A stretch of DNA of 64,000 nucleotides. Source: Candidatus Gracilibacteria bacterium CG17_big_fil_post_rev_8_21_14_2_50_48_13. GTDB taxonomy: Bacteria; Patescibacteriota; Gracilibacteria; 1-14-2-50-48-13. A program made the translations under genes and the position numbers. The DNA is taken from positions 1 through 64,000 of the forward strand of contig PFFG01000009.1 in the NCBI GenBank assembly GCA_002783265.1, in the 5' to 3' direction. The notes beneath the pieces are model-generated. The model was not told the origin of the DNA. It made no database searches and saw only the letters and a list, made by a program, of their open reading frames with translations. Below, one piece after another: positions 1-64,000 of this stretch. Each line of letters starts with the position of its first letter. The first letter of the stretch is position 1.

Positions 1-321
1 TAGATCAGCCAGAACTTGTTCATGGGCGCGGGTTCTCGCCTGCGAAAGGAGCCACCGACGAAAGGTTGTTTCTGTACATTTCTGCATTGCTTGAGGGATG
101 GCGAGCGTCTCCCCCCAGGCAAAGGTCACGATTCCCTGCGCGCGCATCTGCTGAAAAAGACTCTCTTGTCGTGGCACACGCGCATGTTTTTTGAGCAGTA
201 CGGCCACCACCTTTTCTCGCTCGAGTGGGGTAAGATGTTTCGGGACCCGCACTTCCAAAACAGCACCGCGCATGCGTGCGTAGGCGTGTTTGTTCGAGGT
301 GAGCACAATGGTGTAGTCCAT
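1..321 (-). CDS. Partial gene, possible YgjP-like (DUF45) metallopeptidase, N-terminal part
   Basis: The minus frame is open from an ATG at 321-319 to the window edge (107 codons), so only the N-terminal part is visible. The start 'MDYTIVLTSNKHAYARMRG' followed by 'LEVRVPKHLT' resembles the beta-strand opening of YgjP/DUF45 zinc peptidases, in which lysine- and arginine-rich strands precede the catalytic region. The HExxH that would confirm this lies outside the window. The ATG directly abuts the TAA of the upstream gene, so it is the last visible gene of the 322-6407 operon. The assignment is tentative; the reading frame itself is well supported by its tight packing. Confidence 0.5.
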   Translation of the reverse strand, partial: MDYTIVLTSNKHAYARMRGAVLEVRVPKHLTPLEREKVVAVLLKKHARVPRQESLFQQMRAQGIVTFAWGETLAIPQAMQKCTETTFRRWLLSQARTRAHEQVLADL

Positions 322-564
322 TTATTGCACCAGAAAAGGAAAACTCACCACGGGCGTTTCCTTCATGCGAATCATAAGGACATCACCCGAACGAACGAGA
401 TCTTTCTTCACAGGGATCCCCGCACAGGGACAGGTAGTCATTTCCTGACTACAGTCCGCCAGGTCACTCGTATTTATCGGTGCGGCGGGAGCTGCAACCG
501 CATGCACCATGGAGAGAGCGAGACCCGTTGTCACCAGCAAGAGAAAAGAAAAATAGCGACGCAT
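322..564 (-). CDS. Small exported protein of unknown function
   Basis: An 80-residue product from the ATG at 564. It begins MRRYFSFLLLVTTGLALS, a typical signal peptide ending near AVAAPA. The mature part is only about 55 residues and has three cysteines (positions about 37-47). An in-frame ATG at 588 would add eight residues but would overlap the upstream gene; the later start puts the basic MRR directly before the hydrophobic stretch. It sits between the 489-residue exported protein and the putative metallopeptidase. I recognise no domain. It is probably a periplasmic or surface accessory of this operon. Confidence 0.55.
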   Translation of the reverse strand: MRRYFSFLLLVTTGLALSMVHAVAAPAAPINTSDLADCSQEMTTCPCAGIPVKKDLVRSGDVLMIRMKETPVVSFPFLVQ

Positions 565-574
565 AAGAGAAAAA

Positions 575-2044
575 TTAACGAACTCCACACAACATTTCCT
601 GATTCAATCCGGGCGAAGCGCGCATACAAAGAGTACTTACTGCATCCGCCCCTGCCTTTGATGCCTTCTCGACGGCGGTAAAATCCGTTGTGTTGATTGT
701 ATCAAAGCCACGCAGGTATTCCCGTCGAATGTTGGTCAAATCGGAAATCTGTGCTTCGACTGCATCATACGCCTCAAGCAGTTCTTTATCAACCAGTGCC
801 TTCTCTGTGATCTGATTTTGGAGCACACCAAGGAGGGTATTACTTGCGCTACCCGTTAGACCCACACCTTGAATAGGTAATCCTGTACTGCTCAGTGGCT
901 CTTTAATTTTTTCCTGAAAGCGTTCAGCGGCGGAGGCATACTCAGCTGGAGCGAGGAACTCCGTGAGATTCGTCCAAAGCGCATCCTTTGCCTGATTCAA
1001 ATTTGTCTGTATGCGCACAAAACCGGAGAGGTCGCCCTGTGTAAAAATTTTTGACACATCTTCCCAACGAGCATTGCCCGTTTTACCCAGCTCTTCTGCG
1101 GCAGTGCCGATTTCCGCAAAGGTCGGTCCGACATTATCAATAGATTCCATCAAACGGTCGACTTCCCCATCGAGACTGATACCACCAAGCTCTGGCGAGG
1201 AACACGTGCTTTGCAGACCGTTTGCATATTCGGGCGTATAAAAGACGTTACAGGCAAAGAAATTCTGACCCAGTTCCATGGCCGTGCGCGCCTTCGTACT
1301 TGCGGCATTGGGTGCGAGGACACAGGAAACATTTTGGGGATACCACCCAGACGACGCAGGTTCCAGTCGTTTAGCAAATAACTGTGCATAGATACCTCCA
1401 AGATTTTGTATGACCTGACTGTTATCACTGAGACTCTCGGAAATTTTTTGTTCATCTTCAGTGAGGACCGCGTTTTTCCCAAGCAGCAACCAGTAGTAGA
1501 GCTGCCTGTAGGTGAAATACCAAACTTCAGCATACCGAGCGAGGGAGTATCCCTCAAGAGTTGCGTCCTGTGCACAAGCCTGCTGGGTCATGCCCATGAG
1601 ACCTCGCAGTGTATTGAAACGATCCTGCACGAGTTTTGCATCCAGTTGCAATTGATAAGAATCCTGTGTTCCTGCAATTGATAAGAAAAACTCCTTCAGT
1701 CCAAAGCCTTCGTCATAGGCCGTCGCCATCGACTGGGCAAGATACCGATACCCTGTCGCAAACACCTGACCCGTGAGCTGCGGATTTTCCTCGCCCTCCG
1801 GCACGGGATCAGGATAAAAATCGAGACCAAAGAGGGTAACTCTCGTTCTGTCGACACAGCCCGTTTCCTGGAGTGCATCGCGCAGTTTTGTGATGCGTCC
1901 ATCGATTTCACGAAGAAACGCCTCCGTTACCGGCGGAGTTTGACACTGGTATGTGGCTGCTTGTGCCGTTATGGTACACAGCAAAAACATGGTGACCACA
2001 AGCCGTCCTAGAATCCGTAGATGATACAATAACGTCGTGTGCAT
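575..2044 (-). CDS. Exported alpha-helical protein of unknown function (489 aa)
   Basis: The N-terminus carries a basic and hydrophobic segment (about residues 7-30, ending TAQAAT) consistent with a signal peptide. The rest is soluble and looks helical, rich in Q, E, L and A. About eight scattered cysteines lie in the mature part and the C-terminus is CMRASPGLNQEMLCGVR. No enzyme motif is visible. It starts one base after the stop of the 511-aa exported protein, so the two are probably co-translated. I do not recognise the family. The operon context with two VirB2-like proteins suggests a structural part of an envelope apparatus; that is inference. Confidence 0.7.
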   Translation of the reverse strand: MHTTLLYHLRILGRLVVTMFLLCTITAQAATYQCQTPPVTEAFLREIDGRITKLRDALQETGCVDRTRVTLFGLDFYPDPVPEGEENPQLTGQVFATGYRYLAQSMATAYDEGFGLKEFFLSIAGTQDSYQLQLDAKLVQDRFNTLRGLMGMTQQACAQDATLEGYSLARYAEVWYFTYRQLYYWLLLGKNAVLTEDEQKISESLSDNSQVIQNLGGIYAQLFAKRLEPASSGWYPQNVSCVLAPNAASTKARTAMELGQNFFACNVFYTPEYANGLQSTCSSPELGGISLDGEVDRLMESIDNVGPTFAEIGTAAEELGKTGNARWEDVSKIFTQGDLSGFVRIQTNLNQAKDALWTNLTEFLAPAEYASAAERFQEKIKEPLSSTGLPIQGVGLTGSASNTLLGVLQNQITEKALVDKELLEAYDAVEAQISDLTNIRREYLRGFDTINTTDFTAVEKASKAGADAVSTLCMRASPGLNQEMLCGVR

Positions 2045-2045
2045 A

Positions 2046-3581
2046 CTATTTGCTATAGAGAGTTTTGGCTTTGTTCAATCGGGCGAACTCCTCCTGTAAC
2101 TTGGTCAGTAAGGCAGATGTAGATCCCACTTGCAGCTGCAGCTGGAGAAGACGATCCCCCACAACCTTCAGATAGTTCTGATTCCAGTAGAGCATTGTGC
2201 GCAGCACCATGGTGGCTTTATGCGTATCTAATGCTTTTTGGATCTTTTCACGACTGAGTGCATCGGATGTCAGTTGGTTGAGCGCTCCACGATCAGCACC
2301 CACAATACCTGAATCTGATTTTATCAAGGTTCCCTGCTGCATAAACGTATAGGTACGCATGAGGTCGTCGAAGGCCTGTGCATTAAAAGACTTTTCCGCA
2401 CTATAGGGCTGAAAAATGGGAACAAAACGTACTTCAATATTTGTCCCTATGGTGTAGATTTGGCTGTTGAAATCGAGCTGAAAAAAGGAAAAACTAAACA
2501 TACTGCGCCCGACATATTTCGTCTCAAGTGGTGTATTGGAAAGGGTTCGTGCGTTTGCCTCAATGCTTTTTAAAGAAACCATGAGAGGAAGCGGCCGGGA
2601 CAGTCGCCCAGCGGCGAGCGTCGGTGGTGTTACGATGAAATCCAGGCGCGCGCAAAAGGTGTTAAAACATCCACTGAGATTTGGCAGCGTCACCTTTTCT
2701 CCCGCAAGAAATCGCTCAAAGAAGGATTTTTCACTAACGCGATTGAGAAGCTGCGTGTTATCGAGGGTTTTCGCAGACTCACTTTGTGCATCCAGCAGAT
2801 CCACAATACTGCCCAGCACCGCTTTTTTCGTTGCAGCATCAAGCCCCTGCACGTCACCCTCTTGCACTATACCCGGCAAAGTACAAACGGGAATTCCCTC
2901 CTCTTGAAAGGTGATAGTTTTACTGTCTTCCAGCAGGTTAATACGATTATTTCTCACATTTGGGTCCATCGTAATTGCCTGGGCAGCACTTCCCTTCAAA
3001 TACCGCGCGATGTTCGTTATGCCGGCTGAAAATCGTGGTGGCAGGAGATTTTGATAGGAGGCCCCATCCACGGAAATATTTTTCTGGACCGTATCTATAT
3101 CCAAAAAGAGGTCAAACGAGGAATCTGATGTGTCGCCATTCATAAACACAGACAGATATTTCCCTATGACATACGCCTGAATAAAACGTAGATTACGGGC
3201 GAAAAGATGTTCCTCATCAATTTCCATAAGGCGTTTGTCTACGGCCTGGCGTGCACCCGTTGTGCTCGCTAACGTTGTATCATCAATAAGTGCGCTGCCA
3301 AAAGTTGGAGCAGGTACGCCATATTTTCGTTGAAACTCCAGTTGTGTCTGCTGCTTTGGAAAAGTGACCACATCGTCAAAAATCTGTCCATACATGCGGG
3401 CAAGAGGAATTTCTTCCTGGACCGTGTCCGTTTGCTTGAGAATTGCATCGTAGGTCAGGGCAGCTGTATCCTCAGGTGTTCGGTTCAGTGTCTCCTGGGC
3501 AAAAGCGCCACTTACAGAAAAGAGCGCTGCAAACATCGTGCAGAGAACAAAGCCGCGTAACTGGGAATATTGATGCTGCAT
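2046..3581 (-). CDS. Exported protein of unknown function (511 aa)
   Basis: A signal peptide ends near residue 28 (SVSGAFAQ). The mature protein is about 480 residues with no transmembrane segment. Three cysteines lie in the middle (one in VCTLPG, two in GCFNTFCAR), and a beta-rich stretch around residues 310-380 is followed by a C-terminal helical region resembling a coiled coil (VGDRLLQLQLQVGSTSALL). The start overlaps the stop of the upstream gene in a TAATG arrangement at 3581, a sign of translational coupling. No family is recognised. It is the largest member of this exported-protein operon. Confidence 0.7.
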   Translation of the reverse strand: MQHQYSQLRGFVLCTMFAALFSVSGAFAQETLNRTPEDTAALTYDAILKQTDTVQEEIPLARMYGQIFDDVVTFPKQQTQLEFQRKYGVPAPTFGSALIDDTTLASTTGARQAVDKRLMEIDEEHLFARNLRFIQAYVIGKYLSVFMNGDTSDSSFDLFLDIDTVQKNISVDGASYQNLLPPRFSAGITNIARYLKGSAAQAITMDPNVRNNRINLLEDSKTITFQEEGIPVCTLPGIVQEGDVQGLDAATKKAVLGSIVDLLDAQSESAKTLDNTQLLNRVSEKSFFERFLAGEKVTLPNLSGCFNTFCARLDFIVTPPTLAAGRLSRPLPLMVSLKSIEANARTLSNTPLETKYVGRSMFSFSFFQLDFNSQIYTIGTNIEVRFVPIFQPYSAEKSFNAQAFDDLMRTYTFMQQGTLIKSDSGIVGADRGALNQLTSDALSREKIQKALDTHKATMVLRTMLYWNQNYLKVVGDRLLQLQLQVGSTSALLTKLQEEFARLNKAKTLYSK

Positions 3582-4459
3582 TAGTTTCCAGTAATAAAGG
3601 CGTCGGGAAGTTTGATGCCGAGAGCTGCAAGAGCACGTTCCATGCGATCGAGCTGCAGGGCAAGACCTCGAAGATGCTTCGCCATGGCAAGCAATTGAAT
3701 ATGTTCCGGATAACTGCGTAAAAACTCCGAATACACGACCATCGCCGTTTTTTGGGCGACCTCTGCCATTTGAAGGTCCGCTCGATTATTAAGACTTTCC
3801 AGTATAGGCACCATGGTCGCAAGCTGCTGCGTCAGTGCACCGGGAGCACTCCCCTGTTCTGTCTCTGCCGTCACCCCCCAGATTTTCCCCTGCAGATAAT
3901 CTGCGGGTGTTCGACTGTAACTGAGCAGATAATTTCTATAGGACGTCAGTTCCGCACGCATAATGTTTGCAAGCAAGAGCTCTGGCGTTTTTTGCCCCAC
4001 GGAATTTCCCCAGTTCTCCCCTGCCTTCTCAGGAGCCGTATCAAAATCTTTCAGGCGCTGTGCCAAAACACTTGCGCTTGTTCCTGGTGTATAGAGCTTT
4101 CGCACATTGTCCCGCACATGCGAGTTGTTAAAGGGAACGCCCTCTGGCAGTGGTTTTGTACAGAACGCGTCAAGCTCCCAAGTCTCGGGAACACCCGTCT
4201 GCTCTGGTTTGAGTTTCGCATTATAATACTGCATGGTCGTTAAAAATGCAGCCTGCAGATAACAATTTTGCGCCATATGGTAAAAACGAGGCACCACCGT
4301 GAGTGTCGCAAGGCCACGGCTAAGGGAGGCGGTTTGATAAATACACGTCCCTGTGGAGTCGATGGAGCACTTTGCTGCCTCGGCACTTCCTTCTGCATGC
4401 GCAAAGGAAAAGACGCCCAGCGTTCCCAAGACCAAAATGCTGCAAAGAAAGGTGCGCAT
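3581..4459 (-). CDS. Exported helical protein of unknown function (292 aa)
   Basis: MRTFLCSILVLGTLGVFSFAHA is a clear signal peptide with cleavage near residue 22. The mature part has four cysteines: a close pair (KCSIDSTGTC), one in QNCYLQ and one in DAFC. The remainder is predicted helical, ending in amphipathic helices (LALQLDRMERALAALGI). The stop overlaps the next ATG by one base (TAATG) and the gene follows the 207-aa gene by 3 bases, so it lies inside a tight operon. No known domain is visible. The exported location is well supported; the function is unknown. Confidence 0.68.
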   Translation of the reverse strand: MRTFLCSILVLGTLGVFSFAHAEGSAEAAKCSIDSTGTCIYQTASLSRGLATLTVVPRFYHMAQNCYLQAAFLTTMQYYNAKLKPEQTGVPETWELDAFCTKPLPEGVPFNNSHVRDNVRKLYTPGTSASVLAQRLKDFDTAPEKAGENWGNSVGQKTPELLLANIMRAELTSYRNYLLSYSRTPADYLQGKIWGVTAETEQGSAPGALTQQLATMVPILESLNNRADLQMAEVAQKTAMVVYSEFLRSYPEHIQLLAMAKHLRGLALQLDRMERALAALGIKLPDAFITGN

Positions 4460-4462
4460 AGA

Positions 4463-5086
4463 TTATTGTTTCACCGGGTCACCAACAATGGTTGGAAGAG
4501 TGATCTTTGCTAAATAGGTCGTAATTTGTGCAATCAAGTCATTCATTTTGCGAAACTCCTGCGTGAGCGCGTCAATACGCCGTGCATAGGCGTGCGTCCG
4601 CTGATTTCCTGCCATTTGAAGGAGCAGTTCCTGAAGCACCGTATCCGCAGCGTCAACAAGAAGACGCACATTTTCATCACACTGGGCACGAAGAGAAGAA
4701 GCCTTATCACCAATTCCAGATCGATTTGTACAGACGGGAAGCGGCAGTGCTTCTGTTCCACAAATGCCCTGCAGCGTTGTTTCATAATTTCCTAGGGCAG
4801 TTTTCAAGCGAAGAAATAGCTCTTCAAAGGGTTCATCAAGAGCCGAAGGGTAATTGCTTACCTGGCCATAAAACGCGTTCCGTTCTTTTTGCAGATTGGC
4901 ACAGACCACGACAGAGCACTCTGCGCTGGAATCTGCAAGGACCTGATCGGCCGGTGCTTGCTGGGCAGAAAATATTTCACATCCAAGGGGCAGATCCTGG
5001 GCATTTTGCGCGGAGACCGGCAAAAGCATGGTCCATGATAGGAACAACAGGGCGATGGGAAGATGTCTGAAGGAACGAAAAAACAT
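4463..5086 (-). CDS. Exported cysteine-containing helical protein of unknown function (207 aa)
   Basis: The signal peptide covers residues 1-26 (RHLPIALLFLSWTMLLPVSA). The mature protein has six cysteines, including ECSVVVC, consistent with disulfides outside the cytoplasm. The last 90 residues look like two amphipathic helices (VDAADTVLQELLLQ and ALTQEFRKMNDLIAQITTYL). The start codon shares a base with the stop of the two-helix membrane protein gene (TAATG at 5086). No family is recognised. Its size and helical cysteine-rich character resemble the 292-aa neighbour, so they may belong to one complex. Confidence 0.66.
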   Translation of the reverse strand: MFFRSFRHLPIALLFLSWTMLLPVSAQNAQDLPLGCEIFSAQQAPADQVLADSSAECSVVVCANLQKERNAFYGQVSNYPSALDEPFEELFLRLKTALGNYETTLQGICGTEALPLPVCTNRSGIGDKASSLRAQCDENVRLLVDAADTVLQELLLQMAGNQRTHAYARRIDALTQEFRKMNDLIAQITTYLAKITLPTIVGDPVKQ

Positions 5087-5934
5087 TATGCTCTGAAGTT
5101 TTGAGATAGATTGGCGTCGGACATAAGCGCTGAAGAGGTCGCCGCATTACTATTGGGATTCACGTCCGGAGCCGCAAAAAGATCGGTGGAGATAAACCCC
5201 AGAAACACACGAAGGAGGAGAAGGAGCAAAAACCCCGAGAGAATACGGATACCCATTTCCTTGGCTTTTTTCATCGTCTCTTCCCCGCCGCCTGGTGCGT
5301 ACATGATAAAGACGCCCACTCCCACAAGAGAAATCACCGCAAGGGCAATGAGTATGGGAAGCGATGCATCGTACAGGAGACGCACAATGTCAAAGAGTCC
5401 CCCAAGACCCGTGCCGGTTTCTGTGAGAATTGCATTACAATAGTCTGCATTTCCCGTAGAAGGTCCTGCCTGGGAAAGAGACAGCGTAATTTTTTGAATT
5501 CCCTTCGATGCTGTACGTTCAATTTTTTGACGAACACAGTAGGTCGATGCTCCAAAACTGTTTTTCGGCAGTGGATCCAGAAGCTCTGAACAGGCATATT
5601 TCCCGTAGGTTTCCTTGAGGCTACTATTTTTCTGCAGTGCCTGTTCAAACATTTCACAAATGGGCATTTCAATGGAGACGCCAATATTTGTGTCTTTGAT
5701 CTTTGTTGCATCACAGGTTATGTCTGATCCCGTTAGACTACAGATACCTGCAGCAGGGGCAAAGAGGTCAGGCAGATCAGCATATTTCGTACTACTATCA
5801 TGTGCCGCCCCACCTGAAGAATCAACTCCCCCACTCGGGGCATCTACAGCAAAAGAAGGTGATACCACCAACAGACTTGCAGAGGTGAGCAAGAGGACAA
5901 GAACTCGGCGAAATAATGAAGGCATATTTTTCAT
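5086..5934 (-). CDS. VirB2/TrbC-like membrane protein with exported N-terminal domain (282 aa)
   Basis: After a signal peptide (residues 1-30, ending SPSFAV) comes a roughly 150-residue exported segment with about six cysteines. Two transmembrane helices follow, at about 190-215 and 228-248. The helices flank a short charged stretch (MYAPGGGEETMKKAKEMG). This helix, small polar/charged loop, helix layout is that of TrbC/VirB2-type pilins and recurs in four other proteins of this window. In known systems VirB2-like proteins are pilin subunits in the inner membrane; here the extra N-terminal domain suggests a specialised subunit. The family assignment rests on architecture, not on a sequence search. 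Confidence 0.65.
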   Translation of the reverse strand: MKNMPSLFRRVLVLLLTSASLLVVSPSFAVDAPSGGVDSSGGAAHDSSTKYADLPDLFAPAAGICSLTGSDITCDATKIKDTNIGVSIEMPICEMFEQALQKNSSLKETYGKYACSELLDPLPKNSFGASTYCVRQKIERTASKGIQKITLSLSQAGPSTGNADYCNAILTETGTGLGGLFDIVRLLYDASLPILIALAVISLVGVGVFIMYAPGGGEETMKKAKEMGIRILSGFLLLLLLRVFLGFISTDLFAAPDVNPNSNAATSSALMSDANLSQNFRA

Positions 5935-5939
5935 AGGTT

Positions 5940-6407
5940 TTAGGAGGCGTTACTCACCGCGAAGAGAAATCGGAGCACAATTTGCGCCGCAGTGAAGGCG
6001 AGAGATGCGATAAGAAGGCCCACCACCACTTGAAAAATGGCCTTTCTGCCCTCCGCATATTCCTTGTCTTTGGAGAGCATAAAAATATATCCTGCGCGAA
6101 TGACGGCGATGACCGCCAAGGTACCGATCATATTCAGGACAAAACTCAGCGCATGTTTGAAATAGTGCGGAATGTCTGCAAGCATCATGGTGCCGCAGCG
6201 AATTTTGAGGGCAAGTTCCAACCCCACTATCGAGGCAGGATCGTCGTCAATTCTTTGACGCAGCGATCGGCAATCGTTAATTCCCGCATCCAGCGCCGCA
6301 CTTTCTCCGGGCAAAATAGACTGTGCATAGACAGGAGAAAAAGCACTCATGGAGAAACCGAGCACGATACCCACCAGAGCGGCAATAGCTGAGAGTCGAC
6401 GTCGCAT
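5940..6407 (-). CDS. VirB2/TrbC-like two-helix membrane protein (155 aa)
   Basis: The first gene of the 322-6407 operon. A signal peptide (residues 1-28, ending SPVYAQ) is followed by a short exported segment with two cysteines. Then come two transmembrane helices (about 85-110 and 122-150) separated by SKDKEYAEGRKAI. The layout and the charged loop match VirB2/TrbC-type pilins. A promoter with TTCACG, 17 bases and TATACT lies 26 bases upstream of the ATG. Being first, and small like a pilin, it is the best candidate for an abundant structural subunit of the system. The function is inferred from architecture only. Confidence 0.65.
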   Translation of the reverse strand: MRRRLSAIAALVGIVLGFSMSAFSPVYAQSILPGESAALDAGINDCRSLRQRIDDDPASIVGLELALKIRCGTMMLADIPHYFKHALSFVLNMIGTLAVIAVIRAGYIFMLSKDKEYAEGRKAIFQVVVGLLIASLAFTAAQIVLRFLFAVSNAS

Positions 6408-6432
6408 ACCAAGGGAAAAAATATATCGTACA

Positions 6433-6461
6433 AGTATACCTTAAAAGTGCCCAATCGTGAA
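6433..6461 (-). promoter_or_regulatory. Promoter of the exported-protein operon
   Basis: On the minus strand TTCACG (6461-6456) and TATACT (6438-6433) are separated by 17 bases. The -10 lies 25 bases before the ATG at 6407, matching the spacing of other promoters here. Confidence 0.5.
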
Positions 6462-6490
6462 TACCCACGCTACTTAATTGTGGTTTTTTG

Positions 6491-8926
6491 CTACTTTTCC
6501 ATCACGAGGGTCATCCGAATCATACCCTGCGAATCCTGGGCAACGCCAAAACCATACTTTTGGATACCCGCCTTCGACTGTAATTTTGCAAGAATATTCG
6601 CTTGCAGTGTGCGTATACTCACATCACCGTAGACTGACATACTGAAGGAAAAATTGCCGATGCGTTCGCGCAGGACATCTCCCACATCACGGCCTCCCAG
6701 GGAAAAGCTCATGACCTGATCTTTTGAAATGGCGGCAGCCCACTCCTGAGCAACTGCCGAAAGAGATGCATCGTAGGTTGCTACAATTCCTGCCGCTGCG
6801 ACATCCTCGACAAACTCCTTCTGCATCGTCTGCAGATCTGCCTTGGATAGCTGCTTTGCAGAAAACTGCTGGGTTAAAAACGTCTTCCCGTCTTTGACAC
6901 TGATCCCTACCCCCAATACCTCAAAACGCGCATCGACCATATTTGCATAATGCCCTGGGCTTTTGATGAGGTTATTGATGTTATCTGTAAGCCCTGCCGT
7001 GGAATACGCAATATTCTCGGCAACCATGGGCAGATACCCAAAGTTCACTTTCCAGTCGTTCACATCCTCTCCATCGGGATTTATATGGGCAAAATAGCCT
7101 CGACTGGCCATATCCTCTGCTTTGTATTGCGCCATTTTGGACAGAGTTTCATCGAGCGAAAGTGGGAGTGCTCCTTTTTTCGCCCGCTCTTCGTTGACAC
7201 GCCGAAGAACCTCCACCTGTTCTGCAGTAAAGGCACCAGACACTGCGGTCGTCGGCACGGGAGCAGGCACCGTTGCCTCTGGCGGCGTTACCGGCTGAGC
7301 TGTTATCTCCGTCGGTGTTTCCACGATGGGCGTTTCGGGTGTAATCACACTAACATCGAGCACTTTCCCCTGCGAACTCAGTGCGGTAATTGACTGCCAC
7401 TCCGTATACATATCATGGGAAAAGCTTGTGGAGGTCTGCGCACCATCGATACGGAGTGTAAAGGTTCTCTCAGGCACTATTGGTGCAAGAAGAGTCTTCT
7501 CCAACGGTAAGCGAGTTGCACTACCCGTATTCACATAAAGCGTTCTTGTAAGATCGTTTTGGGTAAAGGTCAGACGCAGCACCGTATTCGGTAAGGGGCG
7601 GCTCCACTGAAGAACTGGCGTTGCCTTGGGGTCGAGTTGAAATTCCGCAAACAGGTTTTCCGGCGGCGCTATACTACGACCAGAAAAAACAGGATAGACA
7701 CTGATTTGAGAAGATACAGCGCCCCCCGTTTCCGATTTCAAAGCATAGGACCCGCTTTCGCCAAAGTGGAGTGCATACACAGCACCATTTTGACTCTCAG
7801 TGGGAAGGACTGTCTGTGTTGATCCCGATGGAGAGGTGAGGAGAAGCGCAGGAAGGCCTTGCCCGTTTCCTTTTACCTCGAAGAGATAGACTTCATTTTG
7901 CCACATGATATTGGGCATGGGACGCACAGGTGTCAGTGTGGTCGACTTCGTCAGATCCAGATATTGTTTTGGGACGGTTTTCAAAGCCGCGGGCATTTCG
8001 TAGGCATCACCATCAAAAACCCCTTTAGAAACGGGATAAAAGGATTCAAAAGCTATGCGTGAAAGGTCGACGATACGGCCCGGCGTATGGGGGCCACGAT
8101 CATTCACGCGCACCAAGAGTGCTTTTTTCGACTTCGCATCGATGACCTGCAAAAGACTGCCAAAAGCCGCATCAGGATGAGCGGCGGAAAAAATGTCCGG
8201 AGTATAGGCTTCACCTGATGATGTGGCATTCCCCGCTAAAGAATCCGCATAATAGGAAATTTTCCCTTCATCATACAGCGGATAGGCAGAAAGTTTGTTT
8301 TCGCGAATATACAGGAGCCGATAGAGCATGGTTGCCAGTTCTCCGCGTGTAATACTGCCCGATACAGGAAATTGCTCAGGCCGCAAGGTGTCCGTCAGAG
8401 CAAGATCCGTTGCACGAATAACGAAGGCTGCATACCATGGTGCCGTTTCCCCAGAAAAGTTTTTGAGCGCCTCAGGTGGAACCATATCGGTTTTTTCTCC
8501 AAGGATTGCCAGCAGAATCTTTAGTGCTTCTGCTCGGTTCATCGTATTTCCCGGCCGAAAGGTCCCATCTTCATACCCTTTCACGACCCCCTTCGACTGC
8601 GCATATGCAACATAATGACTATACCAGGCATCCTTTGGAACATCTGGGAATCCTGGAGCACTTCCCTGTGGTGGAATAGCTTCTTTCGTAGCACTATACA
8701 GCATTTTTAGCGCTTCCGCGCGATTCATAGTCTTATCAGGTTGAAAGGTTCCGTCGGCGTATCCCTGAATAAAACCCTTTTCATACAAATACGATAGTGG
8801 TGCGAAGAGTACACTCGATGGGCTCACGTCAGAGAAGCCTTCCGACGATACAGCATGTGCTGATAGGGGCAGACTGAGCATGGCGGTCACCACCACAGTG
8901 ACCATGACCCGAGTTGCGTATTTCAT
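6491..8926 (-). CDS. Surface protein: three SLH domains, RlpA-like barrel and CAP domain
   Basis: An exported 811-residue protein with a signal peptide at 1-25. Three S-layer homology repeats lie at about 30-80, 92-142 and 160-208; the first two have GYADGTFQP/GYEDGTFRP plus MNRAEALK, and the third is weaker. A double-psi beta-barrel like RlpA follows at about 220-305 (ISYYADSLAGNATSSGE, VRVNDRGPH). After a spacer and a proline/threonine-rich linker comes a CAP/SCP domain at about 570-700 (RRVNEERAKKGALPL, GYFAHINPDG, SPGHYANM). SLH repeats usually anchor proteins to secondary wall polymers, RlpA-type barrels bind or cleave peptidoglycan, and CAP domains are secreted modules of varied function. 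Joining all three in one chain is unusual. Confidence 0.88.
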   Translation of the reverse strand: MKYATRVMVTVVVTAMLSLPLSAHAVSSEGFSDVSPSSVLFAPLSYLYEKGFIQGYADGTFQPDKTMNRAEALKMLYSATKEAIPPQGSAPGFPDVPKDAWYSHYVAYAQSKGVVKGYEDGTFRPGNTMNRAEALKILLAILGEKTDMVPPEALKNFSGETAPWYAAFVIRATDLALTDTLRPEQFPVSGSITRGELATMLYRLLYIRENKLSAYPLYDEGKISYYADSLAGNATSSGEAYTPDIFSAAHPDAAFGSLLQVIDAKSKKALLVRVNDRGPHTPGRIVDLSRIAFESFYPVSKGVFDGDAYEMPAALKTVPKQYLDLTKSTTLTPVRPMPNIMWQNEVYLFEVKGNGQGLPALLLTSPSGSTQTVLPTESQNGAVYALHFGESGSYALKSETGGAVSSQISVYPVFSGRSIAPPENLFAEFQLDPKATPVLQWSRPLPNTVLRLTFTQNDLTRTLYVNTGSATRLPLEKTLLAPIVPERTFTLRIDGAQTSTSFSHDMYTEWQSITALSSQGKVLDVSVITPETPIVETPTEITAQPVTPPEATVPAPVPTTAVSGAFTAEQVEVLRRVNEERAKKGALPLSLDETLSKMAQYKAEDMASRGYFAHINPDGEDVNDWKVNFGYLPMVAENIAYSTAGLTDNINNLIKSPGHYANMVDARFEVLGVGISVKDGKTFLTQQFSAKQLSKADLQTMQKEFVEDVAAAGIVATYDASLSAVAQEWAAAISKDQVMSFSLGGRDVGDVLRERIGNFSFSMSVYGDVSIRTLQANILAKLQSKAGIQKYGFGVAQDSQGMIRMTLVMEK

Positions 8927-8939
8927 AGAAAAAATGAAA

Positions 8940-8973
8940 CGAAGTGTGCACAGTATACAGTCAATTCACTTCG
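8940..8973. promoter_or_regulatory. Inverted repeat around the SLH-RlpA-CAP promoter region
   Basis: CGAAGTG (8940-8946) and CACTTCG (8967-8973) form a perfect 7-bp dyad about 14 bases upstream of the start at 8926. Between the arms the minus strand reads TATACT, a possible -10. It could be an operator in the divergent gap between the surface protein and the ABC transporter. No matching regulator is identified. Confidence 0.35.
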
Positions 8974-9040
8974 AGGAAAGAGCTTGCGTTGGAACACGCC
9001 TCCCACTACTCTCTGTAGGCTATAGTCTTCACGCCCAACA

Positions 9041-10855
9041 ATGCCCAAGTCCTCCTCCTCAAAATCGTCACTGCGACGCTTTCTGCCCTACCTTTTTCAA
9101 TATAAGATACGAATCGTCATCGTGCTGTTTTTCCTCATTAGCGGAAAGGTCGCTGCTGTCGCCGCACCCATATATTTAAAGGATGTGGTTGATGCTCTGC
9201 AAAAGAGTGTGACGGAAGCGATTTCCCTGAATTTTGTGCTCTACCTCGTAGGTATATACTTTTTGGCGCGCATAGCTGCGACCCTCCTTGGAGAATTGAA
9301 AGACTATCTCTTTTCGAAGGTAGAAACCCATATTGTCCGCCTCGTTGCCAAAGACATATTTTCGCATTTGCTTGGTCTGTCCCTAAACTTTCACCTGGAT
9401 AAAAAAACCGGTAGTGTCGCGAACAAAATCGATCGCGGTGTCGGTGGTATTGAGTTCATTTTCCGTTTTGCCCTATTCAATATTCTACCGAATGTGGTGG
9501 AAATTGTGCTTGTTTCTGTCTACTTGTTTCTCAACTATCACTGGATGTTTGGCACGGGGACACTTCTGACTCTGGCTGCCTATGTTGCCTATACTATTTT
9601 TATTATTGAACTACGTAGCAAGGCAAATCGTGAACTCAACTTGCATGCCGCAGAGGCAAGTGGAAAAAGTATAGATTCCCTCATCAATATTGAAACCGTC
9701 AAAGTGTTTGGCAATGAAGCCTGGGAAATTCAGCGCTATGATGACAGCCGTGCAGAGGTGGAAGCCGCTTCTCTTCGTACAAAAAACTTCCTGTACCTGA
9801 CAAATATTGGGCAAGGAATCATTATTACTACGGGGGTCGTGGCACTGCTTGCTTTTGCTTCTGGCTATGTGCTCGATAAAACCATGACCATCGGTGATTT
9901 TACGCTCATCACGGTGTTTATTGCACAAATTTCCATTCCTCTTGGCTTTCTTGGCAGTATTTACCGCATGATCAAAGAAAGTCTCATCAACATGGAAGAC
10001 ATGTTTGACCTCATTTCGATTCCCCCCACCGTGACAGAAAAATCACCTGCCGTCGAAAAGACCAGTATCGACAAAGAAATTCGTTTTGAGAACGTCTCCT
10101 TTGCCTATGGAGGCGAACGGGAGGTTTTGGACCAGGTCAGTTTCCGCGTTCCCAAAGGAAAAATGACGGCCCTCGTTGGATTTAGCGGTAGTGGGAAATC
10201 TTCGCTCGCCAAGCTTCTCCTGCGCCTCTACGACGTCAGCGGGGGAGCTATTACCATAGATGGCGTCGATTTACGTGATTTGTCCTTTGCCAGTCTGCGC
10301 AATCTTATTGGCATCGTTCCCCAGGACAGTGTGCTGTTTAATGACACCATCGCCTATAACATTTCCTACGGCAATCCCGGAGCAACCATGGAAGAGATTG
10401 AGGAAGCTGCACGCAAAGCAAATATTCATAGCTTCATCGCAAGTCTTCCTGATGGATACAATACACGTGTCGGAGAACGAGGATTACGCCTCTCTGGAGG
10501 AGAAAAGCAGCGCGTGGCCATTGCTCGTGTCATTCTGAAGGGGTGTCCTATTTTGATTTTTGATGAAGCCACAAGCTCTCTTGATTCCAAGTCAGAACGC
10601 ATGATTCAAACGTCCATGGAACATCTTGCAGAAGAAAAAACGCTCCTCGTCATTGCGCATCGCCTTTCCACCATCGCGAAAGCAGATTCCATTATTGTGA
10701 TGGATAAGGGGCATTTGGTTGAAGAAGGCAGCCACGAAGCGCTTATGAAGAAAAATGGCCCCTATGCTTCCCTTTGGAAACTTCAAAAAGAAGAAAAGGT
10801 GCAGCACACAGATGAACAGACCGCTACGCCTGATGCTGCGCCGTTTCCTGTATAA
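9041..10855 (+). CDS. ABC exporter, Atm1/HMT1-like, fused membrane and ATPase domains
   Basis: A 604-residue half-transporter with an N-terminal transmembrane domain of six helices (residues about 25-310) and a C-terminal nucleotide-binding domain. Walker A GFSGSGKSS is near residue 380, the signature LSGGEKQRVAIAR near 483, and Walker B ILIFDEATSSLD near 503, followed by the switch histidine in VIAHRLST. Sequence character is closest to the Atm1/ABCB7/HMT1 type, which exports glutathione- or metal-linked compounds; a lipid or peptide substrate cannot be excluded. It works as a homodimer in the family. Its 3' end overlaps the convergent VC0807-like gene by 32 bases. Confidence 0.88.
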   Translation: MPKSSSSKSSLRRFLPYLFQYKIRIVIVLFFLISGKVAAVAAPIYLKDVVDALQKSVTEAISLNFVLYLVGIYFLARIAATLLGELKDYLFSKVETHIVRLVAKDIFSHLLGLSLNFHLDKKTGSVANKIDRGVGGIEFIFRFALFNILPNVVEIVLVSVYLFLNYHWMFGTGTLLTLAAYVAYTIFIIELRSKANRELNLHAAEASGKSIDSLINIETVKVFGNEAWEIQRYDDSRAEVEAASLRTKNFLYLTNIGQGIIITTGVVALLAFASGYVLDKTMTIGDFTLITVFIAQISIPLGFLGSIYRMIKESLINMEDMFDLISIPPTVTEKSPAVEKTSIDKEIRFENVSFAYGGEREVLDQVSFRVPKGKMTALVGFSGSGKSSLAKLLLRLYDVSGGAITIDGVDLRDLSFASLRNLIGIVPQDSVLFNDTIAYNISYGNPGATMEEIEEAARKANIHSFIASLPDGYNTRVGERGLRLSGGEKQRVAIARVILKGCPILIFDEATSSLDSKSERMIQTSMEHLAEEKTLLVIAHRLSTIAKADSIIVMDKGHLVEEGSHEALMKKNGPYASLWKLQKEEKVQHTDEQTATPDAAPFPV

Positions 10856-11519
10856 GATCTTCGATGTCGAGCCCCGTTATTTTCGCGAGGGACCACATGA
10901 GATAAAACATCAGACCAAAAAGCATGAGAAAGTTGGGTACAAGAATGACGGGCAGACTCAGTCCCGTCATTTTTCCCAATTCTTCGTTAAAGGCGTCTGT
11001 TCCGGCAGGACTCATGACAATAAGTTTTGCAAGGACGTAGTTTAACACTGCCGACACAAAGGATGAACACGCTAAAAGCACCGTCGTGATTTTTGTGAGG
11101 CGAAGGAGCTCGCTTTCCTTCCCTTTCTCGCGAGCAGCGTCCTCAATATGGGACCAGGGCATCACCTGTTCCAAAAGTTTTTTCATAAGCGGGAAAGGAG
11201 TCCAAGCAGTAATGAGCACCACAACTCCAACCAGGCCAGGAACAAGCGCTTCTTTCCAGGCCACCATATCCGGAGGCAAAGAAAAGAGACCGATTCCTCC
11301 CGTGAGCAGGATGCTCGCAAGCCCAAGGAGAGAAAAAAAGTTCCAGGTGCGTCGTTTCCACAAATCCCAAATACCGTAGAAGAGCGGCAAGGACAGTGCA
11401 AGCAATAATCCCGCCACATGACCGATCATGGGACTGATTTTCATGAGAATAATTGTCGGAAAAACCACGTTGACCAGAATATTGATCCACGGATTTTCTT
11501 TTTGCTTTGCTTTAGGCAT
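10824..11519 (-). CDS. Multi-pass membrane protein, VC0807-like
   Basis: A 231-residue protein with about six hydrophobic helices. The start NPWINILVNVVFPTIILMK followed by LSLPLFYGIWDLWKRR matches my recollection of the uncharacterised VC0807 family, where a conserved N-terminal NxLxNxxxP segment precedes the helices. The central helices are interrupted by a cytosolic charged loop (DAAREKGKESELLRLTK). It lies 8 bases after corA on the same strand, so the two probably share a transcript. No activity is known for the family. Confidence 0.6.
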   Translation of the reverse strand: MPKAKQKENPWINILVNVVFPTIILMKISPMIGHVAGLLLALSLPLFYGIWDLWKRRTWNFFSLLGLASILLTGGIGLFSLPPDMVAWKEALVPGLVGVVVLITAWTPFPLMKKLLEQVMPWSHIEDAAREKGKESELLRLTKITTVLLACSSFVSAVLNYVLAKLIVMSPAGTDAFNEELGKMTGLSLPVILVPNFLMLFGLMFYLMWSLAKITGLDIEDLIQETAQHQA

Positions 11520-11527
11520 GAGAGCGT

Positions 11528-12442
11528 TTAGATAATTTTCTTTTTCTTAATGTGGAAAAAGGCAGCAGCTATAACAGTCATGACAATACACAAAGTCACC
11601 AAACAAATCACGATAAAAGCATCATAATTATGCTCAAGACTATTAGTGATATTCATACCAAAAATACCCGCAATCAGCGTTGGCAGCGCAATAGCTGCAG
11701 CAAAAATAGTAAAAAAGAGATCGAGGCGAATGAGGGAATTGCGCAGGCTCGACATCTTGAGGTTAATGATGGACTGAGTGTCCTCTATATTTTCCTTCAA
11801 ATCAAAAATTTTATTCAGCACATGATCGACCTGTTCGTCGTAGTGCTCAATGATAAACTCAATTTCATCTTCTGCTTCTGTAGACGAGCTGGAGAGCATG
11901 AAATCCTGAAGTTCCTCGTCGTCATCGAGAATATCGTGCAATAATGACTGCAACTGCTGCACATTGGTTTCCAGGCGCGAGAGTCGTTTCTTTTGTGAGA
12001 GCAATTTTTCCAGCCCATCATTGGACAGGGCTGCCGTCAGCTGCTCAAAAGAGGCTTCGATTTCCTCCGCTAGATGCGTGTAATCCCGCATGACCTTATC
12101 CATTTTTACATGCAGAGCAGACTCCAGAACAATAAACTCGAACCGTGACTGGGTGTGCTTCGAACGGTTTTCAAAACGCGTGGTTAAGTCCTCCATGAAG
12201 TGATCCGCCACATACCGATGATCGACGTTAAACACGTAGGCCGTGTCCCCTCCAATAACAAGACGGAGAAACCCAAGATTCACAATATAACACTTGGGGC
12301 GTGTTAAAATCGTTGGCGTTTGATTGAGAAGAATCAGGGGCCGCAGGTCGCGCTGGTGAAGGTTAAACTTCGAAAGCAGCTCCTGACGGGAGATATCGCG
12401 ATTTTTTGACGTGCCGTCTGCAAGAATTTTATAAACGCGCAT
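11528..12442 (-). CDS. corA: CorA-type magnesium/divalent cation channel
   Basis: A 304-residue protein with the CorA plan: an N-terminal cytosolic alpha/beta domain, a long stalk of coiled-coil helices (residues about 110-235) and two C-terminal transmembrane helices. The diagnostic GMN motif (FGMNITN) sits near residue 262 between the helices, followed by an acidic E-H-N-Y loop. CorA channels are homopentamers that admit Mg2+, Co2+ or Ni2+ driven by membrane potential. The lysine-rich C-terminus (KKKKII) is typical. It is upstream of and probably cotranscribed with the VC0807-like gene. Confidence 0.9.
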   Translation of the reverse strand: MRVYKILADGTSKNRDISRQELLSKFNLHQRDLRPLILLNQTPTILTRPKCYIVNLGFLRLVIGGDTAYVFNVDHRYVADHFMEDLTTRFENRSKHTQSRFEFIVLESALHVKMDKVMRDYTHLAEEIEASFEQLTAALSNDGLEKLLSQKKRLSRLETNVQQLQSLLHDILDDDEELQDFMLSSSSTEAEDEIEFIIEHYDEQVDHVLNKIFDLKENIEDTQSIINLKMSSLRNSLIRLDLFFTIFAAAIALPTLIAGIFGMNITNSLEHNYDAFIVICLVTLCIVMTVIAAAFFHIKKKKII

Positions 12443-12512
12443 AGGAGAAAAGAAAGATTCTTTTCATTGTACTCCTCAAAACGCTTTTTGCGGACAAGTG
12501 GGCATTGACAAA

Positions 12513-13826
12513 CTAGGCAGATTCTTTCTTTTGTATATCCTGCCCTCCCCTGCGCACATCACGATCGTCTGCTGAGAGATCAACAAACATAGAAAGAGAT
12601 GGAAGTTCCTTGTGCAGAGAGGCGTACATCTGGTGCATAACAGCGCGCACGGTTGGGTGCACAGTGCGACCACTACGAAGCTCTATCATATAGACAAGTC
12701 CAGGAAGACCATAGGTGCCTCGAACAAGCACCTTATATCCCATAGCGGTATAATATTGACGTATTTCTGGTGTCGTCTTGAGCGCCGAAAGAGCTCGGTT
12801 TTGTTTTTCTATCAACGCTTCCGCACGCGCGCGCACGTCAGTGGGCAGTTGGTCCAAATACCAGGACGCGAACCCGTAGGTTGTGGTCAGAAGAGGCATG
12901 CGGCAGATCCCACTGCGATGCCGCTGAATATCGCGAAAAGAACCGAAGTCAATTTTGTACGAACACTGCACACTGCCCAATTCCGAGAGAAAAGCAGGCA
13001 GCCCCGATTTGCGTTGTCGGACAGAAAGCAGCTCCTGATAGGGGGCCAAATCCGCATCTTGAAACCGTACATCAAAGGAAAAATCTGGAGCGTCTTCCGG
13101 TTGTGCAATATACGTATGATGCGCCATCACATACTGGGCATACTGCTCCTCTTCCGGTGTCGATGTAAAACAAAAACTACTGGGGTAACGAGTAGCGAGC
13201 GTTGTGAGCATCGTCTCTGCTAGATCTGCAATTTCAGGCAAGGGATGATAGCGGAGCATCGACAATCTATCCCAGGCCTGACGCAAATTGGTATGCCAAC
13301 TGAGCTGCGTCGTTATACCTGCAGGTAAAAACGCCCGCATGACATCAAAGGTCCACGCCCCTAAGGCACGTTCGTAGAGCCCCTCTTTTTCCTCGCTGCT
13401 ACGAGGACACTGCTTGCGAATATGTTCTTTGACCTTTGGCATTTCCTCACGATAAAAATCCATCCAATCTTCCAAAATGGCCGCAGATTCTTCTGTTCCA
13501 AGGGGATCACAAATTGGCTGCTTCGAAAAATCAATATAGCGGGAACTTGTTTCCTGACCACTATACAGCTGCGAATCCTGCACGGCCTTTGCTGCAAGCA
13601 TGCTCACCCCCTCTAAAAAAAGTGTCGTTGTCCCGCAATCTGCAATACTTTTATGACCATAGCCCACGTAGAACTGTGCCATAAACTTTCCTGAGCCCAC
13701 TTCCCTCACGCGGGCAGCATGTTCCGTCACACTCTGACTACTGCGAGAATAGAGCGCCTGCATCATCGCAAGATCCTCCGGAGAGAATTCATCATATACG
13801 TGCACTTTGGGGGAGTGATTCGTCAT
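12513..13826 (-). CDS. thyX: Tandem-domain ThyX-like thymidylate synthase
   Basis: The 437-residue chain contains two ThyX-like halves. The first (residues about 46-200) has GHKSIADCGTTTLFLEGVS and then QDSQLYSGQETSSRYIDF, where a canonical enzyme would have RHRxxSxxxxSxRY; the RHR is lost but S-RY is kept. The second half (from about 285) has IQRHRSGICRMPLLTT at 300-315, with RHR but not the following serines, and ends with ELRSGRTVHPTVRAV, the usual C-terminal substrate-binding strand. ThyX makes dTMP from dUMP with FAD and methylene-tetrahydrofolate, normally as a homotetramer with shared active sites. No ThyA is seen in this window. The family call is good; activity is less sure. Confidence 0.75.
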   Translation of the reverse strand: MTNHSPKVHVYDEFSPEDLAMMQALYSRSSQSVTEHAARVREVGSGKFMAQFYVGYGHKSIADCGTTTLFLEGVSMLAAKAVQDSQLYSGQETSSRYIDFSKQPICDPLGTEESAAILEDWMDFYREEMPKVKEHIRKQCPRSSEEKEGLYERALGAWTFDVMRAFLPAGITTQLSWHTNLRQAWDRLSMLRYHPLPEIADLAETMLTTLATRYPSSFCFTSTPEEEQYAQYVMAHHTYIAQPEDAPDFSFDVRFQDADLAPYQELLSVRQRKSGLPAFLSELGSVQCSYKIDFGSFRDIQRHRSGICRMPLLTTTYGFASWYLDQLPTDVRARAEALIEKQNRALSALKTTPEIRQYYTAMGYKVLVRGTYGLPGLVYMIELRSGRTVHPTVRAVMHQMYASLHKELPSLSMFVDLSADDRDVRRGGQDIQKKESA

Positions 13827-13895
13827 GGGGCAACATTACAATCTATACCTCCACCTTAATGAGGAACCACGAGCTGGTCAAAGGAAGTCAAAACA

Positions 13896-13923
13896 TTGAC
13901 GAAATTTATTTTACAGAGATAAT
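13896..13923 (+). promoter_or_regulatory. Promoter of the 273-aa unknown gene
   Basis: TTGACG (13896-13901), a 16-base spacer and GATAAT (13918-13923). The ATG at 13948 follows 24 bases later, the spacing usual in this window. Confidence 0.55.
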
Positions 13924-13947
13924 CACCAAAATTAATTTCCCCCTACC

Positions 13948-14769
13948 ATGTCACCAGGAGGTAAGCCAGCCGACAACCATTCCATCTTTTTCTACAAAAA
14001 TATCTTGTCCGATCAGGAAGAGGTATGGATGAGCATCAAGAGACAGTTAGATGTAAAAAGTGAGGAGGCCATCTTTGCACATATTGAGAACGTTGCACTC
14101 CCCTTTTACCGACGTATGGTTGCCCTCTTCATGCATGTCGATTCGCTTCCTTTTAACACGCTGCAGTTACCCGAAAACTTTCACATCAAGGGTACCATTC
14201 ATGCATTTCTCGGTGAAATTGCAGAAGCCTGTGGAGAAACCGATGCGGCCCATGCAGAAAAACTTCGGGCCTTCGAGAGCTATGTAAACCCCTACGATCG
14301 TCTTACCGCCCTGCTCTCTCTTCTCCAAACAGAGGTACAGTTGTACCTTTTGGATGAACTAGAGAATCCAGAAATTCTGCATATGCGCGTTCTAGAATGC
14401 ATAGAGATGATTCTGGATGCGGATCTCGAGGATCAAGATGCGATGATTGCACATTTTATGTGGGAAATTCACGACATCTTTGAGTTTTTTACCGAGTCGT
14501 ATTTGACCACGGAGGAAGTAGCGCAATATATGGATAGAAGCCTTATAGAAGATGAACTGGCTAACCCTCTAATGGATGCTCTTGCTCCTCTGCCGTTAGA
14601 CAAAAATACCCCCACATGGTTAGTGGGATTTGTTCGCTGTATGCAGGCACACGATTGTGGTGATGTCGACACCTATCATGCGACACTGCATACCCTGACA
14701 AACGCCTTACCGAAAAGCGCATATCCAGAGTGCAGCCACACGCTGGAGCATTTGCACAAACACTGGTAG
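13948..14769 (+). CDS. Cytosolic helical protein of unknown function (273 aa)
   Basis: No signal peptide or membrane segment. The sequence is acidic and almost entirely helical (for example VALPFYRRMVALFMHVDSL and LLSLLQTEVQLYLLDELENPEILHMRVLECIEMIL), suggesting an alpha-solenoid or TPR-like fold without a clear repeat. The start at 13948 lies 24 bases after a good promoter; an internal ATG at 14029 (WMSIKRQL) is possible. It is convergent with the small gene at 14774, with 4 bases between them. I recognise no family and propose no function. Confidence 0.65.
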   Translation: MSPGGKPADNHSIFFYKNILSDQEEVWMSIKRQLDVKSEEAIFAHIENVALPFYRRMVALFMHVDSLPFNTLQLPENFHIKGTIHAFLGEIAEACGETDAAHAEKLRAFESYVNPYDRLTALLSLLQTEVQLYLLDELENPEILHMRVLECIEMILDADLEDQDAMIAHFMWEIHDIFEFFTESYLTTEEVAQYMDRSLIEDELANPLMDALAPLPLDKNTPTWLVGFVRCMQAHDCGDVDTYHATLHTLTNALPKSAYPECSHTLEHLHKHW

Positions 14770-14773
14770 CCCC

Positions 14774-15133
14774 TTACACGGCTACGACAGTGGGGCGCAC
14801 AGAAAGAATTTGATCTGCGAGGGTGTGAATAAGGGTAATGAGATCCTCATGGCGCATTTTGTGCTGAGGGTTCCCGGACTTAAGCACTTCCCGCATTTCA
14901 ATCTGAATTTTCGACTGCAGCTTTTGGAGAATATCCAGAAGTTGGTATTCCGCATTTTCTGTATCACTGAGTGGCACCAAATCTGCATGGTGAGTATGCT
15001 TATACCACTCCACCAGACTGTGAATCATGTTTTCAGAGCTCCCTTGTTTGCTTTTATGAAGCATATCCGTGAGAACACTCTCCATGACCTCGAGGGAAGT
15101 AAGCTCTGCTGTATTCTGTTCTTGCATTATCAT
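14774..15133 (-). CDS. Small helical protein of unknown function (119 aa)
   Basis: A soluble, acidic, predicted all-helical product with histidines clustered around WYKHTHHADLVPL. The N-terminus may begin at 15133 (MIMQEQ) or 15127 (MQEQ). It has its own near-consensus promoter and a short inverted repeat in the leader, which suggests regulated expression. There is no similarity I can name; the size and helical character would fit a small regulator or adaptor, but this is not shown. Confidence 0.6.
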   Translation of the reverse strand: MIMQEQNTAELTSLEVMESVLTDMLHKSKQGSSENMIHSLVEWYKHTHHADLVPLSDTENAEYQLLDILQKLQSKIQIEMREVLKSGNPQHKMRHEDLITLIHTLADQILSVRPTVVAV

Positions 15134-15163
15134 ACATATCGTTGTGACGAATCAAAAGACCTC

Positions 15164-15178
15164 GTGCTTGGGAAGCAC
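15164..15178. promoter_or_regulatory. Perfect short inverted repeat in the leader of the 119-aa gene
   Basis: GTGCTT, GGG, AAGCAC: a 6-bp dyad with a 3-base centre, between the promoter at 15189-15216 and the ATG at 15133. It may be an operator or a leader hairpin. Confidence 0.4.
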
Positions 15179-15188
15179 TTGATGTGCG

Positions 15189-15216
15189 ATTATAGGGACA
15201 GAATTACTCGTGTCAA
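15189..15216 (-). promoter_or_regulatory. Near-consensus promoter of the 119-aa gene
   Basis: On the minus strand TTGACA (15216-15211), 16 bases, TATAAT (15194-15189). Both hexamers are perfect, the best promoter match in the window. The leader to the ATG is about 50 bases. Confidence 0.7.
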
Positions 15217-15220
15217 ATTT

Positions 15221-15249
15221 TTCTTTTCCAGAGAACGTCATGGTATACT
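15221..15249 (+). promoter_or_regulatory. Probable promoter of the CaCA antiporter
   Basis: TTCTTT (15221-15226), 17 bases, TATACT (15244-15249), 24 bases before the ATG at 15274. The -35 is weak; the -10 and spacing are good. Confidence 0.4.
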
Positions 15250-15273
15250 GATGAGAAGCACTTTCTTCTCTCT

Positions 15274-16236
15274 ATGGACCACCTCCTTCACGCTGTTTAC
15301 TTCGGTATTTCCGCGGCCGTCATCTGGTTTTTCTCCGGTCTTCTCGTCGATTCCGTCGACCGCGTCGCAAAACGATTTCATAAAAATGGATTCACCGTCG
15401 CCTTTTTTGTTTTGGGACTCATGACCTCCATTAGTGAGATTTCTGTTATGCTTAACTCTACCCTGAACAAGAGTCCTCAGGTTTCCGCGGGGAATCTTTC
15501 CGGAGCATCTATGGTGATTTTGTTTCTGATTGTCCCTTTACTTGCCATTCTTAATCGCGGCATCGGACTTTCAGAGAATATGAAAAAACCAACCCTGGCC
15601 CTCGCACTGCTTGCGGTGCTGTTGCCTACGTACTTTATGGCGGATGGCGTGGTGGAGGTACATGAGGGAATTATTTGTCTCACCTCCTACGTTATACTGC
15701 TCTACTTTGTCCGCCAGGTACCACCGACGGTCTCCGAAGTCACCAGCATGGTCCAGGAAGAACTCACTCAACATAAACACGCAACGCTTCGCGATAGTGG
15801 TATCATTCTGGCAGGTGCTCTCGCTATTTTTTTGGCCGGCCACAGTCTCGTGGAAGAGAGCGTGTATTTTGCAGAAACGCTCAACATTGCTCCCTCCATT
15901 GTCGGTCTGTTGATTCTCGCCATTGGAACGAATGTACCGGAAATTGTCATCGCCATTCGTTCTATTCGCAAAAAGCATGCGGATATTGCCTTTGGAGATT
16001 ACATGGGTTCCGCAGTGGCAAACACCCTGGTCTTCGGATTTCTTGCTCTGACGAATAGCCCTTTTCACGTGGAGGCGAGCGAATTTCAACTAGGCATCGC
16101 CATTCTTCTCCTCGGTCTTCCTCTGCTCTTTTGGTTTGCAAGCTCGGGAAACAATCTGTCACGAAAAGAAGGAACGATTTTGTTCCTTCTCTACGTCCTC
16201 TTTCTCACCTCACAGATGGTGAATGTGTTTGTTTAG
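15274..16236 (+). CDS. CaCA-family cation antiporter (Na+/Ca2+ exchanger-like)
   Basis: A 320-residue membrane protein of about ten helices with two inverted alpha-repeats. The first is near residue 50 (GLMTSISEISVMLNSTL with AGNLSGAS). The second is near residue 215 (AIGTNVPEIVIAIRS with GDYMGSAVANTLV). The conserved acidic residue in each repeat (the E of SISE and of VPE) and the GN/GS motifs are those that bind the cation in the calcium/cation antiporter superfamily. It is predicted to export Ca2+ or exchange another cation for H+ or Na+. It overlaps the convergent aminopeptidase gene by 4 bases. Confidence 0.82.
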   Translation: MDHLLHAVYFGISAAVIWFFSGLLVDSVDRVAKRFHKNGFTVAFFVLGLMTSISEISVMLNSTLNKSPQVSAGNLSGASMVILFLIVPLLAILNRGIGLSENMKKPTLALALLAVLLPTYFMADGVVEVHEGIICLTSYVILLYFVRQVPPTVSEVTSMVQEELTQHKHATLRDSGIILAGALAIFLAGHSLVEESVYFAETLNIAPSIVGLLILAIGTNVPEIVIAIRSIRKKHADIAFGDYMGSAVANTLVFGFLALTNSPFHVEASEFQLGIAILLLGLPLLFWFASSGNNLSRKEGTILFLLYVLFLTSQMVNVFV

Positions 16237-17234
16237 GCGTAGTGATACACGCCCTTTTCAAAGAGCACCTCACCATCGAGGGTAATTTGATCTGCCTGGA
16301 CAAAGACATCAATATGATAACGTCCCTCTCGACGTTTGATATGCGGCTTGGGGTAGATGGAATGTTTTGCACCGAGGGAAAGATGCAGGCCTGTAATACG
16401 CTCAAAGGCCGTCACATCGCCCAAAATACGATCTGGCCGAATGGCAGGATTCATACCAAGTCCCATTTCACGCACGTAGACGGGTTCCGTTTCCCGAATG
16501 AGATCCAAAATATCATGAAATGCCTGAGGCGCCTCCGGACCCGCAGATAAAATGCCGTCTCTAATGGTTACCTTGAAGGGTTCGTAGGTTTTCACCTGGA
16601 AGTCGAGCCCCGCAAAGGCAAAGATGCGCACTTCCCCATTCACCCGCTCCAAATGCTTCGGCTCCGTAAACACTTCGCCAAGCGGAAAAGTACCACCTAC
16701 ATTCTCCATATCCCGATAATCTCCAATATTCAGTTTGGGATCTTCGAAGTCACTCTCGTAGCGCAAAACCGTATCGTGACTGCGCACCTCCGCACTCTTC
16801 GCCGCAAGAAGTTTCCTGCGTACTCCATGCCCTAGGGGATGGTAAAATTCCGGGTCATAATGCAGTGCATCGATATAGGTTTCCCACTGTTCTTCGGGGA
16901 AACGATCGAGATGCACATGTTCAATAGCTTTGAGCTTTTGTTTATAGAGAAAAATGCGAATGCGGAAGTCGTCGAGGCGAAAATTCCCCGACTGAATTTG
17001 CACCACAAGATCACCGGGAGCCAGTTTCAAGAACTCTTCCATGGCTGACTCCTTCGTGAGATCTGCAATATCAAGAAAGTGTGCCTCTGGCAGAGCGGCG
17101 CGATACGCCTCCGTCAAAATTTTCGTCAGAGGTGCCTGTGTGTCGTAAAGCACCAGGGCTTCCTGCGTATGCAAAACAGCCTTGGTAAGAATTTCAGATA
17201 CGTGTGTGGTGGCTTTAGAAAGAAGCGTCGTCAT
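16233..17234 (-). CDS. M29-like aminopeptidase
   Basis: A 333-residue cytosolic protein resembling thermophilic M29 metalloaminopeptidases (AmpS/AmpT/PepS). The C-terminal half has the expected series of metal-ligand motifs: GGTFPLGEVFTEP, REMGLGMNPAI and, in place of the usual HxD strand, HSIYPKPHIKRREGRYHIDVFV followed by LDGEVLFEKG. M29 enzymes remove N-terminal residues with a dinuclear metal site. The chain is shorter than the usual roughly 410 residues and the N-terminal domain looks reduced. Its ATG directly follows the TAA of the SLH metallopeptidase gene, so they are cotranscribed. Confidence 0.68.
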   Translation of the reverse strand: MTTLLSKATTHVSEILTKAVLHTQEALVLYDTQAPLTKILTEAYRAALPEAHFLDIADLTKESAMEEFLKLAPGDLVVQIQSGNFRLDDFRIRIFLYKQKLKAIEHVHLDRFPEEQWETYIDALHYDPEFYHPLGHGVRRKLLAAKSAEVRSHDTVLRYESDFEDPKLNIGDYRDMENVGGTFPLGEVFTEPKHLERVNGEVRIFAFAGLDFQVKTYEPFKVTIRDGILSAGPEAPQAFHDILDLIRETEPVYVREMGLGMNPAIRPDRILGDVTAFERITGLHLSLGAKHSIYPKPHIKRREGRYHIDVFVQADQITLDGEVLFEKGVYHYA

Positions 17235-18731
17235 TTAACGAATACGGTTACGAATGAAGGTGCGCAGCTGTACGAGTTCCGGGTACTGCCAGAAGAAATT
17301 GATCTTTTGATCGACGACACTCGTGCCCATGGGCTCTGGCCGCAGCACAAAGAAGGTGAAGGTTTCCGCAATATCTTCCGCGGGAGTTGTCGCTGCGTAG
17401 GGTGTCACAAATTGATCCGCATACATATCATAGAAAGGCGTTACTTCCTCCTCTGATGGCGCAGCGACGTTTGATGCCCCTTTTGTTGGGTGATCCTTTG
17501 CAATGGTCGTCCAGAATTTTTGGTAAAACTTCCAGATATAGGCCTCGGGCAAAGCACATCCCTCGCCCGTATCGTAGGTTGCACAGGTTGGTGCATCGTA
17601 ACGGAGCTGACCAATGCGCAGCGTAAACACATGGGCAAATTCGTGCAGGAGTGTTTCCGTCAGGGCCGCCGTTTGTACATTGCCACTTGCATCCACGCCA
17701 TCGGTCTCATCCACAGAAAGAACCCATTTTGTTGGCATGAGGTCCGACAAAGACACGGAGGCAAGAAGGTTATCGGGACCATCTGTGAAGACGTGATAGG
17801 CCACAATATCTTTTCGCTGATCGAGAGGAATGAGATTGGCAAATAGTTGCCACATCGCTTCGTGGGCTGCTGCCGCCGTTGGTGATAAGCGATCATCTTC
17901 TACCGTATACTCCGCAAGGATACCATCCGCTTTTGCATGCTCCGCAAAGGAAGTTCCAGACTCCACCTGAGCCAGCAGTTCATCCGTTGCCTGCTGATTT
18001 TCATCACACTGCCCGTCAATACTACAGTCGAGCACACAGGTTCCTGCCTCTTCATCGTAGTATTCTCCAACCTGACAATCGTCTGCGGTAATGTCGACGG
18101 CCGTAAAAAAGTCGTCGTACATGGTCGCCGAGCTGAAGGCAGGAGCCTCTGCATCATACACTACAAGACTACGTGCCATGATCTGGGCAAAAAGCTGACG
18201 CGCTACCAAATCTGGCCCCGTTTCCTTCCCCTCAATAACGCGCAGGCTACGCGCCTTTTGCAGATACGGAACATACCATTCAGTCTCCCCCGTTCCTGCA
18301 GCAGTTTCCCACCCGAACAATCGATCCATGACCGCCAGAATCTCCGCAGTATTCAACGCACGCGTAGGACCATAGACGAGGCCCGCGCCTCCATCTCCCT
18401 TCACGAGGCCAAGGTCTTTTGCCGTGCAGACATAGGGTGCATACCATGCATTAGGTGCAACATCATCAAAACAATCCGTTGGTGCATGGGTGATATCTTC
18501 CCCCATGGCCACCACAATGAGTTTAGCAAGCTCCGCACGATTGAGCGTTCGCGCAGGAGCAAAAGTCCCATCCGGGTTTCCATCCACCAAGCCCACTTCA
18601 TAAAGAAAATTAATGCCATCTTTATAGGGATGGACATCCGGCACATCAGGAAAATAGGAGGCACCCGCCGACGGAACGGCGATACTCAAGGTGAGCATCG
18701 CGAGAAGGGCGAGGCGAGAAAACAATTTCAT
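17235..18731 (-). CDS. Exported SLH-domain zinc metallopeptidase
   Basis: Signal peptide at residues 1-24 (SIAVPSAGAS). SLH repeats follow from about 26 to 185 (GLVDGNPDGTFAPARTLNRAELAKLI, a second around WYAPYVCTAKDLGLVKGD, a weaker third). A four-cysteine segment lies near 215-245 (DDCQVGEYYDEEAGTCVLDC...QCDEN). The catalytic domain has LLHEFAHVFTLR near residue 360, an HExxH zinc site, and a downstream glutamate in EDIAETF near 452, compatible with a gluzincin. It is probably held on the cell surface by its SLH repeats. Substrate and exact peptidase family are unknown. Confidence 0.8.
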   Translation of the reverse strand: MKLFSRLALLAMLTLSIAVPSAGASYFPDVPDVHPYKDGINFLYEVGLVDGNPDGTFAPARTLNRAELAKLIVVAMGEDITHAPTDCFDDVAPNAWYAPYVCTAKDLGLVKGDGGAGLVYGPTRALNTAEILAVMDRLFGWETAAGTGETEWYVPYLQKARSLRVIEGKETGPDLVARQLFAQIMARSLVVYDAEAPAFSSATMYDDFFTAVDITADDCQVGEYYDEEAGTCVLDCSIDGQCDENQQATDELLAQVESGTSFAEHAKADGILAEYTVEDDRLSPTAAAAHEAMWQLFANLIPLDQRKDIVAYHVFTDGPDNLLASVSLSDLMPTKWVLSVDETDGVDASGNVQTAALTETLLHEFAHVFTLRIGQLRYDAPTCATYDTGEGCALPEAYIWKFYQKFWTTIAKDHPTKGASNVAAPSEEEVTPFYDMYADQFVTPYAATTPAEDIAETFTFFVLRPEPMGTSVVDQKINFFWQYPELVQLRTFIRNRIR

Positions 18732-18803
18732 GGGGGTGGGGCAAAAATCTATGGCTGCATACTACGTTGGGCGCCGTTTTTCGCCAAGACATTCCCGAAA
18801 ATT

Positions 18804-19439
18804 TCACCAAAGACCGAAGGCGGCAAATATACCAGGTAGGCCGACAATCCAGAATAAAATCCCGACGCCATAGAGTGGAATACGGTTTTCAAAATCCTCA
18901 TCGTTCAGTGTCACTTCCTTACGGAGAAGACGTAGAAAAAACCTCGTCTCACTTGCGAGGTCAATAATAATAGCGGTCAGGATAGCCCACATGGACGGGC
19001 TGAGAAGTTGTATGTGCTCCGCTTGCAACACAGCGTAGAGCAAATAGCCTGCGCTTCCCCCGACAACGACCAGCGAGAACAGGAGAACAAAAAGCATGCC
19101 CTCTCGAAGAGCACGTAGTACGTGAAGACAAAAAAAGGCCGAGAGAACCATGGAAAAGGTGGCCAGCTCAAAGAGCAGCACTTGGGCAAAAAAACTCCAG
19201 ATATCTCCACTCCCTAGAAGCCCCAGTGCAACTGCTCCTATAGTCACTGCCTTGATCATCAGCGTCCAGACACTCATGGGCAAGGTTCCCTTAAAATACC
19301 AAAACAGGACCATTGGAAGCCACCCCGTCATGGCAATACCTGCTATTAATTCAGGACGTTTGATGCCAATGGCAAGAAACCCGAGAAAGGGCAAGAGGAA
19401 GAAGTAGGCCGTATGGAGAAGAGGAACAAATCGCATCAT
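18804..19439 (-). CDS. Multi-pass membrane protein of unknown function
   Basis: From the ATG at 19439 the product is 211 residues with about six hydrophobic helices. A charged cytosolic loop (FLRLLRKEVTLNDEDFENRIPLYG) precedes the last helix. The open frame reaches back to 19502 but those codons (MQRTIYSRFCTMQRK...) would intrude on the divergent SLH nuclease promoter region, so I chose the start at the MMRFVPLL context. No transporter signature is visible. The 85-base gap to the divergent gene presumably holds both promoters. Confidence 0.6.
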   Translation of the reverse strand: MMRFVPLLHTAYFFLLPFLGFLAIGIKRPELIAGIAMTGWLPMVLFWYFKGTLPMSVWTLMIKAVTIGAVALGLLGSGDIWSFFAQVLLFELATFSMVLSAFFCLHVLRALREGMLFVLLFSLVVVGGSAGYLLYAVLQAEHIQLLSPSMWAILTAIIIDLASETRFFLRLLRKEVTLNDEDFENRIPLYGVGILFWIVGLPGIFAAFGLW

Positions 19440-19523
19440 AGTGATGAAAACTACTATTTTTCTCTGCATTGTACAAAATCTACTGTAAATTGTTCTTTGC
19501 AAACAACAACCTCATTCTTTGCT

Positions 19524-20747
19524 ATGATGATGAAAATGAAACACCTCCTTTGTCTTCTGTTCCTGCCTTGTTTTGTGGGAAATGCTTTTGCCGCCTTCCC
19601 CGATGTGGCGGACCGGAGCCTGAGTAAAACCGCCATCGAGTATCTTGAAGCACAAAACCTGGTGCAGGGTTATGCAGATGGAACCTTTCGGCCGGATAAC
19701 CATATCAATCGCGCGGAGTTCCTCAAAATTGTGCTTGGGGCGCGCTTCGGTCCTGATCTCAGCACGAACAAGACCCCTGCCCTGCCCGATGTTGCCAAGG
19801 ATCAGTGGTTTGCCCCCTACGTGTTTAAAGCCCTAGAGGAACACATTGTCAGCGGCTATCCTGATGGTTTTTTCCGCCCAGAGCGGTCTATCAACCTTGC
19901 GGAGGCGCTGAAAATTGTAGAGCTCGCCTTCAATATTCCGCTTCCACAGTATTTTCGGGCACCCGATCACTGGTACGACCCCTATTTTGATGCGGCAGGT
20001 AGCGCACTGCTTCTCGCACGTGTCGCGAGCAACGATCCCGCCTACACGATAACGCGAGGTGACACTGCGACGATTGTGCATGCAGCCCTAGATCCCAGCA
20101 TCCCGCCTGTTTCTTTGAGTGAAATCCTGGACGTCGTTGATGGGGACACGGTCAAAATTCTGTACAACGGTACTGAAGAAACGGTTAGGCTCATTGGCAT
20201 AGATACACCTGAAACCGTGCACCCTACGAAACCCGCCCAGTGTTTTGGGGCAGAGGCGTCGGCGCGTACCAAAGAGCTTCTCACAGGCAAACGTGTGGCG
20301 GTAGAGCTGGACAGTTCCCAGGGCGAGCGCGACAAATACGGCAGACTGCTTGCCTACCTCTTTCTGACCAACGGCACGAATGTGGCCGAGGAGCTAATTT
20401 TAGAGGGATACGGAAAGGAGTATACCTATGACCAACCCTACAACTATATGATGGAATTTCGGCAGGCAGAAGAACGCGCACGCACGTCGGGCACGGGGCT
20501 TTGGGCAGCGGCGACCTGCGGAGGAAACACCGAAAGCTCAGCCATAACCGCAAGCAGCCAGAGCGACTCCATGGGCACATGCACCATCAAAGGCAATATC
20601 ACCGCGGAGGGTGAAAAAATTTATCACACGGCGGTTTGCTCCTCCTACGCAAAAACCGTTATCACGGAAACAAAGGGTGAGCAGTGGTTCTGCAGTGAAG
20701 CAGAGGCCGTGGCGGCGGGGTGGCGGAAGGCGATGAATTGTTTGTAG
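19524..20747 (+). CDS. Exported SLH-anchored thermonuclease with C-terminal sunset-type domain
   Basis: Starting at the ATG triplet at 19524, the protein has a signal peptide (KMKHLLCLLFLPCFVGNAFA) and then two clear SLH repeats (LVQGYADGTFRPDNHINRAEFLKI and IVSGYPDGFFRPERSINLAEALKI) plus a weak third. A staphylococcal-nuclease-like domain follows, from about residue 196 to 330 (ILDVVDGDTVKI, VRLIGIDTPE, ERDKYGRLLAYLF), with the usual catalytic arginines and acidic residues. The end (CTIKGNIT...KIYHTAVCSSY...WFCSEAEAVAAGWRKA) matches the small cysteine-containing sunset/excalibur-like module often appended to bacterial nucleases. Likely role: surface-bound degradation of extracellular nucleic acid. 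Confidence 0.85.
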   Translation: MMMKMKHLLCLLFLPCFVGNAFAAFPDVADRSLSKTAIEYLEAQNLVQGYADGTFRPDNHINRAEFLKIVLGARFGPDLSTNKTPALPDVAKDQWFAPYVFKALEEHIVSGYPDGFFRPERSINLAEALKIVELAFNIPLPQYFRAPDHWYDPYFDAAGSALLLARVASNDPAYTITRGDTATIVHAALDPSIPPVSLSEILDVVDGDTVKILYNGTEETVRLIGIDTPETVHPTKPAQCFGAEASARTKELLTGKRVAVELDSSQGERDKYGRLLAYLFLTNGTNVAEELILEGYGKEYTYDQPYNYMMEFRQAEERARTSGTGLWAAATCGGNTESSAITASSQSDSMGTCTIKGNITAEGEKIYHTAVCSSYAKTVITETKGEQWFCSEAEAVAAGWRKAMNCL

Positions 20748-20800
20748 TGTTTTCTCCTTCGAACAACATCATCGCAAAAAAGTATTGGTCTTGGTGTAGT

Positions 20801-20829
20801 AAGTAGCCTATGCTCATGGGCTACTTTTA
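20801..20829 (+). terminator. Rho-independent terminator after the SLH nuclease
   Basis: AAGTAGCC (20801-20808) pairs with GGCTACTT (20819-20826) around a 10-base loop, followed by TTAT. It also separates the nuclease from the toxin-antitoxin promoter. Confidence 0.6.
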
Positions 20830-20851
20830 TACTGTATTTCCAAAAGTTATG

Positions 20852-20881
20852 TATAATATAAATGATTCTACACTTATAGAA
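20852..20881 (+). promoter_or_regulatory. Toxin-antitoxin promoter -10 and operator-like repeat
   Basis: A perfect TATAAT (20852-20857) lies 30 bases before the antitoxin ATG. Between them TTCTA, CACTTA, TAGAA (20866-20881) forms a 5-bp dyad, placed where autoregulating RHH antitoxins bind. The -35 is not clear. Confidence 0.5.
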
Positions 20882-20887
20882 ACATTT

Positions 20888-21112
20888 ATGAACCATACAA
20901 TTACGACCACTCTTTCCCTCGATCTCTACAATTTTCTCGTCAAAGAGACCAAGCGCCTCAAGACCACGAAGAAGGCAATATTGGAGACTGCGCTGCGCGA
21001 GTACAAAAAGCAGCAGCTCCGCGAAGCCGTGCATGAGGGGCTCAAAGATCGGCAAGAGGAATACCGACAAATAGCTGCGGAGTTTCGCAATGTTTACACG
21101 CTGCCTGAATAG
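20888..21112 (+). CDS. Ribbon-helix-helix antitoxin
   Basis: A 74-residue protein from the ATG at 20888 (MNHTITTTLSLDLYNFL), 30 bases after a perfect -10; an upstream in-frame ATG at 20810 would lie within the terminator and is rejected. The first 45 residues fit an RHH fold: a short beta strand (TITTTLS) and two helices (LYNFLVKETKRLKTTKKAILETALREYKKQQ). The charged C-terminus would wrap the toxin. It is followed 2 bases later by a MazF-like gene, so it is the antitoxin and probable autorepressor of a type II module. Confidence 0.78.
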   Translation: MNHTITTTLSLDLYNFLVKETKRLKTTKKAILETALREYKKQQLREAVHEGLKDRQEEYRQIAAEFRNVYTLPE

Positions 21113-21114
21113 CC

Positions 21115-21462
21115 ATGAAAAAGTACGATATCTATGTAGGAGATTTCAACCCGAGAAAGGGCTCTACCCAATCTGGCGTCCGACCATGTGTGATTATTCA
21201 AAGCAACCTTTTCAATGGTACTTCCCCAACAATATTAGTCATACCTCTCACATCTGTCGTTCAAAAGGTGTTCCCAAGCGAATTCACTATAACTCCAAGT
21301 GAGAGAAATGGGCTAAAGGAACATTCTCGGTTTCTTGGCAGTCAGATTATCACCCTTGATGTGCAATATCTCAGCAAGAAACTGGGGCGCTTGGAGGAAA
21401 AGTATCAGCTCCAGGTGCGCGAAGCACTTGGAGTTGCATTGGATATTGAGGATGATTTTTAA
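21115..21462 (+). CDS. MazF/PemK-family toxin (endoribonuclease)
   Basis: The 115-residue product has the full MazF pattern: YDIYVGDFNPRKGSTQSGVRPCVIIQSN at the N-terminus, LVIPLTS in the centre, and ITLDVQYLSKKLGRL near the C-terminus. MazF-type toxins cleave RNA and are neutralised by the partner antitoxin, here the RHH protein encoded immediately upstream. The RGD/GSEQ-type basic and polar residues at the catalytic face are present in modified form (NPRKGSTQ). It is a complete gene. The tmRNA, which rescues ribosomes stalled on cut messages, is the next gene on the opposite strand. Confidence 0.82.
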   Translation: MKKYDIYVGDFNPRKGSTQSGVRPCVIIQSNLFNGTSPTILVIPLTSVVQKVFPSEFTITPSERNGLKEHSRFLGSQIITLDVQYLSKKLGRLEEKYQLQVREALGVALDIEDDF

Positions 21463-21546
21463 CGACGTAGCACACAAGCTATATTGTCACTTCATGGACA
21501 CCACAAAAAAGTACAAATGGTTTGTACCAGTACTGTGTAAGCTTTC

Positions 21547-21566
21547 CTTCTTCGCTAACGCGAAGA
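21547..21566. other. Hairpin just 3' of tmRNA
   Basis: TTCTTCGC, TAAC, GCGAAGAA: an 8-bp perfect stem between mazF and the tmRNA 3' end, read downstream of tmRNA on the minus strand. No T-run follows, so it is more likely a processing or weak termination structure than a strong terminator. Confidence 0.45.
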
Positions 21567-21567
21567 A

Positions 21568-21991
21568 TGGTGGAGATGCCGGGAGTCGAACCCGGGTATA
21601 TCAATGAAAACCAAGCGCTTCTACAACCTTAGTACCCTTTGTTTCAGACACCGCGCGATAGAAAAGGCACAAAAGCCGCGTGATGACATAGGAGAAAAGT
21701 TTTAGTCGGAAGGAGCCCCCATCTCTCCTTCTTCCCTATCCTCTAGATTACGCCCCTACCACTCAGAGGAGTCGGCAGCAGAAACGTTGTCCGAAAATTG
21801 CGGACAAAACGCGGGAAACCCGATTACGCAGCAAATGCAGGAGCAAATGCAGAAGCAATCATTGAGTTAGCGCGAGCAAAAGTATTTTTTGCAAGTATGT
21901 TTGCCGTGGATTACTTAGAGGAGCAACACGACCAGCTCCTGGTTGCCACGAATGATTTTAGAGCATTGATAGCGAGGCCAAATACATCCCC
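21568..21991 (-). ncRNA. ssrA: tmRNA (ssrA)
   Basis: The 3' end on the minus strand reads CCGGGTTCGACTCCCGG and then CATCTCCACCA (to 21568), a T arm plus acceptor with an encoded CCA. The 5' end (21991) is GGGGATG, which pairs with CATCTCC to close a 7-bp acceptor stem. Within the RNA at 21871-21824 lies the tag reading frame GCT AAC ... GCG TAA, giving ANSMIASAFAPAFAA. It begins with an Ala resume codon and AN, and ends in AA before the stop. Length is 424 nt, longer than the E. coli RNA. tmRNA with SmpB releases stalled ribosomes and tags the nascent peptide for proteolysis. The molecule is in one piece, not permuted. Confidence 0.93.
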
Positions 21992-22011
21992 ATTTGTCAA
22001 AGAACGAGTTC

Positions 22012-22039
22012 CTTATACCATAGCATGAGGAAAAATCAA
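22012..22039 (-). promoter_or_regulatory. Promoter of tmRNA
   Basis: On the minus strand TTGATT (22039-22034), 16 bases, TATAAG (22017-22012), 20 bases before the mature 5' end, which implies a short 5' precursor to be removed. Confidence 0.6.
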
Positions 22040-22096
22040 GTGTTCAGCGTCACTGGTTGTGTATAATGCCAAGCATAACACCTCTCCCCTGGCACC

Positions 22097-22816
22097 ATGG
22101 AGTATTCCCCCGCCGATCCATACCAGCACCTGATTGAAGAGGCCAAAAAACTCTGCAAGTCGGGTAAAAACGCCTGTCCAAACGATGTTATATCCCACGG
22201 GAATCCCCCCTATGTCCGTGCGGTGTACATAGAACTCAATGCAAAAGTACAGCGCCTCATTGAAACAATGGATAAACAACCCACCAGCGCCCTTCTGAGC
22301 GAGGAGTTCCGGCACGCCTACGCAGACTTGCAGAGAATCTCCGGACGGGTGAACAAGATTCTCCATCACATGCATGAGGCTTACTCAGCGTTTTCCATTG
22401 CCTTTGATTTTGGAAAGTCACCCATCTATCGCATTCATACTTCTCTCGCCGCGGCGCAGTGCCTCAGGGAAGAGACCAATTGCCCCACAACTCACAGTCA
22501 TGTTGCTATGGAAACCTGGTTCAAAAATGTCTTCGAGTTACTCGAGGGACTTGGCGACGAGGAAATCCACAGCACTCTTGTGCTTGCCTATTATTATGGT
22601 CCCTTTTCCAAGGAAAGTTTCACAAACGCGCGACTGATCATGGAAACAGAAAACGGGGGAGCATTCCCCTACGAAGCGGAAATTCTCGAGGCTGTTTTGT
22701 ATGCACGACTGGGATTAAAAGAAGTCGCCTACCAAATCTGGAAATCTATCCTGGGACGTTTCCCCCCACGGAGGTACCCTAAAACCACAGCCTATATGCA
22801 GAACTTGCTGCGTTAG
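22097..22816 (+). CDS. Cytosolic helical protein of unknown function (239 aa)
   Basis: No signal peptide or membrane helix. The sequence is helical throughout, with paired helices near the C-terminus (EILEAVLYARLGLKEVAYQIWKSIL) that look like a TPR-type hairpin. A TATAAT (22062-22067) lies 29 bases upstream of the ATG, with no good -35. It ends 3 bases before the convergent ATPase gene. I recognise no family. Its general make-up is like the 273-aa unknown at 13948 but I see no alignable similarity. Confidence 0.62.
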   Translation: MEYSPADPYQHLIEEAKKLCKSGKNACPNDVISHGNPPYVRAVYIELNAKVQRLIETMDKQPTSALLSEEFRHAYADLQRISGRVNKILHHMHEAYSAFSIAFDFGKSPIYRIHTSLAAAQCLREETNCPTTHSHVAMETWFKNVFELLEGLGDEEIHSTLVLAYYYGPFSKESFTNARLIMETENGGAFPYEAEILEAVLYARLGLKEVAYQIWKSILGRFPPRRYPKTTAYMQNLLR

Positions 22817-22819
22817 ATG

Positions 22820-24265
22820 TTAGTCCCCCTGCAGGAGCGTGACTTTACCTCGCTGTACCTGCGCTGTCAGCGGCCCCTTCGGGATTTTCACAACACCACT
22901 TTTTGAAACCCGTATGCGGGTTTCCTTCCCATGTTCATCGCGAATAATGGCTTCCTTCATATGGACATGCGGCACAAGAAAGACGCGTCCCTTCCCGGTT
23001 TGTTCCACGGTAAAAGCAACTTTGGAAGCACTGCTCTTATGAGCTACAGGAGTTGTTTGATGCGTCGTTTGATCCTCGGCCCGCACTCGCTCAGCAACAT
23101 CAATTTGCACACCCAATTCCGACTCAATTTTTTGAATATTCGCGCCGCCCTTCCCGATGAACCCAGGAATATCTTTTTTCTCCACAAGCACCCGCACCCG
23201 ATGCGGTGAAACATATTCCAAAGTGAATCCATTAGGAAGATGGCGAAGCAAACTCTTTTTCAAAACCTGCATACCCATGCGTACAAGCGCTGGAAGCTCC
23301 GCACCGGCCGCAGAGCCCATTTTTTCCAGGGACATGACCACCACCTGATCTCCAAAGGTGTAGATTTCAAAGAGTTCCTTTTCTGAGAGGAAATCGCGCA
23401 CCACAATGACCGGCCGAGCCAAATCACTATCATGCATGCCGAGAGGCACACGCACCGCGTAATCCAAGCCGTACACCGTTGCAACTTCGCCCTTATCCAG
23501 AAACACCACCGTGTCGATGACATGGGCAATGAGCCCCATTTCAATGCGTCCAATACAGCGTTGTATGGCATCTATGGCCTGCTCTGCGTGAATAACCCCT
23601 ACCATACCAATACCTGTCAGACGCAGGTCCTTAAAAAGCAAAAAATCCTCTGGATTGCGAATTTCATCAAAAAATGTGTAGTCCGGTCGTGTTAACAAAA
23701 GAAGATCACGAATTTCCGTCAGCGAGGAATGGCTCAGGGCATACTGCGTGACATCCGTTGGTACGCGCAAATCTCTTGGAACCTCAATGGTTTTAATAAT
23801 ACGCCCTTGCAAATGATAGTGTTCCAAAAGTGCCTCCGCAAAGGTCGTCTTTCCATTCCCCGGACTGCCGGCAATGAGTACCCCCTCTGCTTTCTTCGTA
23901 AGTCGCTCCAGAAGGGGCGCCGACAAGGCATAGGCATCAATAGATTTTGAAGTAATGGGCCGAATAACCGTTACTTCCACATCACCGGAGAGGGGTGGAA
24001 AAGTCATCACCACACGCATATCACCAAGCTGCACTACGCGTGCATAGCGGGATTCCTTCTCAATAAACGCGTGATCATGATGATCCACCGCTGCCGTAAT
24101 ATCCTCACACAGAGTGTAAACCGCATCTGAAGACCAGGATTCCCCCACTTCTTCCAGGTGCCAATTCCCTGGTCCACCCACCTTTCTTTTGGCCACAGCC
24201 CCCGCCTTGATATGCACACTCATCACCCCCTCTTGGAATAAATCGGTTAATATGGAAGGCTGCAT
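22820..24265 (-). CDS. PilT/VirB11-like ATPase with C-terminal KH domain, PIN domain absent
   Basis: A 481-residue protein. Residues 15-30 (MSVHIKAGAVAKRKVG) match the segment that follows the PIN domain in the PIN-ATPase-KH family known mainly from archaea and CPR bacteria. The ATPase has Walker A GSPGNGKT at 133-140, a Walker B-like YTFFDEIRNPEDF, and the GMVGVIHA histidine box. The KH domain lies at about 350-385 (VLVEKKDIPGFIGKGGANIQKIESEL, with the GxxG loop GKGG). The usual N-terminal PIN nuclease is missing: the chain begins only about 14 residues before MSVH. Likely an RNA-binding ATPase rather than a pilus motor. It is divergent from ftsA. Confidence 0.8.
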   Translation of the reverse strand: MQPSILTDLFQEGVMSVHIKAGAVAKRKVGGPGNWHLEEVGESWSSDAVYTLCEDITAAVDHHDHAFIEKESRYARVVQLGDMRVVMTFPPLSGDVEVTVIRPITSKSIDAYALSAPLLERLTKKAEGVLIAGSPGNGKTTFAEALLEHYHLQGRIIKTIEVPRDLRVPTDVTQYALSHSSLTEIRDLLLLTRPDYTFFDEIRNPEDFLLFKDLRLTGIGMVGVIHAEQAIDAIQRCIGRIEMGLIAHVIDTVVFLDKGEVATVYGLDYAVRVPLGMHDSDLARPVIVVRDFLSEKELFEIYTFGDQVVVMSLEKMGSAAGAELPALVRMGMQVLKKSLLRHLPNGFTLEYVSPHRVRVLVEKKDIPGFIGKGGANIQKIESELGVQIDVAERVRAEDQTTHQTTPVAHKSSASKVAFTVEQTGKGRVFLVPHVHMKEAIIRDEHGKETRIRVSKSGVVKIPKGPLTAQVQRGKVTLLQGD

Positions 24266-24336
24266 GGATTGCCAAAATCAGTAAAATATGTACATGTAGT
24301 ATAATCGATTTTTCTTTGCTGAAAAGAGCATTCAAA

Positions 24337-24357
24337 ATGAATACGTATTGTATTCAT
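24337..24357. promoter_or_regulatory. Perfect palindrome between the KH ATPase and ftsA
   Basis: ATGAATAC, GTATT, GTATTCAT: an 8-bp perfect dyad 72 bases upstream of the ATPase start and about 190 upstream of ftsA. This is the dimension of an operator for a dimeric repressor. The rest of the 284-base gap holds the ftsA promoter and no gene that I can see. Confidence 0.45.
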
Positions 24358-24490
24358 AGTACATAGTGACGCCATCGAAAGTTACCCTATAGAACACTTT
24401 TTATATGCAAAAAAACATCATGCGGGACCGCTCCTCCAGTGCAGATAGAAAAATAGTGACCCTTTACCTGTTTTCTTTCTTCGTTTCTCG

Positions 24491-24518
24491 TTGCCAGAAC
24501 GACTCTCCCCCTTATACT
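24491..24518 (+). promoter_or_regulatory. ftsA promoter
   Basis: TTGCCA (24491-24496), 16 bases, TATACT (24513-24518); the ATG follows after 31 bases. Confidence 0.6.
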
Positions 24519-24549
24519 GAAGCATGTCATTTATTATCCGTTACGCGTC

Positions 24550-25791
24550 ATGGCTAAAGAACGATTGCTTGCGAGCATCGATATAGGAAACCACGCAATC
24601 CGCACCGCCATCGGCATCATGGAACCGGACAAGAAACACCCCACCGTCATTGGTGTCGGCGTCGTTCCTTCCCATGGGCTTCGCAAAGGACAAGTGATCG
24701 ACGTTGAAGAAACCATCAACGCCATCTCCCTTTCCCTTGAGGAAGCGGAGCGCATGTCTGGAGAGCCTGTGCACCATGTGTTTGTTGGTATCGGCGGGTC
24801 TCACATAGAGTCCATCGAAGCGAAGGGGGTCATTGCCACACAAGGCGATGAAATTACCCAGGCGGATGTCGAGCGTGTTCTGGAAACAGCTCAGGCCATT
24901 TCCATTCCACAAAATAAGCAGGTTCTGAAAATTATTCCCAAGTACTTCACCATCGATGCTCAGCGTGGCGTTCGCTACCCTGTGGGCATGATCGGGAAAA
25001 AACTTGAAGTAGAAGCGCATATTCTTTCCGGCCTCCATGCCGCCGTTAAGAATATCGAAAAGTGTGTTCATGAGGCGGGGGTCGATATTGATGATGTGAT
25101 CCCCAACTCCCTCGCAGCCTCAGAAGCTGTGCTGAGCAAACGTCAGAAAGAGCTTGGGGTCGTGGCCATCGATATTGGTCACGGAGGCACCAGCATTGCC
25201 GTCTATGAAGAGGGTTCTCTGGTCTACACCAGCGTACTCCCTGTCGGCGGTGAGCATGTCACCAACGATATCGCCATTGGTCTACGCACCAGTCTCGATC
25301 TCGCTGAACGTCTCAAAGTCGAATACGGTAACTGTGACCTTGAAGAAATCGCCCCCGGAGACGACATCAACCTCAAGGAGCTCAACGAGCACGAGACGGA
25401 AACCATTTCCCGCAAATACCTCTGCCAGATTGTCGAAGCGCGCTACTACGAAATTCTCATGATGGTGAAGGCGGAACTCAAAAAGATCCGCCGCGATGGT
25501 ATGCTCCCCGCAGGTGCGGTCTTCACGGGGGGAGGCGCAAAGATTCCCGGACTCATTGATGTATCCAAGGGCGTCCTCAACCTTCCCTGCTCCATCGGTT
25601 TCCCAAGTGAATCGACAGGGGTTGTGGAGAAGGTGGATGATCCCGCCTTTGCGACTGCGCTCGGTTTGCTGGTGTGGGGTTCGCGCTTAGAGACACGCCA
25701 GTATGGCTTCGGCCTCGGTGTCAAAAACATGGGTGGCATCAAGAATGCCTTCGGCAAAGCCAAGGGCTTCCTGACAAAACTCTTACCGTAA
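24550..25791 (+). CDS. ftsA: Cell division protein FtsA
   Basis: A 413-residue actin-like ATPase. The phosphate-1 motif [17 protein letters not shown] is at the N-terminus, phosphate-2 is [19 protein letters not shown] near 205, and the adenosine motif [22 protein letters not shown] is near 325. The 1C domain ([18 protein letters not shown]) that mediates FtsA polymer contacts is present. The C-terminus ends with an amphipathic helix ([19 protein letters not shown]), the membrane-targeting tail expected of FtsA. It tethers FtsZ filaments to the membrane and recruits the divisome. ftsZ follows 32 bases downstream, the classical order. Confidence 0.93.
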
Positions 25792-25823
25792 TTATTTCTT
25801 CCTTTCCATTAACGTTCTCTCCT

Positions 25824-27071
25824 ATGTCTACCAAGAAAGACACGTCGATTACCAATGATGATGTTCTCAAGAATGTTTTCATTTCATCCAACATTAAGAA
25901 AAAATCCATGGAGGTCACTCCAGCCATGCACACTGTTGCCCGCATTAAAGTCGTGGGTGTCGGAGGTGCTGGTAACAATGCCGTCAACCGCATGGTGGAG
26001 GCAGGTGTCGAAGGTGTAGAGTTCATTGCCGTCAACACTGACGCGCAGGTCCTCCTCTCCTCTCAGGCCGATATTAAAATTAACATTGGTAAAGCAACGA
26101 CACGTGGTCTCGGTGCCGGTGCAAATCCTGAAATCGGTGAAAAATCCGCTCAGGAGAGTTCTGAAGAGCTGAAGGCTGCCCTCGATGGTGCAGACATGGT
26201 CTTCATTACCTGTGGACTTGGCGGTGGAACCGGTACGGGTGCTGCTCCTGTGATTGCCCAGCTTGCAAAGGAAATGGGTGCACTCACGGTTGGTGTGGTC
26301 ACAAAGCCTTTCACCTTCGAAGGAAAGCGCCGTATGATGTCTGCCGTTTCTGGTTTTGATAGCCTCAAGAACAAGGTCGATACATTGATCACCATCCCCA
26401 ACGACAAGATTCTCACGATCATCGACAAAAAGACGCCTCTCACAGATGCATTCCTTGTGGTTGATGAAATTCTTCGCCAAGGTGTCCAGGGTATTTCTGA
26501 CCTCATTACCGTTGCGGGTCTGATTAACGTCGACTTTGCCGACGTCCGCTCCGTCATGGGTAATGCAGGTTCTGCACTCATGGGTATTGGATACGGAACG
26601 GGTGAAAATCGTGCTATGGAGGCAGCGCGCAATGCTGTTGATAGCCCCCTTCTGGAGCTTTCCATCGGAGGAGCCCGCGGTATTCTCTTTACCGTTACAG
26701 GTGGTAACGACCTTTCCATGTACGAAGTGGAAGAGGCCGCAAAGATTATTACGGAAGCAGCGGATCCAGAGGCAAACATTATCTTCGGTGCAGTGATTAA
26801 TGAATCCTACACGGGTGAAATGAAGATCTCCGTTATTGCAACGGGATTTGATGAAGAGTCCAACAAGGTTCACTCTGGTCGCGCGCCGGTACAAAAGCAG
26901 CCAGCTGCCCGCTCTGGCCTGAGCAGTGAACGCCCAGCAGCGACGCCAGCTACGGACAACAACCCATTTGCTATCAAGTCGAAGTCTTCCCTCGCCCCAA
27001 CGACGGCCCCAGCAACAGACGAACTCGACGTTCCAGCATTCTTGCGCAACAAGCTCAATAAGGACGCGTAA
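25824..27071 (+). CDS. ftsZ: Cell division protein FtsZ
   Basis: A 415-residue tubulin-like GTPase. The nucleotide site is clear: [15 protein letters not shown] near residue 45, the tubulin signature [16 protein letters not shown] near 130, and the T7 loop with [12 protein letters not shown] longer N-terminal arm than usual (about 40 residues before the first strand) precedes the GTPase core. The start at 25824 follows the C/T-rich tract typical here; the open frame extends upstream into ftsA but lacks coding character. After a variable linker the C-terminal peptide ([12 protein letters not shown]) fits the FtsA-binding tail. It forms the Z ring with FtsA. Confidence 0.95.
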
Positions 27072-27091
27072 AGCGGAAAGAAGAAGACGGG

Positions 27092-27139
27092 TTATATAAT
27101 GAAAAAGCCGGAGCGTAGACCTCCGGCTTTTTATATAAC
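27092..27139. terminator. Strong terminator after ftsZ
   Basis: AAAAAGCCGGAG, a 7-base loop, CTCCGGCTTTTT (27102-27132), extended outward by GTTATATA/TATATAAC. The symmetric A and T runs would allow it to act in both directions. Confidence 0.9.
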
Positions 27140-27162
27140 AACATATTTTCAGGAGTCTGTCT

Positions 27163-27190
27163 TTGACCCGAGATAAAAAACTGGTAAAAT
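27163..27190 (+). promoter_or_regulatory. Promoter upstream of the 163-aa exported protein
   Basis: TTGACC (27163-27168), 16 bases, TAAAAT (27185-27190). The leader to the ATG at 27283 is about 90 bases and contains a 16-codon reading frame (27217-27267) that may be chance. Confidence 0.5.
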
Positions 27191-27282
27191 CCTACCATTA
27201 CATCTTCTCGAAAACCATGCTGATCCGTGCGGCAAAGATACACTACAAGAGACAAACAGCTCTTTAGTTTTTTTCCTCACAT

Positions 27283-27774
27283 ATGGACTTTCTTACAGCA
27301 GTTGTTGGTTTGGTACTTGGTGCGTCTATGCAATCCCCTTCACTCCCGGTATACGTTCCGGAAAATTTGGACACCCCCGCACAAAGTGCTTGTAGTCCTG
27401 TTGAGTTACCCGGCGGTGGTTATGCGGTTATCTGTAAAGGTGAAGAGCCGACTGACGCATGTGCGCTGACGACTTCTCTCCTGACGGAGAAAGCACGCAT
27501 CGACAAGAATGCCGCTGCCCTTCTGGGCGCAACGTGTCTTAACCTCCCCCGTACCTATAGTCGTGATGTTATTGCTCGATACTATCCCAACTTGGAGTAT
27601 TGCGGCATGGATACCAGCAGAGTACTCAATGAAGATACACCGCGCATTGTGGCGGAAAGCGGACTCCTTCGAGAAAGTTATACCCGCCTCAGTATTCGAC
27701 AGCTCAGTGATCCGTCGCAACAAGACCGCCGGCTCACCTGTAATGTCATTTGGCTGAAGGACGCGCCTCAATAA
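27283..27774 (+). CDS. Probable exported protein of unknown function (163 aa)
   Basis: The N-terminus MDFLTAVVGLVLGASM is a short hydrophobic segment that may serve as a signal or membrane anchor. The remainder has six cysteines (SACSPVEL, VICKGEE, DACALTT, ATCLNLP, EYCGMD, LTCNVIW), suggesting disulfides outside the cytoplasm. There is no known domain. A promoter lies upstream and the strong ftsZ terminator isolates it from the division genes. The 3' end overlaps murB, on the opposite strand, by 29 bases. Confidence 0.62.
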   Translation: MDFLTAVVGLVLGASMQSPSLPVYVPENLDTPAQSACSPVELPGGGYAVICKGEEPTDACALTTSLLTEKARIDKNAAALLGATCLNLPRTYSRDVIARYYPNLEYCGMDTSRVLNEDTPRIVAESGLLRESYTRLSIRQLSDPSQQDRRLTCNVIWLKDAPQ

Positions 27775-28645
27775 ACTCCACTTCCTCCTCTAGGGCAATA
27801 TTAAACTGCTCTTTCACGCGCTGTTTAATAAGAGACGCGAGAGATTGCATTTCTTCGGAAGTCGCATGACCCGCATTTTGAAAGAAGTTTGCGTGCATCT
27901 CGGAAACAAGGGCATCACCCACACGCATGCCCTTCCCTCCGACTTGATCCACTAGGAACCCCGCCGAGTATTCTCGTGTGGGGTTCTTAAAAAATGAGCC
28001 ACCAGACTTTCCCCACGGTTGTTTCGCCTTCCGCGATTTGAGCATGATCATCATCTCCTCTTGAATCTGCTTGGGATCACCACCAGGCAAGAGTTCAATG
28101 GTTGCTTCTACAACAATTTCTCCTGATTCTTTCAGGTGACTATGACGATATGAGTACCCAAAGTACTCCCTATCGACCGTTTTGTACGCGAGGTTTTTAT
28201 CCAAGAGGACCGCTGAGACGACAAAATCTCCTGTCTCACACTGAGGGACTCCACAGTTTCCACGGACGGCAGCACCAAAAGTACCGGGAACGCCGTGAAG
28301 CGGCGCAAGCCCCACAAGACCGTTATCTTTAGCTGCCTTAATGACGGATGCCAAAATAACACCCGATTCCGCGATAATACGATTTCCCTCTACCCGCATC
28401 GCACGCATTTCATTTTTTATTACGAGGCCTGCGAAACCCTGGGAAGAAATCAAAACATTACTGCCGCCGCCCAAAAAAAACACCGGAATCTGTTCTTCCC
28501 GTGCAATGCGCAGGGCATCAACAAGATCTTCCCGCTTCGTCACCGTCAGAAAATAGCGCGCATCACCACCGATTTTCATGGTGGTCAGCGGTGCAAGAGG
28601 AACCCCCTCCTGCAGTTCTGGAAATCGAGTACGCAGCTGCGTCAT
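27746..28645 (-). CDS. murB: UDP-N-acetylenolpyruvoylglucosamine reductase
   Basis: A 299-residue FAD enzyme of peptidoglycan precursor synthesis; it reduces UDP-GlcNAc-enolpyruvate to UDP-MurNAc with NADPH. The FAD-binding region has TTMKIGGDARYF and FFLGGGSNVLISSQGF, then GLAPLHGVPGTFGAAVRGNCG. The active-site serine is in GGSFFKNP and the C-terminal glutamate region is ALEEEVEFIEA. The chain has the shorter type II layout. The ATG overlaps the stop of the upstream membrane-protein gene in ATGA, forming a run with that gene and the uracil-DNA glycosylase. mraY lies elsewhere in the window. Confidence 0.93.
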   Translation of the reverse strand: MTQLRTRFPELQEGVPLAPLTTMKIGGDARYFLTVTKREDLVDALRIAREEQIPVFFLGGGSNVLISSQGFAGLVIKNEMRAMRVEGNRIIAESGVILASVIKAAKDNGLVGLAPLHGVPGTFGAAVRGNCGVPQCETGDFVVSAVLLDKNLAYKTVDREYFGYSYRHSHLKESGEIVVEATIELLPGGDPKQIQEEMMIMLKSRKAKQPWGKSGGSFFKNPTREYSAGFLVDQVGGKGMRVGDALVSEMHANFFQNAGHATSEEMQSLASLIKQRVKEQFNIALEEEVEFIEARPSAK

Positions 28646-29019
28646 GCTTTATTTCGACCAAGGAAGTACAGTTCCACAAACCCACAGGTCATAAGAAGTA
28701 ACACCACATTCCACCAGGTAGCCACCTCCAGCATCGAAAGACCAAGGTAGCTCACCGTACAAAACGCAAGAAGCGCCCCCTGACGAAGCGCAATAAAAAA
28801 ATGCATCATGTACATCTCATGTTGGAACATGAGCGAACGAATGAGCGCTCCAAAAAAAGAAAAGAAGGCTCCCGCACAAACAAACGCACTCACAAAGAAC
28901 AGAAGAAAGGAAAGCCATCGGGTATCCTCGAGGGGGCTCATGCGAAAGAGCACAAGAAGGAGCGCAAGTAAGCTCACCACAAAGGTGGCCGCAAGCATCA
29001 AAAGTATAGAACGTTTCAT
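28642..29019 (-). CDS. Small four-helix membrane protein of unknown function
   Basis: A 125-residue protein with four hydrophobic helices (1-25, 35-60, 68-90, 95-118) and no obvious motif. Both ends overlap neighbours by 4 bases (ATGA), with the uracil-DNA glycosylase upstream and murB downstream, so the three are translationally coupled. Such small membrane proteins beside murB are not a known standard element. I cannot assign a function. Confidence 0.62.
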   Translation of the reverse strand: MKRSILLMLAATFVVSLLALLLVLFRMSPLEDTRWLSFLLFFVSAFVCAGAFFSFFGALIRSLMFQHEMYMMHFFIALRQGALLAFCTVSYLGLSMLEVATWWNVVLLLMTCGFVELYFLGRNKA

Positions 29020-29612
29020 GATGAAATCTGCGATAAAACCGTAGCAAGCCGGGTAAAATCCTCGAGGAGCACAGCGCGCATACTGCCATTATATAAGGCA
29101 ACCGCCGGATGATAGCAGGGGAAAATAATTCGCCCATCGCTCGCACGTCGTTTGGGCTGTCCGTGCACCTTGGAAATAGTAACACCCGGCAAAAATTTTG
29201 CCATGGAAAACCGCCCCAGGGTCACAATAATTTTCGGATTGATGAGCAAAATTTGCGCCTCTAACCACGCATTGCAGGCAAGAATTTCCTCTTCCTTCGG
29301 ATCACGGTTTTCAGGAGGACGGCATTTGACCACGTTGGTGATGTAGACCCGATCACGGGAAAGCCCGATAGAGTCCAAAAGCACATCCAAAAATTTCCCC
29401 GACGCACCGACAAAGGGTAAGCCTTTCAGATCCTCATTTTTCCCCGGTCCTTCCCCGATAATCATGATATCTGTTTTCTCCGTTCCCATACCAGGAACAT
29501 AATGCGTCACTCCCGTAGAGAGGGCACAGCGCGTGCAGCCATCTATTTGACGATGCAAATCGGAAAGGAGGGGTGAGTCGTCAGAGGACACAGCGGTTTG
29601 ACAGTACGCCAT
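29016..29612 (-). CDS. Family 4 uracil-DNA glycosylase (iron-sulfur)
   Basis: Removes uracil from DNA. From the ATG at 29612 it has 198 residues. The four cysteines of the 4Fe-4S cluster are C26 and C29 (DGCTRC) and C97 and C113 (KCRPPENRDPKEEEILAC). Motif A is GEGPGKNEDLKGLPFVG with the water-activating region, and the C-terminal motif is CYHPAVALYN, as in type 4/UdgA enzymes. The frame extends to 29639, but that part (MPVIIFLYT) lacks family character. Divergent from polA, with which it shares a DNA-maintenance theme, and first in the run leading to murB. Confidence 0.88.
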   Translation of the reverse strand: MAYCQTAVSSDDSPLLSDLHRQIDGCTRCALSTGVTHYVPGMGTEKTDIMIIGEGPGKNEDLKGLPFVGASGKFLDVLLDSIGLSRDRVYITNVVKCRPPENRDPKEEEILACNAWLEAQILLINPKIIVTLGRFSMAKFLPGVTISKVHGQPKRRASDGRIIFPCYHPAVALYNGSMRAVLLEDFTRLATVLSQISS

Positions 29613-29718
29613 TGTATACAAGAAAATTATCACAGGCATTCTACCGAAAAGATGTGCGCTTGTCTTGATAATTATAAGAACTTCTCTAGGCTGGAAGGCA
29701 CAACCACCTCACGATTCC

Positions 29719-30930
29719 ATGAATTACTATATTATCGACGGCAACGCCTACATCTACCGAGCGTTCTTTGCCATTCCTCCCTTCACCTCTTCAAAAGGCC
29801 TCTACACCAACGCCATCTACGGTTTCTCCAAAATGCTTCTGAAACTCATGAAGGAAAAACCACAGGATCGCATCATTGTTGCTTTTGATCATAAGAAAAA
29901 ATCTTTTCGACACGAACTTTTTGAGAATTATAAGGCGCACCGCGCAAAGATGCCTGATGAGATGGTGGGCCAACTGCCCTACATCAAACAAGTCACGGAG
30001 CTGCTTCGCCTCCCCATCATGGAAATTGAAGGTATGGAGGCCGATGATGCCATCGCAAGTTTCGTCCATCAGGCTCCCAAGGGAAGCATCTGCAACATTA
30101 TTACGGGTGATAAAGATATGATGCAGCTTGTGAACGACCATGTGTTTATTTATGACACCATGAAAAACATTGTGTACGACCGGGATGGCGTCAAAGCGAA
30201 AATGGGCGTATGGCCTGAGCAAATTCCCGATCTCCTCGGTCTCATGGGCGACAGTGCAGATAATATTCCTGGCGTCAGTGGCATAGGGCCGAAAACCGCC
30301 GTGACTCTGCTGGAAAAATATACCGATATGGAAGACATTCTTGCCAATGCCCACAACGAAAAAGGGAAACTTGGCGAGCGCCTTCGTGACCACGCTGAGG
30401 ATGCGCGACTCAGTAAACAGCTCGCCACGGTCCACACGGATATCGACCTCTCGCATCTGGAACTGCGGGAACAAAGTCCAGATTACCCCGCCCTTACGGA
30501 GCTTTTTCGTGAACTGGAGTTTTATTCCATTCTCAAGGAGATTGGGCAGGATGCAGAAAATGGGAACGTTGAGACGGCAACATCAGAGAAAAAACCAATT
30601 CCTGAGGCCCGTGCCCTTGCGCCCATTCAAACGCTCGAGGCGTGGAGAGAAGCAGCGCAGGAACTCGCGAAGGACTCGCGACACTTTGTCCATATGCTCA
30701 CCAATGCAGAGACACTTGAACTCATGATTGCCAACCTTTCTGACGGTTTTGTCTATCACATTCTGTGTCAGGAGGAGGACCTGCGCACGGAGGTCCTCGC
30801 GTTTCTCAAACAAGCCCTCAGTGCTGAGACGCCACTACTAACCAGCCACAGTAAGATCTTATTCCGCGCGCTCATGGAGACCGATGATACCGCATCGTTT
30901 CAACATGCCCAGCTATCTCTTTTTTCATAA
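29719..30930 (+). CDS. polA: DNA polymerase I, N-terminal part: 5'-3' exonuclease and degenerate 3'-5' exonuclease segment
   Basis: A 403-residue product from the ATG at 29719. The flap-nuclease domain (1 to about 265) is intact: YIIDGNAYIYRAFF, IVAFDHKKKSFRHE, IEGMEADDAIASF, ITGDKDMMQL, and GDSADNIPGVSGIGPKTA with its helix-hairpin-helix. From about 290 the 3'-5' exonuclease-like domain begins but its first DxE motif is not seen (HFVHMLTNAETLEL), so proofreading is probably lost, as in many PolA. The frame ends in TAA at 30928-30930; the same frame resumes at ATG 30934 and encodes the rest of PolA. One in-frame stop thus splits the gene inside the exonuclease-like domain. Confidence 0.87.
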   Translation: MNYYIIDGNAYIYRAFFAIPPFTSSKGLYTNAIYGFSKMLLKLMKEKPQDRIIVAFDHKKKSFRHELFENYKAHRAKMPDEMVGQLPYIKQVTELLRLPIMEIEGMEADDAIASFVHQAPKGSICNIITGDKDMMQLVNDHVFIYDTMKNIVYDRDGVKAKMGVWPEQIPDLLGLMGDSADNIPGVSGIGPKTAVTLLEKYTDMEDILANAHNEKGKLGERLRDHAEDARLSKQLATVHTDIDLSHLELREQSPDYPALTELFRELEFYSILKEIGQDAENGNVETATSEKKPIPEARALAPIQTLEAWREAAQELAKDSRHFVHMLTNAETLELMIANLSDGFVYHILCQEEDLRTEVLAFLKQALSAETPLLTSHSKILFRALMETDDTASFQHAQLSLFS

Positions 30931-30933
30931 ATT

Positions 30934-32346
30934 ATGGCGAACCGACCCTTCGACCTAGAGTTAGCAGCCTTTACGCTCGATCCCAATGATCGCGAACCTT
31001 CTATGTCGCGCATCGTTGCCAAGTATCTAGATATTGAACTCAGCGAAGAAGAGCTTACCCCTGCCCTGCTTGCGACTCTCGCAGGGAAACTCGAAGAGGT
31101 CCTCACGAAAGAACTGAAAGACAAAGGGCTCTGGACGGTCTACCACGACACGGAGCTTGCCCTCGTGCCAGTTCTCGCACGCATCGAAAGCGCCGGTGTT
31201 CAACTCGATGTTGCCTATCTGAAGACCCTCAGTACGAAACTCCATGCCGAGCTCCTCACTCTTGAAGAAGAGATTTACGGTCTGAGTGGTGAACGCTTTA
31301 ACATTCAGTCACCCAAGCAGTTACAAACCATACTGTTTGAAAAACTTGGGCTCACCACAGGGAAAAAAACTAAAACCGGTCATTCCACAAACGTTCAGGT
31401 GCTCACAGAGCTGGCCAACCACCACCCGCTCCCCGGCAAAATTCTTGAATATCGTCATCTCGCCAAACTGCTTTCCACCTACATCGACACACTGCCCAAG
31501 CAGGTTGATAGTAAAGGACGTGTGCATACCACCTACAACCAGACCATTGCCAGCACGGGGCGACTTTCCTCCACAGACCCAAATCTTCAAAATATTCCCA
31601 TTCGTACAGACATTGGCCGAAAAATTCGTCAGGCCTTCATTCCCATGGAAGGGTGTGTGTTTCTGGCTGCTGATTACTCACAAATTGAGCTGCGACTTCT
31701 TGCGCATTTCTCCAAAGATCCCAACCTGTTAGAGGCCTTTCGCACCAATGAAGATATTCACACGAGAACAGCGACCCTCATTTTTGATAAAGCTGCAGAT
31801 CTCGTCACTCCCGACGAACGTCGAATAGCAAAAACCGTCAATTTCGGCGTCGTCTATGGCATGGGCCCCTTCAAACTCGCCACGGATCTGCACATTTCCA
31901 TGAAAGAAGCCAAATCCTTCATTGATGCGTATTTTGCACGATACGCGGAAGTGTCTGCACTCATGCAGTCTTTTGAGACAACTGCGCGAGACGAAGGGTA
32001 TCTCACGACCATTCTCGGACGTAAGAAAACTTTTCCCGGCCTGTCATCGAAGAACCGTGTCGTCTACGAGGCCACAAAACGTGAAGCCATGAATTATCCA
32101 CTCCAAAGTTCCGCAGCCGACATTATTAAACGCGCCATGATTACTCTCGATGAGGCGCTCAGAGAAGGAAGGTATACGTCACGCATCGTTCTTCAAGTAC
32201 ATGACGAACTGGTGCTCGAAGTCCCAAGGGCTGAAACAGAGGCCGTAACGCACCTCGTGGTGGAGCACATGCAAAATGCCGTCCAGCTCGAAGTACCCCT
32301 CACTGTCTCCGTAGGTATTGGCGATTCTTGGATGGCTGCACACTAA
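30934..32346 (+). CDS. polA: DNA polymerase I, C-terminal part: polymerase domain
   Basis: A 470-residue product that begins one codon (ATT) after the stop of the N-terminal part, in the same frame. Residues 5-45 (FDLELAAFTLDPNDREPSMSRI) are the end of the exonuclease-like domain. The polymerase motifs are all present: TGRLSSTDPNLQNIPIRT, motif A AADYSQIELR near 245, motif B RRIAKTVNFGVVYG near 295, and motif C LQVHDELVLEV near 420. The palm, fingers and thumb look complete and active. A C/T-rich run (TATCTCTTTTTTC) just upstream resembles other start contexts in this window, so separate translation is plausible. Confidence 0.88.
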   Translation: MANRPFDLELAAFTLDPNDREPSMSRIVAKYLDIELSEEELTPALLATLAGKLEEVLTKELKDKGLWTVYHDTELALVPVLARIESAGVQLDVAYLKTLSTKLHAELLTLEEEIYGLSGERFNIQSPKQLQTILFEKLGLTTGKKTKTGHSTNVQVLTELANHHPLPGKILEYRHLAKLLSTYIDTLPKQVDSKGRVHTTYNQTIASTGRLSSTDPNLQNIPIRTDIGRKIRQAFIPMEGCVFLAADYSQIELRLLAHFSKDPNLLEAFRTNEDIHTRTATLIFDKAADLVTPDERRIAKTVNFGVVYGMGPFKLATDLHISMKEAKSFIDAYFARYAEVSALMQSFETTARDEGYLTTILGRKKTFPGLSSKNRVVYEATKREAMNYPLQSSAADIIKRAMITLDEALREGRYTSRIVLQVHDELVLEVPRAETEAVTHLVVEHMQNAVQLEVPLTVSVGIGDSWMAAH

Positions 32347-32819
32347 AGGGCCCCTTCCTTCGGATGTTTCATAAAGAGTTCATACACCAGTACCCCCGCA
32401 ACACCGAGACACACCGCAGAATCTGCCACGTTGAAAATCGGAAAGGAGCCCACCTGCAAAAAATCGATCACATAGCCGCGAAACAGGCGGTCGATGGCAT
32501 TTCCTATTGCCCCACCAATCACGAGCATCATGGCGTAATGCATGAAGGGTTTTTTCCATGTCGCATAACGTATCACTAACACAACCAACAAGGCAATTAA
32601 GCCAACCGTAATAGTCTGCTGCAGCAACCCCTCAAGGGGCATGGAAAAAGCTATGCCCGTATTCTCAGCATAATGGAGCGACACATAGGGCGGCCAGATA
32701 TCTATCGGCGGCGTTCCTATCATGAGCCACTTGGTAACCTGATCAAGAAGCACAATATCCAGGGCAAGACTTCCCCCCAGAATAATACTCTTTGCCTCAC
32801 GAGAAAGCGTCTTGATCAT
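32343..32819 (-). CDS. lspA: Lipoprotein signal peptidase (signal peptidase II)
   Basis: From the ATG at 32819 the protein has 158 residues and four transmembrane helices. The family motifs are LDQVTKWLM, HYAENTGIAFS, VIGGAIGNAIDRLFRGYVIDF and FPIFNVADSAVCLGV. The two catalytic aspartates are those of NAIDR and VADS. It cleaves the signal peptide of prolipoproteins after lipid attachment, which implies lipoproteins in this cell. An in-frame ATG at 32870 would extend it through the dnaK terminator and is rejected. It overlaps the convergent polA end by 4 bases. Confidence 0.92.
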   Translation of the reverse strand: MIKTLSREAKSIILGGSLALDIVLLDQVTKWLMIGTPPIDIWPPYVSLHYAENTGIAFSMPLEGLLQQTITVGLIALLVVLVIRYATWKKPFMHYAMMLVIGGAIGNAIDRLFRGYVIDFLQVGSFPIFNVADSAVCLGVAGVLVYELFMKHPKEGAL

Positions 32820-32826
32820 AGATAAC

Positions 32827-32862
32827 AAAAAAGGTGCATCTTCGGACCGAAGAATACACCTT
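32827..32862 (-). terminator. Terminator after dnaK
   Basis: AAGGTG at 32831-32836 pairs with CACCTT at 32857-32862; TTCG/CGAA extend the stem around a short loop. A run of A on the plus strand gives the U-tract in the dnaK direction. Confidence 0.75.
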
Positions 32863-32883
32863 CTTTGCATGGGAGGAAAGAGC

Positions 32884-34794
32884 TTACTCTTCCTTCACTT
32901 CTCCTTCAATGACGTCATCATCTTTTCCGGCAGTCGCATCGCCTTCGGAGGGTTCCTTTGCCTCACCGGTAGTTGCTTGTTCTGCTGCCTGCTGTTTATA
33001 CAGCTCCTCACCGAGTTTCATAGCCACTTCTGTCAGGGCATTATCCGCGGATTCAATCTCCTCTTTCGTTGCATCCTCCTTCTTGAGAATCTCAGCCAAT
33101 GCTGTTTTCTTCTCTTCCGCCTGCGTTTTCAGATCTTCCGGAGCCTTATCGCCCAGATCTTTCAAGGTTTTTTCGATCATATACACACTTTGTTCAGCCT
33201 TATTGCGTACCTCCACCAACTCCTTTTTCTCCAAGTCTGCCTTCGCATGCTCCTCTGCCTCCTTACGCATACGCTCTACTTCCTCTTCTGAGATTCCACT
33301 GGATCCCTGAATCGTAATATGCTGCGTCTTACCGGTACCCATGTCCTTCGCAGAAACCTTCAAAATTCCATTCGCATCCAAATCGAAGGTCACTTCAATT
33401 TGCGGAACACCTCGTGGAGCGGGTGGAATACCATCCAGCACAAACTTTCCAAGAGATTTGTTATCCCGAGCAAACTCGCGTTCTCCTTGAACGACATGAA
33501 TTTCTACCGCAGGCTGACTATCTGCTGCCGTGGAAAACACCTGAGACTTCGACGTAGGAATCGTCGTATTTCGCTCGATGAGCTTGGTCGCAATGCCGCC
33601 CATGGTTTCAATACTCAGAGAAAGTGGCGTGACGTCCAAGAGAAGAACGTCCTTCACATCTCCCATCAAAATTCCTCCTTGAATTGCCGCACCAAGCGCA
33701 ACCACTTCATCTGGATTCACTCCCTTATGGGGTTCCTTTCCAAAGAACGCCTTCACTTTTTCCTGAATCAGGGGCGTTCGCGTGGATCCACCAACAAGAA
33801 TTACCTCGTTAATATCGCTCACAGAAAGCTTTGCATCCGCCAGAGCCTTCTTACATGGGTCCATACTTGCCTCCACCAGGTCACCAATGAGCTGCTCGTA
33901 CTTCGAGCGAGAGAGCTTGAGGTTCAGGTGTTTTGGACCGCTGCTATCTGCCGTAATAAAAGGAATATTGATTTCCACTTCCATCTTGGTAGAGAGCTCC
34001 TTCTTCGCATTTTCCGCCTCATCTTTGAGACGCTGCAGCGCCATAATATCCTTCGAGAGGTCAATGCCTTCAGACTTCTGAAACTCCTCTGTTAGCCAAG
34101 TGATAATACGCTGGTCGAAGTCATCACCACCAAGCTGTGTATCTCCATTCGTCGACAACACTTCAAAGGTTCCTTCCTTGGAAATATCCAAAATAGAGAT
34201 ATCGAAGGTTCCACCTCCAAAGTCGTAAATAGCCACCTTGTGATCGTGATTTTTATCCATTCCGTAGGCCAGAGCTGCTGCCGTTGGCTCATTGATAATG
34301 CGTTTAACATCCAAACCTGCAATGCGCCCGGCATCTTTGGTTGCCTGACGTTGGCTGTCGTTAAAATATGCAGGAACGGTAATCACAGCCTCCGTCACCG
34401 GCTGACCTAGATAGGCCTCCGCATCTGCCTTCAGCTTTGCCAGCACCATTGCAGAAATTTCCGCAGGTTGCTTCTCTTCCCCGCCAAACATAATAGCGGC
34501 AGAACCATCCTTCGCTTTCACCACCTTATAGGGTACCTGCTTTGCCTCACCAGCTACTTCGTCGAAGGTACGTCCAATAAAACGCTTCGCTGAAAAAATC
34601 GTATTTTCAGGATTGGTTACCCCCTGACGCTTTGCAATCTGCCCCACAAGTCGTTCACCGTTTTTCGTGTGCGCAACAATAGACGGGGTTGTGCGATTTC
34701 CCTCTGCATTTGATATAATTGTAGCAGTACCACCCTCCATAACCGCAACGGCGGAGTTTGTTGTACCGAGATCGATTCCAATAACTTTGCTCAT
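32884..34794 (-). CDS. dnaK: Chaperone DnaK (Hsp70)
   Basis: A 636-residue Hsp70. The ATPase domain starts [21 protein letters not shown] and carries [15 protein letters not shown] and [15 protein letters not shown]. The substrate-binding domain has [18 protein letters not shown] and [19 protein letters not shown]. The helical lid and an acidic tail ([12 protein letters not shown]) complete it. It refolds and protects proteins with DnaJ and GrpE; neither is in this window, so dnaK stands as a single transcription unit. It is controlled by a CIRCE operator fused to its promoter and ended by a terminator. Confidence 0.97.
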
Positions 34795-34821
34795 ATAAGA
34801 AACTGTTAAGAGTATGAACTT

Positions 34822-34848
34822 TTAGCACTCATAATTATAGAGTGCTAA
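34822..34848. promoter_or_regulatory. CIRCE operator (HrcA binding site) of dnaK
   Basis: TTAGCACTC, nine bases, GAGTGCTAA: an exact match to the CIRCE consensus. It lies 27 bases before the dnaK ATG and covers the -10, so HrcA binding should block initiation until heat shock. hrcA itself is not in this window. Confidence 0.95.
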
Positions 34849-34862
34849 ATTTTTATCGTCAA
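34834..34862 (-). promoter_or_regulatory. dnaK promoter overlapping CIRCE
   Basis: On the minus strand TTGACG (34862-34857), 17 bases, TATAAT (34839-34834). The -10 lies in the CIRCE centre and the -35 overlaps the last codons of dprA. Confidence 0.85.
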
Positions 34863-35944
34863 GTTCTCCTCAGAATATTTTTTATCCACCCCCCGGAAAC
34901 CCTTCTGACAAGACCTTGCACTTCGAGTTTTGTGAGCGCAGTGAGACACTCCCCCATGGGTATTTGAGCTGCATCTGCGATGTTAGTAGTACTCCGTGCC
35001 TGCTCATGAACAAAACGCAACAGCGGATGCATGGTACCGGACATAGGTTCATCCTTCCAATCTGTTTCTTTCGACATTCCTAATTCTACGAGGTCGGACG
35101 GTTTTTGCAAAACGTTGACCCTTCTTTCTTCCGGTAAGGAGAGGAGCCAGTTGCAGCCGATCGACATGGGCGAGAAAACGGAACCAGGTATGGCATACAC
35201 GCTCCGCCCAAGTTCGAGGGCTTCTTCTGCAGTATAGAGTGAACCGGATTTTTCACCGGCCTCCACAACCACCGTTGCCGAACTCACTGCAGCAATGAGG
35301 CGATTTCGCTGCGTAAAATGCCAAGGCCGCGGTTTGGTATACAATGGGTAGTCTGAGAGAAGTAATCCACCATGATCAATGATACGCTCGACTAAACGAT
35401 GATGCACCGCTGGATAACATCGATCAACACCCGTCCCTAACACGGCAACAGTTTTCCCGCCCGAAAGAACCGTTTGCTCATGAACATGCGCATCAACACC
35501 GTATGCAAGACCACTGACAGTGGCATACCCGCTTGCGACAACATGGGGAACCAAGCTCTCAATTACCATTTGGCCATAGGCCGTCATCCGACGCGCTCCG
35601 ACTATGGAAAGAAGATCTCCCTGTAAGAGGTCCACGTCCCCTCGACAATACACAACAAAAGGTGGCATTCTTGCCTCACGGATAGCCGTGGGAAGCAAGG
35701 CACCATAGAGAAGTACTATCTTGTGCTCTTGAAGATAGCGATATACGCGAAGAACCTGTAGCTTCCGATGAACCGCATACACCTGCTCCTTATCCAGTTC
35801 TTGCACACCAAGCGTACGAATTGCTTGAGGGAGCGTCTTCCAAAGTTGTTCAGCATCGCCCGACACATACTTCATAAGTGTTGCTAAATGGGCATGGCGC
35901 ATGCCAGGCAACAAATGAAGCGACGCAAGATACGCAGAGTGCAT
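34859..35944 (-). CDS. dprA: DNA processing protein DprA/Smf
   Basis: A 361-residue protein. An N-terminal helical region (1 to about 80) precedes the Rossmann-like DprA domain: LLSIVGARRMTAYGQ, SGLAYGVDAHVHEQ, VAVLGTGVDRCYP, RPWHFTQRNRLIAAVSSATVVVEAGEKSGSLYTAEEALELGRSVYAIPGS. A C-terminal winged helix (LLRFVHEQARSTTNIADAAQIPMG) is also typical. DprA loads RecA on incoming single strands during natural transformation, so it hints at DNA uptake. It begins 28 bases after rsmI. Confidence 0.92.
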   Translation of the reverse strand: MHSAYLASLHLLPGMRHAHLATLMKYVSGDAEQLWKTLPQAIRTLGVQELDKEQVYAVHRKLQVLRVYRYLQEHKIVLLYGALLPTAIREARMPPFVVYCRGDVDLLQGDLLSIVGARRMTAYGQMVIESLVPHVVASGYATVSGLAYGVDAHVHEQTVLSGGKTVAVLGTGVDRCYPAVHHRLVERIIDHGGLLLSDYPLYTKPRPWHFTQRNRLIAAVSSATVVVEAGEKSGSLYTAEEALELGRSVYAIPGSVFSPMSIGCNWLLSLPEERRVNVLQKPSDLVELGMSKETDWKDEPMSGTMHPLLRFVHEQARSTTNIADAAQIPMGECLTALTKLEVQGLVRRVSGGWIKNILRRT

Positions 35945-35950
35945 AGAAAA

Positions 35951-35981
35951 GAAAAAAGGCTAGCCCACAAGGCTAAATCCT
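35951..35981 (-). terminator. Terminator-like hairpin spanning the rsmI stop codon
   Basis: In the minus direction AGG-TTAGCC, a short loop, GGCTA-CCT then TTTTTT. The TAG of rsmI lies in the stem. dprA starts immediately after the T-run, so the site may attenuate dprA transcription and also serve as its C/T-rich start context. Confidence 0.55.
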
Positions 35982-36719
35982 CTTTTGTTTCTTATCAAGA
36001 TACTTGTCTCGTTTCTGTCGTTTTTCTTTAACAACAGCATCGTCATCAAAAGAAAACCCTTCTGCAGCGACGATGATGACAAATTCTCCCTTAAAAAGAT
36101 GCTCTTCTGAAAAAGAGGCACGCACCGCAGAAGGTAGACCGCGAAAGAATTGTTCATGACTTTTTGTCAGTTCCTTGGCAACAAGGATACTCCGGTCAGG
36201 GACATGCGCGACGAGCAGTTCCAGTGCATTGGCCAAACGATGCTTGGATTCATAGAAGACCTGCGTCCGTTTTTCTAAAGGTAGCTGGGAAAAAAACGAT
36301 GTTCTTCCCTTTTTTGCAGGTGGAAACCCGGAGTACACAAATTCCTGAATGGGAACACCACTCGCCATCAATGCAGTAAGAAAAGCACTCGCACCAGGAA
36401 TCGGCACCACAGGAATGTGCGCCTGCACACAGGCGCGAGACAGCATATGACCTGGATCAGAAATACCCGGTGTTCCCGCATCCGTCACATAGGCAAGCTG
36501 TTTACCTTCCTGCATCATACGCACCAGCTTTTCCACATCTTTTTTTGTGGAATGAGCATGGAATGCGATGCAGGAGGTGCGAATATCAAAATGCATGAGC
36601 AGTTTCGCCGTTTGCCTAGTATCTTCACAAACCACCGCATCAACCTCGCCTAAAATGCGTAATGCACGCATCGTTATATCTTCCAGATTTCCTATAGGAG
36701 TTGCGACAATGTAGAGCAT
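35973..36719 (-). CDS. rsmI: 16S rRNA C1402 ribose 2'-O-methyltransferase
   Basis: A 248-residue tetrapyrrole-methylase-fold protein. The family start LYIVATPIGNLEDITMRALRIL is exact, followed by CEDTRQTAKLL, VTDAGTPGISDPG and PIPGASAFLTALMASG, and VYSGFPPAKKGR. It transfers methyl from S-adenosylmethionine to the ribose of C1402 in 16S rRNA, aiding decoding. The C-terminus ends in a basic tail (KRQKRDKYLDKKQKRI). It starts 2 bases after the lamin-tail gene and precedes dprA, so the three form one unit. Confidence 0.94.
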   Translation of the reverse strand: MLYIVATPIGNLEDITMRALRILGEVDAVVCEDTRQTAKLLMHFDIRTSCIAFHAHSTKKDVEKLVRMMQEGKQLAYVTDAGTPGISDPGHMLSRACVQAHIPVVPIPGASAFLTALMASGVPIQEFVYSGFPPAKKGRTSFFSQLPLEKRTQVFYESKHRLANALELLVAHVPDRSILVAKELTKSHEQFFRGLPSAVRASFSEEHLFKGEFVIIVAAEGFSFDDDAVVKEKRQKRDKYLDKKQKRI

Positions 36720-36721
36720 CC

Positions 36722-38557
36722 TTACATTCCGGGGAAAAGGATTGCAGAAAGGCGCAAACTGAGGGCATCCATAAAGGCAGCAATCGGCTCAATCGCCCTT
36801 GGATCGCGTACGGCTACAATGCTTTCCACGGACCCTATTGCATAATTCGTTCGGACTGCACTCAAAACAACACCCGTCATAGATGCAAGATCGGGAACAG
36901 AAGATGTTGCCAGATCCACGGCTGCTCCAACCTTTGTGGTGTTTGATGCCTTTACGGTGGACACTAGTTTTGTGGTCGAATTTTTCGGTGTCTGCACACG
37001 AGCGGCATCCCCCGCATCAAAGGCAGGAAATGTATAGGAATGTGTCACTTTTACCGGCATAGCATCACCATACCGTAGCTGGAAAAACACTTCCCCTTGC
37101 ACTGGATTCTTTGGTAACCGAGCAGACCATTGACCATCTTTTGCAACAAAAGACGAGGCAAGAGTAACACCGTTTCCATCGAGTATATCAATAGTGTAGC
37201 CTGGCACAGATTTCCCCTGAAGGACAGCCACCGCATCTTCATAACCACCCTCAACAAAGAGAAGCTTGGAGACGCGATCTCCCACGGGCAAAAGATCGTC
37301 AATGCGGTAAGCGACGTTCTCGGCAGCGGGCGTCGGGATATCAGTCCATACAAAAGCAGGCTCTTCCTCTTGTGCATAGGGTGTTGCGCGCAGGAGTGAC
37401 ATATACGGACGTTTCGGTGCCATGAGAACGACCGTCACCGCATCAAGCTTTTCCTTGGCAAACCGGAGAGAAAACGTCACGGGTGTCGTTCGAGCAAGCA
37501 AGGAAGCAACCACTTTCTTGGACAAATCTATCCGCAAAAACTCTCCCGGTGCAAGTTGCCCTTCCTCTTCAAGAACCGAGCATGTTGTGCAAAATGTTTG
37601 TTGATCGGCACGTGTGTCGAGTTCTATACCTCGCAATGAGGCAGGTTTTGTACCACTCTGCTGAATTTCTACCCACCCAGTACGCCTCTCTCTATCAAGG
37701 TATATCTCGCTAATTTTCAAACCCGTATTTGCTTCAAAGGTGGCATTATCAGGCAAAGACGGGTCGACACGAAAAGAAATCTTCTGTGGTACCGTAGCCT
37801 GCCCCTCCCATTGCGCATAAAACCAATAGGTCACATAACTATCAACACGCAGAGGTTGATCATAGGTGAGTGCGTTTTCCACCGATCCTGAGGCACTACG
37901 AGAAAGAATAATTTTTGCACCTGGCATGTTGGCTTCGAAGGATGCTTTTTGTCCTGGTCGCAGTATGCCATTTTCTGGAATAGCACGGACCGTCAGTCGT
38001 TCCATACGATTTTCCGCCATCGGTGTTGGCACCGTCGCCTTCACCTCACAAAATCTCAGCTCATAGACATCGCAGTAGCGGGAAACCGACCCCCTCTCCT
38101 TCATCATCTCCCCCGTAAACTCCAACACATCCAATTCTTCATTGCCGCGGAGTAGTGCAATGCGATCACCGGAATCGACAATGGGAAGCTGCCCCTCCAG
38201 CACAACATACCCCATGGATGCAATACGCGTTCCAGAGGCAATAACGGCGCGCTTACCTGAAGCATTTTTCAGCACCAATCCCGACAAATCAATTGGCTCC
38301 TTTCCATAATTGTAGAGTTCCACAAACTCCTCCGAAGCCTTCGACCCTGAAGCGAATACTTCACTCACAATGACTGTCATGGAGGCAATAGGAACAGCCT
38401 CTGCAAGATCAACGGAGTGAGGAGCCGCAATGACCCCCTCATTGGGTGTTCCTGGAGTTGGTGTCGTCCAGGCCCATTCCTCTGCATGCGCGAGGGGTGC
38501 GAGCAAAAATGCTGACACGAGGACGAAACAAATATATGGGTAAGAAAAACGTCTCAT
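36722..38557 (-). CDS. Exported protein with lamin-tail domains
   Basis: A 611-residue protein with a signal peptide (1-25, FLLAPLAHAEE). Residues about 60-165 form a lamin tail domain (IVSEVFASGSKASEEFVELYNYGKEPIDLSG...). A second, weaker copy lies at about 280-350 (LKISEIYLDRERRTGWVEIQQSGTKPASLRG). A later stretch has Ig-like character (IDILDGNGVTLASSFVAKDGQW). The C-terminal threonine-rich region and short hydrophobic end may anchor it. Lamin-tail modules are common in secreted bacterial proteins next to nucleases or adhesins; here no enzyme is attached, so adhesion or a structural surface role is likely. Confidence 0.75.
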   Translation of the reverse strand: MRRFSYPYICFVLVSAFLLAPLAHAEEWAWTTPTPGTPNEGVIAAPHSVDLAEAVPIASMTVIVSEVFASGSKASEEFVELYNYGKEPIDLSGLVLKNASGKRAVIASGTRIASMGYVVLEGQLPIVDSGDRIALLRGNEELDVLEFTGEMMKERGSVSRYCDVYELRFCEVKATVPTPMAENRMERLTVRAIPENGILRPGQKASFEANMPGAKIILSRSASGSVENALTYDQPLRVDSYVTYWFYAQWEGQATVPQKISFRVDPSLPDNATFEANTGLKISEIYLDRERRTGWVEIQQSGTKPASLRGIELDTRADQQTFCTTCSVLEEEGQLAPGEFLRIDLSKKVVASLLARTTPVTFSLRFAKEKLDAVTVVLMAPKRPYMSLLRATPYAQEEEPAFVWTDIPTPAAENVAYRIDDLLPVGDRVSKLLFVEGGYEDAVAVLQGKSVPGYTIDILDGNGVTLASSFVAKDGQWSARLPKNPVQGEVFFQLRYGDAMPVKVTHSYTFPAFDAGDAARVQTPKNSTTKLVSTVKASNTTKVGAAVDLATSSVPDLASMTGVVLSAVRTNYAIGSVESIVAVRDPRAIEPIAAFMDALSLRLSAILFPGM

Positions 38558-38593
38558 GGAAAGTGCTTCAAAAATTCACCTCCAATGTAACAG

Positions 38594-38620
38594 AAAAAGC
38601 AGCGTCTGCAACGCCGCTTT
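38594..38620 (-). terminator. Terminator after the triple-hairpin membrane gene pair
   Basis: AAAGCAGCGT, a 5-base loop, ACGCCGCTTT, with AAAAA on the plus-strand 5' side giving the U-run in the minus direction. A second hairpin (TTGTTCG/CGAACAA, 38628-38647) sits between it and the stop codon. Confidence 0.8.
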
Positions 38621-38654
38621 CACCAGAATTGTTCGAAAAACCGAACAACAGAAT

Positions 38655-39683
38655 TTAGAGTGAGCCACCAATTGTGACGCCTACAATAGCCGAGGTCAGT
38701 GTATAGGCAGACATGGCCAAGACAATACCAATAATCACCAGCTGTAAGGTTTTCATCGCCTTTTCCCTCTTCTGTGCATCGTCACCACTAATCATCAGTT
38801 GAACTCCCGCGTATATAAGCATGATCATGGCAAGCAAGCCAAAGAAACCAAGGAAATAATTCGCAATATTAAAAGCTGTACTAATTCCCTGCTGTAAGTC
38901 AGGCTTCAAATCACCCGCGGAGGATCCATCAACCCGCAGTGGCACACTTCCATAGAACACACCCACAAAGGCCTTGTTCAGTAAAATGACCATTATACCC
39001 AGAACTGTTTTCACAATGCGCCCCCATGCCTCCTTGATTTTTTCTTCGTCGCCCCGTGCAAAAATAATGTTTAAACCAGCATACACAATGTAGATCAGAG
39101 CAATTCCCGCTAAAAACGAAAGTGCAAAATCCAGCAGTGGGAACACAATACGAGTCGCAAAATCAATAGAGGCCGTACGAATACCATCCGTTGAATCAAA
39201 CAAACTTAAGAGATTGGCGACATTCCGCTCACTCGTGTCTGGAGAAACAGCCTTAATGGCAAAGCTCGCCACATTCATAATCACAATACCCGCGATGATG
39301 TTAAAAATCGTTGTGGCCTGCTTCTTTGCGGTTTCCTCATTGTTCGATTCAAACACCATACGCATACCTGCCGCAATCACAAAGATCACCGCAACCATCG
39401 TGATGAGGGTAATAGCCAGAGACAGCAGATCTTCCAGGATTAAAAAGACACTGTCCGTATTTCCCCCATTCCCTGCTTGCGAAACCCGTGTATACAAGTC
39501 TGATAAAGGGTTTGCATTCACTCCCGTGGGAACATTTGTACTACTCGTACCGCCGCCATTTTGCACGCGATCGAGAAAACCCTTCGTCGAATTCAGCGGC
39601 TGCGCACTCGCCATACCAAAGGTCAGCATCAGACACAGGGTCGTCAGCAGTCCAACAAATTTGAAAGAAAAGAAGTTGCGCAT
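38655..39683 (-). CDS. Membrane protein with three VirB2/TrbC-like hairpins (A)
   Basis: A 342-residue protein with a signal peptide (1-27, TFGMASAQ) and an exported linker. Three helix-loop-helix units follow, near 80-145, 172-240 and 270-338. Each loop has a small residue, then charges: GMRMVFESNNEETAKKQ, GLNIIFARGDEEKIKEA, GVQLMISGDDAQKREKA. These loops match the single-hairpin protein at 48108 (GIQLITSRGDEKKQEEA), so the chain looks like a VirB2-type subunit triplicated. It is 8 bases downstream of a second triple-hairpin gene. Probably part of a pilus- or secretion-like machine; not a recognised VirB6. Confidence 0.7.
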   Translation of the reverse strand: MRNFFSFKFVGLLTTLCLMLTFGMASAQPLNSTKGFLDRVQNGGGTSSTNVPTGVNANPLSDLYTRVSQAGNGGNTDSVFLILEDLLSLAITLITMVAVIFVIAAGMRMVFESNNEETAKKQATTIFNIIAGIVIMNVASFAIKAVSPDTSERNVANLLSLFDSTDGIRTASIDFATRIVFPLLDFALSFLAGIALIYIVYAGLNIIFARGDEEKIKEAWGRIVKTVLGIMVILLNKAFVGVFYGSVPLRVDGSSAGDLKPDLQQGISTAFNIANYFLGFFGLLAMIMLIYAGVQLMISGDDAQKREKAMKTLQLVIIGIVLAMSAYTLTSAIVGVTIGGSL

Positions 39684-39691
39684 ACGTTCGG

Positions 39692-40618
39692 TTATGTCGA
39701 AGAAAAAGATCGCACGACCTCACCAATAATCGCCATAGACGAAAAGGTGATGATCACAGCAATAAGTGTTCCAATGAGAATATTTCGTGCAGTTTTGAGT
39801 TTCCCTTCGTCGCCCTGAGCGGTCACAAGAACGAAAGCGCCATACAGGAACATAAAAAAAGCTGCAGGAGCAAAAAAGGTGAGGAGGACGTTCGTTATAT
39901 TCGCAATGAGTGCATTTCCCTGGTCGACGGCTGCAAGCGAGGAACCGGTAAAAGGTGTCACTATAAAATCTGCAATCTGGACCACAAAGAGCCCAATACC
40001 AATCCAAACCAACTGTTGTCGTGATTTCGTTACATCCTTGTCCTGTGAAATCACCATCCGGTAACCTGTAATCATGACCAGGGCCACAGCTATGACCCAC
40101 AGGGCGTAGCGCATAACATCTATGACATTGCCAATCACCGGCTGAATCCCTGTCACGAGCTGACCTTCAAGGGTGCCGCCACTGGCAAAGTTTGCAGGGT
40201 TAAAAATATTGATGGCCTGATCACCAATACTCATCACAACAAACCCCACAATGGCATAGGCAAGCGCCGGGCGTTTTTTCTCGAGCAAATCTTCATTGGA
40301 GACATTCATCACAATTTGCGCGCCGATATACACAATGTAGACAATGGCAGCAAACTGCAGAATACGAAGAACAAGCTGCAGGACGTTACGCACCAGGGTG
40401 TCTGCCTGTTGCAGTCCCTGATCCGTTTGCGTCGAATCCGTCGCGTCCACGCTGGGCAGAACTGTTCGAATTGCATTCTCCCCAAGCACATTCACATTGA
40501 CCTGCCCGGTATTTTGCGCTTCTGCAGGCATCACGAAGAGCGTCGCTATCCCAAAGAAAACGGCCAAAAACGCTATATGTACCCAGGTTTGTTTTTTTGT
40601 GGTTCCCTTGCCTACCAT
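39692..40618 (-). CDS. Membrane protein with three VirB2/TrbC-like hairpins (B)
   Basis: A 308-residue protein, signal peptide 1-35 (LFVMPAEAQ). It has three helix-loop-helix units near 78-140, 160-220 and 230-300, with loops NVSNEDLLEKKRPA, SQDKDVTKSRQQ and TAQGDEGKLKTAR. Layout and loop pattern match protein A downstream; the two share little beyond this and are likely old paralogues. It is the first gene of the pair, 33 bases after a good promoter that overlaps the divergent queA start. The VirB2-like assignment rests on architecture. Confidence 0.7.
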   Translation of the reverse strand: MVGKGTTKKQTWVHIAFLAVFFGIATLFVMPAEAQNTGQVNVNVLGENAIRTVLPSVDATDSTQTDQGLQQADTLVRNVLQLVLRILQFAAIVYIVYIGAQIVMNVSNEDLLEKKRPALAYAIVGFVVMSIGDQAINIFNPANFASGGTLEGQLVTGIQPVIGNVIDVMRYALWVIAVALVMITGYRMVISQDKDVTKSRQQLVWIGIGLFVVQIADFIVTPFTGSSLAAVDQGNALIANITNVLLTFFAPAAFFMFLYGAFVLVTAQGDEGKLKTARNILIGTLIAVIITFSSMAIIGEVVRSFSST

Positions 40619-40650
40619 GAGAAGTTCTGGAAAATAAGAGCAATCGGTTC

Positions 40651-40679
40651 ATTATACCCCAAAAGCCTCCTGTGGACAA
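40651..40679 (-). promoter_or_regulatory. Promoter of the triple-hairpin gene pair
   Basis: On the minus strand TTGTCC (40679-40674), 17 bases, TATAAT (40656-40651), 32 bases before the ATG at 40618. The -35 lies inside the first codons of queA. Confidence 0.65.
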
Positions 40680-41760
40680 CAATCTCACCCCAAAACATCT
40701 TCTGCGCAGTAGCTATTCATTTCTCCTCCCTGAGGAATCTATTGCCCGTACTCCTACGACACCAAGGGATGCGAGCAGACTCATGGTTTTGCATTGCGGT
40801 GCAAAGAAACTGGAGCACAAATTCTTTTACGACCTTCCTTCCCTCCTCCCAGAAGGAACACTCATGGTCCGTAATAACTCCCAGGTTATACCCGCTCGAC
40901 TTCGCGTTCAGGGTGATAGTGGCTGGAGAGGAGAACTCTTTTTCCTCGAGCAGGAAGGTCCTCTGAAAGGCACATTTTTTGTACGACCGGGGAAAAAATT
41001 TCCTCTCCAAGAGACCGTGTCACTCCGAACCACACACGGTGTATATTTTTCTGTGCATGTACATGCCATGAAAGAGGGGGGTGAGCGTGTTCTTTCCTTT
41101 GATGTGCCTGAGGCCTACGATCATATTTTGAATTTTCTTGAAGCCCAGGGTGAGACCCCCTTCCCTCCGTATATCGGCAAAGTGGAAGACACAAAAGAAC
41201 TTCGCGAGCGGTATCAAACGGTGTACGCCGAGGAGCGGGGGTCCATTGCCGCGCCAACAGCTGGACTCCATTTTACCAAACGCGTCTTTGATGCGCTCGC
41301 AGAAAAACATATCTTCCCCCTGGATATAACCCTGCATGTGGGTGCAGGAACGTTTCTGCCCGTCAAAACCGACGATGTGCGCGAACACCGCATGCATAAA
41401 GAATACTACTCTCTCACAGAAGAGGCGGTGCGCACGCTGGACACGGCCTGGGAAAAACATGAACCCCTACTTGCCGTCGGTACCACATCCCTTCGGACTC
41501 TTGAACATCTCTGGAGAACCAAACAAACGGCAGAACACACAGCACTTTCAGGAACGACGGACATATTCATTCACCCGCCAGAAAGACCCGAATCTGCACA
41601 AATGCTCCTCACGAATTTTCATTTACCGGAAAGTACGCTCCTCATGCTCGTAGCTGCCTTTGCTGGCGACACGGAGTTTGTTCTTGACGCCTACAATACT
41701 GCCGTGCGCGAAGGGTACCGATTTTATAGTTTCGGTGACGCTATGCTCCTCCTTCCGTAG
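40672..41760 (+). CDS. queA: S-adenosylmethionine:tRNA ribosyltransferase-isomerase
   Basis: A 362-residue enzyme that attaches the epoxycyclopentane ring to preQ1 at tRNA position 34. Typical motifs: RDASRLMVLH, LLPEGTLMVRNNSQVIPARL, GSIAAPTAGLHFT, LDITLHVGAGTFLPVKTDDVREHRMHKEYY, TTSLRTLEHLW and LTNFHLPESTLLMLVAAFAG. The predicted start is GTG at 40672, giving FLLPEESIAR as the usual opening. With tgt at 61722 it shows that queuosine modification is made from imported or salvaged preQ1. It overlaps the convergent GtrA-GT2 gene by 20 bases. Confidence 0.94.
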   Translation: MDNNLTPKHLLRSSYSFLLPEESIARTPTTPRDASRLMVLHCGAKKLEHKFFYDLPSLLPEGTLMVRNNSQVIPARLRVQGDSGWRGELFFLEQEGPLKGTFFVRPGKKFPLQETVSLRTTHGVYFSVHVHAMKEGGERVLSFDVPEAYDHILNFLEAQGETPFPPYIGKVEDTKELRERYQTVYAEERGSIAAPTAGLHFTKRVFDALAEKHIFPLDITLHVGAGTFLPVKTDDVREHRMHKEYYSLTEEAVRTLDTAWEKHEPLLAVGTTSLRTLEHLWRTKQTAEHTALSGTTDIFIHPPERPESAQMLLTNFHLPESTLLMLVAAFAGDTEFVLDAYNTAVREGYRFYSFGDAMLLLP

Positions 41761-42970
41761 CCGTCGGCAAGTGGTATTTCCCCGTCCAGATGCCCATTTT
41801 AATGGTGGCCAGATCGCCCAAAGTGCGTAGAGCAGCTCGAACGGGTTGCACCCGCGAATTCGGCGAGTCAAACCAGGAAACAGGCAGTTCCTTCACGCGA
41901 TAATCCAGCACTTCCGCGAGGGCGAGCAGCTCCATATCAAAGCCAAATCCATCCACGCACATACGGGAAAAAATATCCTTTGCCGCCGCGTATTTCAGCA
42001 TTTTAAAACCACACTGCGTATCACGAATACCATCAATCAAAAAGATGGTAATGACAAAATTCGCGAGCCTGCTCAAAACAATACGGTGCCAGGGCTGTTT
42101 TTTTTCCACTTTGCTTGCCGCAAGATAGCGGGATCCGATCAAAATATCCACTTCCTCGATTTCATCCAGAAATCTATCCACTTCATGGATAGGTGTTGAA
42201 TTATCTGCATCCGTGAAGAGCACATACTCCCCCGTCGCACGCAAAACCCCCGTTCGCACAGCAGCGCCCTTACCCCGATTCACCCCTAGAGGAAGTACAC
42301 AAGCACGGTCTGAGAGATCGTGTGCAGCGATAAACCGTTCCACCACGGCAATGGTGCCATCCCGACTTCCATCATCCACCACAAGTAGTTCAAAGGCAAA
42401 ACTCTTGCCCTTCAAATAGCCCACCACTTCTGTCAGCGTTTCCTCAATGCGCGTTGCCTCGTTATACGCGGGTATAACAATAGAAAGAAGAATTTCCCGT
42501 CCTGAGGGTGCGGTCAGCCCTTTCGCCAACCTGCGTTCCTTGAAAGTCCAGTGTTTGGTCGCAAAAAAATTCCAGACAAGCACGAGAGCGGAAGTACACA
42601 GTTTTGCAATATAGGGCACCATATGCAAAAGCTGCACCAGGAAAAACATCAGAATCATGGTAAGGCCCAGACCGACAAGGTTCGTAATGAGAAATTTTAT
42701 GAACTGGCGCGTGGAGTTCTTGCGCGTACGCATGCGAAAGGTCCAGAGTTTATTGAGAAAAAAGCCATTGAGCACGGCGCTGAAAAAGGCAATGAGCACA
42801 AACACAAAAAGCAGTGGACTTGTGTGCGGATCAATCCCGGAGACCAATAACAGGAGCTGGAGAATTCCTACATCGATGAGTGTATTGAGCGTGCCAACCA
42901 GACAGAACTTTATAAACGTCGCGTTGGTAATATATGTATAGAGTTTCTGGACCATAAAGAAAAACACCAA
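41741..42970 (-). CDS. GtrA membrane domain fused to a family 2 glycosyltransferase
   Basis: A 409-residue protein. Residues 15-145 are a four-helix GtrA domain (FCLVGTLNTLIDVGILQLL, LNGFFLNKLWTFR, WNFFATKHWTFKERR). Residues 158-390 are a GT2 domain like dolichyl- or undecaprenyl-phosphate mannosyl/glucosyltransferases: LSIVIPAYNEATRIEETL, LVVDDGSRDGTI, NRGKGAAVRTGV, LFTDADNSTP and SRYLAASKVEKKQPWHRIVLSRLAN. It would make a polyprenyl-phosphate-sugar and help flip it. GtrA at the N-terminal side is the less common order. It follows mraY by 3 bases. Confidence 0.87.
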   Translation of the reverse strand: MVFFFMVQKLYTYITNATFIKFCLVGTLNTLIDVGILQLLLLVSGIDPHTSPLLFVFVLIAFFSAVLNGFFLNKLWTFRMRTRKNSTRQFIKFLITNLVGLGLTMILMFFLVQLLHMVPYIAKLCTSALVLVWNFFATKHWTFKERRLAKGLTAPSGREILLSIVIPAYNEATRIEETLTEVVGYLKGKSFAFELLVVDDGSRDGTIAVVERFIAAHDLSDRACVLPLGVNRGKGAAVRTGVLRATGEYVLFTDADNSTPIHEVDRFLDEIEEVDILIGSRYLAASKVEKKQPWHRIVLSRLANFVITIFLIDGIRDTQCGFKMLKYAAAKDIFSRMCVDGFGFDMELLALAEVLDYRVKELPVSWFDSPNSRVQPVRAALRTLGDLATIKMGIWTGKYHLPTATEGGA

Positions 42971-42973
42971 AAA

Positions 42974-44023
42974 TTAGGAAATACCCGTACCAATCAAACC
43001 AATAATGACACCCACAACGCCACACATAGCTCCCACGATCCAAAGTCGCATAACTACCGATGATTCAGGCCAACCAAGGGCTTCGAGATGATGATGAAAG
43101 GGAGCAATTTTGAAAATTTTTCGCCCGAAAAACTTTTTCGAAAAAATCTGCAGGGCGGAAGAAAGTGTCTCGATAACAAACACTGCTCCAATAACCGCAA
43201 GGACTAATGCGGAGTTTGTCAGCATCGCCACGACGCCAAGCGTTGCACCAAGAGAAATAGCCCCCGTATCACCCATGTAAAATTTTGCTGGCGATATATT
43301 ATGCCAAAGAAAACTCACGATTGCACCAACGACAACGGCACAGAAGGCCGCAAGCACCTCCTTACCCTGTGCATAGGCAATGACACCAAAGGCAGTATAC
43401 GCCATGCAAAGAAGTCCCGCTGCAAGACCATCCAGCCCATCTGTAATATTTACTGCATTGGCTGAAGCAATGATAATAAACATAAAGAGCGGAATATACC
43501 AAAACCCAATGGTAAAATCTCCCACCCGAGGAATATGAATGACGTCCCAACCGAGACGCACATGAAACCAGTACGCCGCCGCACCAGAAAAGAGCAGCAG
43601 GAGGAGCATTTTAGGCTTTACCGCAAGCCCCTTCGTCTTACCCAGCCCCTTAATATTAAACCAGTCGTCCACAATGCCTAATAAGCCCGTCACGACTAAG
43701 GCAAAAAGCGGCAGGTACATTTCATCTCGCTGTAAAATCGATCGTTCAAGGACACCTGTGAGCGAGAGCAAACGGGAGATCAGCACCACCAGAAGTGTTG
43801 TTCCCCAAATGAGGACACCACCCATGGTCGGAGTTCCTACCTTATTTTTATGGAGCAAATTAAACACGGAGGCCTTTTCCCCCGTCGTAGCATTTTCCCG
43901 GAGATTCTTCCCCAGTTTAAAACGGCGCAAAAACGCTATCCAGTACGGTGCTAAAAACATGGAGAGAATAAAGCTCAGCGCCCCGTATCCGAAGATAAAC
44001 ACGAGGTCAGGTACGTACTGCAT
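42974..44023 (-). CDS. mraY: Phospho-N-acetylmuramoyl-pentapeptide transferase
   Basis: A 349-residue, ten-helix enzyme that moves phospho-MurNAc-pentapeptide onto undecaprenyl phosphate, the first membrane step of peptidoglycan synthesis. Motifs: NKVGTPTMGGVLIW, GLLGIVDDWFNIKGLGKTKGL (the aspartate pair), NAVNITDGLDGLAAGL, FYMGDTGAISLGATLG and IFKIAPFHHHLEALGWPES. It lies between the VirD4-like ATPase and the GtrA-GT2 gene. With murB and the flippase it implies the cell makes its own wall. Confidence 0.95.
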   Translation of the reverse strand: MQYVPDLVFIFGYGALSFILSMFLAPYWIAFLRRFKLGKNLRENATTGEKASVFNLLHKNKVGTPTMGGVLIWGTTLLVVLISRLLSLTGVLERSILQRDEMYLPLFALVVTGLLGIVDDWFNIKGLGKTKGLAVKPKMLLLLLFSGAAAYWFHVRLGWDVIHIPRVGDFTIGFWYIPLFMFIIIASANAVNITDGLDGLAAGLLCMAYTAFGVIAYAQGKEVLAAFCAVVVGAIVSFLWHNISPAKFYMGDTGAISLGATLGVVAMLTNSALVLAVIGAVFVIETLSSALQIFSKKFFGRKIFKIAPFHHHLEALGWPESSVVMRLWIVGAMCGVVGVIIGLIGTGIS

Positions 44024-44047
44024 AGGGCCGACCGAAAAAGGATAAAC

Positions 44048-46462
44048 CTAGACGGCCCCTATTCTATAGCGAATTTCCCGATCGATAAACTCTTTTTGTC
44101 GACCATAGACCAAACGTGACAATTGCGTGATCGCCTCTGCCGCTTCATAGTCAGGCGTATACCCTTCCATTTCCCATGCTTTCTGCACTGTGAGGGTAAA
44201 AGGGCGCGATGGCTGCTCATCAATAGAAAGCTTCATGCCCGCCTTAAATTTATCAAAATTGGAAATGTCCTGTTCGGAAAAGACAGGCGCAAACACCTTG
44301 GCCATAAACTCCGCATCAATTTCACCAATTTTGTAGGAAAGCACACTACCCACGTTACCAAAAATGGCTCCCTTGAGCTTCACTTCCCCGCCGAGATCGC
44401 GCTTTTCCAGCTGATCCATATACTGGTGTGCCAAAATCAGTCCAAGGCGGTACTTTCGCGCCTCGGAAAGAATACTTTCAATAGAATCCGTCACAAAGTT
44501 CTGAAATTCGTCGATGTAGAGGAAGAAATCCTGCCGCTGATCTTTCGGCATAAGCTGGCGCCGCATGGCCGCCACCTGAATTTTCGAGACCACGATCATA
44601 CCCAAAAGCTGTGCATTCACGTCACCAATCAGTCCCTTAGAAAGCTTCATCAGAATAATTTTCTTACTTTGCATGGCTTCCCCAAGATCAAAAGAAGAGT
44701 TCGGCTGTCCAATAATATTACGCATCGTTGCATTCGTAATAAACTGGCCAAATTTTGCGGCAAAATACGGAATCATTTCCTTCTTTTCACGCTCCGCCAT
44801 GTTATCGAAGGTATGATCCCACCACGTTTTCACGATGGGATTGGTCACATGCTTGCGTTTCTTTTGCTGAAAGTCATCATTCACAAACAGTTGAACGATA
44901 TCCGTCAAAGCACCACCTTCTGGGTCTGCCATAAGCGTCAGGACACCATTGCGGAAATAGTCTTGAATACGGGGACCAAAGATTTCATTACCGAAGAGCT
45001 TAATCATCATATTCATGGCATCGAGTGCCACCAGCTCACGCTCCTCGTCTGTTTTTGCTTCGAGCATATTGAGACCCATGGGGCGGTCCGTATCCGCCGG
45101 ATTAAATATAATCACATCATTTGCACGCTCTCTCGGTATAAAAGGCAGAATATCATCCACCAGGTCACCATGGGGATCCACCACACACATACCATTTCCA
45201 TTGCGCAGATCCTGCTTCATCATGGTCTGCAGAATCGTCGACTTACCCGTACCCGTTTGTCCAATAATATAGAAGTGACGGAACCGATCTTTGAGGGGCA
45301 TACGCACCTCCTTAACTTCGCCTCGATGCGTCACGTGGCCAAGGAGAATTCCCTCTGAGGGAAGATTATCCGGTGGTGGTGCAAGCTTAAAGTTCTGCCA
45401 GGCAATGTTACTGATTTTGTTGTACTTACTATGCGGAAAGTGAAAAATCGATGCAATTTCCTCCGTTGCAAGAATCATGGGTTTGTCAGGCCACAGACGA
45501 CCAAATTTGCGTAAAATGACGTCAAAAAGCACTATGGGTAGCCCTCCCTTTTTGTCCTTCACGAGGGCATTCATATTGGGGTGATTAAACTGCACAAAGG
45601 AGTTTACCACCGCATCAAGCGTCGATTTTGCCGAAAACTTATCCGCTCCGGAGGCCACGACACGAATGATCGTATCAAACCCGACTTTTTGCGCCTTCGC
45701 ATCAATATGTTTTACCTGCTCCTCCGTTTGCGGGGTAATTCGTACAGGCTCATCTTTCTTTTCGTCTTTTTCCAGAGAAAAAATTTTCAGCACATCCTTC
45801 AGCATACTTTTCCACGACAGAGACTCTGGTTTCTTCCCACTATACAGAAGCTCTGCCATTTTTTTCGACGACTCCTGCCATTTATCCGCAACCGGACGAA
45901 TCATGACCTGAATCATGGCGGAATCCTCTCCACTCAGTTTTGTGAGTGAGTTGACAAGATTGTTAATGGGGTCTGATTCCAACTGCTGGTACGTTCGAAG
46001 AGGCCAGGAGGGCTTTTTTTTCAGCTTCAAAATCGCCGTTTCCTGATAACTCTTCTCCGCAAAAATATTTCGCTCTTCTTCAATTTCTATGACCGCGTCT
46101 GGGTAATAACTCGTCAGCTGCTTTTCTATAACATCCTGCAGTTCATAGGGCACGGCCATATGAAAATGTACCTTTCCATTTTGAGAAACGTACTCTAAAG
46201 AAATCGCATTTTTCTTTCCCAGCTCATGGAGTGATGCCAAAAACTGCTCCATGATGGAAACCACTTCTTTAAAACCACCTTGCTGAGACGTCGCTTCCTT
46301 TTTTTCATCCAGATCCGAATCTTTCTTCGGAATCAGAATACGCAAAAAGACCAGCGATAGCGCCTTCTTTTTTTGTGCTGCACTTTGCATGGTTCTATAG
46401 AACACAAAGGCAAGGGCCGCACCAACGAGAATGAGAAGGATGTAGATCATAAAGGTGTCCAT
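44048..46462 (-). CDS. VirD4/TraG-like membrane-anchored ATPase
   Basis: An 804-residue protein with one N-terminal transmembrane helix (about 5-22). A 350-residue domain resembling the uncharacterised N-domain of CPR type IV coupling-like proteins follows, then a RecA-like ATPase. Walker A is GQTGTGKS at 401-408; VVDPHGDLVDDIL follows at about 425; Walker B is FFLYIDEFQNF near 645; then an arginine-containing LILAHQYMDQL. Such proteins are annotated as type IV secretion coupling or HerA-like ATPases and may move DNA or protein. No VirB4 or relaxase is nearby. It could power the VirB2-like set here, but this is inference. mraY follows 24 bases later. Confidence 0.8.
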   Translation of the reverse strand: MDTFMIYILLILVGAALAFVFYRTMQSAAQKKKALSLVFLRILIPKKDSDLDEKKEATSQQGGFKEVVSIMEQFLASLHELGKKNAISLEYVSQNGKVHFHMAVPYELQDVIEKQLTSYYPDAVIEIEEERNIFAEKSYQETAILKLKKKPSWPLRTYQQLESDPINNLVNSLTKLSGEDSAMIQVMIRPVADKWQESSKKMAELLYSGKKPESLSWKSMLKDVLKIFSLEKDEKKDEPVRITPQTEEQVKHIDAKAQKVGFDTIIRVVASGADKFSAKSTLDAVVNSFVQFNHPNMNALVKDKKGGLPIVLFDVILRKFGRLWPDKPMILATEEIASIFHFPHSKYNKISNIAWQNFKLAPPPDNLPSEGILLGHVTHRGEVKEVRMPLKDRFRHFYIIGQTGTGKSTILQTMMKQDLRNGNGMCVVDPHGDLVDDILPFIPRERANDVIIFNPADTDRPMGLNMLEAKTDEERELVALDAMNMMIKLFGNEIFGPRIQDYFRNGVLTLMADPEGGALTDIVQLFVNDDFQQKKRKHVTNPIVKTWWDHTFDNMAEREKKEMIPYFAAKFGQFITNATMRNIIGQPNSSFDLGEAMQSKKIILMKLSKGLIGDVNAQLLGMIVVSKIQVAAMRRQLMPKDQRQDFFLYIDEFQNFVTDSIESILSEARKYRLGLILAHQYMDQLEKRDLGGEVKLKGAIFGNVGSVLSYKIGEIDAEFMAKVFAPVFSEQDISNFDKFKAGMKLSIDEQPSRPFTLTVQKAWEMEGYTPDYEAAEAITQLSRLVYGRQKEFIDREIRYRIGAV

Positions 46463-46471
46463 ATCTTATCT

Positions 46472-46500
46472 AGTGTACAGATACGTCGGGAATTCTGCAA
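46472..46500 (-). promoter_or_regulatory. Possible promoter of the VirD4-like gene
   Basis: TTGCAG (46500-46495), 17 bases, TACACT (46477-46472) on the minus strand. The ATG is only 9 bases beyond the -10, so the message would be nearly leaderless. Confidence 0.35.
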
Positions 46501-46528
46501 GCATCTCCGCTTATAAAGAAGGGGGAAT

Positions 46529-46543
46529 AATTGTGCAACAATT
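46529..46543. promoter_or_regulatory. Inverted repeat upstream of the GT4 promoter
   Basis: AATTGT, GCA, ACAATT: a perfect 6-bp dyad 5 bases upstream of the -35 of the GT4 gene. Possible activator or repressor site in the divergent gap. Confidence 0.35.
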
Positions 46544-46548
46544 TCAAT

Positions 46549-46576
46549 TTGGCAAAAAGGCGCGTGAGGGTATGAT
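46549..46576 (+). promoter_or_regulatory. Promoter of the GT4 gene
   Basis: TTGGCA (46549-46554), 16 bases, TATGAT (46571-46576). The spacing supports the ATG at 46607 over an upstream TTG at 46586. Confidence 0.6.
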
Positions 46577-46606
46577 GCACACGCTTTGTCTCGTACCACT
46601 TCTCAA

Positions 46607-47737
46607 ATGGCATACCGCATAGGAATAGACGCGCGCATGTACAGTGCGCGATTTACAGGAATCGGTCGGTACAACTATGAGCTCATTCATCATCTTGCCG
46701 CCATCGATGCAGAAAATACCTATGTGATTTTTCTCAACGAACCCGAATTCAGTGAATTTGAAATCTTCGCGCCGAATATTGAGAAAGTCTTGGTGAACGC
46801 CAAACACTACTCCCTGCAGGAACAAACCGTTTTTTTGCAAAAGCTCCTGGCGGCTAAACTTGATCTTATGCATTTTACGCACTTTAACAGCCCCCTGCTC
46901 TTCCCGGGCAAGCAAGTAGTCACAATTCATGACCTCACCCTGTCCTACTACCCTGGAAAAAAAATGACTGCCGCCCATTATCGTGCTGCCTACAATCTCA
47001 GTATTTGGAGCGTCACGAAAAAAGCAGCGGCGGTGATCGCCATTTCTGAAAATACGAAAAACGACGTCATCTCTCTCCTCCATGTTCCTGCCGAAAAGAT
47101 TCGCGTCGTTTATGAAGGTGCAGCAGAAACCTTTACAGACGATAAACGGCCAGAACCTATAGCGCGCGTTCGAAGTACCTATAACCTGCCTCGGCCCTTT
47201 CTGCTCTATGCGGGTGTCTGGCGAAGTCACAAAAACGTCGCGGGGCTCATTTCTGCCTTTGCCCTTATGGTGAAAGAATACGGATACGAAGGAGATCTTG
47301 TGATAACGGGAAGGCCTGACCCGCTGTATACGGAGGTGCCTGAAACCATTGCACAGCATGGTCTTGAACAGCGAGTGCACTGCGTCGGTTTGGTGCCGGA
47401 AGAAGACCTGGGAGTGCTCTTCAATGCTGCTGAACTCTACGTCTTCCCTTCCTTTTATGAGGGATTTGGTCTGCCTGCCCTTGAAGCATTTGCAGCGGGC
47501 GTCCCCCTCGCGGCCTCCAACACATCCTGTCTGCCCGAAATCTGTGGCGAAGGGAATGCACTCTTCTTTGATCCCCACAATCCAAAAAACATGGCAGAAG
47601 TCATGATGCGCGGTGTACAGGATCAGGAACTTCGCACGCAGCTCATAGAACGCGGGAAAAAACGTCTCCTGGATTTTTCCTGGAGAAAGATGGCGGAGGA
47701 GACGCTTGGCGTATACCTTGATATTCTTCGCGCATGA
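46607..47737 (+). CDS. Family 4 glycosyltransferase
   Basis: A 376-residue GT-B enzyme. The N-terminal domain begins YRIGIDARMYSARFTGIGRY and has VVTIHDLTLSYYPGK and AVIAISENTKNDVI. The C-terminal domain carries FLLYAGVWRSHKNVAGLI, RVHCVGLVPEEDLGVLFNAAELYVFPSFYEGFGLPALEAFAAGVPLAASNTSCLPEICGEGNALFFDPHN, the donor-nucleotide site with the EX7E motif (E in YEGFGLPALE). It transfers a sugar from NDP or GDP donors to a lipid-linked or polysaccharide acceptor. Its stop overlaps the next ATG in ATGA. Likely part of surface glycan synthesis. Confidence 0.92.
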   Translation: MAYRIGIDARMYSARFTGIGRYNYELIHHLAAIDAENTYVIFLNEPEFSEFEIFAPNIEKVLVNAKHYSLQEQTVFLQKLLAAKLDLMHFTHFNSPLLFPGKQVVTIHDLTLSYYPGKKMTAAHYRAAYNLSIWSVTKKAAAVIAISENTKNDVISLLHVPAEKIRVVYEGAAETFTDDKRPEPIARVRSTYNLPRPFLLYAGVWRSHKNVAGLISAFALMVKEYGYEGDLVITGRPDPLYTEVPETIAQHGLEQRVHCVGLVPEEDLGVLFNAAELYVFPSFYEGFGLPALEAFAAGVPLAASNTSCLPEICGEGNALFFDPHNPKNMAEVMMRGVQDQELRTQLIERGKKRLLDFSWRKMAEETLGVYLDILRA

Positions 47738-48039
47738 CACGCCCCCTCGAAAAACTCATCATGGCGAGCGCAAAGCGGTTTCACCTATCTGAGGAGGCAC
47801 GGGCCGCCCTTGTCACCACGGCAGCAAAAAAGTATATCCTTGGGTTGTTTCCCACGAACACACCGAAGGAGGAAGAACTCCATATAACCTATGCACGGGA
47901 AACGCTCTATGTTCGAACGAGAAACAGTGGCCTCGCGGCAAGTCTTCAGCTGCAACGGATGGGAATTCTCAGTCACACGCGAAAGGAAAACCCCAAGATC
48001 CCCCTTCGTGCGGTGATTATCTTAGGCAGCAAAAAATAG
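47734..48039 (+). CDS. Small basic protein, possibly DUF721/DciA-like
   Basis: A 101-residue protein coupled to the GT4 gene by ATGA. The middle (LHITYARETLYVRTRNSGLAASLQLQRMGIL) resembles the beta-alpha part of DUF721/DciA proteins, where a 'V.v.s..la.eL...' pattern recurs; DciA loads the replicative helicase. The chain is short for the family and lacks a clear N-terminal helix bundle, so the call is weak. Otherwise it is a small soluble protein of unknown function. Confidence 0.4.
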   Translation: MTRPLEKLIMASAKRFHLSEEARAALVTTAAKKYILGLFPTNTPKEEELHITYARETLYVRTRNSGLAASLQLQRMGILSHTRKENPKIPLRAVIILGSKK

Positions 48040-48043
48040 GTGT

Positions 48044-48072
48044 TTGCAATTTTGGCGAAGTTCAGGTAGAAT
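48044..48072 (+). promoter_or_regulatory. Promoter of the single-hairpin VirB2-like gene
   Basis: TTGCAA (48044-48049), 17 bases, TAGAAT (48067-48072), then 35 bases to the ATG at 48108. Confidence 0.6.
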
Positions 48073-48107
48073 ACTCTGATGTTTTCATTACCTTACTATT
48101 TTTCGCT

Positions 48108-48587
48108 ATGAACATCAAACACACAACGACATCGCTCCTTACGAAGGCATCTACTGCCGGAGCAACAATTACAGCAGCTCTGTATTACGGTACAGCAACT
48201 GCCTTCGCTCAGACTGCCGGGTACAACACTCGTGCAGGCAATGTGCAGAACGACCCCTTTGGTCTTTCTGGAACAGGTGGTCTTCGTGCGGTGAACCAGA
48301 ATTCTTTGGTGAACCAGGTGACGAACATCATTAACATCATCACGATTTTGCTCGCGCTTATCGCGGTGTGTTTCATGATCTATGCGGGTATTCAGTTGAT
48401 TACTAGCCGAGGTGATGAAAAGAAGCAGGAGGAAGCAAAAAAGATCCTCATCAATGCAGTTATCGGTTTCGTCTTGATCGCCATCTCTGGTGGAGTCGTG
48501 TCTCTTGTTGTCTCCATTATTATGGGAGCAGGATCTCAGGATCCTACAACCACGCCTCTCAGCGGAGAGTACGTTCCAAGCCGCTAA
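48108..48587 (+). CDS. VirB2/TrbC-like pilin candidate (159 aa)
   Basis: Signal peptide 1-35 (ITAALYYGTATAFAQ), a 35-residue exported segment, then two helices (about 72-95 and 110-138). They flank YAGIQLITSRGDEKKQEEAKKIL, the same loop as in the triple-hairpin proteins. A short polar tail ends in PSR. This is the most compact and pilin-like member in the window, with its own promoter and terminator, so it may be expressed independently and at high level. In VirB2/TrbC systems such proteins are processed and assembled into a pilus. Assembly here is inferred. Confidence 0.7.
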   Translation: MNIKHTTTSLLTKASTAGATITAALYYGTATAFAQTAGYNTRAGNVQNDPFGLSGTGGLRAVNQNSLVNQVTNIINIITILLALIAVCFMIYAGIQLITSRGDEKKQEEAKKILINAVIGFVLIAISGGVVSLVVSIIMGAGSQDPTTTPLSGEYVPSR

Positions 48588-48612
48588 TCGTTCTCAGCGA
48601 AAACATCAACGA

Positions 48613-48643
48613 AAAAGACTCGCCCACAGCGGGTCTTTTTTTG
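48613..48643. terminator. Bidirectional terminator between the VirB2-like gene and the flippase
   Basis: AAAAAGACTCGC, a short loop, GCGGGTCTTTTTTT. A-run and T-run flank the stem, so it can end both convergent transcripts; the flippase stop is at 48648. Confidence 0.8.
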
Positions 48644-48647
48644 TGCA

Positions 48648-50183
48648 TTACGCCTCTTTCTTCCGCAAAATCGCCAGCATTGGCTTATCGACGACACGGA
48701 AGAGGTACAGACCACCACCATACACAATGCCTGCCATGAACAGAATAATTAACAATCCCACCGTATTGCCTACAGCGCCGATAAGGGGATCTTTGAGAAA
48801 CCACAGCGTTGCCCCCATGACCAGCCCTGCTAAAGTCGTTCGGGTGAAGCGCCAAAGATTCAAACCAAAATCGACGTGTTGGCGTACGGCATAGGATGAA
48901 CAGACAAGAACAAGCACTTCCGTTAAAACCGTGGTAACCGCACAGGCCATTACTCCAAAGAAATGTATGCCTATAACATTGAAAACAATGTTAAAAAGCA
49001 AGCAAAGGCAATTGATATAAATCAGAATTTTCTGACGACTCAATGCCACCAACAAAAAGTTAAACAGCGAGTTGAGAAAGGAAAACCCAATGGTGAAGAT
49101 AATCACCTGCAGTAGGAGATCGGAACTGTAGAAACCCTGCCCCACATTGCTGGTCAGATAAATCGACGCGCTCGTTGCGTTGATGATGGCGTAGGCCATG
49201 ACGACCCCTCCAACCACAATGGGTAACGCCATAATATACAGAAAATCAAAGGAATACTGAATGAGCTCCTTAATTTTAGGATTCTTCGCCACGATAAATG
49301 CTGTCATCATGGGAAGAGCTGCATTGAGAAAGAATTGGGGCAATACATTGAAAATCTCCACGACTTTTATTGCCGCACTATAATAACCAATTTGTTCATG
49401 GGCCATCTCTGCCGGATACATGAACAGAATAATGAGTAAATCAATCTTGAAATACACCGTCCCCAAAATCAGTGCCAAACCGTAGGGGAGAGCTTTTTTA
49501 ATGAGATCTTTCCAAAAAACACGGTCAAAGCGATAGCGCAGATTCACATGCTTTTTCACAAAATGTCTCGTGTACAAATACATGCAGGTGTTCCCTACCA
49601 AGCCAACAATAAACAGCATTTGAAATGCCCAGAACGGTGTTGTGCTCTCAAAACCCGGCATTTGTTTTGGAAACAGGAAAAACATACCAAACACCATACA
49701 GAGCATGGTTAAGATTTTTCCTATCACCTGCGCAATGGTTGCATGTTTCATATCGTAGGCGACCTGGAGCACACTTGTGACAGTACCATTGAGGAGAGCC
49801 AGAATCATGCCGAGTGACGCCCAAAACAGCGCACCATAGAAAATCCAACCCATCTGCAAGGATGGGACAAAAAAGATTAACAGAAAGGTGACAACAATGG
49901 AAATGGCCGCAAGGACATTGCGGATGCTCAGGATATTGCCAATAATCACTTCCATCTTAGAAGGATTTCCAGCCATTTCACGAATGGCTACTGTGTACAT
50001 ACCCATATCCGCCACAATACCCACGAGGGCAAGCAAGGCGTATACGGATTCATACATACCTCGCTCACCGATGGTGAGATAGTTTGCAAGAAGTTTGGAA
50101 ATAACAAGACCAATACCCGCAATGATGATCTTGCCGGCAACTTGAACAAAGGTATTAGAGAGAATCTTTCGTGCTGTAGTCAT
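48648..50183 (-). CDS. Polysaccharide flippase (Wzx/MATE-like)
   Basis: A 511-residue protein with about 14 transmembrane helices of the oligosaccharide/lipid flippase superfamily. The N-terminus (ILSNTFVQVAGKIIIAGIGLVISKLLANYLTIGERGMYESVYALLALVGIVADMGMYTVAIREMA) has the family pattern of helix 1 followed by a G-x-Y turn and an R-E motif. The final basic stretch RKKEA is cytosolic. It would move undecaprenyl-linked sugar units across the membrane. The O-antigen ligase at 58323 and the GT4/GT2 enzymes complete a plausible surface-glycan pathway. A MurJ role is less likely given its closer resemblance to Wzx-type proteins. Confidence 0.85.
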   Translation of the reverse strand: MTTARKILSNTFVQVAGKIIIAGIGLVISKLLANYLTIGERGMYESVYALLALVGIVADMGMYTVAIREMAGNPSKMEVIIGNILSIRNVLAAISIVVTFLLIFFVPSLQMGWIFYGALFWASLGMILALLNGTVTSVLQVAYDMKHATIAQVIGKILTMLCMVFGMFFLFPKQMPGFESTTPFWAFQMLFIVGLVGNTCMYLYTRHFVKKHVNLRYRFDRVFWKDLIKKALPYGLALILGTVYFKIDLLIILFMYPAEMAHEQIGYYSAAIKVVEIFNVLPQFFLNAALPMMTAFIVAKNPKIKELIQYSFDFLYIMALPIVVGGVVMAYAIINATSASIYLTSNVGQGFYSSDLLLQVIIFTIGFSFLNSLFNFLLVALSRQKILIYINCLCLLFNIVFNVIGIHFFGVMACAVTTVLTEVLVLVCSSYAVRQHVDFGLNLWRFTRTTLAGLVMGATLWFLKDPLIGAVGNTVGLLIILFMAGIVYGGGLYLFRVVDKPMLAILRKKEA

Positions 50184-50227
50184 GGACCGATTGTACGACA
50201 GCGCGAGATTATCTCAAGACGAAAGTC

Positions 50228-50845
50228 TTAGTTATATTCCCGTGTTAAGGAAACCACGACACCCTGTATTTCCAGAGATCCAATGGGGTACATTTCTGGG
50301 TATGCCTCGTTTTCTGCTTTTAGGTAAGGATTACCATTAGAGTCTTTCATAAAGCGCTTGAGGGTATTTTCCCCATCAAGAAGCGCAACGACAATATCGC
50401 CCACACGTGGAGGCTTTTGCACAGCAACCACAAGATCTCCATCGTAGATACCCGCATCGATCATACTTTCACCACGGACGCGAAGAGCGAAGGCGTCTTT
50501 GAAAGCACCCAACCGCGTATCTTCCATGACATGATACCCCTCCACATGTTCTTCGAGTTGTTGTGCATTACCCGCCGGAATTGCTCCAAAAATCGGGATA
50601 GTCGACATGGTTGAGGTGAGTTTGCATTTTACCTTATCCAGCAAGCTAATGCCACGAGGTGTATTGTCACGCTGAATCCACCCCTTTTTCTCAAGGGCGT
50701 GCAGATGTTTAATAACGCCATTCACACTCCGAATAGAAAACGCATCCTGAATTTCCCGAATTTTTGGCGAAAAGCCATGTCCACATTGATATTCCTGAAT
50801 AAAATCATAAATATCCTGTTGTCGTTCGGTCAGAGGATGTTTCAT
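50228..50845 (-). CDS. lexA: SOS repressor LexA
   Basis: A 205-residue repressor. The N-terminal winged helix (LTERQQDIYDFIQEYQCGHGFSPKIREIQDAFSIRSVNGVIKHLHALEKKGWIQR) is standard. The self-cleavage bond is A91-G92 (IPAGNA); catalytic S127 (RGESMIDAGI) and K163 (GENTLKRF) are both present. RecA-coated single-stranded DNA triggers cleavage and induces DNA-repair genes. A LexA box is not evident at its own promoter, so the operator sequence of this lineage is unknown. It shares its upstream gap with the divergent yggT. Confidence 0.93.
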   Translation of the reverse strand: MKHPLTERQQDIYDFIQEYQCGHGFSPKIREIQDAFSIRSVNGVIKHLHALEKKGWIQRDNTPRGISLLDKVKCKLTSTMSTIPIFGAIPAGNAQQLEEHVEGYHVMEDTRLGAFKDAFALRVRGESMIDAGIYDGDLVVAVQKPPRVGDIVVALLDGENTLKRFMKDSNGNPYLKAENEAYPEMYPIGSLEIQGVVVSLTREYN

Positions 50846-50884
50846 AGAGGTGAACTTTAGAAGGCAAAAAGAGGCTTCACCCTA

Positions 50885-50913
50885 AGAGTAGTGATAATAT
50901 TTACACTTGTCAA
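50885..50913 (-). promoter_or_regulatory. lexA promoter
   Basis: TTGACA (50913-50908), 17 bases, TACTCT (50890-50885) on the minus strand. The -10 is weak. An imperfect AGGTGAA/TTCACCCT dyad (50848-50883) lies between it and the ATG and may be the autoregulatory site. Confidence 0.4.
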
Positions 50914-50936
50914 CGGTCTTTATAGACACGTACACT
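50907..50936 (+). promoter_or_regulatory. yggT promoter, sharing its -35 with lexA
   Basis: TTGTCA (50907-50912), 18 bases, TACACT (50931-50936), 26 bases before the ATG. The -35 overlaps that of lexA on the other strand, so one protein could affect both. Confidence 0.45.
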
Positions 50937-50962
50937 AGCCACATATATTTTGACGCTTTTTC

Positions 50963-51220
50963 ATGGGTACGGTAGTTTCCATATTGCTCTATACCTTGGA
51001 TATCTATTCCACACTTATTGTGATCCGTGTCCTGCTTTCATGGTTGCCAAGCCTCTCACGGCACCCCCTTGTGCGCCTTCTCTGTGATGTCACTGACCCG
51101 CTTTTAGCTCCACTTGCACGAGTCATTCCCAGTGTGGCCGGTGTGGACTTCTCTCCTATGGCCCTCCTGTTCCTTTTATGGGGAGCCCAAGAACTACTTC
51201 GTATGACCCTCCTTGTATGA
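50963..51220 (+). CDS. yggT: YggT-family small membrane protein
   Basis: An 85-residue protein with two hydrophobic helices, each followed by the family pattern: ILLYTLDIYSTLIVIRVLLSWLP and LVRLLCDVTDPLLAPLARVIPSVAGVDFSPMALLFLL. YggT/Ycf19 proteins affect membrane and cell-division behaviour in plastids and bacteria, with no enzyme activity known. The stop overlaps the ATG of the P-type-ATPase-like gene (ATGA), indicating tight coupling between the two. Confidence 0.88.
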   Translation: MGTVVSILLYTLDIYSTLIVIRVLLSWLPSLSRHPLVRLLCDVTDPLLAPLARVIPSVAGVDFSPMALLFLLWGAQELLRMTLLV

Positions 51221-53607
51221 CCACTCCCAAGTATCAGACGCTCCCCATCACCGAGGTAATGACTATGCTCTCCACTTCCCAGGAAGCGGGTCTGAGTTCA
51301 AGAACCGTGGAGGAGCTGCGCAAAGCAGAAGGATCTAATATATCTGGAACGCCCTTCACCTTGTTTGCTCCTCTTGCTGTTGTTGTCTACCTGGCACCAC
51401 TCTGTATTTTGGCATCCATGTTGTATCGTCATGGAGATCTTGCCGCATCCATTGTGGTCCTTACGGCAGCGCTGTTACTTTCTGTTGGGATTTATGGTCT
51501 CATACACCGTGTCGTCCGTGTCGAGGCAAAACGTGCACAACTGCGACATGCCATGAACAGAGCAGAGGTCACCGTCGTGCGCGATGGCATGACAAAAGAC
51601 GTTTTTGCAAAACATCTGGTTCCAGGAGATATTCTTGTCTACGATCGCAAGAGTGATTTTGTCCTTCCAGCAGATGTTCGCCTTCTCCCTGGCCACACCA
51701 TGGTTCTTTCCCACAGCTGGTATGAGAGTCATCGCAGTGGAACCCATGTCCCACCGGAGCATGATTTTCTTCCTGCCGGAACAGAAGTATCCTTTGCTTC
51801 AGCATCGATGGTGGTTATTGCAACGGGTCATCAAAGAAAACTCTTTACTATGTATAAGGCGCATCCCGCAGGTCCCCTCGTCCAAGCAGTCTGGAGCATG
51901 GGCTGGTGGTATCTCGCAGGGACACTTCTTCTCCTTGCCATCAGTACATATTTTGGAAGCACCACCACTGTTGCCTACGCCCTTGCCGCTGGAACACCCG
52001 TTTTACTCCCCTATTTTCTCATGAAAAAGGGACGTGGCCTGCGCATGCAGCAAACCCACGATGTTCCAGATCATCTGCTCTACCCTGCGGAAGAGCTACT
52101 TATGCCGGAGGCAAAGGAGTCACTCACTCTCCTTGGCGAGGAGTTGGCATCTATACGCTCCATGAAAAAGGCACCGGAGGCGATGCAAGCAAGAACAGCA
52201 CAATTTCTTGAGCTGCTTGATCTTTGTGTCCGTGACACGGAAGCTACACGCCATGGAGCCTTGATTCACAAAATTGTTATGGGCAGCAAACGCTACGGAC
52301 TGCTGATGAATACCATGGAAGAATGGACGCACGATACAGAACTCAGCCGCACAACGTTTCATGAAGATACAGGAACCTATGTGTTCCGCAGCTCCTTTGT
52401 GCAACGTGGAAACGACGAAGAACATACTCTCCACCTCCTGAGTATGGATGCTGCAACGATTTTAGAGCAGAGTACCTACATGTGGGATGAGCGTGAGCAC
52501 ACCATGCGGCGACGTTTTTTCAATGGAGAAAAACAGCGTCTTGCAGCCATGATTGCTACCTATGAAAAGGATGCAGCTCTCTGTTATGGACTTGCGCTCC
52601 GGGAACATGGTCATGAAGACGCGCCTCTTCTCTTTATCGGAGCACTGATCATACCCCGTACTATTCACGAGGAAACACTCAATGAGCTTGTGGCCTATGC
52701 AAAAAACGGACACGCCGTGGTTCTCTATTCGGAAGGCAACCTTTCGCCTGAATTTCTTCGCGACCGCATCCATGTGCCTTCCAATCACATTTATGCCTCC
52801 GCGGAAGAGCTCTCCTTCACGGGCCTCCGCAGAAATGATCTCTTTTTCGTTGGGCGGGTGAATGCTTTGTCGCTGCGTGATTTGCACGATCGCTTACACG
52901 GCGGTGTGTTGGTGGATACTCACGAAGATCACTTCATTAGTAATTTGTTCTTCTGGCCGACCTACATTCGTTTTAGTAAAAGTCACCCGTCCTTTTTCCA
53001 TTGGCTGCGCCATCACACAAAACAAGCGCGGGATGGCATGACAAAAAGCGCTCAGTATGCAGCCATGCAGCTGACCATAAGCCTTGGCCTCCTTGCCCTC
53101 TTTCTGCTCAAAGAAACTCCTATGGACGTGGCCATGTATCTCAGTTTTTTCTTTTCGACGATTCTTGGTGTCACTGCCTTATTCGGACATTTTACGGATA
53201 CAAATATCCATCATAAGAAGATCCATACCCTAAGCCTTACAAACATTCACCAGGCCATTTTAACCACACGGTTTGTGTTTGCTCTCTTCCTATCCGTCGG
53301 AGGATACCTGCTTCTGTCCAAAAGTCTTGGAGCCCTGTCTCTCGAGATGGTGTTTTTCGGTCTTCTTGCCATCTGTGCGGCCATGCTGGCAAAAATAGCG
53401 GAAGATACACGAAGCCTTCGCCACACGTTGGTCTACGCGGGAATTTATGGTATCTGTAGCGTTTGGGGGTACCTTGGGCTCTTTTTCCCCATAACCCACC
53501 TCGATACGGAGTACATGTGGCTCTTTCTTGGAGCGCTTCTGCTGGGTGGCATTACGTGGATCCTCGCGTCATACCAAACTGTACCGGAGAGCAGGACTGA
53601 GGCGTAA
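51217..53607 (+). CDS. Degenerate P-type ATPase-like membrane protein lacking catalytic motifs
   Basis: From the ATG at 51217 (4-base overlap with yggT) the protein has 796 residues. The layout is that of a P2-type cation ATPase: an N-terminal cation-ATPase-like segment (LSTSQEAGLSSRTVEELRKAEGSNIS), two helices, an actuator-like domain (about 100-200, TVVRDGMTKDVFAKHLVPGDIL), two helices, a P/N-like region (about 310-600) and six C-terminal helices. The catalytic signatures are absent: no DKTGT anywhere, TGES is replaced by SHSWYESHRSG, the TGD position reads YSEGN, and GDGxND reads VDTHEDHF. It cannot form the aspartyl-phosphate. It may be a regulatory or structural relic. The open frame upstream (to 51178) is rejected. 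Confidence 0.72.
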   Translation: MTTPKYQTLPITEVMTMLSTSQEAGLSSRTVEELRKAEGSNISGTPFTLFAPLAVVVYLAPLCILASMLYRHGDLAASIVVLTAALLLSVGIYGLIHRVVRVEAKRAQLRHAMNRAEVTVVRDGMTKDVFAKHLVPGDILVYDRKSDFVLPADVRLLPGHTMVLSHSWYESHRSGTHVPPEHDFLPAGTEVSFASASMVVIATGHQRKLFTMYKAHPAGPLVQAVWSMGWWYLAGTLLLLAISTYFGSTTTVAYALAAGTPVLLPYFLMKKGRGLRMQQTHDVPDHLLYPAEELLMPEAKESLTLLGEELASIRSMKKAPEAMQARTAQFLELLDLCVRDTEATRHGALIHKIVMGSKRYGLLMNTMEEWTHDTELSRTTFHEDTGTYVFRSSFVQRGNDEEHTLHLLSMDAATILEQSTYMWDEREHTMRRRFFNGEKQRLAAMIATYEKDAALCYGLALREHGHEDAPLLFIGALIIPRTIHEETLNELVAYAKNGHAVVLYSEGNLSPEFLRDRIHVPSNHIYASAEELSFTGLRRNDLFFVGRVNALSLRDLHDRLHGGVLVDTHEDHFISNLFFWPTYIRFSKSHPSFFHWLRHHTKQARDGMTKSAQYAAMQLTISLGLLALFLLKETPMDVAMYLSFFFSTILGVTALFGHFTDTNIHHKKIHTLSLTNIHQAILTTRFVFALFLSVGGYLLLSKSLGALSLEMVFFGLLAICAAMLAKIAEDTRSLRHTLVYAGIYGICSVWGYLGLFFPITHLDTEYMWLFLGALLLGGITWILASYQTVPESRTEA

Positions 53608-54615
53608 TTTCTCCTCCGTCGTGTGGAGTACTTTTTCAGGTTGGTACGTGGCGACCATATAGGCAGCTGCTCCAATCATGGCAGCGTTATCTGTACAATA
53701 CAGTTTTTTCACGGGCACCAACACCCGACTCCCCGTTGCGTGTGCAAAAGCATTAAACCGATCCCGAAGACGACTATTGGCTGAGACACCGCCCGTCACA
53801 AGCAGGGTCTTTGCGCCCATTTTTTTAAAAGCCTCCGTCGTTTTGGTCACAAGAGCATCCACGACGGCCTCTTCAAAGGCATCTAACACGAAGGTTCGGT
53901 GTTCTTCATTCCATGTACCCGCATGCGCAAGCTGTTCAACCGTCCGACGTACATCGCTTTTGAGACCACTAAAACTCCAGTCGTACTGTCCTGCTGTTTT
54001 TGCGCGAGGAAACCTGAGTGGGTTTTCGACGTCCCGAGGGAGAGGATGCTCCGTGAGATGTCGTTCAATGGCTGGACCACCCGGATAGCCCAGTCCACAG
54101 AGGCGAGCGACCTTATCAAAGGCTTCCCCTGCTGCGTCATCCTGGGTTTGCCCCAGAGCCGTAAATTGACCTGGCCCCTCCATAAAGTACAAATCATTGT
54201 GGCCTCCAGAGACCGTTAACACCACCGCAGGAAAGACTATTTCCTCAGGTGATCGATCGAGCCAGTTTGCATACACATGCCCCTCAATATGATGCACGGG
54301 TATTAGGGGTTTTTCACGTAGAATAGCAAGGGTTTGCGCGCCCGTCATACCGACAAGGAGCGAACCGAGTAACCCCGGACCCGCAGTCACTGCAATGGCG
54401 TCCACATCCTTCCAATCGCGCCCTTCCATAACCTGCATGAGTGTAGGAATAATCGTAACCGCGTGTTCTCTTGCTGCCACTTCAGGCACAACACCCCCGG
54501 TTTTCGTATGAATATCCACCTGAGAAACTATCCCCATCGACAAAATCTCCCGAGCGTCTTTGACGAGCGCCCAGGAGATATCATCACACGAAGATTCAAC
54601 AGCAAGGATATTCAT
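53569..54615 (-). CDS. tsaD: tRNA N6-adenosine threonylcarbamoyltransferase
   Basis: A 348-residue ASKHA-fold enzyme that transfers threonylcarbamoyl to A37 of ANN-decoding tRNAs with TsaB/TsaE. Motifs: ILAVESSCDDISWALV, GGVVPEVAAREH, VTAGPGLLGSLLVG, PVHHIEGHVYAN (metal-binding HIEGH), VVLTVSGGHNDLYF, DDAAGEAFDKVARLCGLGYPGGPAIE and VTGGVSANSRLRDRF. It overlaps the convergent P-type gene by 39 bases and follows the LysM-M23 gene by 2 bases. Confidence 0.96.
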   Translation of the reverse strand: MNILAVESSCDDISWALVKDAREILSMGIVSQVDIHTKTGGVVPEVAAREHAVTIIPTLMQVMEGRDWKDVDAIAVTAGPGLLGSLLVGMTGAQTLAILREKPLIPVHHIEGHVYANWLDRSPEEIVFPAVVLTVSGGHNDLYFMEGPGQFTALGQTQDDAAGEAFDKVARLCGLGYPGGPAIERHLTEHPLPRDVENPLRFPRAKTAGQYDWSFSGLKSDVRRTVEQLAHAGTWNEEHRTFVLDAFEEAVVDALVTKTTEAFKKMGAKTLLVTGGVSANSRLRDRFNAFAHATGSRVLVPVKKLYCTDNAAMIGAAAYMVATYQPEKVLHTTEEKLRLSPALRYSLV

Positions 54616-54617
54616 TC

Positions 54618-55748
54618 CTACAAGTAGGCGTTAGGATTCACGCGCTGTTTGTTGATAATGATTTCGAAGTGGAGGTGAAGGCCAGTTCGCCCGTACACAC
54701 GACCCGTATTTCCCATCCACCCGACCATTTGTCCTGAACTCACGGACTGACCAACGCTCACATATATTTCACGGAGATGGGCATAGCGTGACTGCACACC
54801 ATTTCCATGATCTACCACCACAACATTTCCGTATCCACCATTCCATCCACCCTGGGCCATAATGACTTTACCACCCGCGATGGAATGAATACTTGTTGTA
54901 TGGTCTCCCTTGGTATACGCGTAGTCGATACCTGGGTGTCCGTACTTATACCCCTGGGTGACGACAGCTCCACTCACCGGCATACGGAATTTCTTCCCCA
55001 TGGCAGGTGTAGCACCACCTGTTTTCGGTGTTGATTTCGCTGTAGTTTTGGCAGTCCCCTGCTTTTTTGCAGCGGTCTGCTTTTGCTTTTCACTAGCAGC
55101 AATTTGTGACTGACGTTTTGCCTGTTCTAGGCGCACCTGTTCAGCGACGCGGTTTTTCTCCGCAAGCTCTTCTTGTGCCATCTTTTCCTTAAGCGCCACA
55201 ATGTGCGTCATACCAGGAATCACAATGCGCTCCCCAGCTTTGAGGTTTGCCTTTGCGGTCACATCGTTAATTTCTGCCATATAGTCCACGTCGGTTTTGT
55301 ACTCCTCCGCAATGCTGGCCAAACTTTTATCGGCCTTTACTTCATAGAGAAGACCATCTACTGGTGGAATATACAAGGTTTGCCCTGGTGTAATGGTTCC
55401 GCCCTTTACGTTGTTATTGAAGACGATGGTATCCGCATCAATATTGTAGGCCGTTGCCAAACTACTGAGTGTATCTCCCTTGGTGACCGTATATTTCGTC
55501 ACTTTCTTTCCTTCTGGAGCAGCCTGAATATCACTCATTATGGGGTTCGCAAGAACGCCATCCTCACTAGAAACCACCATATCTGAATTTGCGAGCAAAT
55601 CTGTGATTTCCTCATCTTCATACGGGATGAAGAGCTGACCATCGTTTGCATCGAGTGCACTTGTTGTATTCAGTGCGGCAAATGAAGGCAGTAGCGTTGA
55701 GGACATAAGAAAACAGAAGCCCGTAAAAATAGCGAGCTGGTTCTTCAT
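54618..55748 (-). CDS. LysM-M23 peptidoglycan endopeptidase
   Basis: From the ATG at 55748 the protein has 376 residues: a signal/anchor segment (8-25), LysM repeats at about 80-130 (KYTVTKGDTLSSLATAYNI) and 135-180, a Lys/Gln-rich coiled linker (about 185-240) and an M23 domain. The zinc site is intact: HPGIDYAYTKGD near 267, YAHL near 325 and HLHFE near 358. It cuts wall cross-links and may act in growth or division. The frame stays open for 66 codons upstream; at 55922 there is an ATC seven bases after AAGGAG, so a longer form with a basic cytosolic N-terminus is possible. tsaD follows 2 bases later. Confidence 0.9.
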   Translation of the reverse strand: MKNQLAIFTGFCFLMSSTLLPSFAALNTTSALDANDGQLFIPYEDEEITDLLANSDMVVSSEDGVLANPIMSDIQAAPEGKKVTKYTVTKGDTLSSLATAYNIDADTIVFNNNVKGGTITPGQTLYIPPVDGLLYEVKADKSLASIAEEYKTDVDYMAEINDVTAKANLKAGERIVIPGMTHIVALKEKMAQEELAEKNRVAEQVRLEQAKRQSQIAASEKQKQTAAKKQGTAKTTAKSTPKTGGATPAMGKKFRMPVSGAVVTQGYKYGHPGIDYAYTKGDHTTSIHSIAGGKVIMAQGGWNGGYGNVVVVDHGNGVQSRYAHLREIYVSVGQSVSSGQMVGWMGNTGRVYGRTGLHLHFEIIINKQRVNPNAYL

Positions 55749-55935
55749 TTGCGTTTGTCGAGAGACTGCACGTACAGCACCCCATACGCGTCGCGCAAGA
55801 GTGTTCGATGGTTTCGCTGTCGATTGGGTCGACTGCGTTAATCGCTCGTGTGCAGTTTTATCTGCCTGAAAAATTTTTTCGTGTCTTTGTTGTCTAGCTA
55901 ACCGATTAGGTCGATTACCGATGGTTGTTCTCCTT

Positions 55936-56161
55936 GTAATATAACTGGACTAATACCGGGGGAAAGCATGCTTTCCTATTTCCGAGAAGGAAATTCCACA
56001 GCACCGTACAGCGGCAGACAGCGCCTTGTAAAATGAGTTGAACACACGCCACTATACCCAAAAATCCTTCGGAGGCAATAGACATATTGTTTAAAATGTT
56101 GTATGGAAAACAACACAAATGCATCCTTGGTCCTATAGGCTCCCTGGAGGGTTTTCCACAA
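55936..56161. other. Non-coding gap upstream of the LysM-M23 gene with two palindromes
   Basis: No convincing gene lies here. GGAAAGCATGCTTTCC (55961-55976) is a perfect 16-base palindrome, followed at once by ATTTCC/GGAAAT hairpin arms (55979-55995). They could be an operator or leader structure for the LysM-M23 gene. No promoter is convincing. Confidence 0.35.
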
Positions 56162-56190
56162 GAAAAAAGGAGATGCATGATGCATCCCCC
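56162..56190 (-). terminator. Terminator after efp
   Basis: GATGCAT, one base, ATGCATC with extra G-C pairs outside (GGAG/CCCC), followed in the minus direction by a T-run (plus-strand AAAAAA at 56163-56168). Confidence 0.65.
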
Positions 56191-56213
56191 TCTTCAAACC
56201 GTGAACCTGTGTA

Positions 56214-56774
56214 CTAGTTTGCACGTTCCATATACGCACCCGTTCGCGTATCGACCTTAATTTTATCACCCTCCTTAATAAAGAGCGGCACCTGTACAAC
56301 TGCTCCCGTCGTAATGGTTGCTGGCTTTGATCCACCAGTTGCGTTATCTCCCTTCACACCTGGGACCGTTTCGATCACCTCAAAGACCATATTCGGAGCA
56401 AGATTCACTCCTAAAGGAATTTCACCAAAAAATTGAATATCTACATCCATTCCCTCGGTCATGTAGGGTTTAGCGTCCTCGAGCAAATCAGAACCAATGG
56501 TGAATTGCTCGTAGTCATCGTTCCGCATAAAAACGTAGCCGTCCCCTTCCGGATACAGATACTGACACTTTTGATAGCCCACATCGGCTGGCTTCACCTT
56601 ATCACCGGACTTGAAGGTCTTTTCACTGATGGAACCCGTGTTGAGATTCTTGATTTTGGTCACCATCATACCTGCCTGTCGCGCTACTTTTACATGATGA
56701 TAATCCACCACCTGAAAGGGCTCACCATCAATTTCAATACACACACCTTTTTTGAGATCGGAAATCTGATACAT
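56214..56774 (-). CDS. efp: Translation elongation factor P
   Basis: A 186-residue three-domain protein from the ATG at 56774, 29 bases after its promoter. Domain I begins MYQISDLKKGVCIEIDGEPFQVVDYHHVKVARQAGMMVTKIKNL; domains II and III have FMRNDDYEQFTIGSDLLEDA and PGVKGDNATGGSKPATITTGAVVQVPLFIKEGDKIKVDTRTGAYMERA. EF-P relieves ribosome stalling at polyproline. The loop that enters the peptidyl-transferase site carries R32 (A31-R32-Q33) instead of the usual lysine in PGKG, as in organisms that rhamnosylate or leave the residue unmodified. The frame upstream to 56933 is rejected. Confidence 0.94.
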   Translation of the reverse strand: MYQISDLKKGVCIEIDGEPFQVVDYHHVKVARQAGMMVTKIKNLNTGSISEKTFKSGDKVKPADVGYQKCQYLYPEGDGYVFMRNDDYEQFTIGSDLLEDAKPYMTEGMDVDIQFFGEIPLGVNLAPNMVFEVIETVPGVKGDNATGGSKPATITTGAVVQVPLFIKEGDKIKVDTRTGAYMERAN

Positions 56775-56803
56775 AAAGAAAGAAAACTGAAAAAATCCCT
56801 TGG

Positions 56804-56832
56804 ATCCTACGGTGAAGAGCGGGTTTTGGCAA
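56804..56832 (-). promoter_or_regulatory. efp promoter
   Basis: TTGCCA (56832-56827), 17 bases, TAGGAT (56809-56804) on the minus strand, 29 bases before the ATG at 56774. Confidence 0.55.
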
Positions 56833-56890
56833 TAGATCCTTTCCGGATAAAAAGAGTGCGTGCGCCCTACCCACCTTCCACGAGACATGG

Positions 56891-56896
56891 TATAAT
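56891..56896 (+). promoter_or_regulatory. -10 element of the coiled-coil gene
   Basis: Perfect TATAAT 26 bases before the ATG at 56923. No clear -35, so an activator or extended contacts may be needed. Confidence 0.45.
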
Positions 56897-56922
56897 CTAA
56901 TCTACATTGTTTTTCTCTCTCC

Positions 56923-58353
56923 ATGTCATCCAATCTATCCCAAAGTAAGGAGCTGCTTGAGGCCTATGAGCAGGAGCAAGTTGCAAAAGCGCCAATGGAT
57001 TCCCTTCCCGAAGACGTTAAAGAACGTCTTCATGCAAATATTGTGGGGACTCTTGAACTGCAACGACAAAATGCAGAACGATACGGTGACGAGAAGTTTC
57101 ACGAGGATGGATTTACCGCTGTCCAAAACGTCGCGAGAGAAAAACATGACACCTATCATGATCAGATTGCAGAGATGGAAAAGACCAATGAGCAGATGCT
57201 CAAGCTTGCGGAAAACCTTCGTGAAGAACGAGCAAAATTGCGTGCGAACCTACCCCGAGAAGAGGCGCTTGACTATGTTTTTGATATTGAGCAAAGCATG
57301 AATCAAAACGACCAGGCGCACCTCAGAACAATCGAACGCACCGACGGTGAAGAACGGATTCAAGCGCAAATCGATGCAGAAACCACGTCGGAGGCGGCAA
57401 AAAACTATCTGCAGATTCTCCTCAAAGAGTTTACCGTGAGAAAGCTTGTGCACGGCACGGAAAAGGAAATGGATGCCATGACCACAGAGATGAATTCCAT
57501 GAAGAAAAACATGTATACTTCCTACGAAGAGATGAAAAAACCTGTGGACATAAGCACACATGTTCTTGAGAGCGAAGAAGCCCTCTACGAAGCAGAAGGA
57601 CGGCCGGAACTTGCGGCCAACACTATGAGAAATCATGTGCTGGATACAGCATACGCTGAAAAGAAAAAGCTGGCGGCACGATTGTGGGAAAAGGGACCTA
57701 AACAAGCACTTCAAAGAGCTACGGATGCGGTCATCGAAAAATATACGACTATGGAGAGCACCATAAAAAATATGGTAGACCCGCTTAGGGAAGAACTGTC
57801 CCAACTCGAGAGAGATTACGCAGCGTACAATGCAGAATATGCTGCGTACATCAAAACGAAGGATGGTTTTCTTGCTCGTTTTACAAAAGGAAAAAAACGC
57901 GAAACACTTGAACAAACGCGGAAGCAACTGCAAAACCGCGCGGAGGAATATGAACAGAAGCGAAAACAGGCGGATACAATTGTGAGTGAACTCTACGAAT
58001 TTGTGCGTCTTCTGAATATGAGCGAGACCAAAGATGGTCTAGATGTAAGCCCTATTGCGGATTTTGAGAAAAAATATTCCGTACCCTTTGCCATTTTTGC
58101 CCTCCATGGCTACCAGGAAGCCGCCTTTATTGATGCGGATAAAAGCCAGAATGCAACTGAGGGTCAGGGCACCCTTCTTGCACAATGGAAGCAAGCAGCA
58201 GGATCGCAACTTTCCGACGAAATGTATGAGGATATTCAGCAAAACATCAAAAAAATCCATCAGGCGATTCCGATGTCCCTACCCTACAACGCGATGCTTC
58301 GTGATCTGGTCTTCGACAAAATTCACGAACTAGGACGTGAGGTTCCTGCATAA
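56923..58353 (+). CDS. Long coiled-coil protein of unknown function (476 aa)
   Basis: A soluble, highly charged, nearly all-helical protein with heptad-like runs over residues about 60-115 and 245-345 (LREELSQLERDYAAYNAEYAAYI, TLEQTRKQLQNRAEEYEQKRKQAD). No membrane segment or known domain. The C-terminal 120 residues (about 350-470) are less charged and may be globular. The first ATG after the -10 is used. It overlaps the convergent O-antigen ligase gene by 31 bases. A structural or scaffolding role is suggested by its form only. Confidence 0.68.
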   Translation: MSSNLSQSKELLEAYEQEQVAKAPMDSLPEDVKERLHANIVGTLELQRQNAERYGDEKFHEDGFTAVQNVAREKHDTYHDQIAEMEKTNEQMLKLAENLREERAKLRANLPREEALDYVFDIEQSMNQNDQAHLRTIERTDGEERIQAQIDAETTSEAAKNYLQILLKEFTVRKLVHGTEKEMDAMTTEMNSMKKNMYTSYEEMKKPVDISTHVLESEEALYEAEGRPELAANTMRNHVLDTAYAEKKKLAARLWEKGPKQALQRATDAVIEKYTTMESTIKNMVDPLREELSQLERDYAAYNAEYAAYIKTKDGFLARFTKGKKRETLEQTRKQLQNRAEEYEQKRKQADTIVSELYEFVRLLNMSETKDGLDVSPIADFEKKYSVPFAIFALHGYQEAAFIDADKSQNATEGQGTLLAQWKQAAGSQLSDEMYEDIQQNIKKIHQAIPMSLPYNAMLRDLVFDKIHELGREVPA

Positions 58354-59624
58354 GCAGAGGCCACAAGAAAGACAAAGAGAAGCATACTGTCGAGCTTCCA
58401 GAAGGGCGTATCGACCAAGCCATGCATAAGGAGATAGCTAAGCGGAAGGAGCGCGATGAGTGATCGCTCTTTCCATGCGCAGACAGCCGCCATGACAAGC
58501 ATGCCAAGAAAGGCGATGAGCCCCACAAGGCCAAGGCTCAGCCATATGGATAGATAGAGATTGTGCGGATGCAACATGACCCATTCGTAGGGCGTTTTGC
58601 CGAGAATATCGTGTGCATTGGTAATATACTGCGATTCGTACTGGCCAGGACCAATGCCGAGGAGCCAGTGTTTTTGCAGGAGTGCCACGGAAATTGTATA
58701 CACCTCAAGGCGGGTTGAGGTCGACGACTGACTATCAACGGTGAAAAAACCACGAAGTTTTTCGGAGCCCACTTCCGTGAACGAGATCGTCACGGTGGCG
58801 GCAAGCATAAGCACCACAGCAACAATCAACGGTTTTCCCCGAAGCCACCGAAACACGAGAAACACACCAAGAAGAGCGAGCACAATCCAGCTTGCATAGG
58901 ACCTGGCCAGAACAATGGTGATCCCTAAAAGCGGCAGTGCAACAAAGGCAAGGATGCGATGCCAGAAGGCGCTATGCGATTGGTGCGCAAGGGTTTCCAT
59001 ACATCGTTGCATGGACCATACAAAGGCGGGCGCCACCAGAAACACGAGGTAGTTCGCAGACACATAGAGCCCGCCGAGGCGTCCGTCGAGAGTATCAGGA
59101 ATACCCAAAACATACCGCGAAAAGAGCGAGACGATGGCAAGGATGCAGGCGCCAATCACGGACCAAGCGAGGGCTTCGTCGCGATCTTCTTTGCTTTGCA
59201 GAAAGGTGGTGAGTAAATGGCCATACAATACCATCGGCACGAGCCACCCCTTGAGGATTCCGAGCCAAATGCGGCGCGTTTCGTAGGTTTCGAAGAGATG
59301 TTCTTTTATGCCCGTGTTGAAAATAACTTCACTGGGAACCACAAACCACGTGGCCACCGCCGCAAGAAAGAACAGGAGCAGAAGCTGCGGGAGACTTCCC
59401 ATTCGCGAGAGGGGAGCGGTGAGGGCGCGAAGCAACCCGCCCGCGCCAGAGGAGAGGAGCATCCAGAGCGCCCAGACGACAAAAAGCCCATCGACGAGGA
59501 GTTCTAATAACGAAAACGGAATACTTCCAACAGAAAAGCGCACCAGGGCCGTTGGTAACAGCAGAGGAATCGCAAAGAGCCACCACCGGAGAATCTGACG
59601 CATCACACTAGTCTTTGTCGACAT
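58323..59624 (-). CDS. O-antigen ligase / polymerase family membrane protein
   Basis: A 433-residue protein with about 11 transmembrane helices. The large external loop before the last helices has the Wzy_C-type pattern (FFTVDSQSSTSTRLEVYTISVALLQKHWLLGIGPGQYESQYITN and HPHNLYLSIWLSLGLVGLIAFLG), including the conserved H-P-H-N-x-Y/F. Family members ligate or polymerise lipid-linked glycans at the outer membrane face. The start overlaps the end of der by 17 bases, so it is cotranscribed with it. With flippase and glycosyltransferases in the window it suggests a surface glycan. Confidence 0.85.
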   Translation of the reverse strand: MSTKTSVMRQILRWWLFAIPLLLPTALVRFSVGSIPFSLLELLVDGLFVVWALWMLLSSGAGGLLRALTAPLSRMGSLPQLLLLFFLAAVATWFVVPSEVIFNTGIKEHLFETYETRRIWLGILKGWLVPMVLYGHLLTTFLQSKEDRDEALAWSVIGACILAIVSLFSRYVLGIPDTLDGRLGGLYVSANYLVFLVAPAFVWSMQRCMETLAHQSHSAFWHRILAFVALPLLGITIVLARSYASWIVLALLGVFLVFRWLRGKPLIVAVVLMLAATVTISFTEVGSEKLRGFFTVDSQSSTSTRLEVYTISVALLQKHWLLGIGPGQYESQYITNAHDILGKTPYEWVMLHPHNLYLSIWLSLGLVGLIAFLGMLVMAAVCAWKERSLIALLPLSYLLMHGLVDTPFWKLDSMLLFVFLVASAYAGTSRPSS

Positions 59625-61023
59625 AGGTTTTCTTTTTCTTATTTTTTAACTCAATAATGATGGGAGTTCCCTCAAAACCATACTTTTCCCGAATGGAGTT
59701 TTCGAGATAACGTGCGTAGGAAAAGTGAAAGAATTCCTTATCGTTCACAAAAAACACAAAATGCGGTGGATGCACACCCACCTGGGTTGCATACTGAATC
59801 CGAGGAATATAGGCCTTTGTACCCGTGGGCTTGTGCTTTTCGATCACAAAACTGAGAAACGTATTGAGCGGCCCCGTCGCAAGACGCATTTCACGCGATG
59901 CCATCACTTTTTCCACCTGCGGGAAAACCTGCTGCACATTCCGCCCCATTTTCGCCGAAGTGAAGACCACCGATGCCCAAGGCAAAAACGGGAATTTAAA
60001 GCGCAAAAAGGCAATATATTGTTCCATGAGATCAGGTACCCGAATACGTGCAGCCCGCAAATCCTCCGGAAGATCATCGTAGGTTTTGATCAAATCCCAT
60101 TTATTCACCACAATAATCAGCCCCTTTTTCTCTTCAAGCACGTACTCCACAACATGCATGTCCTGCTTCGTGATGCCCCGCGCCGCGTCTATGACGAGAA
60201 GACAGACATCCGCCCGCGCAATAGCTCGCTGTGTACGCAGTAAACTAAAGGTCTCAATACCCTGGTCAATGCGTCCACGGCGCTTGATACCCGCCGTATC
60301 CACAAGTTTATAGATTTTTTCTTCCCGCGTCAGAAAAGTGTCGTGACTATCGCGCGTTGTCCCAGGAACATCGGAGACAATAACCTTTTCTTCGCCCACC
60401 AGCGCATTAAACAAGGCCGACTTCCCCACATTGGGTGTTCCCACCAAGGCAATCCGGGCAAACAACTCCTCACGCTCCTCCTCTTCGTCTGAGACAAGAT
60501 CGTGCTGCGAGAAAATTTCCTTTAGCGCATCATCCAGATCATCCAGACCCCGCTTGTGCGAAACCGAAATGGGCAACGGCATCCCGAGGCCTAAACGGGT
60601 CAGTTCTACAGAATCCCGCACCATCGCCTCATTATCACATTTATTTGCCACAAAGAGGTAGGGCCGCTTACTACGACGCACCAGCTGCGCCGCCTCCATA
60701 TCTACAGATGCAGAATCCGGATGCTGACCATCAACGAGATAGAGAAGGACATCCGCGTGTTCAATGGCATATCGGACTTGCTCTTGAACCCGCTGTTCAA
60801 GCACCTTTTCCGGCGTCGAGTCATCATCGATCGCCATAATTCCTGCTGTATCCACCATAAGAAACACTGGCATGCCTTTTTTGCGCACAAGACCATCCAC
60901 ACTTCCCCGTGTCGTTCCTGCGACATCAGAAATAATGGCACGGCTCGCGCCAGCATAACGATTAAAGAGCGAAGATTTGCCCACATTTGGGCGGCCAACA
61001 ATGGCAATAACTGGGTATCTCAT
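59608..61023 (-). CDS. der: Ribosome-associated GTPase Der (EngA)
   Basis: A 471-residue double GTPase. G domain 1 has GRPNVGKSSLFN, DVAGTTRG, DTAGI and NKCD; G domain 2 has GTPNVGKSALFN, DVPGTTRDS, DTAGIKRRG and NKWDL; a KH-like C-terminal domain follows (HPPHFVFFVNDKEFFHFSYARYLENSIREKYGFEGTPI). It is needed for 50S subunit assembly. The start is MRYPVIAIVGRP at 61023, 28 bases after a promoter; the upstream frame is rejected. Confidence 0.95.
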   Translation of the reverse strand: MRYPVIAIVGRPNVGKSSLFNRYAGASRAIISDVAGTTRGSVDGLVRKKGMPVFLMVDTAGIMAIDDDSTPEKVLEQRVQEQVRYAIEHADVLLYLVDGQHPDSASVDMEAAQLVRRSKRPYLFVANKCDNEAMVRDSVELTRLGLGMPLPISVSHKRGLDDLDDALKEIFSQHDLVSDEEEEREELFARIALVGTPNVGKSALFNALVGEEKVIVSDVPGTTRDSHDTFLTREEKIYKLVDTAGIKRRGRIDQGIETFSLLRTQRAIARADVCLLVIDAARGITKQDMHVVEYVLEEKKGLIIVVNKWDLIKTYDDLPEDLRAARIRVPDLMEQYIAFLRFKFPFLPWASVVFTSAKMGRNVQQVFPQVEKVMASREMRLATGPLNTFLSFVIEKHKPTGTKAYIPRIQYATQVGVHPPHFVFFVNDKEFFHFSYARYLENSIREKYGFEGTPIIIELKNKKKKTYVDKD

Positions 61024-61050
61024 GGGGAAAATTGGGGCAATAGCGCGCGT

Positions 61051-61078
61051 ATTGTAGCAAAGACACACGAAAACTCAA
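61051..61078 (-). promoter_or_regulatory. der promoter
   Basis: TTGAGT (61078-61073), 16 bases, TACAAT (61056-61051) on the minus strand; ATG at 61023. Confidence 0.55.
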
Positions 61079-61090
61079 TAAGGAAATGGT

Positions 61091-61120
61091 TTGCGCAAAT
61101 GGTCTATCACAGGGTAAGAT
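61091..61120 (+). promoter_or_regulatory. Promoter of the small gene pair at 61145
   Basis: TTGCGC (61091-61096), 18 bases, TAAGAT (61115-61120), 24 bases before the ATG. Confidence 0.45.
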
Positions 61121-61144
61121 AGAAAGAAGTCACTTTTTCTTTCT

Positions 61145-61468
61145 ATGACCTACGTTCCCTCGCCTTCCGCACCCGCCGACTACATCAGCGAACACCGTCT
61201 CTACGACGCGGTGATGGCGCGCATCGATTTGGATCTCGTTGGCTGGAACTATCAAGCCTTTAAATTTCACCTTCTGACGCTGCCGCCGGAGGAACAAAAA
61301 CGCCTCACGGATGCAAAACACGTCTCGCTCATGGAGTATCGCAAGCACCTGGTGCGCCTGGAGCAATCTTTATCGGGCCATGAGCAAGGCGACGCAAAAA
61401 ACTTCATGCAAACCAGCGGTGAAATCAGCACCCTCGATGCCATCGAAGATCAATTAACCTCACTCTAA
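61145..61468 (+). CDS. Small soluble protein of unknown function (107 aa)
   Basis: No signal peptide or membrane segment; helical and mildly acidic, with MEYRKHLVRLEQSLSGHEQ as an amphipathic helix. It is the first of a two-gene unit with the 84-aa gene (gap 2 bases) and has its own promoter. It could be one half of a small complex. No family is recognised, and the size and pairing alone do not identify a toxin-antitoxin system. Confidence 0.6.
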   Translation: MTYVPSPSAPADYISEHRLYDAVMARIDLDLVGWNYQAFKFHLLTLPPEEQKRLTDAKHVSLMEYRKHLVRLEQSLSGHEQGDAKNFMQTSGEISTLDAIEDQLTSL

Positions 61469-61470
61469 CC

Positions 61471-61725
61471 ATGCCTATCAACAATTCTCCTGAGAACCTT
61501 TCGGACAGCACAAAGTCATCACCGGAAAAGAATCTGGACGCAGGCGTTTTGGGAGCCATGAACCAAGGTGATCAGCTTGAACGAAAGTTCGCAAACATTC
61601 AGGGAGATCTCTATGCCTATGTTGACACACTTTTTCGTGAAAAAACGCCAGAAGAACACGTGCGTGAAGATACGCGAAGCGAGCTCGAATCCTTAAAGAA
61701 TCTCATCGAGTCACAAGACGCCTAG
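61471..61725 (+). CDS. Small acidic protein of unknown function (84 aa)
   Basis: A Ser/Asp/Glu-rich product with a low-complexity, probably disordered N-terminus (NNSPENLSDSTKSSPEKN) and a helical C-terminus (EDTRSELESLKNLIESQ). It lies 2 bases after the 107-aa gene and overlaps the convergent tgt end by 4 bases. Function unknown. Confidence 0.55.
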   Translation: MPINNSPENLSDSTKSSPEKNLDAGVLGAMNQGDQLERKFANIQGDLYAYVDTLFREKTPEEHVREDTRSELESLKNLIESQDA

Positions 61726-62897
61726 CGCCCAAGATACCGCCGCAAGAATGCCTCTTTCCAGGAAACAAAGGTCCCCTCTGCAATATGCAGGCGGGCTTTT
61801 TTCATTAAATCCAGCAGAAAACGAACATTGTGCTCACTCAAAATTGAGAGGGCAACCATTTCCTTTTCCATAAAAAGATGGCGGAGATAAGCCCGGGAAT
61901 AGGTGGTACTTGCCCGCCCTTCCGCCTCAGTATCCAGTGGTCGCTCGTCGAAACGGAACTGTTCATTCGTAATGGTGCGCTTGCCGTCATGGGTAAAAAA
62001 CGTGCCGTGACGGCCAATGCGCGTTGGAAGAACACAGTCAAACATGTCCACACCGCGTGCCACCCCTTCCAGCAAATCTTCGGGCGTTCCAACGCCCATG
62101 AGATATCGCGGCTTGTTCTTGGGAAGCACCGCATCCACCACCTCCATCATGGCATACATGTCTTCTTTGGACTCACCGACACTCAGACCACCGATGGCAT
62201 TGCCCGGCATGTCCAGCGCCGCAATGTAAGCCGCCGACTCCCTGCGCATAGCGGCGTCCACACCTCCCTGCACAATGGGAAAAAGCGATTGTTCATAGTA
62301 AAAATCACCCCATCGCTCACGACGCTGTTCCTGCATTTTGGGAAAATGCGCCACACAACGATCGACCCAGCGATGCGTCCGTTCCAGAGCCTCGCGAATA
62401 TACGCCGGATCTGCATCCGCAGGGGCGCATTCGTCGAAGGCCATCATAATATCGCCGCCAATACTCCCTTCAATATCCATGACACCCTCCGGCGAAAAAA
62501 AGTGCTTGGAACCATCCATATACGATCGAAACTCCACACCATCCTCCGTCATTTTCACCAGAGGGGCACCGTCGCCACGCATGCCCTTCCCGAGGGAGAA
62601 CACCTGAAAGCCACCACTATCCGTGAGAATGGGTTTATTCCAGCCTTCAAAACGATGGATCCCGTGCGTGTGCTCGAACATCTCCGTGCCGGGGCGCAGG
62701 TACAGATGATAGGTGTTCCCGAGAATAATTTCCGACCCCATGGCGAGGGCCGCTTCCCGATCGATGCCCTTGAGGGCACCCTTCGTGCCAACGGGCATAA
62801 AGACCGGCGTATCAAAGGTGCCGTGGGCAGTCGTTACGGTACCGGTGCGCGCGGAGGAGTCGGGATCGCTGTGGTGGATGGTAAAAGAGAGGGGCAT
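61722..62897 (-). CDS. tgt: tRNA-guanine transglycosylase
   Basis: A 391-residue TIM-barrel enzyme that exchanges G34 for preQ1. Motifs: GTVTTAHGTFDTPVFMPVGTKGALKG, ILTDSGGFQVFSLG with the nucleophile-region aspartates, MAFDECAPADADP, FPIVQGGVDAAMRRESA, GGLSVGESKEDMYAM, RYLMGVGTPEDLLEGVARGVDMFDCVLPTR. The usual Cys3-His zinc site near the C-terminus is not seen (RTITNEQFRFDERPLDTEAEGR), so this is a zinc-site-less variant or a divergent form. With queA it makes the queuosine precursor. It starts 3 bases after ruvC. Confidence 0.94.
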   Translation of the reverse strand: MPLSFTIHHSDPDSSARTGTVTTAHGTFDTPVFMPVGTKGALKGIDREAALAMGSEIILGNTYHLYLRPGTEMFEHTHGIHRFEGWNKPILTDSGGFQVFSLGKGMRGDGAPLVKMTEDGVEFRSYMDGSKHFFSPEGVMDIEGSIGGDIMMAFDECAPADADPAYIREALERTHRWVDRCVAHFPKMQEQRRERWGDFYYEQSLFPIVQGGVDAAMRRESAAYIAALDMPGNAIGGLSVGESKEDMYAMMEVVDAVLPKNKPRYLMGVGTPEDLLEGVARGVDMFDCVLPTRIGRHGTFFTHDGKRTITNEQFRFDERPLDTEAEGRASTTYSRAYLRHLFMEKEMVALSILSEHNVRFLLDLMKKARLHIAEGTFVSWKEAFLRRYLGR

Positions 62898-62900
62898 GGT

Positions 62901-63386
62901 CTATAAGTTCGAAGTTCGTAAAGAATGCATTAAACACAAAGCGATGGCAATGGCATCCGCCGCATCATCATGCTTCGAGGCAAACTGTAGCCCAAATTCA
63001 ATGCCAAGGATACTCTGCACCTGTTTTTTATCTGCGCGGCCATCACCAGTAATGCGGAGTTTTACCTGCATCGGATTAAACTCTGCAATAGGCATCCCCC
63101 GCCGTGCGCACTCTTCCACGATCACACCCCGCGCATGAGAAACGTGCATGGCCGTTGTGACGTTTTTGCCGAAAAACACTTCTTCTATACCAACGTGCTC
63201 TGGAGTGTATTTTTCCAGGAGCTCTACCAAATCGGCGCGAATCATAACTAGACGCTCACCAAGGCTAAGCCCTGCAGGCGTTTTGATAATGCCATACTGC
63301 TCTATGTGGGGTTTGCGCGATGCCTCTGTTCGCACAATAGCAAAACCGGTCGTCGCTAAACCTGGATCAATGCCGAGAAGGTACAT
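62901..63386 (-). CDS. ruvC: Holliday junction resolvase RuvC
   Basis: A 161-residue RNase H-fold nuclease. Catalytic residues are in place: D7 (LGIDPGLATTG), E68 (VGIEEVFFGKN), and D141/D144 in KHDDAADAIAIALC. RuvC cuts Holliday junctions with RuvAB, which are not in this window. It heads a two-gene unit with tgt. Immediately upstream lies a terminator that isolates it from the preceding gene, so its promoter must lie within that short gap or be read through. Confidence 0.95.
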   Translation of the reverse strand: MYLLGIDPGLATTGFAIVRTEASRKPHIEQYGIIKTPAGLSLGERLVMIRADLVELLEKYTPEHVGIEEVFFGKNVTTAMHVSHARGVIVEECARRGMPIAEFNPMQVKLRITGDGRADKKQVQSILGIEFGLQFASKHDDAADAIAIALCLMHSLRTSNL

Positions 63387-63396
63387 AGAGAAAGAA

Positions 63397-63429
63397 AAAA
63401 CCTCGTGCTTTGGATATACACGAGGTTTT
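63397..63429. terminator. Bidirectional terminator between ruvC and the alanine-rich gene
   Basis: AAAACCTCGTG, an 11-base loop, CACGAGGTTTT; a longer A-run on the plus-strand 5' side provides the U-tract for the minus gene at 63447. Confidence 0.85.
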
Positions 63430-63446
63430 GTTTCCTAGCAAAGAAG

Positions 63447-64000
63447 TTATGCAGCGATTTTCAAGTCCTTGAGCTGTTTCAAAAGAGGACCTGCCTTCTC
63501 TAGTGCACCTTCTTGTTTAATCATTGCTTCAATGTTCCGTTTAATAACATCTGCTTTAGCATTATTACCCTTTACCAGGAGTTCTTGCATTTTCGCCATG
63601 CGGGCAGCTAACTCGTTTTGAAAAATCTTTTTACTGGTAAGGTCAACTCCTCTCGCCCCTACTTCAGCCGTTTTGGCTGTTACTTTTGATGCACCCTCGG
63701 CCGACTTACCTGCAATTTTCGTAAGGAGCTTTGGGGCAGCACCCATACTGACTTCCTCAATCGCAACTGCTGCTGGTTTTGAAGCTGCATTGAGCAAAGG
63801 AACTGCAGCCCTTCCCTCTAAGGCCAGCGCCTCTGCAGCAGGAGCGGCTGCAGGCGCCATGCCTGCACCGATAGCTCCAACCCCAAGGGAAATCCCATAG
63901 GCAAGCGCAACACTACGGATATCCTTTAGAAGCTTGTCCATAACATACCAGGACTCCTCAAAGTCTTTTTGTGCATCTGCACGTAATTCAGGCGCCCTAA
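63447..64000 (-). CDS. Alanine-rich protein of unknown function, N-terminus outside the window
   Basis: The frame is open to the right edge. An ATG at 63941 would give 164 residues, but the codons before it (ELRADAQKDFEESWYVMDKLLKD) read like normal coding sequence, so the true start probably lies beyond 64000. The visible part has a Gly/Ala-rich stretch (YGISLGVGAIGAGMAPAAAPAAEALALEG, about 20-45 from that ATG), perhaps a membrane-associated segment, then Lys/Ala-rich amphipathic helices. No family is recognised. Confidence 0.55.
   Translation of the reverse strand, partial: RAPELRADAQKDFEESWYVMDKLLKDIRSVALAYGISLGVGAIGAGMAPAAAPAAEALALEGRAAVPLLNAASKPAAVAIEEVSMGAAPKLLTKIAGKSAEGASKVTAKTAEVGARGVDLTSKKIFQNELAARMAKMQELLVKGNNAKADVIKRNIEAMIKQEGALEKAGPLLKQLKDLKIAA

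Follow-up and report, generated by a model that had tools for sequence, protein, structure and literature searches.

A diverged P-type ATPase-like protein lacking the catalytic motifs of ion pumps, encoded next to yggT in a Gracilibacteria genome

Replacement of the phosphorylated aspartate blocks the reaction cycle of P-type ATPases, as is established and has been restated for SERCA D351N and other enzymes (PMC13322241). Could the same architecture nonetheless be put to a job other than pumping? By analogy, the closest precedent for the bacterial protein described here is human TMEM94/ERMA, whose function is disputed: one group detects no ATPase activity and no TGES motif (PMC12134183), while a second group reports that it takes up Mg2+ and needs its Asp to do so (PMC13322241). 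Our protein appears to share with TMEM94/ERMA a P-type architecture with ten helices and A-, P- and N-like domains (deduced here from sequence), the absence of TGES, the replacement of GDGVND and a Pro-containing motif in M4. Unlike our protein, TMEM94/ERMA is eukaryotic, keeps its Asp in the sequence DKQGI and has a GMN motif. No TMEM94 is named among the eight PDB sequences that match the bacterial protein at E <= 1. The best of these is the Listeria Ca2+-ATPase lmo0841 (residues 56-169, E 1.2e-4), which is a working Ca2+ pump, whereas our protein lacks all the catalytic motifs. A literature search, a weak negative in itself, found no paper on a bacterial case of such a pseudo-pump.

The gene was found in a window (the whole stretch of DNA analysed) of 64,000 bases from a Gracilibacteria draft genome of 1,276,692 bases in 11 contigs, 97.18% complete with 2.22% contamination. 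An open reading frame of 796 codons on the + strand starts with ATG at 51217, and its stop codon ends at 53607, as the preliminary description had it (Table 1). Its codon usage is normal and resembles that of the window's other genes in that frame only; the five alternative frames have negative codon scores and 13-35 stops. Given the base composition, so long an open frame has a chance probability of about 5e-16, and together with the neighbour-like codon usage confined to that frame this places it beyond chance. An error of assembly or annotation, for which one might cite the draft state of the genome, its 11 contigs and its contamination, is scarcely credible, as the gene lies inside a contig of 356,633 bases among neighbours alike in composition and codon usage. 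The 3' end of the gene (53569-53607) overlaps a convergent tsaD frame (53569-54615) by 39 bases. Elsewhere in the window, a T4SS_pilin family protein is encoded at 48108-48587 (PF18895, 46 bits) and a protein with a TrwB-type coupling domain at 44048-46462, and the frames at 46544-47740 (398 aa) and 56923-58353 (476 aa) have no Pfam match at E <= 0.001.

Table 1. Features of the yggT/P-type-like locus, in window coordinates, with the evidence on which each is placed.
Feature	Position	Strand	Evidence
yggT (YGGT family, 85 aa), upstream partner	50963..51220	+	PF02325, 68.4 bits; sequence
Degenerate P-type ATPase-like protein, 796 aa	51217..53607	+	ORF, Pfam, hhalign, codon usage
N-terminal segment, residues 7-42	51235..51342	+	PF00690, 17.2 bits, below cut-off of 20.4; within hhalign match
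Putative M1-M2, residues 47-96	51355..51504	+	hydropathy
Actuator-like domain, residues 113-212	51553..51852	+	PF00122, 29.4 bits, cut-off 28.1; shuffle test
SGTH (174-177) where TGES is expected	51736..51747	+	profile alignment
Putative M3-M4, residues 224-269	51886..52023	+	hydropathy
Region expected to hold the phosphorylated Asp, residues 286-334	52072..52218	+	Asp list and alignment
N/P-domain match, residues 411-523	52447..52785	+	hhalign with shuffle and unrelated-piece controls
YSEGN (504-508) opposite ITGD	52726..52740	+	alignment
VDTHEDHF (566-573), hinge equivalent, placement uncertain	52912..52935	+	by eye
Putative M5-M10, residues 613-785	53053..53571	+	hydropathy; global alignment of 606-796

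The start of the 796-aa gene and the stop of yggT (51218-51220) share the sequence ATGA, a 4-base overlap already remarked on in the preliminary description and visible in the sequence. That description further held the two genes to be coupled. The arrangement in this genome agrees with it, but the relatives do not: in 30 yggT loci, read to at most 1.5 kb per side, no frame matches a P-type profile or the 796-aa protein. As far as seen, the pairing is particular to this genome. By eye, the frame adjacent to yggT in many relatives (loci L043-L072) reads as cysteinyl-tRNA synthetase or IF-3. Promoter-like matches across 50700-53800 occur at chance level, and no regulatory site was established.

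How much of the protein descends from a P-type ATPase? In its N-terminal third the evidence is strong. The actuator domain passes the Pfam cut-off for PF00122 (29.4 bits against 28.1) and is recovered by hhalign as well; residues 5-249 align at E 6.2e-13 with a profile of 20 canonical P-type ATPases of the class, and residues 101-215 reach a shuffle z of 13-15. Judged by these comparisons, the homology of residues 1-250 to P-type ATPases is clear. Further on the signal weakens. HMMER gives no match to residues 251-796, nor is the global hhalign of that part against a 41-row profile significant; in a first shuffle test, with the 20-row profile and simple scoring, no single segment past residue 215 was significant, and residues 251-796 as a whole reached z 2.7-2.9. 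These blanks would suit a protein in which only the first 250-280 residues or so, that is M1-M4 and the actuator domain, are of P-type origin and the cytosolic part and the membrane block that follow come from elsewhere. We regard this as improbable, in view of the C-terminal helices, which are spaced as in a pump, and of residues 411-523, which match the 41-row profile at its correct place in the N/P part, starting directly behind KGA and running past the first TGD (hhalign score 34.2, E 4.5e-4). Shuffled versions of this segment score 15.6 +/- 2.8 and none of 100 reaches 34.2; 50 unrelated pieces taken from other proteins of the window score 25.2 at most. With these controls, the profile comparison shows that homology extends to residues 411-523 with the order preserved. 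The C-terminal membrane block (606-796) is marginal, 2 of 100 shuffles scoring as high in global hhalign, and for residues 277-410 and 524-796 sequence significance is slight or absent. The alignment path spans residues 3-788, but its significance rests on 1-250 and 411-523.

Several other alignments were discarded. MAFFT with full-length canonical rows misplaced M5 of the 796-aa protein into the P domain, splitting those rows into three fragments made the result worse, and pairwise MAFFT runs together with one all-row run in another mode gave conflicting placements.

Hydropathy by itself predicts ten putative helices in the 2-2-6 order of P2/P3 pumps, as in L073, a P-type ATPase of the same genome. 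Pfam, hydropathy and profile alignment agree on the layout first proposed for the protein: N-terminal segment, M1-M2, A domain, M3-M4, cytosolic part, six helices. AlphaFold run on the single sequence (pLDDT 39.5) and with seven canonical rows (pLDDT 43.6) gave unreliable models, with the actuator domain of the latter reaching 67-81 in ten-residue blocks over residues 111-160. The seven rows were one of three subsets tied just below the top among 220 random subsets ranked by expected motif positions, a choice that leans towards the P-type reading, and so this second model is weak and not independent evidence. P-type ATPases take all 50 of its top Foldseek places (E from 7e-14; by query length, TM-scores of 0.15-0.20), a result that the canonical rows in the alignment may have imposed. 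The single-sequence model has no Foldseek match at E <= 0.001; P-type ATPases rank 2 and 10. It is from the sequence comparisons, then, that we infer a P-type fold.

None of the motifs DKTGT, TGES/TGEA and GDGxND occurs in the 796-aa protein. Over residues 286-334, the stretch expected to hold the phosphorylated Asp, there is no Asp at all, the nearest being residues 285 and 335, and the DKTGT strand falls within a 25-column gap of the profile alignment. Motif scan and Asp list thus bear out the losses first reported. The proposed replacements fare unevenly. TGES is gone, as claimed, but the alignment puts SGTH (174-177), with Thr for Glu, in its place, which overlaps the end of the stretch SHSWYESHRSG originally named. 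YSEGN opposite the first TGD is backed by the alignment. The hinge equivalent is uncertain: spacing judged by eye favours VDTHEDHF (566-573), but the alignment sets TGLRRND (535-541) opposite TGDGVND. In the region of the nucleotide-site motif KGA, the alignment gives LSMDA, and its Lys was not found. With the register set by eye, the PEGLP of pumps corresponds in M4 to TPVLLP, which lacks the acidic residue, and the M6 core (VAMYLSFFFSTILGVTALF), likewise mapped by eye, holds no acidic or Asn residue. Histidine makes up 5.2% of the protein (41 residues) against 1.4 +/- 0.5% in 41 canonical P-type ATPases; within the window this share is less exceptional (z 2.1), other proteins having up to 5.9%.

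If no Asp can be phosphorylated, the Post-Albers pumping cycle would be impossible, and a non-pumping role is well supported by the missing residues. The original proposal of a pump-like protein unable to follow the P-type phosphorylation cycle gains support from the missing Asp and motifs. Might ions or lipids be transported all the same, by a non-canonical mechanism such as some claim for ERMA/TMEM94? The membrane block is pump-like and M4 contains Pro; for ERMA, which lacks TGES and GDGVND, Mg2+ uptake has been reported (PMC13322241). ERMA retains its Asp in DKQGI, however, and D427N abolishes uptake (PMC13322241), whereas residues 286-334 of our protein have no Asp and its M6 core no acidic or Asn residue. 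We consider active transport very unlikely.

Four further P-type ATPases are encoded in the genome, L073 (898 aa), L074 (818 aa), L157 (742 aa) and L156 (603 aa). All four carry DKTGT and GDGxND, unlike the 796-aa protein, which has its N-terminal segment, A domain and 2-2-6 topology in common with L073. By eye, L156 and L157 (G000:C3, G000:C5) look P1-type: L156 has DKTGT and TPCPL, L157 is CopA-like with a His-rich linker, and a frame resembling a multicopper oxidase lies nearby.

The preliminary description spoke of a conserved inactive protein, and conservation finds no support: no orthologue, whether without or with DKTGT, emerged from searches of the class, a sample of the phylum, contigs and plasmids. 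With the full-length protein as query, three overlapping sets, of 99 relatives, 353 class genomes and 380 genomes sampled from the phylum, yielded none, and an order-level search returned the source genome alone. Apart from the gene itself, the listed full-length matches cover only parts of residues 1-266, and DKTGT is present in nearly all matches elsewhere that were read; we take them for canonical pumps rather than orthologues. Of the two findings that the preliminary description would have taken as refutation, orthologues carrying DKTGT did not turn up in these searches, nor did a fold unlike P-type ATPases emerge from the unreliable models. Matches are listed only to E <= 1e-6 in the class and phylum searches, and for some genomes of the class only two among several candidates received a score, so these searches may have passed over a very distant relative. 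In the class, residues 214-796 gave only weak, short matches (E 0.003 and above). Peptide-pattern scans of genome contigs (two different queries) and of viral contigs found no orthologue; among viral contigs L073 as sole query had no match and an alignment query recovered 30 canonical P-type loci. Plasmids yielded two matches with ATPase annotations, one over residues 2-247 and one over 10-200, and no orthologue.

Actuator matches were compared across 70 genomes, the source and 69 others of the class. The 796-aa gene scores 28.8 bits and the others listed 119-220 bits, except for one located where a contig starts (37.8 bits) and one below threshold (19 bits). The weak 19-bit match, at G057:C5, was rejected by eye as unlike a pump: it lies in a 1144-residue frame without DKTGT and with a signal-peptide-like start. 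TGA codons were seen inside conserved genes of several class genomes, mainly of families f10 and f14, which suggests that TGA is read as an amino acid in part of the class; a code with TGA as a sense codon is known for Gracilibacteria and Absconditabacteria. Together with the size of the genome, this points to a place within the Patescibacteria. The 796-aa gene and its P-type relatives in the same genome have no in-frame TGA.

A solitary gene, stripped of its catalytic motifs and one of five P-type genes of which the other four retain DKTGT, could be a relic: a duplicated pump that has lost its function and drifts with its frame not yet broken. We think this rather unlikely. All 796 codons are open with codon usage like that of the neighbours, neutral drift to such divergence would be expected to bring stops, and the genome measures merely 1.28 Mb. 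It is a matter of judgement, but because the frame has stayed intact in a small genome although the protein is deeply diverged, we prefer a scaffold or regulator to a relic.

Probably, though far from certainly, the protein derives from a P2/P3-type ATPase from which it has diverged, does not pump and is kept as a membrane scaffold or regulator. On this view the residues that served phosphorylation, dephosphorylation, Mg2+ coordination and ATP binding in the ancestral P2/P3 pump have gone, as have, so far as they can be aligned, those for cation binding, and the descendant would no longer run the Post-Albers pumping cycle. Made together with YggT by coupled translation, such a protein might use the head domains of its pump-like fold to bind a partner or ligand. 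Given the 41 His, sensing of metal or pH is one possible trigger. Taken to its full extent, this would be a prokaryotic pseudo-pump maintained by selection, in which a whole P2/P3 scaffold has become a His-rich membrane sensor or regulator that transports nothing and acts together with YggT; so specific a proposal is a doubtful one. A useless gene of such size is unexpected in a small genome. Should the gene be maintained, its product would pose in bacteria the same puzzle as TMEM94: P-type architecture put to a use other than pumping.
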